A stretch of DNA of 64,000 bases, from positions 4,278,001-4,342,000 of the forward strand of contig CP084611.1 of assembly GCA_025917655.1 (NCBI GenBank). The letters are read 5' to 3'. How positions within the stretch are numbered: the first letter of the stretch is position 1; each line of letters begins with the position of its first letter. Below are positions 1-64,000 of the stretch, one piece after another. The notes below the pieces were generated by a model that was not told the DNA's origin, did no database searches, and saw only the letters and a list, made by a program, of their open reading frames with translations. The translations under genes and the position numbers were made by a program. The DNA is from Chlorella sorokiniana. Lineage: Eukaryota > Chlorophyta > Trebouxiophyceae > Chlorellales > Chlorellaceae.

Positions 1-563
1 CCGCCGAAGCAGCAGCGCTGGCGGAGACCCACGGTTTCACCGCCGACGAAGCAGCGGATGTGGCTGCCGCAGTGTCTGAGTCAGCAGAGGTCCCGGCAAG
101 CGCCGCAGCACCTGGTGCAGGCGCCACCAAGGAGGCAGGCCTGACGCATGCGGGCGCAGCTCAGTTGCCAGCCACAGCAATGGAAGGTGGCGCTGTGCCA
201 GTGGAAGCCGGCCCGAAGCCAGCAGTGCAGCCTTCTGTTGAGGAAGAGCCCGTCGAGGATGAGCCTGCCGGCACCGCCGGCACTGCAATCGTGGCAGCAG
301 TGGGGGCTGGCGAGACGGAGCAGGAAGTCACCGGCTCAGCAGGGGAGGCAAGCGCACTTTCGGGCAGTCTGGAAGTTGATGACCCCCTTCCAGCAACAGA
401 CAACCTGAGCCAGGTCTTGCAGGAGACGGCAGAGGAGCCGTCGCTATCTCCAGTGGACGTGGAAAGTGCGGCTGAGGGCGACGCAGCGGAAGCCTCAGCA
501 GCGGCCTTGGAAGCAGCTGGCGAGGTGGAGGAGCTGTTTGGGGGCCTCAACCTTTCCAGCTGA
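1..563 (+). CDS. 3' end of an Ala/Glu-rich protein, unknown (partial)
   Basis: The frame is open from base 3 to a TGA at 561-563 and has no start inside the window, so this is the last exon or exons of a gene that begins upstream. The visible ~186 residues are low-complexity, dominated by Ala, Glu, Gly, Ser and Pro, with many short acidic stretches and a Leu/Gly tail reading EELFGGLNLSS. I see no domain, membrane segment or catalytic motif. A TGTAA poly(A) signal 33 nt after the stop supports this as the true 3' end. The gene converges on the GT31 gene next door, their stops lying about 90 bp apart. An acidic disordered tail is all that can be said; function cannot be inferred. Confidence 0.6.
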   Translation, partial: AEAAALAETHGFTADEAADVAAAVSESAEVPASAAAPGAGATKEAGLTHAGAAQLPATAMEGGAVPVEAGPKPAVQPSVEEEPVEDEPAGTAGTAIVAAVGAGETEQEVTGSAGEASALSGSLEVDDPLPATDNLSQVLQETAEEPSLSPVDVESAAEGDAAEASAAALEAAGEVEELFGGLNLSS

Positions 564-595
564 TCACCCCTCTGCTTCAACAGTGTTGTGCGACA

Positions 596-600
596 TGTAA
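596..600 (+). promoter_or_regulatory. UGUAA poly(A) signal
   Basis: TGTAA lies 33 nt after the stop of the first gene. This pentamer is the usual poly(A) signal of green algae. Confidence 0.55.
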
Positions 601-655
601 GCATGCAAATTTTGGTAACGCAGGCGGATCACTCGGCGAGGTTTGTGTTGCTGAA

Positions 656-3600
656 TCACGTGTTGACGCTACCCGACGCCATATGCCGATCATATGTGGG
701 CCACGGATGGCAGGCTGTCGCGCCACCGGCGCCACGAGGCGTAATCGCCCGGCAGGAAGTCTCCCGTGGAGCACTGCACGGGCTTGGCGCCCCACAAGCC
801 TGCGTAAGGGCGTGAGGCACACGCAGCTTGCCACCCGTGCAGGCACCCGCTGCTGGGAGGCAATGCCCACATCGCGCCATGCACGGCTGCCCAGCGCCGC
901 GTGCCGCACCCGACCGCTCCTGCTCGTGCAGCCCCCTGAGCAGGCGCGGCGCATCCACGTCGAGGTGCTTGAGCACGGTGGTGGAGGGGCAGGCGCGCCA
1001 GGCGGCCCGGAAGCCGGGGTGGTCCTGCGGCTCCGCAACAGCGTCCAGCAGCAGGTAGGAAACCAGCACGTCCTCCCAGTGCATGGGCCTTTGGGGGCAG
1101 CAAAGGAGGGGGGGGAGGGGAAGGCCATTATCGTTATCAGTGGGATAGCAGAAGTAGCGCGCGGGAAGCAGCAGCTGTTTCCCGCTGTCGACCGCCCCAC
1201 AGCCTCTGCAAGCAGACGCTTGGCAGGTGGCAGCTCCAACGAGCAAGAGGCTCACCTGAACCAGGCAGGGGCAAGGTCTGGCCTCAGTTGGAACATGTTT
1301 GCTTTCCGCACGGCGTGGTCAGCGAGGTCACGGGACAGCACGTACCTGTGGCGGTACAGGGCAAGGGAATGAGAGGGAAGCGAAGGGCGATCTGCTCACC
1401 TAGAAGAAATTCAGGCATGCTGATACCTGCACCCTGGAACACAACGGCAACGCATGATACGGCAATCGGCTGCCTTGATTCCCTCCGCCTCTCACCCCCA
1501 TCCTGCCAGGTACTTGCGGGCAAAGGGCACCGCCGAGTCCGGGAGCTCATCAGCAGACATGAACCACCTGCAGGAGACGGGGGTCTTGGAGTGGGAGGTA
1601 GGCTGCAAGACGTTCCTCCGGACAGTGCTGTGCTCCACGATGTGCGCCCACACGCACGCCCGCAGTCTTGCCCCGAGCTTCCAGCTCACTTGCTGCTGCT
1701 GTCGCGTATCGGGAAGTAGCCGCCCTTGTTCTCCAGGCAGCCCAGGTACAGGCCGCTCATGCGCAGGCGGGCCCCAGCCGCGGCCTCCTGCCTCAGAGCA
1801 CGGCCCGTGCCTCGGTGTGCTGCATCGGGGCCCGCCTCGGCCCCTTGTTTCAGTTCTGCAACCGCGTCTGCGGCCTCTTCCGCAAGCTGGGCCAGGGTCA
1901 CCGGCTGGCCAGCCGCATCATCCAAATACATGCGACCTGCCCGGGAGGAACGGCGCGAGCAGCAGCACGCGTCAAGAGAGGCTGAATTGGTGGACCAGCT
2001 GCTCCCTCCTATCGCCCAACGGAGTTTGCAAGTTTCAAACCGTCATGCGAATGGGGTGCACCTGCAGCAGCGCCGGCGGTGGACACCAGGCGGCTGGCGT
2101 TGTACAGCATGATGCCGTCGCTGTGCAGCGGCGAGCCGCTGCGCGCCGTCTGCTCCGCAGCGCGCGCCGCAGGCCTGGCAGGTGGCCCCCACCGGTTGCC
2201 CCGGTGCCGGGCCGTGCAGGGCCTCCAGCAGCAGGGCGGGGCGCAGGTAGCAGTCATCGTCTGTTTTGAGGATATGTGTGAAGCCTGCACACGGGGCAGG
2301 CGATGCAGCAGCTGGGCATGAGCAACACACCACAGCAGTGCTGGTGGGGCTCAGCCGCGTTGTCAGTGCTGCTGGTTCCCACGTCTGCAACATGCTGCAG
2401 GGTGGGCCTGTGCGAGCTCAAGCCGAATCAGCACTGCCGTGCCCACCAGCAGGGTGCGCCAGCGCATAGCGCAGCGCGCGCAGCGTCTTGTTGGGCAGGT
2501 CCAGGTAGGTGTCTGGGCCCCGCACCACCACGCTGTCGTTGTGCCGCGCCACCTCCTCCTGCGGATTGAGCTTGGGGGCGCTGACGGTCGGTCTGTGCTG
2601 GGGCGGCGGGACCCGTGAGGCACGGCCCTGCTGGCTGGCAGCGCCTTGGACCCACCTGCAGCCTTGGCAGCCAAGCTTCAGCCAGAGCGGGGCTGGCGGG
2701 CTGGGACAGGATGAAGCGGAGGTGGATGCCAGGGTGGTGCTGCAGGGTGGCATGGGCGCCAGCAATCTAAGAACCCGGCTTGAGCAGGGAGTTGACCCCG
2801 GTGGCTTGCCAGGCACCCATCCCATCACGCCTCACCTCCCGAATGTCCTTGCCCCAAGTGTCGCGGATGGCAGCCCGCCGCTCCAGGGCGGCCTCCGTGC
2901 AGCAAGCGCTCGTCACAACCACCAGCACACGCGCGTCACCTTCAGCTGCGCCCACGCTGCCTGGCCATGCGTTGTCTCTGCGCCAGGCTGTTCCAGACAT
3001 GCCGCGCTCGTCTGCCCGCCTCAGCGCATCCATCACAGCGTCCTCATAGCTGTCCCGCCTCGAGCCTGCGCGTATACCGGCCCGCGCAGCCTCCTGCACC
3101 CCCTCCGCCTCGGCCCTGGCCCGCCGCACAGCCTCCTCTTCCTGCTGCAGCTCGCTTTGGATCTGGTTGGCAAGGTCTGCCGAAAGGATGCTTCCGCTGA
3201 TGCCGCTGCCTGCGGTTCCGCCTAGCCCGACTGTGGCTGGTGCCCTTCCGCCAAGCCCAAAGCTCGACCTCATGCCCTGCCGACCCCGGTCCTGCTGCTG
3301 CTGCTGCTGCTGCTGCTTCCGTCGCTCTCTCAGCACTTGCTCCAGCGTCGGCCGGCCACCGAAGGCCACCTCCTCAGGGGAGGCCACGCCGCCCTGTGGA
3401 AGCGCATTTAGCAGGACCAGCTCCGCAGGCTGCTCTGGGAGACCCAGGTCCAGGGCCTGGCTCAGTGGCAGGTAGAGGCCAGGGGCTGTGAACTCCACAA
3501 GCAGGGGCCCGACTGGCAAGCGGGCGGCTGAAGGGCTTGCTGTCGGCCTCGCTCCCACATCTGTCGCGCCGGTTTGCATGATGACAGCGCGGCTTGCGTC

Positions 3601-4040
3601 TGCCACAGAAGCCGCAGGCTCGCTGCCTCCAGGCAGGACATCCTGCGGTGCCAGCATGGCAGACCGCCGCCATAGCAGCACCAGCAGCACCAGCAGCGCC
3701 AGTGCTGCGGCTGAAGCGCTGCGAAGGCTCACCACACGCCGCAGCGCTGCTTTGACGCTGCCAGAATGTCTCTGGTGCAGCTTCCTTGCGGTTGGCGAGC
3801 TTAGAGCCTCTGCATACAGCAAAGTCAGTCGGCTGGGCGGTTACTGGTGGAAATCCAATGCATGAAAACATACAGAGCACCTGGGTCCTTCAAGCCGCCA
3901 GACAGAGACGTATCGAAGGGCACTGCGCCCGGTAGGGGCGAATCATCCCGAGGTCCACAAGGCGACAGCTCCCGCACCTCTGCTGCTGCCCCTGCTGCGC
4001 TGCTTGCCCTGCTCTCTCCAGTCCCAACTGTGCGGCGCAT
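656..4040 (-). CDS. GT31-family beta-1,3-glycosyltransferase (type II Golgi membrane protein)
   Basis: Likely transfers galactose or a related sugar to glycans in the Golgi. The main N-terminal exon (about 3820-2836) encodes a signal anchor reading ALALLVLLVLLW, a stem with eight glutamines, a coiled-coil-like Glu/Arg stretch, then the first GT31 motif RAAIRDTWG. Later exons give HLRFILSQP, EEVARHNDSVV, the DxD-type motif KTDDDCYL (about 2284-2260), YLGCLENKGGYFPIRD, a GYxxSRDLADHAV block and the conserved HWEDVLVSYLL near the C terminus; the stop is at 656-658. All GT31 landmarks occur in family order. The start is uncertain: the large exon has no in-frame ATG, and an ATG at 4040 can be joined by a 41-nt intron. 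Internal exon limits near 2100-1930 are also uncertain. The exact sugar and acceptor cannot be told. Confidence 0.85.
3292..3317. repeat. CTG microsatellite coding a poly-Gln run
   Basis: About eight CTG units on the plus strand, read as CAG (Gln x8) in the stem of the GT31 protein. Triplet unit, so length change would keep the frame. Confidence 0.8.
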
Positions 4041-4537
4041 GCTGCTCTGGGAGCAGACTGGGCACTGCGGGCCCGCCAGCCGGACCTGCTCCTGATCCCC
4101 TTTGCTATTTACCCTCCTGCACTATTGCGTTAACTCGCTCAGCATGCCAATGTGGGTGGCAGCGCTCTTGAACCTGTAAAAACTAGGTGCGCCTTGGACC
4201 GTGTGACAGAGACCAGACCGAAACAAGCTCGTCAATCGCTTGAAATGCCTCTGAATGCACGAAAGGCGCAGCGATTTCCCTGCAATCCTGATGTTGGCTG
4301 GGGCCGCCTGGCTTGGCGTGCTACGCCAGGTCACAGCAGGCCAGGCAAACTGAACGCGCGGCCTCATCCCGTGTTACAACTGCACGCTGAATGCGCATTT
4401 GTGGGCTGATTCGTTGCCGCACGCAGCTCTCGTTAGGGTCCACCTTCGGCGGTTGACATGGGCGGCTGCAGATTGTGACCCGCCAGCCGCTCTCCACTCG
4501 CCCAAGCCGCTGCCCGCAAGCCCAGACGTATTGCAGC
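4041..4537. other. Divergent intergenic region, GT31 / four-helix protein
   Basis: About 500 bp between two genes pointing away from each other. It must hold both promoters, but I see no clear TATA box, repeat or further gene. Confidence 0.4.
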
Positions 4538-5766
4538 ATGAAGCCCGTAGTGGGAGCCTGTCTGGTTTCCGTCCTCGGCGTGGTCCAGGTGTGCTTGCAG
4601 CCACCGCTGCTGGCTGCCAGCGTCGCTGTCCCCAGCATTGGTAGGATTCATGAAAGGCATGCTCGCCACACCCCCTCTGCCGCAGATTGCGCTTGCGTGT
4701 GCACTGTCAGGACTGATTGGCGCCTACCTCAGCGGCTCCTTCCCCATCGGCGACAGCACCTACACAGCCAGCTGCGGCCTCTCCATGCAGTCCAGCTCCA
4801 TCTGCGTCGCCGGCTACGTCTCAACCGCCCTCACCATCATCGCCATGCTGGCTATGATCGGCATGCAGTGCGCCGCGGTGGACCAGCAGCAGCTGGCCAA
4901 GTACGGCTTCTGCGGCCCGCTGCTCTCCATCCTGGGCTTCATCTGGTGGCTGGGCTACTCGGTGGCCGCCACCAGCGCCGCCAACACTGGCAACCACTGG
5001 GACTCCACCCTGACTCCCTACCGTACGGGTGCGGGCAGCCTGCCAGCGCCCGAGCTTGCACTGCCCATGCCTGCTGCTCTGGTCCACCACCGCCAAAGCT
5101 GCAAGCTGCCAACTCGAGTTCCGCTGCTCTTTGCAGCCGTGGTGGCCGTCAGCTGGACCGCCACCGGGGTATACATCCCCGTCTTCCTGGTCTGTGCGGT
5201 GACGGTGTCTGCAGCAGCGCGTGCCGCAGCGAAGGTCAACGACACACGCAGCAACAGCAGCCGTCGCTTCAGCCAGCCGGCCAGTCCTCCCGTCAGCCCC
5301 ATCAAGTCAAACAAGTCGTTTGGGAGCTCATATGGTGAGCCCGTGCAGGCTTGCTCTTTGTCTGGAGGTCCTGTTTGGGGGCAGGGCATGCCTGAGGCCT
5401 ACAGGAGGGAGCGCTGTGCTGCGCTTTCCTACATGACATGGTGCGCCGCTTGTGCCCCTGCCGCCCTGCCGTGCAGACCCTTTCAAGGAGCACGAAAACC
5501 CCAAGCGGTGGATTCAACCCCAGAACCCACACAACAGCCGGTTTGCAGTTACGTCGGATGGGCACCGCACGCTACTGGTGGTGGCGGGCCAGCCTGTGCC
5601 GCTGAGCCCCAGCCCTTCCATGACGCACAGCCCATCCGTCAGCCCTGCCCGCAGCCCCTCGGCGCGCAGCCCTGTCACGCGCAGCCTCATCAGTGCTGGA
5701 TCATTCACAACCATCCTGCTGCCAAACGGCTCGGAGGACCTCTCCAGCTACCCCGGCCACGCATGA
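4538..5766 (+). CDS. Four-helix membrane protein with Ser/Pro-rich tail, unknown
   Basis: Four exons fit: 4538-4588, 4686-5028, 5137-5334 and 5477-5766, joined by GT-AG introns in consistent phases. The first exon supplies MKPVVGACLVSVLGVVQ, which runs directly into IALACALSGLIGAYL to make the first hydrophobic segment. Further segments lie at STALTIIAMLAMIGM, LLSILGFIWWLGY and AVSWTATGVYIPVFLVCAV. The loop between helices 1 and 2 has two Cys residues. The C-terminal ~130 residues are polar, with repeated Ser-Pro (SPSPSMTHSPSVSPARSPS), a likely phosphorylated cytoplasmic tail. The four-helix layout recalls MARVEL/CASP-type proteins, but I cannot match a family and do not assign a function. 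The gene has an ATG, a TGA stop and no frame break. Confidence 0.65.
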
Positions 5767-6844
5767 GGTGGACAAGCAGAGCGATCAGAACGGCTGTCGA
5801 ACCGAGCGTAACCACAGAACTAAACCCAAGCAAACCGGATTATCAGCACCAAGCATGGCCTTCTGATGCATGTCAATGCTCAAATTTAGCTTGATTGCAC
5901 ACAGTTTGGAGCCAGTTTGGGTTTGGGGCGCAACCTCGGCAGCAGGCCTACCAGTTCATGCACGTTCAACTCCACTGCATGAAGTGTGGGGATGTAGAGT
6001 TCTCTGTTTCATGTTGTGGTGCAGTTTTGACAGCGGAACGCGAAGGAGGTCGCCGCTTAGCCCTTCACAACCGCTGGGCCGCACGTCCGTATTCATGCTT
6101 GACAAAGTATGCAGCGGACAGAGACTCTCCGGGCAGGCACTCCATCCAAGCTAAACGAGCCGACTCAGGCTGTTGGGCGCCAGCGCTGCCGAGGGGCGGC
6201 GAGCAACCCCTGTTGGTTGCTGAGCTGTTGAGGTGTTTCAGGTAAGTTTGACCCGTTTTCTGTGGTTGTGGTAAGTGCTCCGGCACGCTGTCAATTGTCT
6301 AATGAGCATGCTGCGTAGGTAAACCTGCAGCTGCGGCACTTGCCCTCAACCGATTTTTGGCGGCAGCTTCACTTCAGGAGCAGCGGCTGGCACAACAATG
6401 TAGTCCGCTGTCAAAGCAGGTTTATACGATGCTCTGCCTGTGGACACAAGTTTGGCAGCCTCTACCGGCACAGTGGCCGGGTAGACTGTCAGGGCGAGCG
6501 AGCTGGCAAGAGACGCTGACGTCCTGCGTCGCGCCATGCAGCAGCACGTGTGCACAGCCCGAGCGGCTCACTGGAAAGGATTTTTGAAGAGCATTGAAAC
6601 AGGTCTGGTAGCTTTGGCTGGGCATCTCCTGGTCCAGCCGTGCACTGGCTGGAAGCTTCCCTGCATCGCGTGTGGCAGCCATCGCTGCCAGGCTGGCGAG
6701 GGAAGTGACAGGGCAGCTATCTTTTATGTTAGATAACCTGGCTGCGCCACTTCTTAGCTGACCTTCAATATAGGTATCTTCCCACAGCGCAGGACTCGTG
6801 ATTCAACCTGCTAGTGATCAGTGACTTGTCGAACGAGGCGCATC
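5767..6844. other. Intergenic region without a clear gene
   Basis: 1,078 bp between two plus-strand genes. It should hold the 3' UTR of the four-helix gene and the promoter of the Cys-rich gene. The only coding candidate is a 63-codon minus-strand frame at 6346-6537, listed separately with low confidence. Confidence 0.4.
6346..6537 (-). CDS. Possible small protein of 63 residues, unknown
   Basis: ATG at 6537 and stop at 6346, intronless. The product starts MARRRTSASLASSLALTVYP and ends in a Lys/Pro-rich KLPPKIG. Its amino-acid make-up is not absurd for a real peptide, but the frame is short, has no recognised motif, and could be chance in GC-rich DNA or part of a longer spliced gene. Confidence 0.15.
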   Translation of the reverse strand: MARRRTSASLASSLALTVYPATVPVEAAKLVSTGRASYKPALTADYIVVPAAAPEVKLPPKIG

Positions 6845-9800
6845 ATGCGTGTTTCCGACCCCTTGTTGAGCGCCGCACTGGCTACTTTGTTTCTAATCGG
6901 CACATCTTACGCGGTGAGACGTGGAATAATGCATGAGGTGGAGTCGAAGCCGCGCCTCTCAATCTGGGGACTTGATGGCGCCTCTATGCTGTGGTGGCCG
7001 CTGGTGGCGAGCCGCAACTCCTGCTTCAGGCCTCACCATTGGCTTAGCATTCCTGCATGCTGTTTGCAGCAAACCACCTGCGGGAAGGGAGAGTTCAAAC
7101 ACCCTACGTTGGGGTGCAAGCCCTGTGAGCGCTGCCGCTGTGGGCGGGAGGCCTGCTCGTCATCTGTGGCCTGATCACCTCTTTGCTTTCCATCAGTTAG
7201 AAACCATGACAACATGCAATACTGCTTCCTTTTCACTTAGGCGCTGATGGATTTTTCCAAGATGCGGAGGAGCACACGCTGGCTGCCTGCAAGGCCTGCC
7301 CGTGAGTGGGGGCTGGCGAGCAGCTGGCAGCGCCTGTGCATTCACTCAACCTTGCTGCCAAGTGATGCACACTGCTGCTCTTGGGGGCGGACACCCCTGG
7401 CGCACCGCTTATGCGCATGCATTGCTTGGTTGGCGCATGGCAGGATCTCGGCCTGAGAGCTGCCTGCTTGCCCTGATGTTCCACTGTGCTCAGAGTCGGC
7501 TTTTATTCCAAGGGGGATTACTCGTTTTACAAGGAGTACTGCACAGCCTGGTAAGAATCACTCTGCACCACGTACATGCGCAGCGTACCAATTGCAGGCT
7601 GTGCCTCTCGATGTCTTTCCAGGCTTTCTGCCATCCCTCTCTTCTCTGTCGCAGCGAAGCCGGCACTTACCAGCCGAAGACAGGGCAGGCAGCCTGCCTT
7701 GTCTGCCCAGATGGGAAGTACCAGCCGGGAGAGGGCAGTTCGTCGTGTTTGACGTGCAAGTGAGCAGGAAAAGGGATGGTGCTTTGGGAGGAGGCAGTGC
7801 AGCGGATGCCATAGCTTGCATGGCTCGGCCCCAGGCTTGTCGCTGCTGCACCACGTCAGCTTTCCAAGGTTCTGCCAACGGTCTATCCTGCTGAACACAG
7901 GCCGGGCAGCTACAGCAAAGAGAACTACGGCTTCTACAAGGAGGGCTGCACCCTGTGGTGAGGAAAGGAATCTCGCAGACGCAAAGCTCTTCAAGCCAGC
8001 CAGCGTTGCGTTCACATGACTCACCTGGGCATGCGGCTGACTCGCGCTTCCGTCATGCCCGGCACGCAGCGAAGCCGGCACCTACATGCCCTACCCCGGG
8101 AGGGCATCCTGCTTCACTTGCCCTGATGGAAAGTGGCAGAATGAGGAGGGAAAGACAACCTGCAAGACCTGCGGGTGAGCAAATGGTGCCCACTGTGGGG
8201 ACGGCGGCTGCACGCAGGCTGTGGTGCTGCCCGCCGATGCGTTGCATCTAGTGCTGTTGCACGTGGCGTGAGGAAACCCTCCGGTATGAACTTCCTTGCA
8301 GCCCAGGAACCTACTCCAGAGGCACTTCCCCTTACCAGAAGGAAGGATGCACCAAGTGGTGAGAGGGCACGCTGCAGGAGGCTGACCGCGCTCGTTGCTT
8401 CACGCCAAACTTCTAGCATCGTGCTGCACCTGCCCGTCTACCCTTGCTTTGCAGCGAGCCGGGCACCTACCAGCCTTCTTCTGGCAAGGCTTCCTGCATT
8501 CTGTGCCGGGACGGCTACTTCCAAAACCTTGAGGGTGCCACCTCGTGCAAGGCCTGCAGGTGGGGCTGTTGCGTGCGCATCCACAGCCTGCGGCCGCTCT
8601 CCAGCTGCCACGCTGCGGGGTCTCAGGTGACGGCAGTCCAGCAGCAATCTGCTTCTCTCGCGACTGCACGCAGGGCGGGCACCTATACGGCTGGCGCCTC
8701 TACGTACTACAAGTCTGAGTGCCGTCCATGCGACCCAGGCAGCTTCAACAACCAGACGGCACAGAGCAAGTGCATCAAGTGCAGCGGGCGCACGTATCAA
8801 AGCGCGGCAGGGCAGACCAAGTGCCTGCCGTGCGGCGCAGGGCGCACACTGGACAGCCTGCGCACCACCTGCACCCCCTGCCCGTGAGCGCCGACCATGG
8901 TCCAGCTCCTGATGCTGTGCTGCCTCTTGCTGGCCTCAACGTGAGGCAATCTTCGGGTTTTCAGCACGCTGCTGCCCCCCTCCCCCTTTCTCAGGGCTGG
9001 CACATACCAGTCGTCCGCTCTGGTCAGCACCAACAAGTGTTACGAATGGTGAGGGGTGTGGGATGCCCTCGCGCCGCCGGCGCTTACGCAGCATGCCGTT
9101 TTAATTGCAGTAGCTCAAACTCCAAGGTGTTGCAGAATTGCCCATTCTAACAGCTTCACTGTGCTGTATGTATGCGTGCAGCTCGTACAAAAGTTACCAA
9201 CCAAGCCGTGGGAAGACAAGCTGCGTGCTTTGCCCGCCGTCCACGGCGTCGCGAGTCAAGGGCTCCAAAAGCGTCGCCGCGTGCGAACGCTACCTGGCAG
9301 GTGGGTGTGAGAGGCATGGGCGCCGCGCAGCACACCGACCACTCCCCAGGTCCTTGGTTTTCAGGCACAGCGCGCTTCTGCAAGTTGGGCAATGCTTTGA
9401 TTCAAGCAATGCCCTTCATTCTCCCTCTGCCACACTGCAGGCCGGGTAGCCTTTGTTGAAGAATTTGACCAGATCTGGACAATTGACAGGAAGACTACCA
9501 AGTACAAGGGCCTGCCGCTGGACAGAACCGCCACCTCTGGCCAGCTGAACAACAACTGCGAACGCACGCTGTCCGACGGCAAGCAGAAGACTACCTGCAG
9601 GGTGGGTGCTGCTTGTGGTTGCCGCACTTGGGAGAGGCAGCGGCGCACCGCTCATGCTGTGGCTGCTGTTGTGCCAGGTGCTGAAGTGCACCCGGACCCA
9701 CTGGTCCAGTGCACTTGCGGACCGTCCTGACCTGCGCTCTGCTCACATACACACCGCCATGCAGCGTTTTGCCGTGTTCCTGAAGCCGGATGGCAGCACC

Positions 9801-10074
9801 CTCATCATCTTTGACACCTCTGGCGGGTACAGCAGCTGCGTGCTGCCCAAGGGTGTGACCACTAAGAAGTGAGTGAGGTTGGGGCAGATGCGCTGCTGCT
9901 TGCTGTGGCCTCTAGCTCTGCACCCACTCTGGCCCTCTCATAGTGACCACTCTGTTTAGCCAGGCCAGGCAGTTCTTGTGCCGATGACCATGGACAGTTT
10001 TAGCCTGACCATGCCACGCGTGGTTGCTCTGCAGGTGCTTGATCTATTACGCCTCCCAAAGCTTCCCGGGATGA
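6845..10074 (+). CDS. Secreted Cys-rich protein with GCC2/GCC3 (ephrin-receptor-like) repeats
   Basis: A signal peptide fills exon 1 (6845-6913; MRVSDPLLSAALATLFLIG, cut near SYA). Then come repeats of the PF07699-like type, CxxGTYQPxxGxxxCxxCPDGxYQxxEGxxxCxxC, about 35 residues each, alternating with a 19-residue spacer of the form YSKxxYxFYKExCT. Exons: 7070-7124, 7241-7301, 7494-7550, 7655-7759, 7901-7957, 8070-8174, 8302-8358, 8455-8559, 8674-8883, 8995-9048, 9182-9300, 9441-9601, 9765-9868 and 10035-10074. Exons from 7494 to 9048 all begin and end in phase 2. The C-terminal ~100 residues (FDQIWTIDRKTTKYKG, FAVFLKPDGSTLIIFD) lack repeats and may form a beta-rich domain. No membrane anchor is visible. 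Likely an extracellular or cell-wall protein; ligand unknown. The frame is unbroken. Confidence 0.8.
7494..8559 (+). repeat. Tandem array of duplicated exon pairs (57 nt + 105 nt)
   Basis: Three 57-nt exons (7494-7550, 7901-7957, 8302-8358) alternate with three 105-nt exons (7655-7759, 8070-8174, 8455-8559). Every exon is a whole number of codons with phase-2 borders, and homologous exons encode clearly similar peptides. The next exon (8674-8883) is 210 nt, twice 105. Introns between them share no obvious sequence. Confidence 0.85.
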
Positions 10075-10363
10075 GCATCGAGGGGGAGGAGTACGTGACC
10101 GTCTCCAAACTGCGCCGGGTCGCCTGAACGCTGTGGCGTGCTGGCACCGCAAGCGCCTCTCCTGTGCACGTGTCATGTGCCATTCCATATGGAGGCTATG
10201 GCGAGCATTGGTGTTTTACAAACGTGGCAAAGGCCATTATTGCTTTGATTATTCTGAAGTAAAAACAATACTAAAAAACAGCAATAAATCATAGCAGCAC
10301 AAAACTATACATGCCCAGGTAGAGCTGGGCGGGTGTGAGGAGCATGCAAGAGAAAGCAGCCAG
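10075..10363. other. Convergent 3' region
   Basis: Holds the 3' UTRs of the Cys-rich gene (+) and the membrane protein gene (-). The stretch around 10240-10300 is AT-rich compared with the rest. No gene seen. Confidence 0.4.
10216..10220 (-). promoter_or_regulatory. UGUAA poly(A) signal
   Basis: TTACA on the plus strand, i.e. TGTAA on the minus strand, 144 nt after the stop of the minus-strand membrane protein gene. Confidence 0.45.
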
Positions 10364-11390
10364 CTAGCTCGAAACGAGGCGCGCAGGATGGGCCGAATCC
10401 AGCATCTCAACGCACAGGCAAAAGGTGAGGAGCATGCTGGACCCTGTGAACAGCAGCTTGGCTGCCCAGCCCTGCGCGCTGCGTGCCACCGCAGCAGCGA
10501 GCCGTGCACCCCTGCATGGGCGCTCCTGCACGGCCGCCACGGCGCCCGCAGGCGGGGTGCCCGGCTCCCCACCCATGCCTCCCGCAGCTGACGTGCTGCT
10601 CTGCAGCTGCCACGCTAGCAGGGTGGGCAGCACCAGCCCCAGCGAGACTTGCAGCGCGGCGGCCCCCGCCATGCAGCTGGCCGTCCGGCTGGCGCGGGCG
10701 TGCCGCACCCAGCTCGCCGTGTGCCACGGGCGCCACAGACACCACCAGGGCGCGCAGGCCGGCGTCCAGGGTGTCGATGACGGCGGCGTTGCTGGGGTGC
10801 TGCGCCAGGAAGTGCTGGCAGACGCTGTGGTTGTTGAGGAGCAGCGGCACCAGCGACGCCGCCTGCACCGCCAGGTGCTGCGCCGGCGGCAGCAGCAGGA
10901 AGGAGGCGAGGAAGAGGCCCACCGCCCAGCTGACGCTGACCAGAAGCATGAAGGCTGCGCGGCCGAGTTGGTGCAGCAGTGACGGCTGGGGCGACTCGCT
11001 GTCCAGGCCTTGCCCAAACGGCGAAATAGTGTCGCTGAGCAGCGGCAGAACGCAGACTAGCAGGCGCAGGAGGACAACGGGCATCAGCCTGCAGGAGACA
11101 CAGGAGGCTTCATGAGGCAAGCATGGAATAGCAGGCGATGGCAGTCTGGGTGGGAATGGAACGCTGGAGCAACGTCGCTCTGCGCAGCGGCGAGCGCTGC
11201 GGTGGTGGCGGCGGCGTTGGCAGCACCTGTAGCGTGCGTAGCGCTGAGGCCATCGCAAGCTCAAGGTCAGCATCACCGCCGCAAGGGATCCATTAAGCGC
11301 GCCGATAATTGTCTCGGGCCGTAGTGACAGCCGGGTCAGAACTGTGGCGTTTAACAGCACGATGAGGGCAAGGACGGGGCGGTCTATCAT
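10364..11390 (-). CDS. Multi-pass membrane protein, unknown
   Basis: A true ATG at 11390 opens MIDRPVLALIVLLNATVLTR. Hydrophobic segments follow at LALIVLLNATVL, LAAVMLTLSL, LMPVVLLRLLVCVLPLL, AFMLLVSVSWAVGLFLASFL, LQVSLGLVLPTLLAW and KLLFTGSSMLLTFCLCV, so six helices are likely. One intron (about 11225-11095) removes a non-hydrophobic frame. Near 10703 the frame changes between GLRALVVSVAPVAHGEL and the last two helices without a visible intron; the downstream frame ends at 10364. This may be a sequence error of the kind seen in neighbouring genes or a mis-set exon border. The protein belongs to no family I recognise. It starts 317 bp from the 5-oxoprolinase gene on the other strand. Confidence 0.5.
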
Positions 11391-11707
11391 CCCAATACGT
11401 TGCTTAAATGTTATGGATCACTTCAGCACGGACTCTTGCGCAAACCAAGGCAGGGATGACTGGTCAGCATATGCAGGCAGAGTCTAGGCCTCTTCGAGCT
11501 TATACCGTAGTGCCACAGCTGTCAACAATTGCAAGTGGCATGAATGCGACGGACGTTCCGAGGCCACCTGGCATTCCGACATGTCGCGACATACTAAAAA
11601 CTAGGCAGCATATGGGCCAACTATGACATTGGTTGTTTTGTATCAGCAATAAAAAAGCATTGGAAAGGATCTGATCGGTCTCAGGGTCGCTGAACGGAGG
11701 AGGCAGA
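11391..11707. promoter_or_regulatory. Divergent promoter region, membrane protein / 5-oxoprolinase
   Basis: 317 bp lie between the two start codons, so both promoters must sit here or overlap. The stretch is less GC-rich than the genes. I see no obvious TATA box. Confidence 0.4.
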
Positions 11708-14700
11708 ATGGGAGGGGGCGGAGAACCCTCCCCCAATAGATTTTCCTTTTCCATTGATCGTGGCGGTACTTTCACGGGTAATAATATTGACGTAGACAGC
11801 ATCGTGACCTCTGCAGCGCTGCAGCGCGGCCTGAAGCGGGCGTTGCACCGCTGTTTGCCCTGTATGCATGCTGATATGGTCAATCAATATAAAATGTGGC
11901 ACAACAAGAGCGGCAAAGGCCCCTGCTGCCCAGCGGCTCACATCAACGCTTGACGCGCAGCTGCCGCCGCTGCTGCTGCCTGCGCGACAAGCTCACACCC
12001 GCTCCAATCGCTCACCCTGGCCGCCTGCAGACGTGTATGCTGAGTGGACAGATGCATCGGGCCAGCAGCGCACCCAGGTCCTCAAGCTTCTGTCCGAAGA
12101 CCCGGCCAACTACCCGGATGCGCCGCGGGAGGGCATCCGCCGCGTGCTCGAGGCGGAGACGGGCGAGCCGCACCCGCGCAACGCTCCTCTGGACACCTCA
12201 CGCATCGCGTCCATCCGCATGGGCACCACGGTGTGCGGGGGCGGCCCGAATGCAGCGCGGACGCCTCCCTTACCTGCTGGGCAGCCGCCGGGCAGCGCCA
12301 GTCCGCCACCAACCAGCTCACGGCATGCCGCACTCACTCGCCTGCATTGCTTGTCCACTCACCGCCCATGCGAGCTGGCAGGTGGCCACCAACGCGCTGC
12401 TGGAGCGCAAGGGCGAGCGCACGGCGCTGGTGGTGACGGCCGGCTTCCGGGACCTTGCACATCGGCAACCAGGTGGGGTGCCGGGGCTCAGGCACCCACA
12501 GCCCTGATGCGCCAGCCGTCAGCAGCCGCAGGCCTGCATGCAAGAGAGCTTCTGGGGGCCAGGCACTGCACACCCCAGCGCCGTGGCATCGCGCCACCCC
12601 GGGGAAAGCTTGACTGGCTGCCTCTGAGCCTCTCCTGTGCTGACCCCGCGCAGTCCCGCCCCAACATCTTTGACCTGGAGATCCGGGCGCCTGAGGTGCT
12701 TTATGAGACCGTGGTAGAGGTTGAGGAGGAAGTGGTGCTGCCCCTGGGGGACACGCCTGGCACGTGAGTGGCAGCCGCGTCCAGGCGGCGGTCCTGCACA
12801 TGCTCTACGGGCCGTCGCACGCGGCGTGCGGCAAGGTTGGATGCCTCTGGGCTGTGACGGTTTGGTAAGCATGGATAGCTCATGATTTGCCGCTGCGTGG
12901 TTGTTCTTTGCCTCGCCGCTGCAGGCGGGCCGGCAAAAACCCGGCCGGGGACAGCGAGCGGCACCCGCTGGGCGGCACCGCAGCAATCGCCGTCACTGGG
13001 GAGGCGGTGTGCGTGCGGAAGCCGCCCGATCTGCACGCCCTGCGGATGGAGCTGCAGAAGGTGTTGGATGCGGGTGCGCTCGGCTGGCTTGGCGCTCATA
13101 GCAGCTGATGCAGCACCGGCCCCTGCCCCGCCGCTTCCCTTGTCAGCCGTGCGTGTGCGCAGCCTCGCGCTGGGCAAGCCGCTTCCCTGCCGCCGCCTGG
13201 GCTGGGCTGCCCGACCGAGACCCCTGGCCTGATTGCTGGCACCCCTGCCTCACCTGCAGGCATCAGCAGCGTGGCTGTCGTGCTCAAGCATGCCGCCATC
13301 TTCCCTCAGCACGAGCAGGCGGTGGGGCAGCTGGCGCGGGAGATGGGCTTCCGCCAGGTGTCGCTTTCTTCAGCGGTGATGCCCATGGTGAAGATGGTGC
13401 CGCGCGGCTTCACCGCAGCTGCCGATGCATACCTCACGCCTCACATCATGCGGTAGGCTGCCGACCGGGCCCGCCATGCAGCTGTGCCGGCCTTTGCATG
13501 CCTGCTGCTGTTGCTACTGGTGATGGCATGCGCGCATAGGGAGGGCTGGGCCTCTCTGCCCCTTCTGTGTATTTCTCTTGGTGATATATACTTTCTGTAA
13601 TGAATTCACCGTCCCCCTCCCCACCAGGTACATTGAGACGTTCCAGGCTGGGTTTGACGAGGGCCTGAGGCGCGTACCCGTCTACTTCATGCAGTCGGAC
13701 GGCGGCCTCACCTCGGTGGCAGACTTCTCGGGCCACAAGGCCGTGCTGTCTGGGCCCGCAGGCGCGCTGGCTGCATAAACCTTTTTCCAGCTTGCGGGTT
13801 GGAATAAGGTCAACGGGCGGAGGGCTACGATAGGCGTAAACAGGCAGCTGCCTTCGCAACGCAAGGCGTAGGCCTGGCGCCTTGCCAGCTCAGCAAGCTG
13901 CGCTGCGCTCAGCGCACCTGCTTTGCATTGAGCCGCACTCCCTGCTGCCTGCCATGTGGGTATGCAGGCGGGTATGTGGGCTACGCTGTGACGACCCGCT
14001 GGGGCGGCGTGGACGCGGGCAAGCTTCAAATCATTGGCTTTGACATGGGCGGCACGTCCACGGGTACGGCCCGACTACTGCCTTCCTGATGGATTGCACC
14101 CCCTCGGCACGACACTTGAACGCCTGACCGCTTGTGACCAACAGCCCCCTCCTGCATCATCTCTCCCACGCCCGCACCTCACTGCCACCTCCCGCCGCAG
14201 ACGTGTCGCGGTACGCGCGGGCGGTACGAGCACGTCTTTGAGAGCACCACCGCTGGCGTGACGATCCAGGCGCCGCAGCTGGACATCAACACGGTGGCTG
14301 CGGGCGGCGGCTCCCGCCTCTTCTTCCGCTCTGGAGTCTTTCAGGCAAGGGGGCAGTGGCCGGGTGGGAACATTTCTGAGGCCCTCCCTGGTGTGCGCTC
14401 CGCTCAGGCTTCCCGTATGTGGCTGACCTGTGGTTTTGCTCGTGATCTTGGGAGCTTGTCATGACAACCAAGCAAGCCAAGCCATCGGTCGAACGCATGG
14501 TGCGCCCGCTGCCGCAACGCTTGTGCAGGTGGGCCCTGAGTCGGCTGGGGCACACCCGGGCCCCGTGTGCTACCGCAAGAACGGGTTCCTGGCCATCACA
14601 GGCAAGGCTTGACGGGGCCTTGGGGCCCTCAGCGCTTGATCATCCCTGCCGCTGGAGCGTATCGGCGCGTGCTGGCCTGGCATTCACATGCGGCAGCCGC

Positions 14701-17700
14701 CATCTCGTGGCTGCTGTCCACCCATGCGTGCCACGCACTTCGTGTGCAGATGCCAATCTGGTGCTGGGGCGCATCCTGCCTCAGTTCTTCCCCGCCATCT
14801 TCGGTCCCGGGAGGACGAGCCCCTTGATGCGGAGGGCGCCAGGTGGGCGCCAGCTCAGCGCGCTGCGTGACGCTTTGGTCCTCCAGCATGTGGTCCTGCT
14901 ATGCCCCCGACCATACCAAGCCTGTGTTACTGCTGCTAGCCAGAGGGGTTCTGCGCCGGGAGGGAGCTCCCAGCGGCGTGAAGGCAAGCAGCTGGGCCGG
15001 CACATTTGGGCAGCGGCACATGCTTGCCTGCCTGCTGCCCTCCCTCCCCTCACCCGCGCAGGGCGGCCATGGAGGCGGTGGCGTCAGAGGTGAACGCTCA
15101 CGCTGCGGCAGCGGGGCAGCCCCCCAAATCGGTGGATGAAGTGGCCATGGGGTTTGTGCGGGTGGCCAACGAGGCCATGTGCCGCCCCATACGGGCGCTG
15201 ACGCAAATGAAGGCAAGCACCTTTTCTTGGTGTGTTTTGTCTGTGTAACCTGTTGATGTGGGCGCGTGGTTGTAGGGGTGTTATCTGGGCTGGAAATGGC
15301 CCTTGTCACATTCTGTGCTCAGCTCTCAAGTGAGACGCTGGTTTCTGCTTGCTGTGGCCTGCTCGCTGCAACTGTTCGCCCGCCTGTCACACCCCCTTCC
15401 ATTCCCCACATCCCCACCCTCCCTCCTCCCCTCCAGGGCTACGACGTCACACAGCACGTGCTGGCGTGCTTCGGCGGCGCGGGCGGCCAGCACGCGTGCG
15501 CCATCGCCGCAGCGCTGGGCATGCGCACCATCTTTGTGCACCGCTTCTCCGGCATCCTGTCGGCAGTGGGCATCGGCCTGGCTGAGGTTGTGCAAGAGGC
15601 GCAGGAGCCGGCGGCAGCCGAGCTCTCCCCCTCAGCCGTTCCAGACCTGGAGGCGCGGCTGGATGCGCTGCAAGCAGCAGCGGAGGGCAGGCTGGCGGCC
15701 AAGGGCTTTGCGGCGGCCCAGGTGTCCAGCCAGAGGTACCTCAACCTGCGCTACGACGGCACCGACGTGCCCATCATGACGCCCTGCCCCCAGGACGGAG
15801 ACTACGCAGCCGCCTTTGAGCGCGCGTACAAGGTGCGAGCCCTCAGCAGGCTTGGTGCCTGAGATTGGCAGGGGTCAGTGGACCCGCTACAGTCAAAGCT
15901 CACCTGGTCCCTTTCCTCCCTCCCTTCCTTCCTTGATGCTGGCTCTGTCCCCTACACCACGTCACACACACACACACACACACGCACACTGACGACCCCC
16001 CCCGTCCCCCAAACCATGTGCAGCGCGAGTTTGGGTTCACCTTGGAGCAGCGGGCCATCCTGGTGGATGACGTGCGCGTGAGGGCCAGCGGGCGGCACGT
16101 GGAGCTGCCAGAGGCGGGGCAGATCTCGCAGGACCCTGGTAGGTTGCGTGTGTGGGTAGCTGGGCGATTGCCGCCTGCACCCAAGCACCAAGTCGCCGCA
16201 TGTCTAGCTGGCGCATGGCGTCCTGCGGCGCCCATCCCCCTCACTCCCATTGCACGCCTCTCCGCAGGCCCGCTGCCAGCGCCCGCAGCCACTGCTTCGG
16301 CGTACTTTGAGGCGGGCGGGCGGCAGCCCACCCCAGCCTACCTGCTCCCTGAGCTGAGCCCCGGCCACGCTGTGCCAGGTGGGCGCCAGGTGGCCTGCGC
16401 AGCAAGCGGCCGCCCAGCCGTACCTCGTCCGCGGTCTCTGCAAGGGCGTGGCAACGCCAGAGCCTTACTGCACCAATCGCAAAGTCACATGCACGCACCC
16501 CCACACTTGCCCATCATCCGCACACCAGCAAGCACAGCTCACCAGGCTTCTCTGCAAGCTGCAGGCCCAGCCATGCTCATAGACAACATCAGCACAATTG
16601 TGGTGGAACCGGGTGCCACCGCCCACATCACCGTCTCCAGAGACGTGCGCATCGAGCTGGGGGAGGGGGCGGCGGGCGGCGCAGGCGCAGGCCTGGGCAC
16701 CGAGTGCGACCCCATCCAGCTGGCCATCTTCTCGCACAGGCACGTCCCCGGCAGCGCCTGCCGCCGCTGCACGCGGCCCTCAGGCACAAAGCATTATTGC
16801 AAACCCCTCTTGCGATGTTGTCATGCCAGGCATGCCTGCCTGCATAACGGGGGCTGCAAGGCCCCTGCCTCCAGCACGCTTTGCACCTGCTTTGGGCCCC
16901 CTGCCCTGCCTGCCTGCCCTCATCCCTGGGAGCGTTGAGCCCCTGCCTCTACAGCGTGGGCCCCAGGGCAGCCCCTGCCTCTACAGCGTGGGCCCCAGGG
17001 CAGCCCCTGCCACAAAACACACACACCTCCACACTCAGCTTCCCGCTCCGGCGCAGGTTCATGGGCATCGCTGAGCAGATGGGCCGCGTGCTGCAGCGCA
17101 CCTCCATCTCTGTGAACATCAAGGAGCGCCTCGACTTCTCCTGCGCCCTCTTCGACTCCCAAGGTATGTGCGCACACACAGACACACGCATGTGCCCCGC
17201 CGCTGCCACTGCTGCACTCCACGCCAGCGCTTCTTTTGCCGGGGCACACAGCCAAGCGCATGCGTGCCGTGCTGGCTGCTGCGCTGTGCCGCTTGCCTCT
17301 GCCAGCCGTGCGCGCGCCCCCCCCCTCGCCCCCTCCCCCGCGCCCATGCTCGCTGCTGCTCACCGCCCCCACAGGCAACCTGGTGTCCAACGCGCCGCAC
17401 CTGCCCGTCCACCTGGGCGCCATGAGCGAGGCGGTCAAGTACCAGATAGCGCACTACGGGCCCGGCGGCCCAGGGCAGGCTGAGGGCCTGCAGGTGGGCG
17501 CCCGGCCGGGTGGGGCTGCCAGCCACGGCGGCGGGGCAAGCTCGAGCAGGGTAGAAGCCGGGCCTGCTGCTGCGTGTGTGTGTTGGTTGTTGTGTGTGGG
17601 GTGGGTGAGGGGTGGGGCGGGGGTGGGGGTGACGGGGGTGGCCGCCTTTCTGCGGTGCTTTCTGCGGCGTCCTACCTTCACCGCAACCCACTCACGAGAT

Positions 17701-20700
17701 TGACTCCCTTCCCCGCTCTCGTTTCCGTGCTGTCCAGGAGGGCGACGTGCTGATATCCAACCACCCCCAGCTGGCGGGCGGCAGCCACCTGCCCGACATC
17801 ACCGCCATCACGCCCGTCTTCCAGCAGGGGCGCGTCGTCTTCTTCGTGGCCTCGCGGGGCACCACGCGGGTCAGTGGGTGCTGCTCCGCATTCCTAGGGC
17901 AAGCCTTGCCTCTTGTGGCGGCATCACCCCGTTGTAGCAACCGCCAAGAGGAGGCCAGCAGCTGGGCTGTCGACAGCTGGTTGTTAGCTGGCCTGGCAAA
18001 GCATGGCAGTGCCTCCCCCTCCCCGCCCTCCTCTGCGCAGACATCGGCGGCATCTCCCCGGGCTCCATGCCCCCACTCCCACACCCTGGCCGACGAGGGC
18101 GCCGCCATCGTGTCGCACAAGCTGGTGCGGGGCGGGCGCTTTGACGAGGAGGGCACCGCGGCGCTGCTGCTGGCCCCGGGCGCAGCGGGCTGCCGGGGTC
18201 AGCGGCACGCGCAACCTGCAGGACAACCTGTCCGACCTCACGGCGCAGGTGGGCTCTTTCTTGTGGTGGTGGTGGGGTCCTTGCATTTCGGTTAATTTCC
18301 GGCTTGTGGCGATCCAGCGCGGAAGCATGCCGCCCGCTTGCGTGCGCAGAGAGATGCGGCCTGCAGGCGGCAAGGCTGCGCTGTACGCTGCCCTCTCCCC
18401 CGCTTGCTTTGCTCGGCTGCCCCACGGTGCCGCCGACAGCCGCCCGCCCCCTCCTGCGCCGCTGCAGGTGGCTGCCAACACCAAGGGCATCGCGCTGGTG
18501 GGGGACCTGATTGGCGAGTATGGGCTGGAGGTGGTGCAGGCCTACATGCGGCACATCCAGGTGTGGGAGGGGGTGTGGGAGGGGGTTTGGGTGGCTGGGG
18601 GACGTGGGCGGCGGGGCGTGCTGATAGGGAGCGCCTTGGAGGCCTGGGCACTGCCTCCCCAGGCTCGAGGGTGGCTGGGATTCTGCGGAGGGCATGGCAT
18701 GCTGCCGCACCGCGAGCATCCCCACCCCACCCCCACCAAACACACACGCCTCACACACTTGCACCCTTCCCCCGACGCCCCCACCGAAGGCCAACGCGGA
18801 GGCGGCAGTGCGCGAGATGCTGGTCTCCTTCTCCCAACAGCAAGGCCTGCCGGAGGTGGGCACCGTGGCCACCGCCGACCAAATGGACGACGGCACCCCC
18901 ATCCGCCTGGCTGTCACCATCGACCGCCGCGACGGCTCCGCGCTGTTTGACTTTGAGGGTGGGCGGGGCGGGTGCGAGGGTGTGCCCGCCCAGCCCCTCC
19001 CGGTGCCTTCCCCATCCCAATGGGGCCCGCCTGGCAGAGGGTTGGAGCAGCCCGAGGAGTGAAAGAGTGGGGAAGGCGGGACACCCCCGGTTTGGCACGC
19101 TGCCTCAGCCCCGCCACTCATCCGTCATCTGCCCCCCCCCCGCCGCGTGGTCACCGCAGGCACTGGCCCGCAGGTGTTTGGCAACACCAACGCCCCCCCC
19201 GCCGTCACCCACTCCGCCATCATCTACGCGCTGCGCTGCATGGTGACCCGCGACATCCCGCTCAACCACGGGTGCATGGCCCCCATCACCGTGCGCATAC
19301 CGCCAGGTGGGTGGGGTGGGGGTGGGGGTGGTGAGGGTGTGTGTGTGGGGGGTGCACGGAGCGGCGGCTGACATGTTTGCCTGGCTGTGAGAAGCAGTAA
19401 GGATCTGTTGAATGCGGAGGAGTGTGCTGGCAATCGCTGACTTGTTCTGCGGGGTGGGGGCAACCCTGCTCGCTTCTGGCAGCCTGCAGCGCGTTTCTCC
19501 TGCAGCCCCCAGCGCAGAGCCCGCACTCGCTGCCAGCACCCGACCCTTGCCTCGCTGCTGCGCCGCAGGCTCGCTGCTGTCCCCCTCCCCCGACGCCGCG
19601 GTGGTGGGCGGCAACGTGCTGACCAGCCAGCGCGTGACCGACGTCGTGCTGCGCGCCTTCAATGCAGCTGCTGCATCGCAGGCAAGCTCTGGAGCTGGGC
19701 AGCTGGTGCAGGGCGCGGGCCCAGCCTGGACTGTGCATGCCCAGTATTTGCTGCGGCCCCCATAGCAAGCCCCCTCCCACCTACGACCACCGCCTCAGCA
19801 TCGCTTGGTGCCGCCGTTGCCTGTCAGCAAGAAGCCCAGGCACGCGCCATGCCCAGCCCGCAGCCAAGCTGGCACCCCCGCTGGGCCTCACGATCCTCCT
19901 GCGCCCCCTCCACCACACACACACACACACACTCTCACCCCTGTTGTCCACCCTCCCCCTAGGGCTGCATGAACAACTTCACCTTTGGGGACGAGGGCAT
20001 GGGTTACTATGAGACCATCGCGGGTGGCGCAGGCGCGGGCCCCGGCTGGCACGGGCGCAGGTGCGCCGCTTCGCTGCCCCCAGGCCCAGCCCAGGATCCA
20101 GCTTGGCCCTAACCCACGTGCTCCTCCTCCCTGCTTCCCTTGCGTGTACCTTGAGCCTGGGAGTTCCACGCGTGCCCCCCCCCACCCCACCCCACCCCAC
20201 CCCACCTCTTGTTTTTGCAGCGGCGTGCACACCCACATGACCAACACACGCATCACCGACCCCGAGATCCTGGAGCGGCGCTACCCCGTGGTGCTGCGAC
20301 AGTTCAGGCTGAGGCCAGGTGCATGCGTGCGTGTGGTGGTGGTGGTGTCAATTTGCAGAGAAAAGAGGGGGCGGGGGTTCAGGAAGGGGATCCTGGCAGG
20401 TCCTCTTTTGCAGCTTGACTGCAGGGAGTGTGCATCAGGCGGTGCCGGCCTGCTGCCCAAGCGCGGCTTGTCCGTCTGATCCTTCTCCTCGCTACCCCTC
20501 CCCCTAACACACACCAGCAACGGGTGGTGCGGGGAGATTCCGTGGCGGCGACGGCGTGGTGCGGGAGGTGGAGTTCCTGCGGCCCCTCACTGCATCCATA
20601 CTGTCGGAGCGGCGGGCGGTGGCCCCCTTTGGCCTGCTGGGCGGCGGCGGCGGCGCGCCGGGCGTCAACCTGTGGATCCGGCGGGATGGCAGGACCGTGT

Positions 20701-20941
20701 CGCTGGGGGCAAAGCCACGGTGCAGGTTCAGGGCGGCGACCGCATCCGCATACTCACGCCGGGCGGCGGCGGCTACGGCCCGGTGCCAGGCGCCGCTCGG
20801 TTGGCCGCCGACGAGGCGGCAGCGGCAGAGGCTCAGCTGGCTGCCAAGCTGGCGGGTCGGCGTGGCACGGACGAGTTTTCGGCGCCGCTGCGGGACGGTG
20901 GCTCGGTGCAGCAGTACACGCGCAACCAGGAGACCGTGTGA
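11708..20941 (+). CDS. OXP1: 5-oxoprolinase, ATP-hydrolysing (HyuA-HyuB fusion)
   Basis: Cleaves 5-oxo-L-proline to glutamate with ATP, the recycling step of glutathione breakdown in the cytosol. The protein is about 1,270 residues, as usual. HyuA half: [10 protein letters not shown] joined to DVYAEW by the first intron, [69 protein letters not shown] (second phosphate-binding motif), [41 protein letters not shown]. HyuB half: [117 protein letters not shown]. More than 20 short introns, one with a GC donor near 14610. The frame is lost at about six points (see findings); every conserved block is otherwise intact, so I annotate a gene, not a pseudogene. Confidence 0.93.
15963..15983. repeat. 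(CA)n microsatellite in a 5-oxoprolinase intron
   Basis: About ten CA units just before the acceptor of the exon encoding [11 protein letters not shown]. Confidence 0.85.
16938..17011. repeat. 32-bp perfect tandem repeat, 2.3 copies, intronic
   Basis: Units 16938-16969 and 16970-17001 are identical (start AGCCCCTGCCTCTACAGCG), followed by a 10-nt partial third copy. They lie within a 5-oxoprolinase intron. Confidence 0.9.
19914..19932. repeat. (CA)n microsatellite in a 5-oxoprolinase intron
   Basis: Nine CA units shortly before the exon that begins GCMNNFTFG. Confidence 0.8.
20175..20206. repeat. (CCCCA)n pentamer repeat, intronic
   Basis: A C8 run followed by about five CCCCA units, forming the pyrimidine-rich tract before the exon encoding [11 protein letters not shown]. 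Confidence 0.8.
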
Positions 20942-21147
20942 GGGCAGGCAGCCACCGAGCTTAGCGCCCCAAAATTGTTGCTATGTGTTTTGATCAAGAC
21001 ATTTCCTTCGATATTCCTCATCTCTGTACAACGCCCCACTCTGGTATGCTCTGCCAGCCGTGACTGCCACACATATTTGTTACAGACTTCAGTTGAGCAG
21101 TGCAAGAGGTTGGCAGGGAGAGGAGCGCAGGCAGAGGCGCCAACCCC
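20942..21147. other. Convergent 3' region, 5-oxoprolinase / EMC3
   Basis: 206 bp between two stops facing each other. It holds the EMC3 poly(A) signal and no gene. Confidence 0.5.
21080..21084 (-). promoter_or_regulatory. UGUAA poly(A) signal of EMC3
   Basis: TTACA on the plus strand, 64 nt after the EMC3 stop. Confidence 0.55.
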
Positions 21148-22617
21148 TCACTTGCCAGCCAGCGCGGCGCGCAGCACCTTGCAGGCCCGCGCCTCGCTGC
21201 CCTCCAGCCGCCACTTGTGCTCCGAAAGCCGCAGCGCAGCGCGCTCGCCATCAAACGCCTTCTGCGCGTCAAAGCCCATGGGCCCCATGGCCCCCATGCC
21301 CATGCTCTGCTGCATCTGCATCATCTGCGCCGCATCGTTGATCGCCTTCTCCCTGCCAAAGGGGGCGGGTCGGAAAGAAAGCATCCGTTGGTGAAGAATG
21401 CTGGGCCCCTGCCTTGTGCGGGGTGCTGGTGCCCGGCTGCTCCGCGCCTGCGATCCCCACACAGCCCTGCCTGCCTCTGCGCCCGCACGCCGCAGCCTTG
21501 GCCCCGCCGCTCACCTGAACATGAGGGTCAGCACGCCGCGCAGGCCGAAGAGGAGGAGGAAGTAGTAGGAGAGGGAGGTGAAGTAGGAGGGGTCCAGCGA
21601 GGGCAGGTCGATGCCGCGCTGCAGCATGACCCGGAACTTGGGGGAGAGCGCAAACGGGATGCGGCCCAGGATGAAGCCGGAGAAGAAGAAGTTGACCAGG
21701 GCGCCCAGCGCCAGCTGCGCGGATGCGTTGGGGGTGAGCGTGTGTGGGCGGGTGGGATGGGGTTGGGGAGGATTTGAGGGGGAGTCCAGGGATGGTCGAG
21801 GATGTGGAGCAGGGCGGAATGGAATGCCAGGAAGAGGCAGCGGCAGCCATTGCCGCGCTGGTGCGCAGCGCGGGCGAGGAAGCCCGCTCAAAGCGGCGGC
21901 TGCAGCTGCGCAGCCGCTGACAGCAGGCCGGCGCGGCGCACCTGCGGCAGCAGCCCCCCAGCTGCTGCTTCATCATGTTCTGCATGAAGTCCGGGTTGGT
22001 CATCATCATCTCCTGCATGCCGCGCGACTCCGCCTTCTGGGACAGCACGCCCTCCTGCCGCGCGGGGGCGCGCAGGTGCAGGTGGTGAGAGGAGTGGCCC
22101 TGGGCCAAGAGGTGCACGTTCCAACACAGAGCACGCACCATAAGGCACTTGTTTGACATAAATAAGCTGGATACCACACGAGACCAGTCACAGAGGCTGG
22201 CACAGCGCGCAGGCCGCGGCCCACCTTGCCGGCGAAGAAGGCCTTGCGCTGGCGGAAGCCCGCCTCGGTCAGGAAGGCGCCGTTGGCCCGCAGCAGGCTG
22301 GAGCGCGCCACTGCACCCTTCTGAGCCACCTCGGAGGTGCCCTTGGAAGCGTCCGCGGGGGCTTGTTGCCCGCAAAGAGCTGCAGCGAGGTGAAAAGGAG
22401 CAGTGACGGCATGTGTGTGCCGTGCGTGCGGCACGGCGGCAGCGTTGGGGTCCACGAGTTGATCCGCTGGCTAAAGCAGGCACACGCTATCAGGGGCGAT
22501 GCTCACTTGTGTGACATACTGCCGCAATAGCTGCATAAGCAGGACGCAGGCTGTGAGCGGGATGAGCACCCAATCCCGCACTTCTCGGTCCAGGACTAGC
22601 TCGGAAGCCGCTGCCAT
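21148..22617 (-). CDS. EMC3: ER membrane protein complex subunit 3
   Basis: EMC3 is the YidC/Oxa1-related core subunit of the EMC insertase in the ER membrane. ATG at 22617 gives MAAASELVLDREVRDWVLIP and the first helix (TACVLLMQLLRQYV). Later exons give ALRANGAFLTEAGFRQRKAF, the Met-rich cytosolic segment MQEMMMTNPDFMQNMMKQQ, then helices in ALGALVNFFFSGFILGRIPF and SYYFLLLFGLRGVLTLMF separated by KFRVMLQRGIDLPSLDPS. The last exon is Met/Gln-rich and ends LRLSEHKWRLEGSEARACKV with the stop at 21148. Order and spacing match EMC3 from plants and animals, including the LxLxxHxW motif near the end. About 250 residues, normal for the family. The open frame upstream of 22617 lacks an ATG, so 22617 is the start. 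The gene is divergent from the DUF1825 gene. Confidence 0.9.
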
Positions 22618-22962
22618 ATTATACGCAGCTGTTGCAGCACGCTGAGCAGACCTTTCAGGGACTTTAAAGACCTTGGCTATGGCGCCCCAGTTCCTGTGCC
22701 AAGCACCTGCCGACGCTGGCGACAATTAGCTAGGCAGAGTCATGTTCGAGGACATCAAGCCCTGCTAGAGCCAAAGTGCACTGAACATCAGCAGTACACT
22801 CTCGTTTCGACCTCTCCTGGTTATCAGTGAATTCACGATTTGCGCGATTTACATTGATCAAAGATAACCTGCGTGAACAGCGCTCACAATGCCGCCCTGC
22901 TCCTTCCTCACACTCCCGAAACCTCCTGCAACGAGCACCTCTACGCCGCAGCGCCCTGCTTT
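22618..22962. promoter_or_regulatory. Divergent promoter region, EMC3 / DUF1825 gene
   Basis: 345 bp between the two putative start codons. It is AT-richer than the flanking genes and has no clear motif I can name. Confidence 0.35.
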
Positions 22963-24300
22963 ATGCTGTGTCCGATCTCGTTGTGTCCACGTGCAATCAC
23001 TGGCTGCAATGCGGCCACGGCAGGAGCCACTGCAGCGGCGGCAACAGCGGCGGCAGCGGTGGCGGCAGCATTCCATACCCGACCCATCACGCAGCCCCTG
23101 TTCAACTCTGAGATATTCATGAAGGAGTTCACAGAGTGAGATGCCTATTTGGCGATTGCATCGATATTGACTTCCAGCAGTCCACGCCAATTTGGTGTGA
23201 TGAGCATCCAACTGGTCCATGGACCGCTCCCTGCTCTGCCGTGCTCTGCGCAGCATGCAACGCGAGATGCAGCAGTTGACGGGCATGATAAGGAACTTTG
23301 GTGAATTCGACTTGGAGGGTGAGCAGCAGGCTGGCGTCTTCAGGCCGCACTCTGCCTTCTGAGCCATAGCAACGTGTCGGGCGCTGTGGCCACCGCGCAG
23401 GGAAGAAGATTTTTGTGGACCAGCTGGACAAGATGGCGGACAGAATGCGGGTAGGTCGCTACCTGCGCGTTGCTTTTCTTTCTCAAACAGCTACCCTCTT
23501 TGCGAAACAACAGCAGTTTGGCTCGCCATCTGCGCGGTTGCCTGCAGGTCATCCTTGCCCGCTTGAAGCTGTCGTCTGAGGACGACGAGTTTGGCAAGTG
23601 GGTGCTGCAGCAGCAGAACGTCCAGATGCTCAACGCCAACACAAATTGGGAGCTGATCCTGCAGGGGTGAGTGCTCCACGGCCTCGCTGCTCTGGCTGTG
23701 CGAGCCAATCGCTTCATGCCTCGGGCCGGGTTGCTTTCCTGCGTCCAGGCTGAATGAGGAGACCAAGGAGATGCGGCGCATGATTGAGCTGGAGGAAAGC
23801 ACAGCGGATCCTCAGCGGCTGGCCATGATTCGGGAGGCTTGGCGCCAAAAGGTGTCCTGCGGCGTGGGAGTATCTGGCGGGCGGGGGTCCCAAGCCTGCC
23901 TGCTGCCGTACGCGAGGGTGTCGGCGACGAATGTCCTGTGCCTTCCTCCTTGCTGTCCGCAGTTTGCCACCGCTCCGCAGCTGACCCCAGAGGACTTAGC
24001 CAGCGATCCGGAGCTGGCTGAGGGGGCCATGCACCCGGATGTGAGTGCCTGGCGGGTTGATGCCCTGATGGATGTGGCTTGGCTCTGGTGGCAGCCGCTG
24101 ATCAACATCGGATTGCACAACATTGCATTGCGGCTGGATGGCTTACACTGCCACTCGCCACCCCCATCCAACATATGAACATGTTGCAGGCCATGCGGGC
24201 TGTGACCGAGGTGATGGCTGATCCCAGCAAGCTGGAGAACTGGCGCAGCAATCCGCCGCTGTACAAGTTTGTCAAGCGAGCGCTGCAGGGCCGCATCTGA
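22963..24300 (+). CDS. DUF1825-family protein of cyanobacterial origin, probably plastid-targeted
   Basis: The core runs FNSEIFMKEFT, then MQREMQQLTGMIRNFGEF, DLEGKKIFVDQLDKMADRMR and VILARLKLSSEDDEFGKW. This pattern (FxSEI at the start, then YGKFDREGKKxFxxQMExxxDRxR) is that of the ~108-residue DUF1825 proteins found in cyanobacteria. The algal protein adds an Ala-rich N-terminal leader ([18 protein letters not shown]), fitting a chloroplast transit peptide, and about 60 C-terminal residues (LTPEDLASDPELAEGAM and AVTEVMADPSKLENWRSNPP). Seven exons in consistent phase; the EFT/DMQ junction at 23137/23261 restores the family alignment better than reading through. Start is uncertain: 22963 is the first ATG in the leader frame. 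Function unknown; cyanobacterial ancestry implies plastid descent. Confidence 0.75.
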
Positions 24301-24785
24301 CAGTTGCGACGGCCACCTGTGGTGGCAGAATGCAGTGTTACTGCCTTGCACCCTGTCCAAAAAGTTGCACCAAATCAATGCTGTGCAGTAAATTTGACTG
24401 TGGGGCAGATGCACCACTTATGCAGGCCTCGCGCAGGACACTGTTTGCTGTGCGGCGCCAGCGGTGCCACCAGCCCTGGCGTATGAAGACGTCCAGCCTG
24501 AGATGCGCAGAAGCCTCCTACGACTGATCGATTCGCTTCCGTCAAGGCTTAGGGGTGGATTGCAAAGGGTTGACGACTTCGTGTGAGGGCAGCGTCGACA
24601 CCAGGTACTGCCCACAGGCCGTGCCAGAATGCGTCATCACCGCATTTGCAACCTCTCTCGCATTGCCTCGGGGTTTCTGGCTAACGCCGTCGTCCTCTCC
24701 ATACCTCTCATGCCCTGCTAGTCAGCATCGACTACGCGCTCCTCGACCCCTCCGCGTCGTTCTGTTGCCTGCCATCGCTGCCAGC
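24301..24785. other. Intergenic region, DUF1825 gene to FATA
   Basis: 485 bp between two plus-strand genes, expected to hold the 3' UTR of the first and the promoter of the second. No further gene or repeat seen. Confidence 0.4.
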
Positions 24786-26897
24786 ATGAGCGCGACCGTG
24801 TGTGCAGCCCACCCTACAGTCTGGGGCAGCAGGGCCGGGGCCGCTGCCGCGGCGGGCAGCGGTGCCCGCCGCTGGCCGCCGCTGGCCGGGAGCTCGCCGC
24901 GCTGCGCGCTGTTGCAGATGCTGCGCTGCCAGCCGCCGAGCCCTTAGCCAGCAGCGCATCCACCAGCCAAATGAAGCCGTGCGTGGAGGTGTTTCCCGCG
25001 ATGATTGCCAGCCGGCTGACGGAGGACAACCGCATGTTTGTTGAGGCCCACAGGTCTGCCTCTCGGCCTGCCTGCTGGCCTGCTGCACCGGAAGCTGCTG
25101 CCTGGGGTGGGGCAGGGAAGTATTAGTGCAGGAGATCGCATACAACAGGGTTCTGGGCTGCACGCAGAGCCGGCGTGGGTTGCTGGCGCCCTGGCTGCTG
25201 CTCCAAGAACCCTAGCGCGGCCATGCCTCCCTTGCCCCGTCACCCACCCCCCAAGCTCTCCTGCCCCTTCCCCTGGCTGCAGGATCCGCGGCAACGAGGT
25301 GGGGCCTGACCAGAAGACAAGCATGATTTCCATGGCCACGCTGCTCCAGGAGGCGGCCGGCAACCACGCGGTGGCGATGTGGGGGCGCAGCACCGAGGGC
25401 TTTGCCAGCGACCCCTCCATGAGCGGCCTCATCTTTGTGATGACGCGCATGCAGATCCAGATGGAGCACTACCCACGCTGGTGAGGCGCTGGGGCAGCAG
25501 CCAGGCCAAAGTAGGCTGCCGTGCTGGGCAGCCGGCGGTGACGGCTCGGGTGTTTCACTGCTTCATTCTGGCAGCGGGGCAGCTGCCTGCAGTGATGCCG
25601 CCTCCAGCAGCAGCGCAGCCGTTTGGCTCGTCTGTTGCCTGCTGTGGCTCCGGCAAGCAGTATCCCATCGCCTGTTGTGCTGTTCTTGCAGTTGGGCTTC
25701 ATTCACCCCCGCGCCGCTCTGCTCATTTTCCTGTCCTGCCTTCCGCAGGGGCGACGTGATCAAGATTGAGACCTGGTTCCAAGAGGACGGCAAGCTGGCA
25801 GCGCAGCGCGACTGGCGCGTGAGCGACGCCGCCACAGGACAGGAGCTGGGGCGCGCCACCTCCACCTGGGTCATGATCAACATGCAGACGCGTCGCCTGG
25901 TGAAGCTGCCCGAGCCCATGCGGCGCAAGTGCGAGGCATTCCAGCAGACGCCGGCGCGGCACGCCATTCCGCGCGAGTACACACGCCAGAAGCTGCCGGA
26001 GCTGGAGCTGCCCGCAGAGGTGAGCCACCGTGGCCATCTGCCAGCTGGCAAGGCTGCTCGGCCCACCGGCACGCCCCAGCCGGGGTCATGCCCAGCTGCC
26101 TGCAGCAGCTGGCAGGCCCAGAGGATGGGCCCAATGGCAGCAGGGACCTTCGCCTCGCTGCTGGCCTGTTCACCCCTTGATCCCCTGGCCTCGCTTGTCG
26201 GACCCTGCCCTCCCGCAGATCGTGGGGCCGGTGCAGGTGGCTCGCCGCACCGACATGGACATGAACGGCCACGTGAACAACGTCACCTACCTGGCCTGGG
26301 CCCTGGAAACCGTGCCGCGCGACGTCTACGACGGCTGCCACCTGTACCAGGTGGGCTGGGGTGGGGGCCACTGCGGGTGGATGGCTCGCGCAGCGCTGCA
26401 CAAGGCCGCGCGCTGCTGCCGCTGTGTGCCCGCACCCTGACGCGCCAATCCGGCTGGGGCCCTTCGTCGGACTGCTGCCGGGCGCCTGCCCTTGCTGTGA
26501 CTTCTCCCTCGTTTACCTTCTGTTCCTCTTGATTCATGACTGCCGCCCCTCCCTTCTTCAACCCACAGATGGAGGTTGACTTCAAGGCCGAGTGCAAGGG
26601 CGGCGACTTGGTGGAGTCGCTGGCGGCAAGCTGCGGTGAGCACAAAAGACCGCTGCTCGGACAGCTTCTGAGCATGCTGGTGACGCTGCTCGCCACGCCC
26701 TTGCTGCCCCGTCTCGTCGCTCAGCTCACCCGCTGCCACTCACGACCTCTCCCGCAGCCACTCACGACAAGCTCGCCAGCAACGGCGCGGGCCCCAACGC
26801 CCTCAGCTATCTCCACGTGCTGCGCCGCTGCCAGGGCGAGCACTGCACCGAGCTGGTGCGCATCCGCACAGCGTGGCGCGTTGGCGAGCCAAACTGA
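24786..26897 (+). CDS. FATA: Chloroplast acyl-ACP thioesterase (FatA type)
   Basis: Releases fatty acids, mostly oleate, from acyl carrier protein in the plastid, ending de novo synthesis. The first hot-dog domain spans FPAMIASRLTEDNRMF, GNEVGPDQKTSMISMATLLQ, MWGRSTEGFASDPSMSG, FVMTRMQIQMEHYPRWGDVI, IETWFQEDGKLAAQRDW and TSTWVMINMQTRRLVKLP. The second carries the catalytic Asn and His in DMDMNGHVNNVTYLAW, then the Cys-containing MEVDFKAECKGGDLVESL. The end RIRTAWRVGEPN stops at 26895-26897. A transit peptide begins MSATVCAAHPTVWGS at the ATG 24786; its frame joins the mature frame only if the GGG run at 24888-24890 were one base longer, giving AGELAALRAVADAAL. About 370 residues, normal for FatA. 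It appears to be the sole thioesterase here. Confidence 0.93.
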
Positions 26898-28000
26898 GGC
26901 CGTGCTGCGCGGCGCAGCGGTTTGCAACCTCTACAGCTGCTGTACCATAAACGACTGCCGTTGGCGACTTGCTTAGCTCGTTGAAGACTCCCGAAGTTGG
27001 CAGGCAGCGGCTGCTGGCAAACAGTGCAGCGGGATGCACGCCCCCAACGCGGCCGAACAACACTTGAGGGGCTCCCGCTCAGCTGTTCAGCTGTTGACCT
27101 GGCTGATGCATTTGCCATGCATACACAACCAGCCATGTTGTCCTTTGCCAGTCCATTTTGGCCATCAGTGCTCTAAGCACCACAAACACTCTAGCGCGCT
27201 CTTGCACACTCCCGCACTAATCGGCCTTTCCTCTGCAACCCATCTGTCCATTCTTTGTTTCGCTCTCTGCTTTACCTGCCCCCGCATTTGTCAGGACAGC
27301 TTGCCTGCGCCAGCTGCACTCGCCTGTTTTTGCTGCCCGTCAGTGTTGTGTGATCTCTGCCCAGCGTGCCTATGAATGAATCTGCCATTGCTTGTCAGCC
27401 CTGCTCTCTACATGCACTAGCATGGAGGCTCACTCCTGTCTGCAACACTTCTTGGATGAGGTGTAATACGCAATCCAACAACAATAATGTTGTAGGCACC
27501 ATGATTATGAGGTCAAGCCACGGAACAGTGTTCTTAGGTGAGATGCCGTCCTGGTATTTGATCAAAGCCTTGCAGAAACAGATTGACAAAGAATTAATTC
27601 AAAGAGTGACAGATCATGGAATCAGCGTGCCAAATGCATGTAGTACATGTTGTGTGTTGAGGCATCAACAGATCTTGATTCGCAATAGGGAAACAATTCA
27701 GTACAAATAAGGTTCTACATTCAGGAGTTCTACAAGCGGGAGAGCAAGATCTGATTTACACCAACCCACGCGCAATTGTTGCCCTGACGTGCATGAGTTG
27801 GCGGCGGCGAGGGTGTGAGATCATTTGGACTGAATCAGACAAGAGTGCAAATCCCGTTCATCTCTAAACACCCTCAGCACACTTTCAAGTACCCAATGTG
27901 CGACCAAAGGGCTCCCTGTGTTACCTTCAAGGGCGCCGGAAGAGCACGCTCGAGGCGCTGAGTCTATGTTGTATTGAGTGATTTAAAATACTTTGAGCAC
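26898..28000. other. Intergenic region with an AT-rich stretch
   Basis: 1.1 kb between two plus-strand genes. From about 27450 to 27960 the DNA is clearly less GC-rich than the rest of the window. A plus-strand frame of 114 codons (27366-27710) covers part of it but shows no known motif, and I do not call it a gene. Confidence 0.4.
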
Positions 28001-29955
28001 ATGCTGGGCGGCCTCATGACGGGCAGCGCGCTATGTAGGGAGGTGGCGCTCCCGCTACTCCGCTGGCAGCCCCTGGCCCGCCCAGTTCGCCCTCAGCAAC
28101 TCGAGGGCGCGCGTCCAGAGGAGTGTGTACTCCGCCAGGGAGCGCTGGCCTCGGCCGCAGCCTCCTTCCTGCTGACCGCCGCCGCTGCTTCCAGCGCCTC
28201 TGCCGCAACCCTGGCTAGTAGGTGAGTTTGTCCCACTTTCGCTTGCGGCTATTTTGATGAAGTGGTTTCCTACAAACTCAGACAACTTTCTGGTTCACAA
28301 TCAGAACAGCTGTAGAAACTTTGTCGCACTGGCTCGTGCCGATGCAGCGCCGTCGCGATGGACGTGGCCGGTGCCACGGTGCCGCTCAAGCGCGCGGTCG
28401 TGGAGGAGATGCTTGTGCAGCGCCTGGCCGACCGACTGCACACCCTGTCTGACGGCCAGCTAGCAGAGCTGCTGGAGCAGGTCCTGCAGGACGATGTGTC
28501 CCGCTTCCCAAGCGAGCTCCTCAAGCCGGCACCTCCAGCGCTTGCTACGCCGCAGGCGGCACGACGCAACCAGCCCTTGCAGTCCGCACCCGTGCCGACG
28601 GTGCCTCCGCAACCTGAGGAAGCTTCAGCCCCACTGGAAGCCCGCGAACCGCAGCCCGGTTCTCCCACGGCTGCCAGCAGCGCCAGCAAGGGCCAGGCAG
28701 CCAGGGACGGCGGCGCCATTGGCGGCGGCGTGGATTCAAGCGGCAGCGAGCAAGCCCCGCTGCGGACGGCGAGGTGGATCTGACGCAAGATCTACTGCAG
28801 CAGGTCCAGCGCCAGCTGCAGGAGCGCAGTGGCGGCAACATCGCTGCCAGCGACCGCATTAGCGCCAGCAGCCGCATTTCCAACGTGCTCGGTTCCAACT
28901 GGCGCCTGGCTCTCCTGGCAGTTGTGGGACCTGCTGTCTTGATAGCAAGCCTGACTAGGCTGACAGCAGGCAAGGACAAGCAGGTTCAGCAGCAACTACC
29001 GGCAGAACAGCCTCTTACGGGTGCAGAAGACCCACAGCAGCTGCAGCAGCAGCAAGCAAAGCCAGCAGCGCAGCAGGGTCAGCGAACATCCGCTGCAGGG
29101 CAGCAGGCCAAGCGGCCATCCCTGCTCTCATGGCTGTTTCCTCGTGATGAGGAGCCTGAGGAGCAGGATGGTGCTGCCCCGCCTGCAGCACCCGCCTCCC
29201 ATGCTGCTCCTGAGGGGCTGATGCCGCTTGGTGCTCCCATGGCACCGCAATCACCAGCCACTGTGCCACCCCCTCCGCCGCTGCCTCCTGGCATAAACTT
29301 ACAGCAAGTGAACGGCGGCATTGCACTGTCCGACACGGGCGTGGCCCCTGGAGCAATCCTGTGGCAGCGCAAGGAACGGGCACCCGACTTGCCGGACAGC
29401 GGTGGCCAGGACACGGCGGGCAGCAGCTCTGCGGTCCTCTGGCAGCGGGCTGAGGCTGACTCCCCACCTGTGCGGGAGGCGGGGTTGCAGCCCCAGCAGG
29501 AGACAGGGCAAGAGCCGGCCTCAGCCATGCTGGCACCTGTTGCCACCCAGGCAAGCGATGCCAGCGGCACGACTGTCGACCTTTGGCGGGTACCTCTTGA
29601 CCAGCTGCGCTCCAGCAGCAGCTCTGCGGTTGTGGGGCCATCGCAGGCTGCGCCCCCCGCCGATGGCAGCAGCGGCGGTGGGCTGGCGGGAGAGCTTCCG
29701 GCTTCTGCCCCGCCTGGGCAGGCCAGCAGTGAAGCGGCCAATGGTTGGTCGGAGGAGCAACCCTCGCTGGCGCGCAATGGCAGCGCTCCTTCACCTGCAC
29801 CCTCTGCACCGGTTCTAAGCCGACGGCAGTCAAGTGCGGCCCCAGGCACCGCACTGGATAACGCGGAACCAGCAGGGTGGCCAGGCAGAGTGCAAAGCCT
29901 GCGCGGCCGCATGACTGGCGGGCTGCGGGCAGGCGGCCAGCAAGATGGCGAGTAG
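28001..29955 (+). CDS. Single-helix protein with Gln/Pro/Ser-rich tail, unknown, possibly plastid
   Basis: Exon 1 (28001-28221) begins MLGGLMTGSALCREVALPLL and ends in an Ala/Ser-rich stretch like a transit peptide. A GT-AG intron in phase 2 leads to an exon opening after 28337 with SAVAMDVAGATVPL, then a conserved-looking helical block LKRAVVEEMLVQRLADRLH / LSDGQLAELLEQVLQDDV. A linker follows, then DLTQDLLQQVQRQLQERSG, one membrane helix (LALLAVVGPAVLIASL) and about 330 disordered residues rich in Gln, Pro, Ser and Ala. The tail holds three related motifs: AILWQRKE, AVLWQRAE and VDLWRVP. Two frames overlap at 28774-28783; one more C in the run 28755-28758 would make them one protein. Stop at 29953-29955, UGUAA signal 190 nt later. 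No family recognised. Confidence 0.65.
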
Positions 29956-30142
29956 TAGCTCAACCGGACGCAAACAGTTTCGATGATCACAATGAGCGTT
30001 GTGTTTGAGAGAGTCTGAGCTGAGTTTTCCTGCGAACGTTCCTTCCTGCCCTCCTTGCTTACCGCCGGCAAGACTTGTGCTTAGGTGTCAAATCAGTTGG
30101 CCCCACAATGACGATGCAGTGTCTGCTGGTGATTGATCATGA

Positions 30143-30147
30143 TGTAA
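30143..30147 (+). promoter_or_regulatory. UGUAA poly(A) signal
   Basis: TGTAA about 190 nt after the stop of the single-helix protein gene. Confidence 0.45.
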
Positions 30148-30449
30148 TCAAAGCAACTCTCAGCTGGAGTTCGCGCCTTTGCCAGTCAAGCTCCATGTTC
30201 AAGCCAGCAGGTACGGGCACAGGCGCCTGTCCACCACCCCGTCCTGTGGCTGCAGAATCTTGAGGCGCCGTGTTTGGCGCTCACAAAGGCATGCCATGAT
30301 GTCAAACTGAAATTGCAGCCAGAATGTTAGCATTTGCGCGCACGAATAATTGGGCGCAAACGCCCTGAAGGCACTTCAGAAGTACAGTAATTTTCCGGGA
30401 ATGCAGGAGGCCTGACTCGCTGCCGCTCGCTCATCGTGCACAAGCAATC

Positions 30450-30489
30450 GAATTAGACACAACAGCTGCGAATTAGACGCAGTAGCTGC
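30450..30489. repeat. 20-bp direct tandem repeat upstream of the response-regulator gene
   Basis: Two adjacent copies, GAATTAGACACAACAGCTGC and GAATTAGACGCAGTAGCTGC, match at 17 of 20 positions. They end about 160 bp before the ATG of the type-B response regulator and each ends in the palindrome CAGCTG or its variant TAGCTG. Confidence 0.7.
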
Positions 30490-30650
30490 GACAGTGGCTG
30501 GTGCACACCAACACCTGCGCCCCCATTCCAGGAGCAACGCCTGCGCCGCTGCTGTAGGCCTTAACCAACACACGGGACATTGAGCAGAGCACCTGGCAGC
30601 CGCGGCTGCCATGCTGTGAGCGTGGACCCCCGAGTCACCTCTGCAACACA

Positions 30651-33630
30651 ATGGACGGCGAGGGCTCGACGGGGGCGAGCCTCACACTGCAGGAACGGCG
30701 ACAGCTAGCAGTTCAGGCGCCACAGACGGCGGCGCTCACGGCTGGTCGCCCTCTGGGCTCAGAGTGTGTCCTTGCTGCCGGCTGGCTGACGCATTCCCGT
30801 TGCAGCCCCCTTGTCTTCTTCGATCGCCTGTCAGGAGTCGTTGGAGCTGCACGCCGGCTACGACCTGCGCTGGGCGTCGTCCAACACGTAGTAAATTCTT
30901 CCCTCGCTGCCTCGCAGGTCTTGGTTGTCGATGACGACCCAATGTGCCTGAAAGTTGTGTCAGCCATGTTGCAGCGATGCAATTACGAAGGTGGGCCTGC
31001 CTGCGCTCTAAGCGGCGGGCCAAGCCGCGGTTGCTGCCCGCTTCTTTCCGCAGCGGCTGCTGCTGGTTTCAGCCCTGCACGCCAGGCATTACGGTGGTGC
31101 TGCTGCACAGTACAGCTGCCAGCTGTGCGATTGAGGGTTCATGCTGCTCCCCGTGTTGCTCTTGGTGCAGTGGACACTCGCAGCAGCGGGCAGGACGCTC
31201 TGACGCTGCTGCGGGAGCGCCAGGAGATGAACCAGCAGTTTGACCTCGTGCTGTCAGACGTGTACATGCCGGGTGCGAGGGCAGCGCAGCCAGCATGCCA
31301 CGTCAAGCCACCTCAAGCCGCTGCAGACCGCGGCGGCGGACAGGCGCATCTGTTGCAGAGTGCAGGCAGGCCTGCGCCGCCTTCCTTGCTCGCGACTCAC
31401 CCGCTTCGCCCCCACCCCGCAGACATGGATGGCTTCAAGTTGCTGGAGCACATTGGCCTGGAACTGGACCTGCCGGTCATCAGTGAGCGCCGCCGCCGCC
31501 GCTGGCGCCGCCGCTGGCGCAGCAGCTGTGCTGCCGTGTATGCTGCTGCATGCGCTGTCCTGTGTCCCGCCCTGGCTCTCCTGCCAGGCCCCCTTGCCCC
31601 CGCCGTGTGCGCTGAAAAGAAAGCCTGCACATGCACCGGCGCCGAACGCTCTTATGTGGCGCGCGTGCTTTTGTCCCCTGACCCTGTGCCCCCGCCTCTG
31701 CCTGCAGTGATGTCGTCCAACGGCGACACGGATGTGGTGCTGCGCGGCGTGACGCACGGCGCCGTCGACTTCCTCATCAAGCCCGTGCGGGTGGAGGAGC
31801 TGCGCAACGTGTGGCAGCACGTCGTGCGCCGCCGCTCGCTGCACATGCCACGCGCGGCGGACGAGCTCAGCGGGCAGGGGGAGGGGGAAGGCGGCGTGCT
31901 GCCCCACGGCGTGAAGCGCAAGGAGGCCGAGGCGCTGCAGGTGCAGCACGAGACGAGGGGGCCAACAAGAAGCCGCGCGTGGTGTGGTCGGTGGAGATGC
32001 ACCAGCAGGTGGGCGGGCGGCGGCTCCAAACTGGGCGTTTGGGGGACATGCGGCCCGTGATGGCCGCACCCTCTGACCTGCCGGGGGCAGGACCAGCTGC
32101 GCAGGCTGCTCCCTCTTCTTTCGCCCTCCTCCCCGCACTGCTTCTGCCACTGTTGCCATCCCATGATGCCCCAACTTTGCCCTCCCCGCGCCACACTCGC
32201 CCATCTGGCCCCCATCTGTCCATGCCCTTGCCCCGAGTCCTCTTCCCCTCCTTCTGCCGCGCTCTGTCGCAGTTTGTCGACGCGGTCAACCAGCTGGGCG
32301 TGGACAAGGCGGTGCCCAAGCGCATCCTGGACCTGATGAATGTGGAAGGGCTGACGCGGGAGAACGTGGCCAGCCACCTGCAGAAGTACCGCCTGTACCT
32401 CAAGCGGGCCCAGGGCCTGCAGAACGGCAAGGGTGCGAAGGGGCACAAGGCAGCGCGGGAGGGCCGCGCTGCTGGACCCGCAGGCGGCGGCGGCGGCGGC
32501 GGCGGTGGCCGCGGCGCGGGGCCCTCCTCGGTCTTTGCCCAGGTGGCGGCGCAGCAGGCGGCGATGGGGCCGGGCGGGATGGGCATGGCGCACCAGCCGG
32601 TGCCTGGAATGCCCCGCCGGGCATGCCTGTGATGGGCATGCCGGGCGCTATGGCGGCCGCCGCGGCGTGGCAGCAGCAGACAATGGCAATGCAGGCGGCG
32701 GCAGCGGCGGCGGCGGCCAGCGGCGCGCTGCCGGGCGCCATGCCGGGCCCCCTGTGCCCTTTGGCATGCCGCCCGGGGCGATGATGCCTCACCACATGGC
32801 AGGTATGAACGGAAAGAAAGGGTGCTGGCCGACAGTGCTGCTGGGGTGTGCCGCCAAGGTTGGCTGTGCAGTTGCTGCGGGCATCAGAGCTGCTGCACCC
32901 TGCTGATTTCTCGTGCCCTCCTGCCTTTCCCATGCAGCCATGGCAGCAGGCATGCCAATGGGCATGATGGGGCCCCCGCCACCCATGCCTGGCATGGATG
33001 GCAGCGGCGGCTTCCCTCCCATGATGTTTGGCCAGCAGCAACAACCGCCGCCGCCGCAGCAGCAACCGCAGCAGCAGCGGCAGGCAAGCTTGCCGCTGCC
33101 TGAGGCTGGGCGGCCGGGCGGCGACGCTGGCATGGGCCCCTCCGCATCAGCGCCAGTCAAGCAGGAGCCAGCTGCGATGTCCCCTGGCTTCCCGCGGCTT
33201 CCCCCGCCATCCTCCAACGCCTTGGCCCTCACCGCCGACTCGGGCGCCGCCTCCCACGGCAACGAGTCGGCCACGGTGGCCACAGGAGTCGACCCCGTGG
33301 TGAGGCGCTCGCCGTGCCAGGCCGCTGCGCGCAGGCCGCTCTCCTTACTCCGCTCGGACGGACGCTGCTGCCCGACGCCTTGGGCGACCAAGCCCTACCT
33401 CGCCTCCCCCCTTCCGAACCCTCTGCTCTTGGTCCCCCACCCCCCACCCCCCACCCCCATCTTCCCAGGGGGATCTGCGGGTGGACGGCGGTCTGGGCGA
33501 CACCGAGGCTCTGATGAGCGCGCTCAACACCGACTCCTTCCTGGCCGATGTGCCGCTGCCGCGCCTCGACGTCGACGACTTCCTCGACTCCTTCCTCACC
33601 TCGGACAAGGCGCTGGGGGAGGGGCTGTGA
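30651..33630 (+). CDS. Type-B response regulator (receiver + GARP/Myb-like DNA-binding domain)
   Basis: A nuclear transcription factor at the end of a His-Asp phosphorelay. Receiver domain across several exons: [18 protein letters not shown] (acidic pair), [36 protein letters not shown] (phospho-accepting Asp in LSD), [19 protein letters not shown] and [19 protein letters not shown] (signature Lys). A GARP domain follows: [32 protein letters not shown] and [15 protein letters not shown]. The C-terminal part is Gly-, Ala-, Met- and Gln-rich and ends in an acidic block, [14 protein letters not shown], a plausible activation region. ATG at 30651, stop at 33628-33630. The frame is lost at three G/C runs (31957-31961, 32612-32615, 32748-32752); one extra base at each restores the protein. 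Introns are short GT-AG; the exon 1 limit is not fixed. Input kinase not in this window. Confidence 0.92.
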
Positions 33631-34711
33631 GGGAGCAGCGCGTGGCGGCAGCCCTGGCTGGGCCGCCCACCCGCAAGGCATGCGTGCGGCGCGCGGCTGC
33701 CGCCGGCCGTGCCCGCCGACCGCTGCCCAGGCTGCGGGCACCCGTCCCCGCCCCCTCCCAGCACACCCACTCCACCCCAACCCCTCGCCGCCCTTGCGGC
33801 CCTTCAAGAACCTGTGGCTCCGTCAGCGCTCCAGCCGCAGCAGCATTTGCCGCCCTTTGGGCCCGTTTTCCCACGTTTTGCCTGTAAACCCTGTTGTTAT
33901 CGCGCGCCGCGCAGCACCGGGCGGCCGCCCCCGACTTTTGACCCCCTGCTGCAACCCTCAGTGCCCGACCCGCCGCCCGCTGGCGCAGTACCCCGGAGCG
34001 CCCTCACACAACTGTCTGCCCGACTGCCTGGTTCATGGCGGCGGCATCCGTTTGCGCATCCCAACATCCCTCTTCCCCTCCTTGAACCTGCTTTTCTCAA
34101 AGCGCTGGGCCCGTCTGCCCGGCACCCTCTTTTTGCCAGCCTTGTGCTGTGCAGGCCTGCCTGCTCATGCTTCTTGGCATTCCTCCCTGCTGTGTTTGTC
34201 CCCAAGCTGGACCTGAGGTTGTTCAGCCGCCGTATTCGCTCCTCTTCTGTTCGTTTCATCACACACAGTCGGGTCTTTCGTAGAGCACCCCTGCCCCGCC
34301 ACGAACTGCCGTCAAATTGCAGCTGATGCACTTTCACTGGCCCCCTTGCCCCCTTGCGGCCGGCCCCTGCCCTTGCCGGGCGTCAGCATCACCCCGCACT
34401 GTAACCGAAGGCCCGTTAACTGGCCGAAGGCAAGGGTGCAATAGCAGGGATGCGTAATGTCAGCAAGTCGGGCAACAGGTTGAGCGTCTGGGAACGGTGG
34501 CAAGGCGGGCGGAACACAGGGGAAGGCGGCAGGTGGTGGTGCGGCGAAGGAGGCGCTGGGAGTGAGGCTGGGCAGACGAGCATGGGACACAGCACTGCCC
34601 AACCCCCTCCCAAAGAATGCAGCTGCAGGCGCCGCTGGAGGAGGGCTGGCGGGAGGCATTGGGTGCTGACGCTGGGGCCAAGGCGTTGGGGCTAGGCTGG
34701 CCCAGCCGCCG
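33631..34711. other. Convergent 3' region, response regulator / unknown gene
   Basis: 1.08 kb between facing stops. Contains the UGUAA signal of the response regulator. The rest is pyrimidine-rich without a gene I can support. Confidence 0.4.
33883..33887 (+). promoter_or_regulatory. UGUAA poly(A) signal of the response regulator
   Basis: TGTAA about 250 nt after the stop. Confidence 0.5.
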
Positions 34712-35753
34712 TTACTGGCGTCCGCCGAAGCAGCTGAAGCAGGAGAAGAGGCCACGCCGCGTGCCGGCCGGCCGCTTGCTGGCTGCTGCATGGGTGCCCT
34801 TGCTGACGGGCGGCACGCCCAGGCTGGGCGGCGGGTTGTCAAACGGTGGCCCTGACCCCTCCAGCCACCGCCATATCCGCTCTGCAGCAGGATCCACAGC
34901 AGTCGGCAAGGTGCGGGCCCCTCTAAAGACACAGGACACGACTGCGTGCTTGCCGGCCTGTGCGTGCACTGCAGCACGGCGCCCAGGCAGCGCCGGCGGG
35001 CAGGCGCTGGCTGGCTGTAGGGCAGCACCTGAGGATTCGGGGCGGGAGCTGTACTGGTCCAGCTTGTTGAGGTACGCCACGTTCTCCTCGGTCAGCGAGC
35101 TGCGGTACTTGACGCGCACCGGGCCCTCCACCGAGCTGCCGCCGCTGGGCCCCGCCTCCCCGCCGCCGCCGGTATCGTTGCCCCGCGCTCTGCAGGCCGG
35201 AGAGAAGGGAAGCAGAGGGGCGCGTGAGGCGTGGTGAATTGCAGCGGCACAACTGCAGCAGCCGCATGAGGAGAGGGAAGGCCGGGCGGGACGAAAGGCC
35301 GGGCCGCCGGGCACATGCCTCGCAGGCCCGACGGCAGCACGAGCGAGCGGCGGCACCCACCGCTCGTCGCCGTGCGGCAGCGCGATGTGCGGCTTGCTGC
35401 TGGCCATAGCCACATTGCTGACGCCGGTGGCGGTGCGGGAGGCCAGGCGCAGCGCCAGCTCGTGCTCGTGAGACTGAGCAGAACGCACGCCGCTGCCGTG
35501 GAAGGGACCGCTGTGCTGCGTGTGGGGGCGGGGGCTGCGCCGCCGCAGCTCCTGGGGAGCCATGAGGGGCACGACTGGCGGGCTGCAGGGCCGGCCCAAG
35601 GGGGTCTGCGGGGCGCGCTGCTGCGGGCGTCGACGAGCGCTGCGGCGCTGCAGCGGGCACGCCGTTGGCCGCTGGCGCTGTTGCCGCTTTGGGGCTGGAG
35701 GCGTCCTCTAAAATGATGTCCGCACCTTGGACCCGTAAGCGTGGTCGAGACAA
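34712..35753 (-). CDS. Unknown protein with Cys-rich C terminus
   Basis: Three coding exons can be followed on the minus strand. The first contains MAPQELRRRSPRPHTQHSG (ATG at 35563) and LALRLASRTATGVSNVAMAS, ending IALPHGDE. The second reads ARGNDTGGGGEAGPSGGSS then VRVKYRSSLTEENVAYLNKL. The third reads RIWRWLEGSGPPFDNPPPSL and ends LFSCFSCFGGRQ with a TAA at 34712-34714. A further upstream frame (to about 35753) reads ADIILEDASSPKAATAPAAN and may be the real N terminus, joined by a frame change near 35600. The closing CFSCF is the kind of site that can be S-acylated, so peripheral membrane attachment is possible. No domain recognised. Confidence 0.45.
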
Positions 35754-37401
35754 CGGCTCTGCTGCTGCTGGGGGCGCAGGAGCGGCCGCAGCAGCTGCTG
35801 GGTCGCCCTGCCGTCCATTCCTGCTGCTGCTGCCGCCTCCAAGCCTGCCGAGCCGCGGCCCCTGCTAACTGACCGCCCCTCTTCCTGGCTACGATGAGGT
35901 GTGGGGGATGTGTGGCGGGGGAGGGCGGGCCCGGGGTGTCCAGCGCAGGTTGGCGGTCGCCCTGGTGGGCTGCTACCGACGCGCCTGGCGTCGCCGCCTC
36001 ACCGGCCTGGCACAGGGGCTCAGGCGGCGAGACTCTCGGGCTGCTTTCCATGCAGCCCGATGGTGTTTTTGAGAGGGTTTCTGGAGGTTGAGCGGGCACC
36101 CCCGGCGCCCAGGCCGGCAAAGGCACGAGAGGGGTAGCCGTTGTTGCCTGCAGGGGCTCACGTTGCGCGTCGGACCCATCTCATTCGCGTTTGACAGCTC
36201 AGCGGGGCCGCCAAAGGCGTTGGCGGGGCGCCCACGCCAGAGCCTGGCAGCTAGACGCGGCTGGGAAGGACAGGGACTCTGAGAACCCTCACCAGCTAGT
36301 AACACCCCAGCTTGTTGTGTGGATGGCCGGCAATGCAGGCGTCGTTGAGAACAGGGCTGTAGCGAGCAGCGATTATAGGCCAACGGGAAGTCCAACCTTC
36401 AAGCAGCGAAGAATCCGCGGCACAAGTTCATTGTTAAGACAGATGCCGGGTGTCCAGGCCTGGTTAACCGCCGGTGGTCGGGGTGTACCTCGTGTACGCC
36501 CCCTGGCTGTTTTGCTCACTTGCGCCCTGCCCATTACCTGCACGTGACTGCTAGGCAGATTAATGATTTGTTTCGAACGACATGCACTGCAACAAGGACA
36601 AAAGGGCACTATCCAAGGGGGGGGCACTGTTGGGCGGCAGGGACAGCCGCCACTACCGTTCGTCGTGCGGCAACGGTCTCTACAATGGGTCAGAGGCACA
36701 TTAGAGGACAGCTTTGAGGGTGCAAATATACACCAGATACCACAATCAAAAGGAGAGCTGCAGGCATGGCCCCACAACCGCACAATGCGCTCGCAGGGTG
36801 GACCATACAAGCCGACATGCACGAGCCGACTCAGTGACTTCAAGGTAGCGGAACAGTGATCAACAGCCTGGAAGGTCCAAGCGTGCCAGGATCCTTCCAG
36901 GGCGAGAGAAAAGGTGGTCCATTGGCTACTCCCCGTTCCGCTGCATGTCGACCTGGATGGGCTGCCTTGAAATATCTCAACTTGCAGGTGGTGCCCGGGG
37001 GCGCTCCAGCCGCCACCACTGCAGCCGAGCGTCGAAGCACATGCGCACTCATGTGGCAGGCTTTGCCCAGCTGCTCCATGTGGTTCTGTTGGTCTCCTCC
37101 CCCGGATGTGCTAAGCGTTGTTTCAGCGCGCCAGCAGTCCTCATTCAAGCCCATCAAGATTCACATAGAAGCTGGTGTCGGTGTGAGGGCACCTCAGCAG
37201 GAAGCACCACTGCCATCTGCCACATGCTGAGCAGCACCCTGATCTGCTCGTCCTGCACTTGATTAAATGCGTTACAGGTCCAAGGGAACTGTAGAGTTGC
37301 CAAAATAATGTTCTTCTCGAAAGGAGCCAAGAATCAGTACATTGTGTGCCAGTAATGGGGGATTGCTCCACATTGCCACCGCCTGACACCTCGCGCCAGC
37401 T
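35754..37401. other. Intergenic region without a supported gene
   Basis: 1.65 kb. From about 36290 on it is AT-richer. Several frames of 90-160 codons exist on both strands (for example 36373-36843 minus, 36563-36859 plus), but none shows a motif or plausible splice structure. The right end holds the ATPC 3' UTR. Confidence 0.4.
37272..37276 (-). promoter_or_regulatory. UGUAA poly(A) signal of ATPC
   Basis: TTACA on the plus strand, 126 nt beyond the stop at 37402-37404. Its position agrees with the three-part C terminus proposed for ATPC. Confidence 0.5.
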
Positions 37402-40095
37402 CAGACGGAGGAAGCGCCCTGCGGACAAGGGGCAAGACGCAGGTTGAGATGGAGTGAATGGTGCAGATACAGGCATGCCAGAAAAAAAGAAAGAGTCCTG
37501 GATCAGTGAATCCTCCCGCCGCCGCTGCTGACTCACCGCCACGATTTCCTGCGGACAAGGGGCAAGACGCAGGTTGAGATGGAGTGAATGAGAGCAGACA
37601 CAACAGGCATGAAAGAAAAACATCAATAAAAATTGGTTCTGGGTTACAAGGTGAAGAAGTTTTGGGAGGATAAGGTCCTGGATCAGGAGTCCTCCCGCCG
37701 CCGCTGCTCGCTCACCGTCAGCTCCGTGGTGATCTTTGCTTGGCGCTTGCGGTTCATGATGAGCGTGAGGTTGCGCTTGAGCTCGCCAGCGTTGTCCGAC
37801 GCATTGTTCATGGCGTTCATGCGTGCAGCCAGCTCAGAGGCCAGCGCCTCCTGCAGCGAGCGCAGCAGCGACGCGTTCATGTAGAGCGGCAGCAGCGCGT
37901 CCACGATCTGGACCGGGTCCTGCTCGAAGATCAGGCCGGCGTCGAAGTCGGGTCTCGGTGCGTACCTGCGGGGGGGGCGGCGGTTCAAGAGGGGCAAGTT
38001 GAAATGAACTGCTTCGGGTTGCAAGCTTGAAGGGGGCCGCAAGCTTGCAAGGGCTTCATGATTTCAGTAGCAGAACAGCGTTCTAGACATGGCCGCCGCC
38101 GCGTGTCCGCTGCTTGTCAGTGGCTGCCTCCGCCCCTTTCCCCATCCCAGGGGCTCACCGCCTCGGACTCCACGACCAGCTGGCCCTCGCGGGTGGTCAG
38201 CTTGAAGATCTCGTCCTCGGCCGCGTCGACGCACACGCCGTTGATGTCGCACACCTCGCCGGAGGGGGTCAGCGGCAGCAGCGTCTGGATGACGGGGGAG
38301 GAGGAGATGAGGGACACAAACTTGGTGTAGATCAGCTCCACCTTGTCCACCTCCTGCAGGGGGTGGGGGAGGGCAGGGCAGAGACGGGGGTGAGGGCGGA
38401 GGGGCGCTTTGTGTGGGTTGCAGCTTGCAACGCGGCCCACGACTCCTGGGCCCTCGATCGCGACCAGGATTCAGCTGGGCTGCGCAGCCCTGTGGGCCCT
38501 GCCGCAGGCCATCGAGCGCAGCTCTGCACCTGGGACACAAAGTCGGAGAAGATGTCGTCGGCGATGGCCTGGGCCTCCTTGATGGTGGGGGACTGGCCCA
38601 CCGTGAAGTTGGCCTCCACGTTGTACTGCGGGCGGCGCTTGAAGTACGCGGAGCCCTTGCGGCCCACGCAGATCATCCGCACGGCAATGCCCAGGTCAGC
38701 CAGCTCCTTGTAGCGCTGCTCAGCCTTCTTGATCACAAAGCTGCGGGGTGTAAGGGGCAGCGGGCAGCGGGGTTTAAGGGGCAGGTTGACACAGCAAGCC
38801 GTTGCACGCAGCAGGGCAGGCCACGCAGGAAAGAATGCCCCGCCTGTCCCCACAACACATTGCCAGGTCTTCTGGTAAGCATGGCACAGACTCCGGCTTC
38901 ACAATATTGGTGCCCACAGCTGCCCTCACAACCCACGGTTTTGAGGCGCCCATCCCTCCCTCGAACACCCAGACCTCAAGTCTCACTTGTTGTAGCCGCC
39001 GCACAGGCCGCGGTCGCCGGTGACGACCACCAGGGCCACCGACTTGATGGGGCGCTGGGCCACCAGCGGGGAGTCCACATCCTCCACGCGCAGGCGCTGG
39101 TTCACGCCGTACAGCACCTGGCGGAAAGTGGGAACAAGGTGGGGTCCGTGCCCGGCGTCAGCAGGAAGCAGCACGGCGCCCTGCAACATCCGCTGCACCG
39201 GAAAATGTGCTGCAATGACGGCTGTCCTTCGTGCTCGCTTGGACGCAGCGTGCAGGGAGAGGCGCTGGCTTCGGCGCGCTGCTTTGATGGCTGGCGAGGC
39301 ACCCGCTGAAGGTGCCCAAGCTGCCACAGAAGTGTCGCCAACGCAGTCTGCCCAAGAGCAAGCTGCTGGCTGCTGGCCAGCTCTTACTGCCCACTGACTG
39401 CCAGTCCTTGATCGACTGAGCAAACCAATCCGTTGCTGGATTTGGCCGTCACCAAGCTGTCACTGCTCTCCTGGGTGGCCCTTCCCGCTGACGTGCATCC
39501 CAGTTGCGCATAAAAGTCAAGCGCTCAGCGGCCCAGCAGGCAGTCATGCAGGCTGTCCTGCACACCCACCTTGACAAGGTTCTCGGCGAAGGGGCGGCCG
39601 TTGACCACAGCCTCCTGCGCGCGGCGGACCTTAGCGGCCGCCACCAGCTTCATCGCCTCCGTGATCTTCTTGGTGTTGCTCACAGAGCCGATGCGGTCAC
39701 GCACCTCCTTGATACCGGCAGCCATCACCTGTGGGGTGGGGCAGGGGCACGCAGTGCAGCAATGAGCCCAGGCGTGCGCAAGGGTCAAGCCGTAGCGCGC
39801 GCCGTCAGCAGGGGCGGAGCTCCCGCTGCACCGTCAGTCCTGGAGCCGAAGGCGGGCTGTCGCGACAAATTTGGCTACGTGACATCGCCAGACGGCTGTA
39901 AATGGCTTTTCAGGCCAGAGATCGGACGCCTTGTTGCTGCTGCAAAAGTGGTGCCCGGCGCACAGCCCCGCGGGCAGCGTCGCCACTTAGCACATTGCGC
40001 ACCTGCAGCTGGCCGCGGCGAGGGGCCGAGGTCTGCTTGGCGGCAGCGAAGGCAGCCACGCTGCCATTGTGCTTCACGCTGCTGAGAGCCTGCAT
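37402..40095 (-). CDS. ATPC: Chloroplast ATP synthase CF1 gamma subunit
   Basis: The central rotor shaft of the thylakoid ATP synthase. Exon 1 (40095-40003) is a 31-residue transit peptide start, [20 protein letters not shown]. Exon 2 (39728-39570) gives [19 protein letters not shown] and the invariant [18 protein letters not shown]. Then [42 protein letters not shown] and [14 protein letters not shown]. The redox loop [17 protein letters not shown] has the two regulatory Cys residues that thioredoxin reduces in the light. The end is [20 protein letters not shown] and [10 protein letters not shown]. After that a 12-nt micro-exon (37537-37548, EIVA) and an 18-nt terminal exon (37402-37419, GASSV plus stop) give ITTELTEIVAGASSV, matching the family's usual QELAEIVGGA ending. 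One frame break near 37950 lies in a non-conserved linker. Confidence 0.95.
37420..37536 (-). repeat. Duplicated intron, copy 2 (117 nt), ATPC
   Basis: Starts GTGAGTCAGCAGCGGCGGCG and ends TTGCCCCTTGTCCGCAG. About 40 nt at the 5' end and 42 nt at the 3' end are nearly identical to the intron at 37549-37715; the middle differs. Confidence 0.85.
37549..37715 (-). repeat. Duplicated intron, copy 1 (167 nt), ATPC
   Basis: Starts GTGAGCGAGCAGCGGCGGCG and ends TTGCCCCTTGTCCGCAG. It shares both ends with the next intron (37420-37536), from which it is separated by a 12-nt exon. Confidence 0.85.
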
Positions 40096-40930
40096 CGTCG
40101 CTGTTGCCCCTGACACGCCACCACGAAGACTCCAAGCAGAGGACGGGCTCCTCAATATCTTCGTAAGGGATTGTGACGGGCTGCAAGCAAGCACTTACCC
40201 GCTTGGCTGTGGACCCTGGTGAAGGAGCCCACTGCAGTGGCAGGGCGATCGAATACTTGGGGGCACTTCCACACTTCTAGATGGTTCTGCAATCGTGCAC
40301 ATCATGATCTCAACGCCCCCGCAGCTCCTGCGGCAAAGCCCGGTGGGGTCCCCGAACTCCGTTAAACAACAGCTCTGAGGCGCTGAGGATTCTGTTCAAT
40401 GAAATCCAATATCCTGGCACGCCAATGACGAGCGCCAAAAAAGCGTTAAGACGAGCAGGCCCACCTCCTGCTGGGTGCCCGCCGCTCTGTCTGCGCCTCC
40501 TCAACTGTTTGCGTTTGGAGCGTTTGGCAGTTACACACAACGTGGGTTGAGATGAGATACAGGAAGCTCTTATTGACCACGAGAGGGAGAGGGTGACAAA
40601 AGTTTGTGTGGTGGTACACTGGAGGAGGGTACAAAAGGCAGAGGGCTGGCAGCACAAGGAAGTCGTGCAGAGCGGTGCTGAGTTTGCAGACATGTTTATT
40701 TTGTCGTTTTGGTTGGTACAATTGGTTGTATGCGGGCAAAATGAGCGAAGGCAGAGGCACAACCGCGGAGAGGCTGGGGTTCAGATGCGGAATGCTTGGA
40801 AGAAGTGTGCAGGGAGGATACAAAGCAGGGTACAACATGCAATGGAAATGCCATGCAGTGCAACGCAGAAATCCTAGCAGAAACAGCAAGATTGTTGATG
40901 CGTAGAATGCAAGGCTGGCAACAGAGCACT
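40096..40930. other. Intergenic region, F-box/LRR gene to ATPC (both minus)
   Basis: 835 bp that should contain the ATPC promoter and the 3' UTR of the F-box/LRR gene. A TTACA (minus-strand TGTAA) at 40531-40535 may serve the latter. No gene seen. Confidence 0.35.
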
Positions 40931-43405
40931 TCAGAACTCCTGAAAGAGTGTCGCGCTGAGGCGTGCACAGCCTGCAGGCCGCGCCACCCGCAGCATGACC
41001 AGCTTGCGCTGCAGCGCAGCCAGCGCTGGCGCGCCCAGCTGCGGGCAGCGGTCCATGCTGAGATGGCGCAGCGTGGCGCAGCGCGCCAGAGCCGCCACCC
41101 CCGCTCGCTGACCTTGGTGCAGTTGTTGAGGGCCAGCGCGGTCAGCCCGCCCGCGTGGCTGACCGCCTGCAGGCAGGCGTCGTCCAGGCGCTTGTTGTTC
41201 GACGCGTCGAGCGAGCGCAGCACGGGCATGCGCGCCAGCAGCGCCATGCAGGGTGGGTGCACGGCGCGCAGGCAGTCCACCAGCACCAGGCTGGACAGGC
41301 GGGGCAGCGCCCGCAGGTGCGCCACGCCCGCGGCGGTGACGCAGGAGTAGGAGAGGTCCAGGTGCTCCAGGGAGGGGCAGCGGGACAGCAGGCGCAGGCC
41401 CTGCGGTGGTCACAAGAGGTTGTGCTTGGTGGCGGCCGTGGTGGTGGAGTTTTGTTGTTGTTGTCTTTCAGTTGTGGGGTGGGGGTGGGGCGCTGCAGGG
41501 GTGTGTGTGTGCAAGGCTGGCAGCCTGGCCGATTGGCCACTGCAACTGTCGCCGACCATCTGCCCTGTGGGAAGTCGGCAAGGCCTGACGAGCACAAAGT
41601 TGGGCCCCCCTTCTGCCTTCCTCCTCCCTGGTCTGCTGCCCCCACATGCAGACCCACACACGCGCGCACCTCATCCGTCACGCCGTTGCACTTTCGCACA
41701 ACGCAGTTCGCCAAGCGGGGCAGCCGAGCGGCATGGGCCAGGGCCACATCCGTCAACTCGCCGCAAAAGCTGCAGCACACGCAAAGGGAGGCCAAGCCGC
41801 TGCTGGAGGTCAAGCTAGCCCACAGCCTTTGCCGCCGCCTTGGAAATCTGGGCAACGATGATATGGCTGGCATTTGCAGCCTGACCCCTCTTGTCAGCAG
41901 TGTGCGGCAGGCAACCCAGGCTTGACAGCCAGCCCACCTGAGGTCCAGCTTGGTCAGCGAGGGGGCAGGCCCGCCAGCGCGGCGTCCCGGAGTCGGATGT
42001 TCCACCCCAGGTTGAGCTCGAGCAGGTGCCGCAGGGCCGCCAGCTGCTGCACCCCTCCAGCGGTCACGCGCTGGCTCTCGCTCAGGTCCAGCATGGTCAG
42101 CTGGCGGCAGTGGCGCGCAACCGCTGCCACCACGCGGTCGTCGGTGCCCTCGCAGCCCCCTGTGCAGGAAGGGGCACGGAGGGTCACCGCGATGGACGGG
42201 CTGACACGTCTTGCAGGGGCCATGCAGCAGCCCGGCTGCCGGCCCCCGGCAGCGCAGCTCCCACCGATGTTGAGCATCCGCAGGTTGGTGAGGGCGGGCA
42301 TGATGGCGGCCAGCCCCTCGGCGGTGTGCGCCCAGCAGCTGTAGCCCAGGTCCAGCGCGGTGAGGCTGCCGCCCAGCGCGGTCAGCGCAGCCAGACCCGC
42401 GTCGGTCACGCCCTCCCCCGCCTCAAACAGGCCCAAGCAGCGCAGCTGGGGCAGCTCCGCCACCGCCGCCAGGCACCCGTCGGTGAGCTGGCAGCAGGCA
42501 GACATGACGAGGGTGCGCAGCGGCAGCCGCGCCAGATGCCGCAGGCCCGCCTCGCTGCAGAAAGGCACAGGCAGGGCGCCGCTTATCAGCGGGCAGGCGG
42601 TTTGATCCTGACAAGGGGCCTGGCAGCCCTGGCACAGCGTCAAGATCGATGATCGTGCCCACCTGAACAGCTCGCAGCCAGTCAGGTCCAGCTTGGTCAG
42701 CGCTGGGCAACCCTCGGCCAGCTGTAGCAGCGTGTCATCGCTGAGCTGGGTGCAGGAGCTGAGGTCGGCATCCGAGAGCAGCGGCAGGCCGCTCAGCGCA
42801 GCCCCCAGCCCGCCCGAGCTGGCCGCGCAGCACTCACGCAGGGCCAGGCCGCGCAGGCTGCCTCCAAGCGCGGGCAGCCGCCGCAGCACGCTGTCGGGGA
42901 GGGGCCCGGCCAGCTCGAGGTGATGCAGGTGGCGCAGGCGCCCCACAGCCTCGGCGCCCACAAACGTCATCGGGCTGCTGAGCTTCAGCGACTCCAGCAT
43001 GGGAGCCTGCAGGGACAACACCCCAAACCCACAAGATGATTATTGCCATGCATTTAACCCGCCGTTAGCGTAACAAATGGCGGGCACATGCGTCATAAGG
43101 GTGCGCCGCAAAACCAGACCACCGGCATGCGGACGTGCCTGCTGCACAAGCGCGTCCAGCCAGCTCTCCGACCAATCCTCCGCCGCGCTGGCGTCAATTT
43201 CTTGTAGGCAAGGGAAGCTCGCAAGGCTGATCATTGCTATGCGACGCAGCTTAAGGGACCGCACTGCAGCGTTGGCTGGCCGCTGAAACCCGAAGCAGGT
43301 AAGGCGCAGCGCCGCCAGGCTCCTGATGTCGACCAGCTGAAACACGGCCGCAAGCGCGTCATCCGGTAGGCATGTTATCACCAAAGGGGGACATCTTTCA
43401 ACCAT
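40931..43405 (-). CDS. F-box / leucine-rich-repeat protein (AMN1/FBXL type)
   Basis: Probably the substrate-recognition part of an SCF ubiquitin ligase. ATG at 43405 opens an F-box-like segment: ITCLPDDALAAVFQLVDIRS followed by LAALRLTCFGFQRPANAA. Then come at least twelve Cys-containing LRRs of about 25 residues, for example LSSCTQLSDDTLLQLAEGCP, LTKLDLTGCELF, LVMSACCQLTDGCLAAVAEL, LGLFEAGEGVTDAGLAALTA, MLDLSESQRVTAGGVQQL, FCGELTDVALAHAARL, HLDLSYSCVTAAGVAHL and LNNCTKVSERG. The last repeat ends LSATLFQEF at 40931. Introns fall between repeats. One frame loss at 41098-41102 (C run on the plus strand): one more base joins KVSERG to VAALARCATLRHL. Target unknown. Confidence 0.8.
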
Positions 43406-43827
43406 AGTTGGCAAGTTGGGAGGGCTTGGAGGACAGGGGGGCGCACGTCAGAGGTTGTGGTTTGGAAGTTGGGCGGACCGCGCAAGGTCCCCCGCTGTGA
43501 CGGGAAGGACTACGTTAGTCGAGATAGAGGCGTTGATCACGATAGGCCGCACACTGGCCGGTCGGGTTTGTCGCAACAACTCCTGGGCTCCCGCCAGCCC
43601 CCAAGATCACGCCCTGCTCAGCAACAGAAAGGCGACAGGAGCAAAACAACCCGGGGCCGCCCGAGGGCCGCACTTGAAAATGCCAGAGCCCCGCTTTGAG
43701 TGCTGCAGCATGCTGCCGACTAAATGACAAAGGTTGACCCAGAGCAAAAGCTGCCTTCCGCAAGTGATGCAGAGAAGATGGAGCAACCGCTACGATTGGT
43801 GCAGAAGAAGTGCAGAAGGGAACCAAA
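43406..43827. other. Short intergenic region between two minus-strand genes
   Basis: 422 bp, with the promoter of the F-box/LRR gene and the 3' UTR of the ArsJ-type gene. No further feature seen. Confidence 0.35.
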
Positions 43828-46800
43828 CTAATAGCGATGGATTGCGTGGCTCGCCGTCACCTCTTGTCGCTTGGCGGCGCTGAGTTGCTGAGCGCGACTG
43901 CAGTGTCCGCTGCAACGCCTGCCCCATTCATGCTCTTCGCCTCTACGAGCTGCACGGCTGGCGTTGCCCGCTTGGGTCCTGGGAAGCAGGCACCCAGGAC
44001 GCCTAGCCTGCGACCTGCGCAGAAGGGAATGGACGAGCACACAAATCGAACCCTGCAGGGTCGGCTTCACGCCAGCAGCACGCTTCGACAAGCCCACAGG
44101 GAGCGCAGCGCTGCTCCCGCTGCGTCGCAGGCTGCCGCCCCACACTCACCTTGGGCCCCGGTCTCCTCCTGCAGGAAGAAGTCCACGAGGCACGACACCG
44201 CGGCAAAGCCCACCGACACCATCAGGCAGCTCCCAAAGCCGTCCACCACAGTGCTGCCGATGTAGCTGTACAGCGCTCCAGAGGACAGCGTGCCCACCAG
44301 CCGGCCCACTGCATTTGAGGCGTAGTACACGCCCACCGTCTGGGCCACCTGCGCAACAAAAAGGGGAGGGGCCAGCTCAGATGGTGCCAGCTGCCAAATT
44401 TTGGGCGCCGCTGGCAGCGTAGCAGGCGGAGACGCTTGCCTTGTCGCCCTCTGCGTAAGATACAATCAAATATGAGTGGATAGCGGAGTTGATGGCAAAC
44501 ACGAGGCAAAAGGCATACAGGACGACGGTGATGGCGACCACAGCAGGGGCTTGCGCCACGCCGGGGCCAAAAGTGTCTGCACAAGAGAAGGCGAAGACAT
44601 TCAACACATGCATCGATACGTCAAGTACATGCAATAGTACCGCAGAATGCAATTCTCGCACGCAGAGGCACAAAATGGTGGGCGCAGCTTGAGGTTGAAG
44701 GCTCTGGGGTGCAGGCCTCAGCCACCCACCTCCAGCCAACATGACGACGCCCAGGGTGAGGGGCACCACGGTGAGGATGCCGCACCAGAGGGCGGCCACC
44801 CACTTGTTTGGGGGCGACTGCTTCAGTGGCCCCAACACCAGCTGCGGCGTCCAGCTCTGCATCTGGCCGTAGATAATGATCCAGACCTGCGGTGAGCAGG
44901 CGGGGCGGGCCCACTCTCTTGTCTCAGGCCTAGGCAAGATGGCGATATACATGCTTTCAGGACTGCAGACTACAAACGAGACCCCTCGCATCCAAGTGAA
45001 GCGGCTGCCATGCGGCATCCAGCCGCTACGCAGCCTCACCGCAAGGAAGGCGCCCGTGGCAGAGCGCGACCAGCCAATGCCCGACTCGGCGCTGCGCAGG
45101 AAGAAGGGCAGCGGCACCTCGAACCACAGGTCGCGAGCGCCAAACAGGAAGACGCGGGAGAGGGAGAGGATGTTGACGTTGGGCTTGTTTCTGCGCCAAA
45201 ACCGTGAACGGAAGAGTTGAAATCAGGTGGATGGCGGCTTGAACAGGCGCGGATGCAGGCCTGCACGCGCGCACCCCCTCTCGCCGCCTACCACAACAAG
45301 ACACATTGAACTTTAAGCGTTGTTTGTGCCGGCACCACTCACTCGAACAGCTTGGCCAGCGTGACGTTCTCCTTGCGCGCGCGGCCCAGCTGGTTGGACA
45401 GGCCGGTGATGGCCCACGGCATGGCCGCCACAATCAGGCCGCACAGGATGCCCAGAGACATGTAGTAGCTGCGAGGTGGTGTAAGGAGGGCAGCACACAT
45501 GGCAGGGTCAGCTGCACAGGGATGGATGCATGGACAGCTGGCTTTTGTTGTTTGCAATCGCTCCCCCTGCAGAGCGCAAAAGTGCCACCAGCTGAGCGGG
45601 TGCATATGTTTGGTCAACTCACTTGACAGCCACGGTGGCGGCACCCAAGAAGTATCCGGCGCCCTTGAGGCTGTTCTTCCAGCCCGTGATGAGCGACACC
45701 AGCCGGAACAGCGACGTCTGCTTCTCCTCTGCAGCACGGAAAGGACAGCGAGGCTTGCGACAATGGGGAGGAGCACAGGCCAAAGCTGCCAGGCCCCGAC
45801 CAAGCCCCTCGTCTGCGTGGGCACGCTGCTCCGGGGGCCGTGGTATCCCACCTGGCGTCACCAGCTTGGTCACTGTCTTGCCGCCCAGCTTGGTGAGATC
45901 CTTGGCGATGCCGCACATGAGCTGCGTGGCTGTCACGTACAGGATTGCCTGCAGCTTGGACCAGTCGTCCTGCATCGGGTGGGGGGGGCACGGGCTGGCC
46001 TGAGAGGGTGCTGCCAGCGCGGCACACGGCATGCATTCGTGGCACACGCGCGCCCGCCCGCCCCCGCCCCCGCGCTCCGGGGGCCCGCTGGGGCCCTGCT
46101 CACCTGCCAGCCAAAGAGCATGCCTATGCCGACCAGCTGCAGCGAAAGCCCCGTCAGCAGGGTGGACTTGATGCCCCACTTGGCACCCATCATCCCCGCA
46201 GCGAGGTTGGTTATCACGCCGGCCAGCTGCAGGCGCATGGATGGCGTGGGAGGTGTTGTTGGGTGGGGACAGGGGGCGGCGAGGAGGGCAGGCCTGGGAG
46301 CAGGGGCAGCCGCATTGACATGCATGGCAGCAGCAGCAGCAGCAGCGCTCGCCTCATAGAAGGAGAACATGATTGCCACCTCCATGGCTGAAAAGCCCTT
46401 TTGGTAGGCATGCAGCAGCACCACCATGCGCACGGCGCCGTCAGTGGTAGTGAAGAGCAGGTAGGAGAGGGAGATGATCACAAAGGGCTTGAGCGCGGAG
46501 AAGCGCTGCGCCATGCTCTGCCGCCGCGACATGGGCGCCGACGGGGCGGAGCTGGCGGTGTCGCCGCCACCCAGCAGCCGCTGCTCGTACGTCGCGCGGT
46601 CCAGCACCTCCTCATGCAGCTCCCGCTCCGCCTCCTCGCCCTCGGCGCGCCGCTGGCGGGCGGCCACGCGCAGCCGCACGCCTTGCAGCTCCGTGTCTTG
46701 AAACAGAACCTGCGCCGGCGCAGAAATGGGAGGAGGCAGGCGTTGGAGGACTCCCATCCGGCACCGGCCAGGCATTGTGTGCGATACCCAGGAAACCATG

Positions 46801-47052
46801 CTTCGCTAAAGTAGCGATCTCTGTCAGGATGACCCAGGGATTACGCGCTCAATACACAGGAAGCGCCGCTTGGCCGTCCATACTCGGCACGCCTTGCAGC
46901 GCTCTCACCTCCGCCGCTGGCGGCTGGCACTGCACGCGGCCATCAACCGCTGCCGCGTCTACTGTTTGATCGTCAAAACTGCATACCAGCTTGCCGTTGA
47001 CGTCTACAACGTCCTGCTGGGCAGGCAGCTCACAGCAGGAAAAGGACGCCAT
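43828..47052 (-). CDS. ARSJ: ArsJ-type MFS permease, exporter of 1-arseno-3-phosphoglycerate
   Basis: In bacteria ArsJ exports the arsenate ester made by a partner GAPDH; outside the cell it falls apart to arsenate. The family signature is clear: SLSYLLFTTTDGAVRMVVLL, MEVAIMFSFYE joined to LAGVITNLAAGMMGAKWGI, LLTGLSLQLVGIGMLFGW, CGIAKDLTKLGGKTVTKLV, LFRLVSLITGWKNSLKGAGY, NVNILSLSRVFLFGARDLWF, EVPLPFFL, VWIIIYGQMQSWTPQLVL, ALWCGILTVVPLTLGVVML and QTVGVYYASNAVGRLVGTLS. About twelve helices, as expected. Unlike the bacterial proteins it has some 125 extra N-terminal residues (MASFSCCELPAQQDVVDVNG, then a Glu/Arg-rich stretch). About ten exons; one intron has a GC donor near 46358. The C-terminal exon is uncertain: stop at 43828 or 43857 by phase. 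The neighbour across 233 bp is the matching GAPDH. Likely plasma membrane. Confidence 0.88.
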
Positions 47053-47285
47053 GGCTACAGAGCAGGCGAGATGTCTATTACAGGTCTAAATGGTCCGACT
47101 AACCATGTGATACAATATGGCTATGCGGAAACGTTATTTCACGCAAGCCTGGTGTTGCAGGCGGCGCCCTTGAAGGCGCATAACGCGAACCAACGCGAGG
47201 AGGACCTTATGGAATCAACCTGCTGTCGCTGTGATTTAGTATTATTTTTCGTTTTTTTGATCATCCGTCCTGCCCGGCCCTCGCA
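47053..47285. promoter_or_regulatory. Bidirectional promoter region between ARSJ and its GAPDH
   Basis: 233 bp separate the ATG of ARSJ (47052, minus) from the ATG of the GAPDH gene (47286, plus). Both 5' UTRs and any control sites must fit here, which would give joint expression. The GAPDH-proximal half has a T-rich stretch (GTATTATTTTTCGTTTTTTT). No TATA box or known arsenic- or phosphate-response site is evident. Confidence 0.6.
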
Positions 47286-49771
47286 ATGGCTCCCATCAAG
47301 GCAGCACTGAATGGAGCCGGACGGATCGGTGCGCCTTCATCATTGACACACACTTGCTGAACCACTAAAATAGCCATGTGGTTGAACGCAATACACGGTG
47401 AAGCCCCTCTCAGCAGCCCGCCCGCCGCCGCGGCGCCGCGCCCGCCGCTCCTCCCTGCAGGACGCCTTGCCTTCCGCGTGCTTTTCGATGAACAGCAAGA
47501 CTTGATTCAGGTTGTGCACATCAACGAACCCAGTCCCATTGAGTCCACAGCTTACCTTTTGAAGTACGACAGCGTGCATGGTGAGTTCATTGTGAGTGCC
47601 AGCTCGGAGACCTCCAGGAACAGCTGTGCTGAGCAGCCAGCATGCGCCGCCTGCCCTGCCAACGGCAAGCTCACCAGTTGTGCTTCGCAGGCACCTGGCA
47701 GCATGATGTGAAGGCAGAGGATGGCAAGATTGTGATCACGCGCAAGGATGGCAGCAAGGCGGTGCTGACGTATTCTGAAGCCAAGAGCCCTGCTGAGGCA
47801 CGCACTGCCGAATGTTGCTGCCCCGGACCTTGCCTGCATGGCATGCTTGCCAGGTTGACACTTATTGTGGTTTTCTGCTGCGACATACACGAGCCTCAGA
47901 GGGGGTGGCTGAGCCAGCACTTGCTTTCCTCCCCTGCAGGTGGATTGGGGCAAGCTGGGTGCTGACCTCATCCTCGAGTGCTCTGGAAAGTTCCTCACCC
48001 GCGCCAAGCTGCAGCCCTTTTTGATGCGGTGCGTGGGGGGCTGCAACGACAAAGTAATGCTGCCCAGGCTGCAACCTACATTGAACAACGACAGGGAAGC
48101 AGACACAGAGGCCGCCGCCCACCCACCCTTGTTCTGCTGGTAGTTGCTGCTGACAAGCCTCAACCCGGTGCACTGCTGCAGGGCTGCAAGAAGGTGGTGG
48201 TCTCTGCCCCCGTGAAGGACCCTGCCCCCGTGCTGAACATTGTGTATGGAGTGAACCACGTGAGTCAACCATGCTGTGCAGCCGCCGGCCCTGCGTGCCC
48301 CGTCCCTGCTAAGTGTCACAGTTGTGGAGCCGCTCTCCGTTGTTGCTGGTATTGCCGCGAAGTGTTGCTGCTACGCTGATTTCTCGGGTTTGCCCGCCGT
48401 GTGCCAAGCACCCTGCCACTGTCCCTGGCCTGCAGGAGCTGTACAACGCGGCAAACGACCACATCGTCACCGCCGCCTCCTGCACCACCAACTGCCTGGC
48501 CCCTGTGGTCAAGGTGGTGCACGAGAAGCTGGGCATCGTGCATGGCTGCATCACCACCATCCACGACGTCACCAACACGCAGGCAGGGCGACTGAGGGGG
48601 CGTCAGCCGCGGGCGGGGCGCACGGCAGCCGGGCGCTGGCAGGGCGTCGAATCGGAGGGCTGTGCTGCCTGCGGGCGCTGGCAACCTTGTGCATGCGGCT
48701 GATGCTCGACGCCTGCTTGGACCCCCCCCCCCCCCCCGCCCCGCAGACAGTGGTGGATGCCCCCAACTCCAAAAAGAGCGACCTGCGGCGCGCCCGCTCC
48801 GCACTCTGCAACCTGGCCCCCACCTCCACCGGCAGCGCCACAGCCATTGCCCTCATCTTCCCCGGTGCGCCGCAGACACCACTGCTGCTCCTGCGCTCTT
48901 CAAGACCTGTTGCCGTTGGTTGCCAGCTGACTGGCGGCGCAGCAGCCGGCCGTGCCTTGATGTGTTCTCACCCTGCCGCTGCTGCGCTTCCCCCTTCTCA
49001 CCCCATCACCCTGCCGCCGCTGCCCCCGCCTCGCCCCCCCTCCATTCCTCCCGTTGGTGTGCAGAGCTGAAGGGCAAGCTGAACGGGCTGGCGGTGCGGG
49101 TGCCGCTGCTCAACGGCTCCCTCACCGACTGCGTGTTTGAGGTGCAGCGGCCCACCACCGCAGAGGAGGTCAACGCGCTTTTCAAGGTGCCCCCCCGCTG
49201 CGCCGTGCGCTGCGCTCCTGCCTGCCCTGCTGGGCCGGCTGCGCTGCCTCCACGCCGCAAGCGCGCCCCTCGCGTGCGCTTGCTTGTCCACCACCCGGCG
49301 CTGGTTCCCTGAGCGCCCCTGGCCCTCCTTCCCCCGAACTCGAAGCGTAGGAGGCGGCAGAGACGTACCTGGAGGGCACGCTGGGCTACGAGGAGATGCC
49401 CCTCGTCTCCACAGACTACATCAACGAGCGGCGGCCGGGCGTGGTGGACGCGCCCTGCACCCAGGTCATCGACGGCACCATGGTCAAGGTGTACGCGTGG
49501 TACGGTGAGGCCCACGCCGCACGCGGGCCGTGGGCAGCGGCTGCCATGTGCCACGTGGCATGCTGCGAGCGATGCACGCCGGGCACGCTGCCGCCAAGCG
49601 CGCCTGCTGGGATGGAGCGGCTGGAGCATTGCCTTTGCGTCCGCTTGGGGCCCTCCTGCAGCTCTGGTCATGCAGCCTGTCGTGCCGCCCATCCTCCCCG
49701 TAGATAACGAGTTTGGCTACTCATGCCAAATGGTGAAGGTGGCGGCCATGGTGGCACAGTCGCTGCAGTAA
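47286..49771 (+). CDS. GAP: ArsJ-associated glyceraldehyde-3-phosphate dehydrogenase
   Basis: A type I GAPDH of the branch that accompanies ArsJ in bacterial ars operons; with arsenate instead of phosphate it makes 1-arseno-3-phosphoglycerate. Rossmann motif [15 protein letters not shown] is split by the first intron (exons 47286-47328, 47461-47580). Then [20 protein letters not shown], where cytosolic housekeeping GAPDH has an INDPF-type motif, and [20 protein letters not shown]. The catalytic site is [20 protein letters not shown] and the base His lies in [11 protein letters not shown]. Later: [65 protein letters not shown] and [15 protein letters not shown]. No transit peptide, so cytosolic. 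About nine exons; the donor at 47798 is GC. One frame slip near 48181-48183 fits a missing G. Stop at 49769-49771. Confidence 0.93.
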
Positions 49772-50826
49772 TGGCGCAAAGCAGCCCACAATTGCAACCA
49801 GTCGACTTAGCTCAGTCACAAGCACGTTCCCGCCTCGTTTGCTCAGCTCCACCTGATGCCCTACCTTCCTCCACCCCTTGCTAACAGCTGCCTGCAGTGC
49901 CTTTCACATTTTGCTGCTACATCTCCTGTCGTCCTGTAAACAATTTGCTGTTACATGAGAAAGACTGCGGAGTGCTCGCCCACCGTACCAAGCACTAGAG
50001 ACGGTGCACAGGGCAGCTGCTTTGCGGGCTGCCAGAACGGAGGTTTGGGTGTTGAGCTGCGCGGGGGTGCCCGGGGGCGGCTGCGCTTGCACACCGCAAT
50101 GTTGATGGAGGGGAGAGTGCAGTGCTGGCGACAAGGCAGCGAGCGTGCCAAGCAACAGACTGGCAGAGGGAGCGAAGGGGAGCGGGGGAGGCATACCCCA
50201 CCTGACCGCCCTCGCTGCGGGTCATGGGCGGGTGGCGTCAGTCAGCTGAGAGGGAGCGCAAAACAGGCCTGCCAACCGCACGCATAGCGAGCATGCAGAG
50301 GCCATGCAACCGCTTTGGCAGGGCATGGCGAGTGCAAAAACAGGGCTGTCGTCAGCAGCAGGAGCAGCAAAGGACATTTATGGGAGACGAGCGTGAACTT
50401 GGTGAACAACTCATCCAGAAAGTGCAAGTCACGGCATAATTGACGGCAGGCGGCTGCAGGCTCGGCTCGCAGGCTGCAAGGCCGCTGCCAGGCAGCAGCA
50501 GGAGGGAGGGCCGCTGAGCTGCAGCCGCACGCAGGCTCCAGGCACGCGCAGGCAACCAGAGGCACGCCGGGCAACTCGCAGGCAGGCGACACACGCAGCT
50601 GGGTCGGTGCCGCATGCAGCAGGGCAGGCACTGGCAGGCTGGCTGGCTGCGCTCTCAGGCAGGCACGCTGGCACTGGCAGCAGCGGTCCAAAGCAGGCTG
50701 ACGCTGGCACGCAGGACAGGCACCAAATGGCAGCCCCACAGGCACGTCAGGCCGCCAACAAGCAGGGAAGCAGCGCCACCTGGTGCACGCCAGGCGCCGC
50801 CCGGCCCCAGGCCGCAGAGAGGCACC
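49772..50826. other. Convergent 3' region, GAPDH / KH-WW gene
   Basis: 1.05 kb between facing stops. Contains the GAPDH poly(A) signal; the stretch 50440-50720 is rich in short GGCAGGC/GGCTGGC words but forms no regular repeat. No gene seen. Confidence 0.4.
49935..49939 (+). promoter_or_regulatory. UGUAA poly(A) signal of the GAPDH gene
   Basis: TGTAA about 165 nt after the stop. Confidence 0.5.
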
Positions 50827-53800
50827 TCACATGCCGGGAGGCTTCTCCCACTGCAGAGCCGGGGTGCAGGAGGCACACTGCTCGTGTCCAGCCGGCTCGG
50901 CAATGCAACACCAACAGCTGCCAATGCCCCCTCAAAAGTGGAAACAGCAGACGTCCAGAGCAAGCCCCATCCCGCGCACAAGCGGCGCCCCACCTGCGTG
51001 ACGCCGGTGGCTGGGTTGTAGTAATAGGGCCGGCCTTGGTCGTCATGCAATTCCTGCCAGCCACCCGGGCGCCGCCAGGGGCGCCGCCGGGGGCGCCGTA
51101 GCCGCCTGCCCCGCCGCCCGCCGCGTAGGGGTCGGCGGCGTAGGGGGCGGCGGCAGCAGCGTAGGGCGACCCGGTGCCGTACGCAGCGGGGAAGCCGCCG
51201 TAAGGCGGGAAGCCCCCACCAAAGGGCGCGCCGTAGCCAAAGGGCGCGGCAAAGGGGGCGCCCGTAAGGCGCGCCGTAAGGGGCGCCATAGCCGCCGCCC
51301 ATGCCGCCTGCGCCAGCAAAGGACCACGGGCACACAACGCAGTTCGAACAGTTGCCCCGCCGATTGCAATGGAACACCCAGGCAAGGGGGCTGCCAGACC
51401 CCTGCAAGAAGCGCAGCGCAGCGCGCCGTCAAGGCGCCCCCAACCCTCTGGCTCTGCTGCTGGCGCACCTCCCGGGTGGAAGGGGTCCCCCGTGGATGAT
51501 GTCCTCGATCATGCGCTTGGCCTGGTCGGCGGCGGAGGGCTGCCCCGCCACAGTCACGCGGCATGGATCGGTCGACTGGTCGATCTGAATAGTGGCGCCT
51601 GCAGGGCAGGAAGGGAGGGACCGAGGGCTCAGGGTTTGCATTCACGGTGTGCGTCGCAAGGTGCGCCTGGCATGGACAGACAGGGAAGGAGTGCGGCGCG
51701 CGGCGAGGGCGTGGCCAGCAAGCGCACCCGACACGCGCTGCAGGTGCTTGATCGTGTCCCCCTGGCGCCCAATGATGCGGCCCACGATGTTCTTGGGGCA
51801 GGACAGCACGTGTGTCTGGCCGATGCCTTGCTGCAGAGACACGATGGGTGGAGATGGGGCGGTGAATAAAGAAAAGTGCGGGGGCGGGGGTGGGTGGGTG
51901 GGTGGGTGGGGGGTGGGGGTGGGGGGGGGGGGGGGGCGCGCGCGCGCTGTGGTGCGCAAGGCGTGCGTGGTTTCTCCTCAGCGCCCATGTCCTTCCTGCA
52001 AGCCTCCACTGCTCTGAAAGCTGCCGCAACAAGCTGCTGTGCTTGTGGCCGGCTCGCACATTTGGATTGAAGGGGTAGCCGCGCAGCAGCGACCGCCCAC
52101 AGCAGCACACACAGCCAGCCGTGGGTCCTCTGTGTCAAGGATCCCCCACCCCAAAGCGCCTGCGCCCCCTCACCTCTGCGCACACGCGCTGGATGATGGC
52201 CTGGGCGGAGCCGGGCTCGCCGCTGATCAGCTCCCGCACCATGACGGCGGCGCGGCGGCACGCGTCCGCCCGGCCCTGGATGATGATCTTGCGGGGCTGC
52301 CCCTCAGGGTAGTTCTGGTCCACAGTGATGTGGGCCTGCGCGGGTGGGAGGGTGGGGCACGGTGCGCAGGGGCAGCGTTGGTTGGGGCCGAAACACCGAG
52401 AGGTCAACGCTGGGATGGCACAAGCTGCCACGCGGAGGACAGGTTGAGGCAGCCGCACACCGCGGGCCGCCGGCCGTGCAAAAGCACAACAGCGGCGCAG
52501 GCCGCGGCCTCGCTGCCCCCCTTCAAGCGGCTTGCCTGGCTGGCGGACTGCAGCGCGCGGATCGTCTCGCCGCCACGGCCGATGATGCGGCCCACCACGC
52601 CGGCCGGGCACTCCAGCTCCTCCTTAGTCTCATCATCCTGCAAGATGGCGTTGATCTCATCGCGGCAGCGCTGCACCGCCTCCCTGCAGCAGCAAAGAGG
52701 GGTAAGGGGGTGGGAAGGGGGAGGAGGGGCTGGGTGCCGGGGTTGTTGGCCACCCCGCGACGCAGCGCAGCCACCCAGCCAGCCACCAGCGGCGCCCAGG
52801 CCTCGCCAGTGTTGAGCTGTTCCCCACGTCAGCGCCGCTCGATCTCAGCTGGCCCACCCCCACCCAGTCCGCTGCCGGGTGCCCGTGGCGGCGCCGCTCA
52901 CTGCGACATGCCGGTGATGGTGACGCGCTTGGAGTCGCCCTCGGACGCGTGGTCCACCTGGATGCGGGTGTCTGTGGAGAGCTGCAGGTTGCGGATCGTT
53001 TCCCCCGCCTTGCCGATCAGCTTGCCCACCATGCTGGCGGGGATGTCCAGGACCTCCATGGGGCCCTGCCGGAGTGGGAGGGGGTGGACGCGCGAGGGGG
53101 AGTTGGGAGTGGGAAGAGCGGCGGGCGTGGCGGCGGCAGCGGCATTGCCCAAACCCGAGGGCATGGCGGGCCAGGCGGCCTTGTGAGCGCCGGCTGCATG
53201 CCGTGGCTGCACCCTGGCAGTGCTGGGTGTTGTGGAGGGGTGCAGCCGGGCCTTGGACGGGCCGTACGGCGGATGCTTCTGGCGGCGGCCAGTGACAGGG
53301 GACCAGCGCCCTGGGCAGCCACCCCAGCTTCCCCCAACTCTGCAGGTGTGCACGCACCCCAGGGGCCACGGGGTCGGCGCCCCCAGGCCGTTGCTGCCGT
53401 CCAGGGCTCCAGCAGAGGCTCTCTTCTTGTCAGGGCCCCCTCCTCGACCTCCTCCTCTCGGGGTCGCTTGTTGTTGTACTCCGGCTCACCCTGAGGGAGT
53501 TGCTGCAAATTGAAGGGGAAAAGAAGATCGCGCCGGCTCGCAGTGTGCCTTTAAAGCCACGGCAGCCGACTTCGGGACACCCCAGCTGGGCCATGCACAG
53601 TGATGGCGCCAACTTACGTTGCCATGAGAAGCCATCAGCCTGGCAGCGACTGCCGCGGCCTGAGCTGCGGCCTGGGCGGCATCGATGGCGGGCTCCGCTG
53701 CGGTCGGAATCGCCGCAGCCTCAACAGAGCCTGGGGCATCAGTCTCCGCTGCGGGTACCGCTGGTTGTTGCTCAGCGGCTGGAGGGTTTGCTGGCTGCTC

Positions 53801-53884
53801 CGCCGCAACATCTGCCGCAGGAGGGGCCTCTGCCTGCTGCTCCTCTGCCGCAGGCGGCACAACTTGCTGCTCTGTGTCTGCCAT
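50827..53884 (-). CDS. RNA-binding protein with three KH domains and a C-terminal WW domain (FUBP/KHSRP-like)
   Basis: Likely binds single-stranded RNA or DNA in the nucleus and acts in splicing or mRNA stability. The N terminus (ATG 53884, MADTEQQVVPPAAEEQQ) is a Pro/Ala/Glu-rich disordered stretch, then a basic patch (NNKRPREEEVEEG). KH1: MEVLDIPASMVGKLIGKAGE, with GKAG as the GxxG loop. KH2: ELECPAGVVGRIIGRGGETI (GRGG), followed by HITVDQNYPEGQPRKIIIQG. KH3: THVLSCPKNIVGRIIGRQGD (GRQG), then TIQIDQSTDPCRVTVAG. A Gly/Tyr/Ala-rich stretch (GGGYGAPYGAPYG) leads to a WW domain: GWQELHDDQGRPYYYNPATG, ending in a 24-nt exon at 50827-50850 that supplies WEKPPGM and the stop. The order is that of far-upstream-element-binding proteins, which usually lack the WW domain. 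Introns are short GT-AG. Confidence 0.85.
51880..51947. repeat. G-rich tract with G-quadruplex potential, then (CG)n
   Basis: GGGT units followed by long G runs (one of 16 G) and a short CG alternation. It lies in a ~340-nt intron of the KH-WW gene, between the KH2 and KH3 exons, with the G-rich strand as the template strand. Confidence 0.75.
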
Positions 53885-54352
53885 GGCTGTGGGAAACAAC
53901 CGATGGCGAGCATGTGACGCTTGTTGGGGCTGGCGTGCTCTGCTGAAACGCAGCATGGTCGTGGGGTTTGAGCGGGGCTGCCAAACAGTGATCCTTGCCG
54001 CGCTTGCTGGCTTTAGGACTGCGTGTGCAGCACCTGTTGCGATCAGGGCTATCGAAGGCTCCTTTTTCAAGTTATCGTCAATGTGCTCTGTAGCTCGTGC
54101 GACACCCGCTAGCCGCCTGGCGGGCAGCACGTTAGCCGGCAGCAGCCGCGGTGATCGCAGCAGGGTGCTGGCGGTGAGCTTTGCAGGGGGTGTTGCCGCC
54201 ACTGGCGCCACCCCTGGCCAGCGCCAAAGTCAAGTCAAGCTCTTGCGTCCAGTGGGGCTCCTGCTGTTGTTTTGATCAGCCGTAGGCTTTCATGAATTCG
54301 CTCTCAATGTGGGCTGGATGCCACCGTGATCACTTGACAGCGCGGTGTGGCC
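53885..54352. promoter_or_regulatory. Divergent promoter region, KH-WW gene / unknown gene
   Basis: 468 bp between the two start codons. The minus-strand frame of the KH-WW gene stays open through most of it without an ATG, so part may be 5' UTR. No TATA box seen. Confidence 0.35.
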
Positions 54353-55205
54353 ATGTCACGACCGCCTGTTGACTTCCTCCCCTGCCCTCGCCTCCTGCCG
54401 CCGCAGCGCGCGCGATACGGACCCCGCCAGCGGTGGTGGTCAGATGCGTGGGAAGGCGGAGACGACGTGGAGGGCTGGGGCCTGGACGGGCCGCTGGCGT
54501 ACGGCGGCGGCAGCGCTGCGGGCGGGAGCCTCCCTTCCCGCGAGCAGCTCACCACTTTCTTCTGCTGCGACGGGTCGATCGCGCAGCTGGGGCCGCGCCC
54601 CAACCCCGCTCACCCAGAGGGCCGCAGCAGGCCCGCAGGGGGCGCGCTGCCGCTACCCGACGAACAGGGCCTGTGCATCGGCTCGGTCTTTGCCATCTCG
54701 GCATCAAACGGCGTCGACGCCAAGCGCTCCCTCGCCCTCCGCGGCTTCTGCTTCTCCGCTGAGCAGCTGTGCCAGCGGGTGGAGGACACGGTGCTGGCGC
54801 GCGGCGGGGAGGTGTTTGAGACGCGGCGCCTCCTGAAGAGGTGCGGGGGCAGGGGGGGGACGGCGGGGACAGGGGGAGGGGGGACGCAGCAGGGTGCAGC
54901 TTCAGCTCTCAGGACAATGCTGGTAGACCTCTATGCCCCGGCGCCGTAGCCACTCAAGTGCAGGCAGGCTTGCTTGCACTCAGACAGGCTTGCCTACCTG
55001 CAGTTGCTTTCCCACCGAGCACCCTTGGCCCCTGCCCCACCTCCCCCCTTACCTCCCGCAGCGGCGTGCATGAGGTGCTGCTGATGACTGTGGCCATCCC
55101 GCTGCTGTGGGGCGTTCCGCCCGAGTACGAGCGGCTGAAGGCTGGCATCAAGACCGGGGCGGCGTCATCGAGAGCGTCACGCGCCAGTGGTACATCTGGC
55201 AGTGA
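54353..55205 (+). CDS. Two-exon protein of about 200 residues, unknown
   Basis: ATG at 54353 gives MSRPPVDFLPCPRLLPPQRA. The N-terminal half is rich in Trp, Gly and Pro (WWSDAWEGGDDVEGWGLDG). Then SREQLTTFFCCDGSIAQLG and LCIGSVFAISASNGVDAKRS. The first exon ends at RRLLK; an intron in phase 2 (about 54841-55061) leads to SGVHEVLLMTVAIPLLWGVP, PEYERLKAGIKTG and GGVIESVTRQWYIWQ with the stop at 55203-55205. The last 15 residues are read only if the G run 55156-55159 is one base longer; their good sense supports that. A hydrophobic stretch (VLLMTVAIPLLWG) may be a buried strand or short helix. The look is that of a conserved single-domain protein, but I do not recognise the family. Confidence 0.6.
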
Positions 55206-56059
55206 GGTGCGGGGGCTGTCCCCTCATCCCCTGCAAACGCCTGGAGCTACGTGCTGTTTTTTGGCCGCCATGTTTGCACAAATGTCAATCACCCAAACTG
55301 CACGCTTGCTGTACCCTTGTTGTGGTTCCCACCCTCTCCATCCGTATTCTTTCTCAGGCAAGTTTTCTCTTGGCGCACAAGCTGCCACCTTGTACCACAC
55401 TTTGCCTCCCTGCTTTCATGCCACTCAGCCCCTGTTCCGTGTATTGGCAGGGAGTCAGGCTGCTCCCTTTGTACCAACAGAAACCCTTTCTGGTGCCTCA
55501 GTGCGCCATTCCCTGTGTCATCCACCCTTGCACCTTGTGTAACATCCTGTGACTGTTGCCACATCAGCTGCAGCACACAGAAACGGGGATCAAAAGGAAA
55601 AATGATGTGTATACATTGGCATGCATGCGTTGGAGGGCAAGGCGCACTCGCCGCCCACAATACCATAAAAATCGGTCGGAAATTGGTACAAAAGCTCGCA
55701 ACAGGACCGACGCATGTTAGTGGGAGGAGAAAAGGGGACAAGAATGGTATGAGCACAATAGCACATTCATTGCCACAAGTGAGGGGAATGAATACAGGAG
55801 GGGGCTGCAGTGGGGAGCGGCAAGTGCCTGCAAGCCACACAGTGTCGGTGGTAGCGTCCACAGAATGAAAGCCAGAAGCAGGTGCAGTAAGGTTGTCAGG
55901 GAAGAAGTAGGGTAGGGGAACTTGCGGGCTCCACATCTTGGCCAACTTGGCCATGGGGAGACAGGAAAGAAGGTGCGCCTTGAGCAATTCCAGGAGGGTT
56001 GTGGTGCCCCGAAGAGGTCGCCGTTAGGCTTGGCGAATGGGGCGCGCATGGCCATCCAC
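55206..56059. other. Convergent 3' region, unknown gene / RBR
   Basis: 854 bp, AT-richer between 55500 and 55900. Holds a UGUAA signal for the upstream gene. No gene seen. Confidence 0.4.
55538..55542 (+). promoter_or_regulatory. UGUAA poly(A) signal
   Basis: TGTAA about 330 nt after the stop at 55205. Confidence 0.4.
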
Positions 56060-59000
56060 CTACGGCAGAGAAGCAGGCTGAAGCGCCAGCACTCGACGCG
56101 CTTGCCGAGGGCTCAGCAATGGCTGTTGTAGCACGGGAAGCAAGGGGGAGGGACGCTGCGGCTGCAGCACGCTGGGCGGTGGCGGTCCGGCAACACACGC
56201 CGCGGTGGCTGCCGCCAGCCGCTCCTCCTGCCGCTCAATCTCCGCTGCTGCCTCAGCAGCGGCAGCGAGCAGCGGCAGGCTCGCTTGCGGCAGCTCATGC
56301 AAGCGTGAGGCCAGCTCCGCCTGCGGTTGCTGCCGCCAACGTGGCTGCCCTGCCCTGCCATCACCCCGCGTCACTGCCACTGCTGGCACCGCAGCAACCT
56401 CGTCGGCGCCAGCTCCAGCGCCGTCCGCTGCTGCCTGGAATGCTGCAGGGGGCCGCTCAGCGCTGCCGCGGGGACCAAGCGGGGGAGAGAGCAGGAGCTG
56501 CGGTGCTGGGTGTGCTGTGCTGCCAGGCAAGCCAGCTGCTGCATGGGCTGCAGTTGAGGTGAGCGGCGCGGAAGCCAAGTCCGCACGCGGAGCGGGGCTG
56601 CCGGCCACCCGCAGCGCTGCCAATCGGTCTGCGCTAGTGAAACACAAGACATGGTGGGGGCGCGGGGCATCCTCAGAGACATTCGCCAGGGTGCACTAAG
56701 TACGAGACCATGCACAGGCGATGCTCAAAAGCATGCGCAACTGAGTTGACCTCACAGACTCGAGCAACGACCTGCAGCTGGTCCCCGCACCTGTCTGGGG
56801 GCTGGCCAGCGGTGTTGTCCCGCTGCGACTGATGCGCCATGCGCCCGGGGACAGCAGCAACATGCCGCCGCAGCCGCCGCCGCCGCGGCTGGGCGTGCCC
56901 AACAGTCCGTAAGGCGAGGGCGAGCCGGGGCCCCAGCCAGCCACAGCAGGCAGAGAGGGGTTTGAAAGGAGGCCGGATGCGCTGCACGCGGGTGCAAGGA
57001 GGGCGGGGATGGCATGCTGCCGCAGTGCCCGCCAGGCGCGCGCTGCAGGTACGGCAGTGCGCTGGGCGGCGGCTGCACCAGCAGGCTGGGCGTCTCTGCC
57101 AAGTGCAGCAGAAACGGGCGGGTGTGGCGGATGAAAATCTGCGGCATAGAAGATGCAGGGTGCCTAGTTGGAGGAAGAGTGCAAGCTGCAGCATAAGCAG
57201 AAGGAGCAGGTCGGGAGAGCTTGCATCTAGCGCATCCCGCGCACCGCGTATTCCCAGCAACATCGCGGAAGAGGCAGGCAGCAGAGATCAGAGCAGATGA
57301 CCACAGGCGGAGCAGCAGAATGCAGCACTGCGCTGCACCTGGTTGTAAAATGAGATGATGTCGGCTGCAGGGGCGGGCGCCGGGTGCGGCACGCCGCTCG
57401 CCTCGCACGGCCGCATGCTGACGCTCTTGAAATTGTCGGCCTGCGCCTGCGGCTGCTGCCTGTATGCGGCGATGATGGCTTTGAAGGAGGCCTCGCCCGG
57501 CTGGTGGAGCTGCCGAGGAGGGAGGCCACAGGCAGGGAGCGTTGCAACGATGGAGGTGAAGCAGGGGCCGAGCCTGTGGCTGCGCTGAGCAGCCTCAGCA
57601 GAGGCAACATGGGCCCGCGTTTCCAGGCCAGGCTGCACAGCATGGTGGCATTGCATGCACACTTGAAGCAACCCCAACCACCTTGCACACGGAGTAGAGG
57701 CAGCACAGCAGGATTTGGTCCAGGTGGCGCCCGTACAGCAGCCATGTGTGCTCGTAGGCAACGTGGTGGGCTAGGGTGAAGGCCTGGGGGTGGATGGGAG
57801 CGGGGGGGGAAGGCGCTTCAGGCAAGGCAAGCAAGTGGGGCACAGCAAGCTTCCATGCAAGTGGCGTTTGGCTAGCGGAGCAGCAGGGAGGGGGCAGGTT
57901 GAGCAGACAGGGCGCGCAGCCAGTGGCACAGCAGCGCTGCACCTCAGCCAGCAGCTGGTGCGGGTCGGCGGGGGCCACCCCCATCCGGGACAGCAGGTCC
58001 GCCAGGCGATCGCCCCCAGCTTCAGCACCCGCCGCAGAAAGTCTTCCACAGCAGTGCGCGCGCTGCGGCCGCCACGTCCGCCAGGCAGTCCTTTGCTGCC
58101 CAGCGACAGCGGCACGTGGCCGCCTGCCAGCTGGGGAACTGTGCCAGCAGGCGCTGCGGCCGCAGGCTCGGCGTCAGACAGCGCTTCCGGCGCTTCGGCC
58201 ATCTCAGCATCTGTCGCTGAGGTGGCAGGCGCCTCTGCGCCTTCTCGCGACCGCTTGCTGGGCGTGAGCGCCCCCGGGCCGCCGCTCGTTGAGGCCATCG
58301 CCGCCGTGTAGCGCCGCCGCTGGCAAGGCCACGCCTGCATGCGCATGCGCCTGCTGCTGCTCAGCGCTGCTCGCCACCTTGCCTGGCTCGAGCGGCGACT
58401 GTGCACCCGCATCAGCGTCAGCATCCTCGCCGCCATGCACCGCAGCCGCCAGCGCGGCATACAGGCTGCTGCGGGCTGCCGGGCTGCCAGGCCAGGCTCT
58501 CCAGGCAGCGCTCCTCCACCGACAGCATGTGGCGGCGCAGGTCCCTGCAGCAGCAGCAGCCAACAGCGCCGACCGTTGGGCAGGCTCGCCCCAGCCGCAG
58601 GGACACCACGTCGGGCTGCGAACCTTGCTGGCCTCACCCGGCAGCAGCCACGCAGCACGACAGCAGCAGCAGCAGTAGCAGCAGCAGCGGCAGCATGCGC
58701 AGGGGCCGCCGTGGCAGCCAGGCAGCGCACCTGGGCACGCCGGGCAGCTGCAGCACAAACGGCTCCACTGCCTTGCACAGGTCGAAGGCGGGGAGGCGCA
58801 GGCGCTCCAGCACGGCCGGGAAGGACAGGGAGGCCTGAAGGGGGAGGGCGCAAACAGAAGGGAAGGACATGGGCAACGGTTGGGCGGCAGCAGCGTGCCG
58901 GGAAAAAACAGTGGGAGGGGCTGTGCAGCAAGGCTCAGCTTGCTGTAGGTCCGCCAACAAGGCCACGGCAGCGGAACGCCTCTAGCTTCCGGGCACCAGC

Positions 59001-61531
59001 CGACCACGTCCCCCCACCCTACCCCACCCTCCCACCTCCCGCCATTCGCACCATTCGGTATGCGGATGCCACGCACTCGAAGGCGCAGGCCGCCACGCAG
59101 CGGTGAAAGAGCGGGGGCGGACAACACGGCGGCAGCTGCATCGGCACCCGCGCTGGGCCGCGCTGCCTCTGCCGCCGCAAGCCCCGACACCGCACGCCAG
59201 TAGAGGCGCACGCCCTGGCTGCGGCGGGCGGCCGTGGTGCTGCGCTCCAGCGACGCCAGCTGCGGCTCCAGCGCTGCCGCGCAGTCGGGAAGGCAGCCTC
59301 GGCCATGCGCCGCGCCGTCGCCACCAGCCGAGCCTCGCCCTCTGCAGGGTGCGACGATGCCCAGCCGTCAAGAATATCGATCGGATGCTCTAGAAGCAAT
59401 TCAAAGGGCGAAAATGCATGCAGCGCGTGTGCGGCATGCACCACGCAAAGAGCCCCTGCTGGCAGGCCTTGGCACTGCGTACGACATGCGCTGCACAAGC
59501 TGCGGCCACCAAGCGCGGGAACCCCACCTGCATCGATGCCCGCCCGCCGCAGCAGTGCCCGCAGCTCCTCTGATGGGCCCTCGGGCTGCCCCGCTGTGAA
59601 GCCTTGCAGCCAGCCCGCTGAGGTCATGGCTGCAGCTCAGAAGCGGGGGCGGCGGGGGGGGCACAAGCCGGGGTGGGCGTCCACACAGTCAGAATCACTC
59701 TGGCAGGCGCTGGGCATGCATGAGCAGACAAGTGCATGAAGCAAAGCGTAACAGCACCTGAGGAGATGGGGGTGGGCTGGGGGCACGGCTGCAACGGCCG
59801 CATGCGCGGCGGCGAGGGCGTGCGATATGCTGCATCTGGCAAACCAGGGGCCTCCCCATTCGCGCCGCCTCCTGCCTCTGGCATGCCCTCGCGCTGATCA
59901 AAGGCGTGGCTGGGTGCCACGCGGGCGCGCTTGGGCGTGACTGCCACGGGCTCGCTCATGGCCCGGCCCTCGGGAGACCCCGGATCCTCGTCCGCTGCTG
60001 CACCTCCTGCTGCTGCTTGCACGACCTCCACTGCGGCTGCTGCCACCTCCTGCTGCTCTGCATCCAACAGTGCATCCTTCTGGGAAACAGCACCACCCTG
60101 CATGGCCGCTGAGCCTGCCAGCGCTGTGCCAGCCTGCTCGGCTGTGGCTGTGCGCAGCGCGGCGGCGGGGGCCGCGGCATCTGCTGCTGCAGCTTCCGTC
60201 ACAGCTTGTGGCGGCGTCAAGAAAGGCATTGCATCGATGTCTGCATCTAGTGTGAGCTGCTGGTGGCGCTTCTGCAACGCCTGTACTGCAGCTGGCAAGG
60301 CCAGTCCATCCGGCGCAAAGAGGCCCGGGAAGCTCAGCCAGGCAGGCTCTTCTGCTGCCGTGGCCGTGCTGCTGCCATCTTGCTGCTGCCCGCTGGCAAG
60401 AAGCACGGGCGCCACTCCTGGTTGCAGCAGCTGTGCAAGCAGCTGCTGCAGCATCCCGGCCAGGTGGCGCACCGTGGCGGCGTGCTCGGCGGCGCTGTGG
60501 CTCCCAGCCACCTCCAGCAACAGCGCATCGGCGGCGCCCTGCTGCTTGGCCGACTCCGCCGGCGGAGTCCTGTCTCTGTGCAGGGTCTGCGGCGTCACGT
60601 GGCGCAGCAGGAGGTGCGTGCAGGCCAGCAGCAGCGCGGCTGGTGACCAGGTCCGCGTGTGGCGGCAGCAGCGGCGCGGGCGGTGCTGAAGAGCAGCCAG
60701 GTGAAGCCCAGGGGAGAGCGCGGGGAGGGGTCTGGGGGAGGCTGAAGTACTCGGCATACAGGTCCTGCAGTGATGTCAGGGAGCGCAAGGGCTGGGAGTG
60801 GTGACAACAGGGGTGCACACGGAGCCAAGCAAGCGCATTGCGGCGTGTATACCTTGCCGCAATGCAACAAAGCCGCAGCGTACGGCTTCTGCAGCGGCGC
60901 AGCCCACCCGTGTCTTCTTGGCCAGCAGGGTGTTGAACACAAAGCTCTGCTTCAGCTCACGCAGCTGCAAGCGCCGCTCCAGCGGAGCGTCGTAGCCTAT
61001 CACCCGCGCAACCGCCGCATCCAGCGCCGCAGCAACAGGGGATAGCTCTCGGACCGCCGTCTCTAGCCTACAAATCAAAAGATACGCGCATTGCGAAGGG
61101 TTGAAAGGAGGCTAGCAGTGCTCCCTCCAGACAACTGAGCCCACCGAAACCCTGCCGGGTTCCGCGATGTCCTCAGGCACATTACCAGTCTCAACCTTAC
61201 GTCAAATCAAAGGCTTTCAGCACGGATGGAAGCCGCTTCGGTCTCTGTTTGTCACTCGCCACCGCTCCCGCCAAAACGCAGACAACCCAGCCGCACTTCT
61301 TGGTGCTTCCCTGCACGATAGGTCACAATGATATGTACGATTGCAGCACTGTCAGGCCCCAAATTGCGCCCTCCGCAACAAAACGCAGGGCACCTGTAGC
61401 CGAGCGAGAACACCCGCTGAGGAGTCTAGGAGCAGGCCACAAATCTCGGCGGCTTCATTGCCGTACAAAGCGATGGCCGTGGAAACCAATTTTCCCCGCA
61501 CGGCCTCCTGGGCGGGTTGCCCCTCGGCCAT
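56060..61531 (-). CDS. RBR: Retinoblastoma-related protein (MAT3/RBR)
   Basis: Represses E2F/DP targets and sets division size in green algae. N-terminal RB domain: GYDAPLERRLQLRELKQSFV and FNTLLAKK, LYAEYFSLPQTP, FTWLLFSTARA, CTHLLLRHVTP. Pocket A: ARLVATARRMAEAAFP, RLYWRAVSGLAAAE, FHRCVAACAFECVASAYRMV, LSFPAVLERLRLPAFDLCKA, then DLRRHMLSVEERCLESLAWQ. Pocket B: AVEDFLRRVLKLG, RLADLLSRMGVAPADPHQLL, HVAYEHTWLLYGRHLDQILL, CCLYSVCKV and EASFKAIIAAYRQQPQAQA, FIRHTRPFLLHLAETPSL. The C terminus has SP sites (SPYGLLGTPS) and an Ala-rich tail. About 15 exons. Start 61531 (MAEGQPAQEAVRGKLVSTAI) is a reasonable guess; the end at 56060 follows the last open frame. One frame loss in pocket B at the C run 58013-58017 (plus strand) fits a missing base. 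Confidence 0.85.
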
Positions 61532-61845
61532 GCCTCTTCCACGGCACACCAGCAACCTTGTATGGGGCCCGTGAATGATATGATCTCTGGAGACCAGCGT
61601 CTGAATGCCTTGCGCAAGCAATGGGGGCCATCATCGAGAGGGGTGCCTGCGTGGCAACGACAGGACGGGCGGCGCTAGAGAAGCTGCATGCATTGCATTT
61701 GAGGTATTTCACCTCCCCATAATCACGACATATAAACACTGCCCGCAAAGGCAGCGTTGGGCTGCAAGGCCGAGCTGCACTGCGGGTGGAAGCTTTAAAA
61801 CGGGCGAGCGGCGCTTTATAAATATACTTGAATCTTCAGGCCAGG
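61532..61845. promoter_or_regulatory. Divergent promoter region, RBR / NOP14
   Basis: 314 bp between the two putative start codons. It contains two TATA-like elements on the plus strand: TATAAA at 61731-61736 and TATAAATA at 61817-61824. The distance makes shared control likely if the RBR start is right. Confidence 0.45.
61817..61824 (+). promoter_or_regulatory. TATA box candidate of NOP14
   Basis: TATAAATA, 22 bp before the NOP14 ATG. If used, the 5' UTR would be almost absent; the TATAAA at 61731-61736 would give a more usual 5' UTR of about 80 nt. Confidence 0.35.
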
Positions 61846-64000
61846 ATGGGCAAAGGCAAAAAGCGCAAGGCGCCCATGGCGGCCCGCGACGCTCCCAAGC
61901 AGGAGCCTGAGAACCTGTTTGAGCGGCTGTCAAACAAGAAACGCTTCGACATCCTGGGGAGGAAGGTCAAGGGCGAGACCAAGCAGCTTGGCAAGCTGCG
62001 GTCGGCAGCGACGGAGCGGGTGAGTAGCGGCGGCAGAGCGGCCAACGCCCACGATTTTGCCTCGCTTGTTCACCCTGCCATCCATAGTGCCCTGGTGCAG
62101 CGCAAGAACACCCTTTTGGTTGAGTACCGCCAGCTGCGCAAGAGCAACGCGTTCATCGACCGCCGCTTCGGAGGTACAGCGTTGTCAGGCTGCTGCTGTA
62201 TGGGTAGCTGCTAGCAACCGCTGGCGCGGTGTCTTCATGCCTTTTCTTTCTCTCTTGCCCCTCCTGCCGGCAGAGGACGATGAGGATCTGACCGCGGACG
62301 AGAAGGCGCTGCTGCGCTTCCAGAAGCAGCGGCTCAGGGAGCTGGCGGGCAGCAAGTTTGCGCTGCCGGACGACGACGGCGGCGAGGGGCTGGGCCCCGA
62401 GGAGCGCCTCACCCACATGGGCCGCTCCCTGGAGGAGCTGGACGACCTGCAGGAGGTGCGGAAAGCGATGAAAGACACCAATCACATGCCAGCAGCGTGG
62501 CAGGGAGTGTTGGGGGAAGGGCAGCAGGCAACGACGCGGCCGACAGTGCCTCGCTGATGCCCGGCCTACGATGCCCTCATACGGCCGGCTGGCCTGCCAT
62601 GGCTGCGTAGAGGAATGCGTCACGCACTCGCCTGTGCCATGCACCATGCTGCTTGGCAGGGCGGCTGGGGCTCTGACGGCGAGGGCGACGCAGCGCTGGA
62701 TGCGGAGCTCACTCGGGATCTCCACTTTGGCGGCGGCCTGTTCGAGAAAAAGGCGGGCGGTGGCGCGGAAGATGGCGGCGAGGAGCCAGCGCAGAAGAAG
62801 AGCAAGAAGGAGGTGGGCGAAGGGGGCAGCTTCTGGCTCCGCGCGCAGGGCCAGGGCAGGGCTTGCTGCTGCAATGGTCCAGCATGGCTGGAACGGCGCC
62901 CGCCAGCCGCTGCGACGCGCTCCCGCTTCGCACACAGCGATGGCTCCTGATCCTTGCGCCTTGAGCATGGCTTCCTGTGACGCGCGCTGCACCCACATCT
63001 GCTGCACAGGTGATGGAGGAGATCATCGCCAAGAGCAAGGCGTTCAAGGCGGAGAAGCAGCGCCAGAAGGACGAGGACGCCGACCAGACGGCGGCGCTCG
63101 ATGACCAGTTCAGGTGGGGCACACGCCGGCCAGCAGCAGCAGCAGCGATGTGACAGGCGGCCCGGCTGTGCTGCTGGCGGGCTGATGCACGCGGTAGTGC
63201 CGGTGCCCCCCCAGCTGATGGGGTGCAGCCTGTTGCCGCAACTGCAGAGCCTGCGGTCAGTATGTGCCACGTGCTGCATGTTGGCCCGGTCGGACGGTGT
63301 ACACCCGCCTGTGGACGCTCACACCCCTGCCTTGCCCGGCGTGCCCCAACCTTCCAGGGAGCTGCTGGGGGACAGGGCGCTGCTGGGCCTGATGCGCAAG
63401 AAGGGCGAGAAGCGGGACAGCAAGCCCGACAACCAGGAGGACGCCGCCTTTGACGTGCTCACACGGGAGCTGGTGTTTGAGGCCAAGGCCAGGCCCGGGA
63501 GCGCACGCTGACGGGTGCGGCGGCAGGGGGTGCAGCCGCTTGCTGGCCGAGAAAGGGGGGTTCGGTTGCCCCTGCTCCGCTCCTCAAACCGCTGCTATGG
63601 TCGTGGTGGTGGTGGTGGGGGCGGGACAGGTGTGTGTATGCGGTGCTGCTAGGCTGCCACACGAGTTCTGCTGCCGGGCTGCCCTGTGGGGCCTGCAACG
63701 GCAGGCTCTGTTACGCTGCTACACTCTCCTTGGCATTCCGCCAGCGAGTGGCATTGTGTGCCTCACCGGGCGGTCACACTGCCTGGCGCGCTGCCACCTG
63801 CCTGGGCATGCAGCCGAGGAGCTTGCTGAGCTGGAGCGGCAGCGGCTGGAGGTGCTGGAGGCGCAGCGCCGCCGCCGCATGCAGGATGGAGGGGATGAAG
63901 ATGATGATGAAGAAGTGGAGGGCGAGGGGGCCGGGCGCGGCCCCGGCCAACGGCGCCCAACGCCGGCGGGCGGGTACGCCGCTCGGCGGGCCAAGCGCGC
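61846..64000 (+). CDS. NOP14: NOP14, U3 snoRNP / SSU-processome protein (3' end outside the window)
   Basis: Needed for 18S rRNA maturation in the nucleolus. ATG at 61846 gives MGKGKKRKAPMAARDAP, then the family opening NLFERLSNKKRFDILGRKVK, RRKNTLLVEYRQLRKSNAFI and DRRFGEDDEDLTADEKALLR, FQKQRLRELAGSKFALPDDD, EERLTHMGRSLEELDDLQE. Later exons: DAALDAELTRDLHFGGGLFE, KKSKKEVMEEIIAKSKAFKA, EKQRQKDEDADQTAALDDQF, LLGLMRKKGEKRDSKPDNQE, FDVLTRELVFEAKA, and a last visible exon starting near 63812, AEELAELERQRLEVLEAQRR, with an acidic DEDDDEEVEG stretch. The order is that of NOP14; the C-terminal half lies beyond 64000. One frame slip at 63494-63500: with one more G the exon reads ARPGERTLTG, the family's usual RPSxRT-type motif. 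Confidence 0.9.

Follow-up and report, generated by a model that had tools for sequence, protein, structure and literature searches.

A head-to-head pair of genes for an ArsJ-like transporter and an ArsJ-type GAPDH, very probably a further case of the green-algal GAPDH3-ArsJ neighbourhood

In the window, the 64-kb stretch of DNA analysed here, a gene for an ArsJ-like MFS transporter and a gene for an ArsJ-type GAPDH lie next to each other on opposite strands, and the pair very probably represents the green-algal GAPDH3-ArsJ arsenate-resistance neighbourhood in a form with two genes and no nearby PGK. Pairs of this kind from green algae were published in 2020 together with a partial experimental test (Foflonker and Blaby-Haas 2020, PMC7826186), so the window pair is a further example of a system that is already known. 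A sequence-only reading of this DNA had held that a nuclear gap-arsJ pair in a eukaryote was undescribed; this does not hold, since the 2020 paper describes one with mutant data and a 2023 paper (PMC9812998) reports arsJ from red algae.

According to the available text of PMC7826186, green algae have an ArsJ gene near a GAPDH named GAPDH3, in most genomes together with a PGK-like gene (PGK3 or PGK4A), and in the algae analysed ArsJ and GAPDH3 are both present or both absent. The data set comprises nine chlorophytes, including Chlorella NC64, and by the wording of the paper it is the genomes without the arsBHC cluster that make up the ArsJ type. Insertion mutants of Chlamydomonas in arsJ and pgk3 showed severely impaired growth on arsenate; the mutant data given there cover these two genes and not GAPDH3. 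It was hypothesized in the same paper that ArsJ and GAPDH3 were gained from bacteria as a functional unit.

Results

Splicing of both gene models (Table 1) was guided by the bacterial reading frame, and neither spliced translation contains an internal stop. The models reproduce the head-to-head arrangement that had been claimed, with the ArsJ-like gene on the minus strand, the GAPDH gene on the plus strand and the start codons 233 bp apart, ATG to ATG, and the motifs quoted earlier (e.g. FLFGARDLWF in the permease) are present in the translations of the two proteins. The end of the ArsJ-like gene had been put at 43828; our model stops at 43857. Exons 1 and 11 of this gene are without bacterial counterpart and are the least certain parts of the model.

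Table 1. Gene models and intergenic gap in the window
Feature	Position	Strand	Description	Basis
ArsJ-like MFS transporter gene	43857..47052	-	11 exons, 591 aa	spliced translation
ArsJ-like gene, exons 1-6	47052-46909, 46709-46353, 46226-46104, 45969-45852, 45728-45623, 45468-45343	-		
ArsJ-like gene, exons 7-11	45190-45040, 44886-44730, 44576-44440, 44348-44150, 44014-43857	-		
Gap between start codons	47053..47285		233 bp; must accommodate the 5' leader of each gene and the promoter(s)	
ArsJ-type GAPDH gene (GAPDH3 of PMC7826186)	47286..49771	+	10 exons, 349 aa	spliced translation
GAPDH gene, exons 1-5	47286-47328, 47461-47580, 47691-47797, 47940-48032, 48182-48259	+		
GAPDH gene, exons 6-10	48436-48582, 48747-48864, 49065-49186, 49351-49504, 49704-49771	+		

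The 19 introns of the two genes have GT-AG (15/19) or GC-AG (4/19) borders. Three of the GC-AG introns have lengths that disrupt the reading frame (142, 164 and 91 nt) and therefore must be removed, while the fourth, 46227-46352, is 126 nt long and in frame. This intron and three others of the ten in the ArsJ-like gene (45729-45851, 44887-45039 and 44577-44729) have lengths divisible by three and contain no in-frame stop, and each could therefore formally be read through as a possible insert. Bacterial ArsJ matches in tblastn cross these four introns partly, at mean depths of 75, 44, 28 and 17, respectively, and removal of the stop-free introns restores stretches that align with bacterial ArsJ, e.g. 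FYE..GV.TN. The claim of several spliceosomal introns in both genes thus stands for the other 15 of the 19, which shift the frame or contain stops, but is less compelling for the four that can formally be read through.

When 83 bacterial GAPDHs and 84 bacterial ArsJs were compared with the whole 64-kb window by tblastn (E 1e-3), the 468 and 374 segments obtained, respectively, all fell within the two genes, and as judged by this similarity the match to ArsJ and GAPDH is not due to chance. Three exons of each gene were without any segment.

The best NCBIfam model for the GAPDH is NF033735, the ArsJ-associated GAPDH, whose cut-off of 450 bits was passed with 479.4 bits (E 6e-144). The general GAPDH-I model was also passed (385.7 bits versus a cut-off of 367.2), and the protein may therefore have plain GAPDH activity. 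Seven other models for GAPDH or erythrose-4-phosphate dehydrogenase stayed under their cut-offs, as did a weak match to aspartate-semialdehyde dehydrogenase. Two GAPDH domains were found with Pfam, identity to the GAPDHs of six bacterial pairs is 55-61%, and the best solved structures matched are ordinary GAPDHs at no more than 306.5 bits. In a comparison of 83 ArsJ-linked GAPDHs with 18 others, from which L115-L117 were left out, the window protein has the ArsJ-linked state at 13 of 16 diagnostic positions and the glycolytic-type state at one of 12 positions that characterize the others.

In a GAPDH tree of 74 rows, the window protein belongs to the ArsJ-linked clade (51 linked rows plus the window protein, 52 in all; support 100/99), within which it has no settled place. 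The linked rows comprise 50 of the 83, kept after thinning by shared 4-mers, and L097, which was taken as ArsJ-type by similarity alone; from the 30 further GAPDH loci to which L097 belongs, 19 entered as others and 10, being copies of the arsJ-locus GAPDH from the same genomes, were omitted. On the other side of the tree (branch support 86/50) are the GAPC of Arabidopsis and rice, spinach GapA and 16 of the 19 other bacterial GAPDHs, and three longer dehydrogenases fall outside both sides. As the plant references are GAPC and GapA of land plants and not of algae, the separation applies to those forms. The phylogeny thus grouped the protein with ArsJ-linked GAPDHs and apart from plant GAPC and GapA, and its assignment to the ArsJ-associated branch is supported by the NF033735 cut-off, the clade and the diagnostic positions together.

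The transporter has a sole NCBIfam match, NF033734 MFS_ArsJ (equivalog), over residues 124-529 with 374 bits (E 9.5e-112). This falls short of the curated cut-off of 400 bits, so on that test the protein counts as ArsJ-like and not as a true ArsJ. Pfam recognized MFS_1 in it, its identity to six bacterial ArsJ proteins is 37-42%, and relative to bacterial ArsJ it has ∼107 extra N-terminal residues. The ArsJ tree of 54 rows included 53 of 84 bacterial rows (the arsJ frames L055, L061 and L087 are not among the 84); here the window protein forms a very long branch (5.31) and has no supported neighbour. The earlier identification of the permease as ArsJ-like is supported; no other NCBIfam family was matched, the score is under the cut-off and the tree gives it no supported place. 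Its gene does have the neighbour known for ArsJ, in that it adjoins the gene of an ArsJ-type GAPDH across the 233 bp between the start codons.

That neighbour is close to constant in bacteria. We compared 87 bacterial arsJ loci, made up of 7 plasmid loci picked from 66 records and the best 80 of at least 579 genome candidates, and in 83 of them arsJ is preceded on its own strand by a GAPDH gene. No GAPDH was found in the flanking stretch of the remaining four (L023, L065, L079 and L081, the last two being short contigs), and none of the 87 loci has a divergent GAPDH/arsJ pair, so the head-to-head order in the window is unlike that seen in bacteria. The proposed connection with the bacterial gap-arsJ module is upheld by the kinds of protein, the GAPDH clade, the diagnostic positions and this adjacency. 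It could be argued that an ordinary housekeeping GAPDH came to lie beside an unrelated transporter by chance, and the passed GAPDH-I cut-off and the ArsJ score under its cut-off would agree with that. We consider such a coincidence extremely improbable and rule it out on the NF033735 match, the GAPDH tree and the diagnostic positions, with the NCBIfam matches of the pair and the bacterial pairing likewise against it; that the pair fits gap-arsJ was read correctly from the start.

The window contains no convincing PGK: among five queries, of which L120, L121 and L122 are complete PGKs, L118 is incomplete and L119 is a different protein, the best match in the 64 kb reached only E 0.14. As a control in this search, 30 GAPDH queries (11 of them ArsJ-type) found the window GAPDH with 135 segments. 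This fits the statement of PMC7826186, in the text available, that in Trebouxiophyceae PGK2 does not lie close to the ArsJ/GAPDH3 pair. With 11 ars-operon proteins as queries, no other convincing ars gene was found in the window; an ArsH match (E 0.006 over 37 aa, 12555-12659) inside an oxoprolinase-like region and an ACR3 match (E 0.059) both look like chance.

Pfam searches of joined fragments from the neighbouring genes gave ATP synthase gamma, hydantoinase/oxoprolinase, EMC3, acyl-ACP thioesterase, a Myb-like domain, KH domains, Nop14, DUF7811 and DUF1825. These neighbours fit the nuclear genome of a photosynthetic eukaryote and suggest a green-algal host. An LRR match was just under its cut-off, and in the window no tRNAs and no Rfam families at gathering score were found.

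The gap between the two start codons has a G+C content of ∼0.47-0.53, compared with 0.6-0.7 around it. The sequence GNATATNC, which we take to be a phosphate-starvation motif, does not occur in the 233 bp; its single occurrence in the window is at 11467. A scan for sigma-70 promoters was also made and has little meaning for a eukaryote.

Discussion

How the pair could act is suggested by work on bacteria and by the published Chlamydomonas mutants. Arsenate would enter the cell as a mimic of phosphate, GAPDH3 would join it to glyceraldehyde-3-phosphate to give 1-arseno-3-phosphoglycerate, and ArsJ would carry this labile product out of the cytosol; by this route the cell would be rid of arsenate without reducing it to arsenite. 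Which membrane carries ArsJ we can only infer. The scheme follows the Pseudomonas model (Chen et al. 2016, as told in PMC7826186), in which 1-arseno-3-phosphoglycerate is formed by the GAPDH and then exported through ArsJ. Counting against our best explanation are the transporter score (374 against 400 bits), its long branch, the passed general GAPDH-I cut-off, the failure to find 1-arseno-3-phosphoglycerate outside V. cholerae cells, and the limitation of the mutant data in PMC7826186 to arsJ and pgk3.

For bacteria, too, there is disagreement over whether ArsJ exports 1-arseno-3-phosphoglycerate or arsenate itself (PMC9601151, as far as its available text goes). It is possible, though we think it the less probable course, that GAPDH3 holds arsenate only briefly as 1-arseno-3-phosphoglycerate, which decays, and that ArsJ exports free arsenate, as was proposed for Vibrio cholerae. 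There, the compound was detected inside the cells and not outside, and internal arsenate rose ∼20-fold on loss of ArsJ and ∼3-fold on loss of the GAPDH (PMC9601151). On the other hand, the available text on Halomonas (PMC5930303) still has ArsJ exporting the arseno-compound, and the V. cholerae partner VarH is phosphatase-like, whereas three queries with bacterial phosphatase-like neighbour proteins found no relative in the 64-kb window; one may lie elsewhere in the genome. Within a role in arsenate resistance, we judge export of the arseno-compound to be the better reading.

As to origin, both genes may have come from bacteria as one unit. The trees do not point to a common donor: grouping the window ArsJ with filamentous cyanobacteria was not rejected (p-AU 0.559), its place being open, and a like grouping of the GAPDH was 25.9 log-likelihood units worse (p-AU 0.087, L078 left out). 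We would therefore give some, though lesser, credence to separate bacterial origins, or to an old common history within eukaryotes, with an adjacency that is secondary and no relic of an operon. A gene order unlike the bacterial one would agree with this, as would the report, in the available text of PMC9812998, of arsJ by itself in Cyanidiales and of an eukaryotic clade in the arsJ tree. The near-constant adjacency in the bacterial loci (83/87) argues against it, and gain as a functional unit is favoured in PMC7826186.

The divergent order of the two genes and a possible common promoter are modest points of interest. The 233-bp gap may hold one promoter common to both genes. More speculatively, and with considerable doubt on our part, the pair could be a PGK-less two-gene eukaryotic module: the bacterial order, which is co-directional, would have been turned into a divergent pair with one bidirectional, arsenate-responsive promoter in these 233 bp, and ArsJ would have acquired a new N-terminal arm of ∼107 residues with a possible role in regulating or positioning the transporter. 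In the available text of PMC7826186, none of the terms orientation, strand and divergently is used. The pair adds one more case of an arsenate-efflux module that is known from bacteria and has been reported for green as well as red algae, with a bearing on arsenic cycling and on how algae discriminate phosphate from arsenate.

Compared with known systems, the pair shares with bacterial gap-arsJ (Pseudomonas aeruginosa, Halomonas GFAJ-1) the two kinds of protein and their adjacency. The bacterial genes are co-directional with the GAPDH upstream in all 83 loci that have both, whereas the window pair is divergent and has introns, and its ArsJ is longer at the N-terminus. In the var operon of V. 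cholerae (PMC9601151, in the part available), a GAPDH (VarG) and ArsJ likewise act against arsenate, but ArsR and the phosphatase VarH set that operon apart. The arsJ of Cyanidiales (PMC9812998, available text) is eukaryotic like ours, but single and not clustered. The closest likeness is to the ArsJ-type neighbourhood of green algae in the account of PMC7826186: a PGK3 or PGK4A, seen there in most but not all genomes and so not strictly defining, was not found in this window, while the feature that characterizes the neighbourhood, ArsJ and GAPDH3 genes close together, is found in it, and in both cases the gene for an ArsJ-like transporter adjoins that for a GAPDH like those of bacterial ars operons, nuclear and with introns.

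Introns and neighbour of the algal gene pair

In the spliced models of the ArsJ-like and GAPDH genes, 4 of the 19 introns have GC-AG borders, two in each gene. GC-AG introns account for low percentages in most genomes, and by that measure the number in the pair seems high. The gene of the ATP synthase gamma subunit lies ∼4 kb away from the end of arsJ and contains a stretch of 16 residues, which we take for the redox loop known from gamma subunits in chloroplasts.

Positions of the features discussed
Feature	Location	Strand	Basis or remark
GC-AG introns, ArsJ-like gene	window 46227-46352; 44349-44439	minus	intron borders
GC-AG introns, GAPDH gene	window 47798-47939; 48583-48746	plus	intron borders
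ATP synthase gamma gene	window 37686-39728	minus	Pfam PF00231
ArsJ reading frame, Chromatiales-like bacterium	L042 3650-5779		about 600 aa
ArsJ reading frame, Chromatiales-like bacterium	L068 3929-5830		about 600 aa
Phosphatase, dual-specificity or CDK-inhibitor-3 type	L001 7465-7920		annotation; near gap-arsJ
Same type	L003 7495-7953		annotation; near gap-arsJ
Same type	L005 2427-2930		annotation; near gap-arsJ

Variation among bacterial loci

The Marinobacter genome G005 carries a second GAPDH (L097), ArsJ-type by similarity and in the GAPDH tree, on a different contig from its arsJ locus (L055), and no GAPDH was found within ∼4 kb on either side of arsJ at L065 and L023 (Prochloron didemni and Byssovorax). 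The ArsJ frames of the two Chromatiales-like bacteria have a C-terminal extension, which looks like a putative membrane-fusion (HlyD/lipoyl-like) domain.

The loci with annotated phosphatases are on plasmids, two cyanobacterial and one from Pseudomonas; three queries found no relative of these phosphatases within the 64-kb window. Their closeness to gap-arsJ recalls VarH of Vibrio cholerae, the phosphatase partner of VarG and ArsJ.
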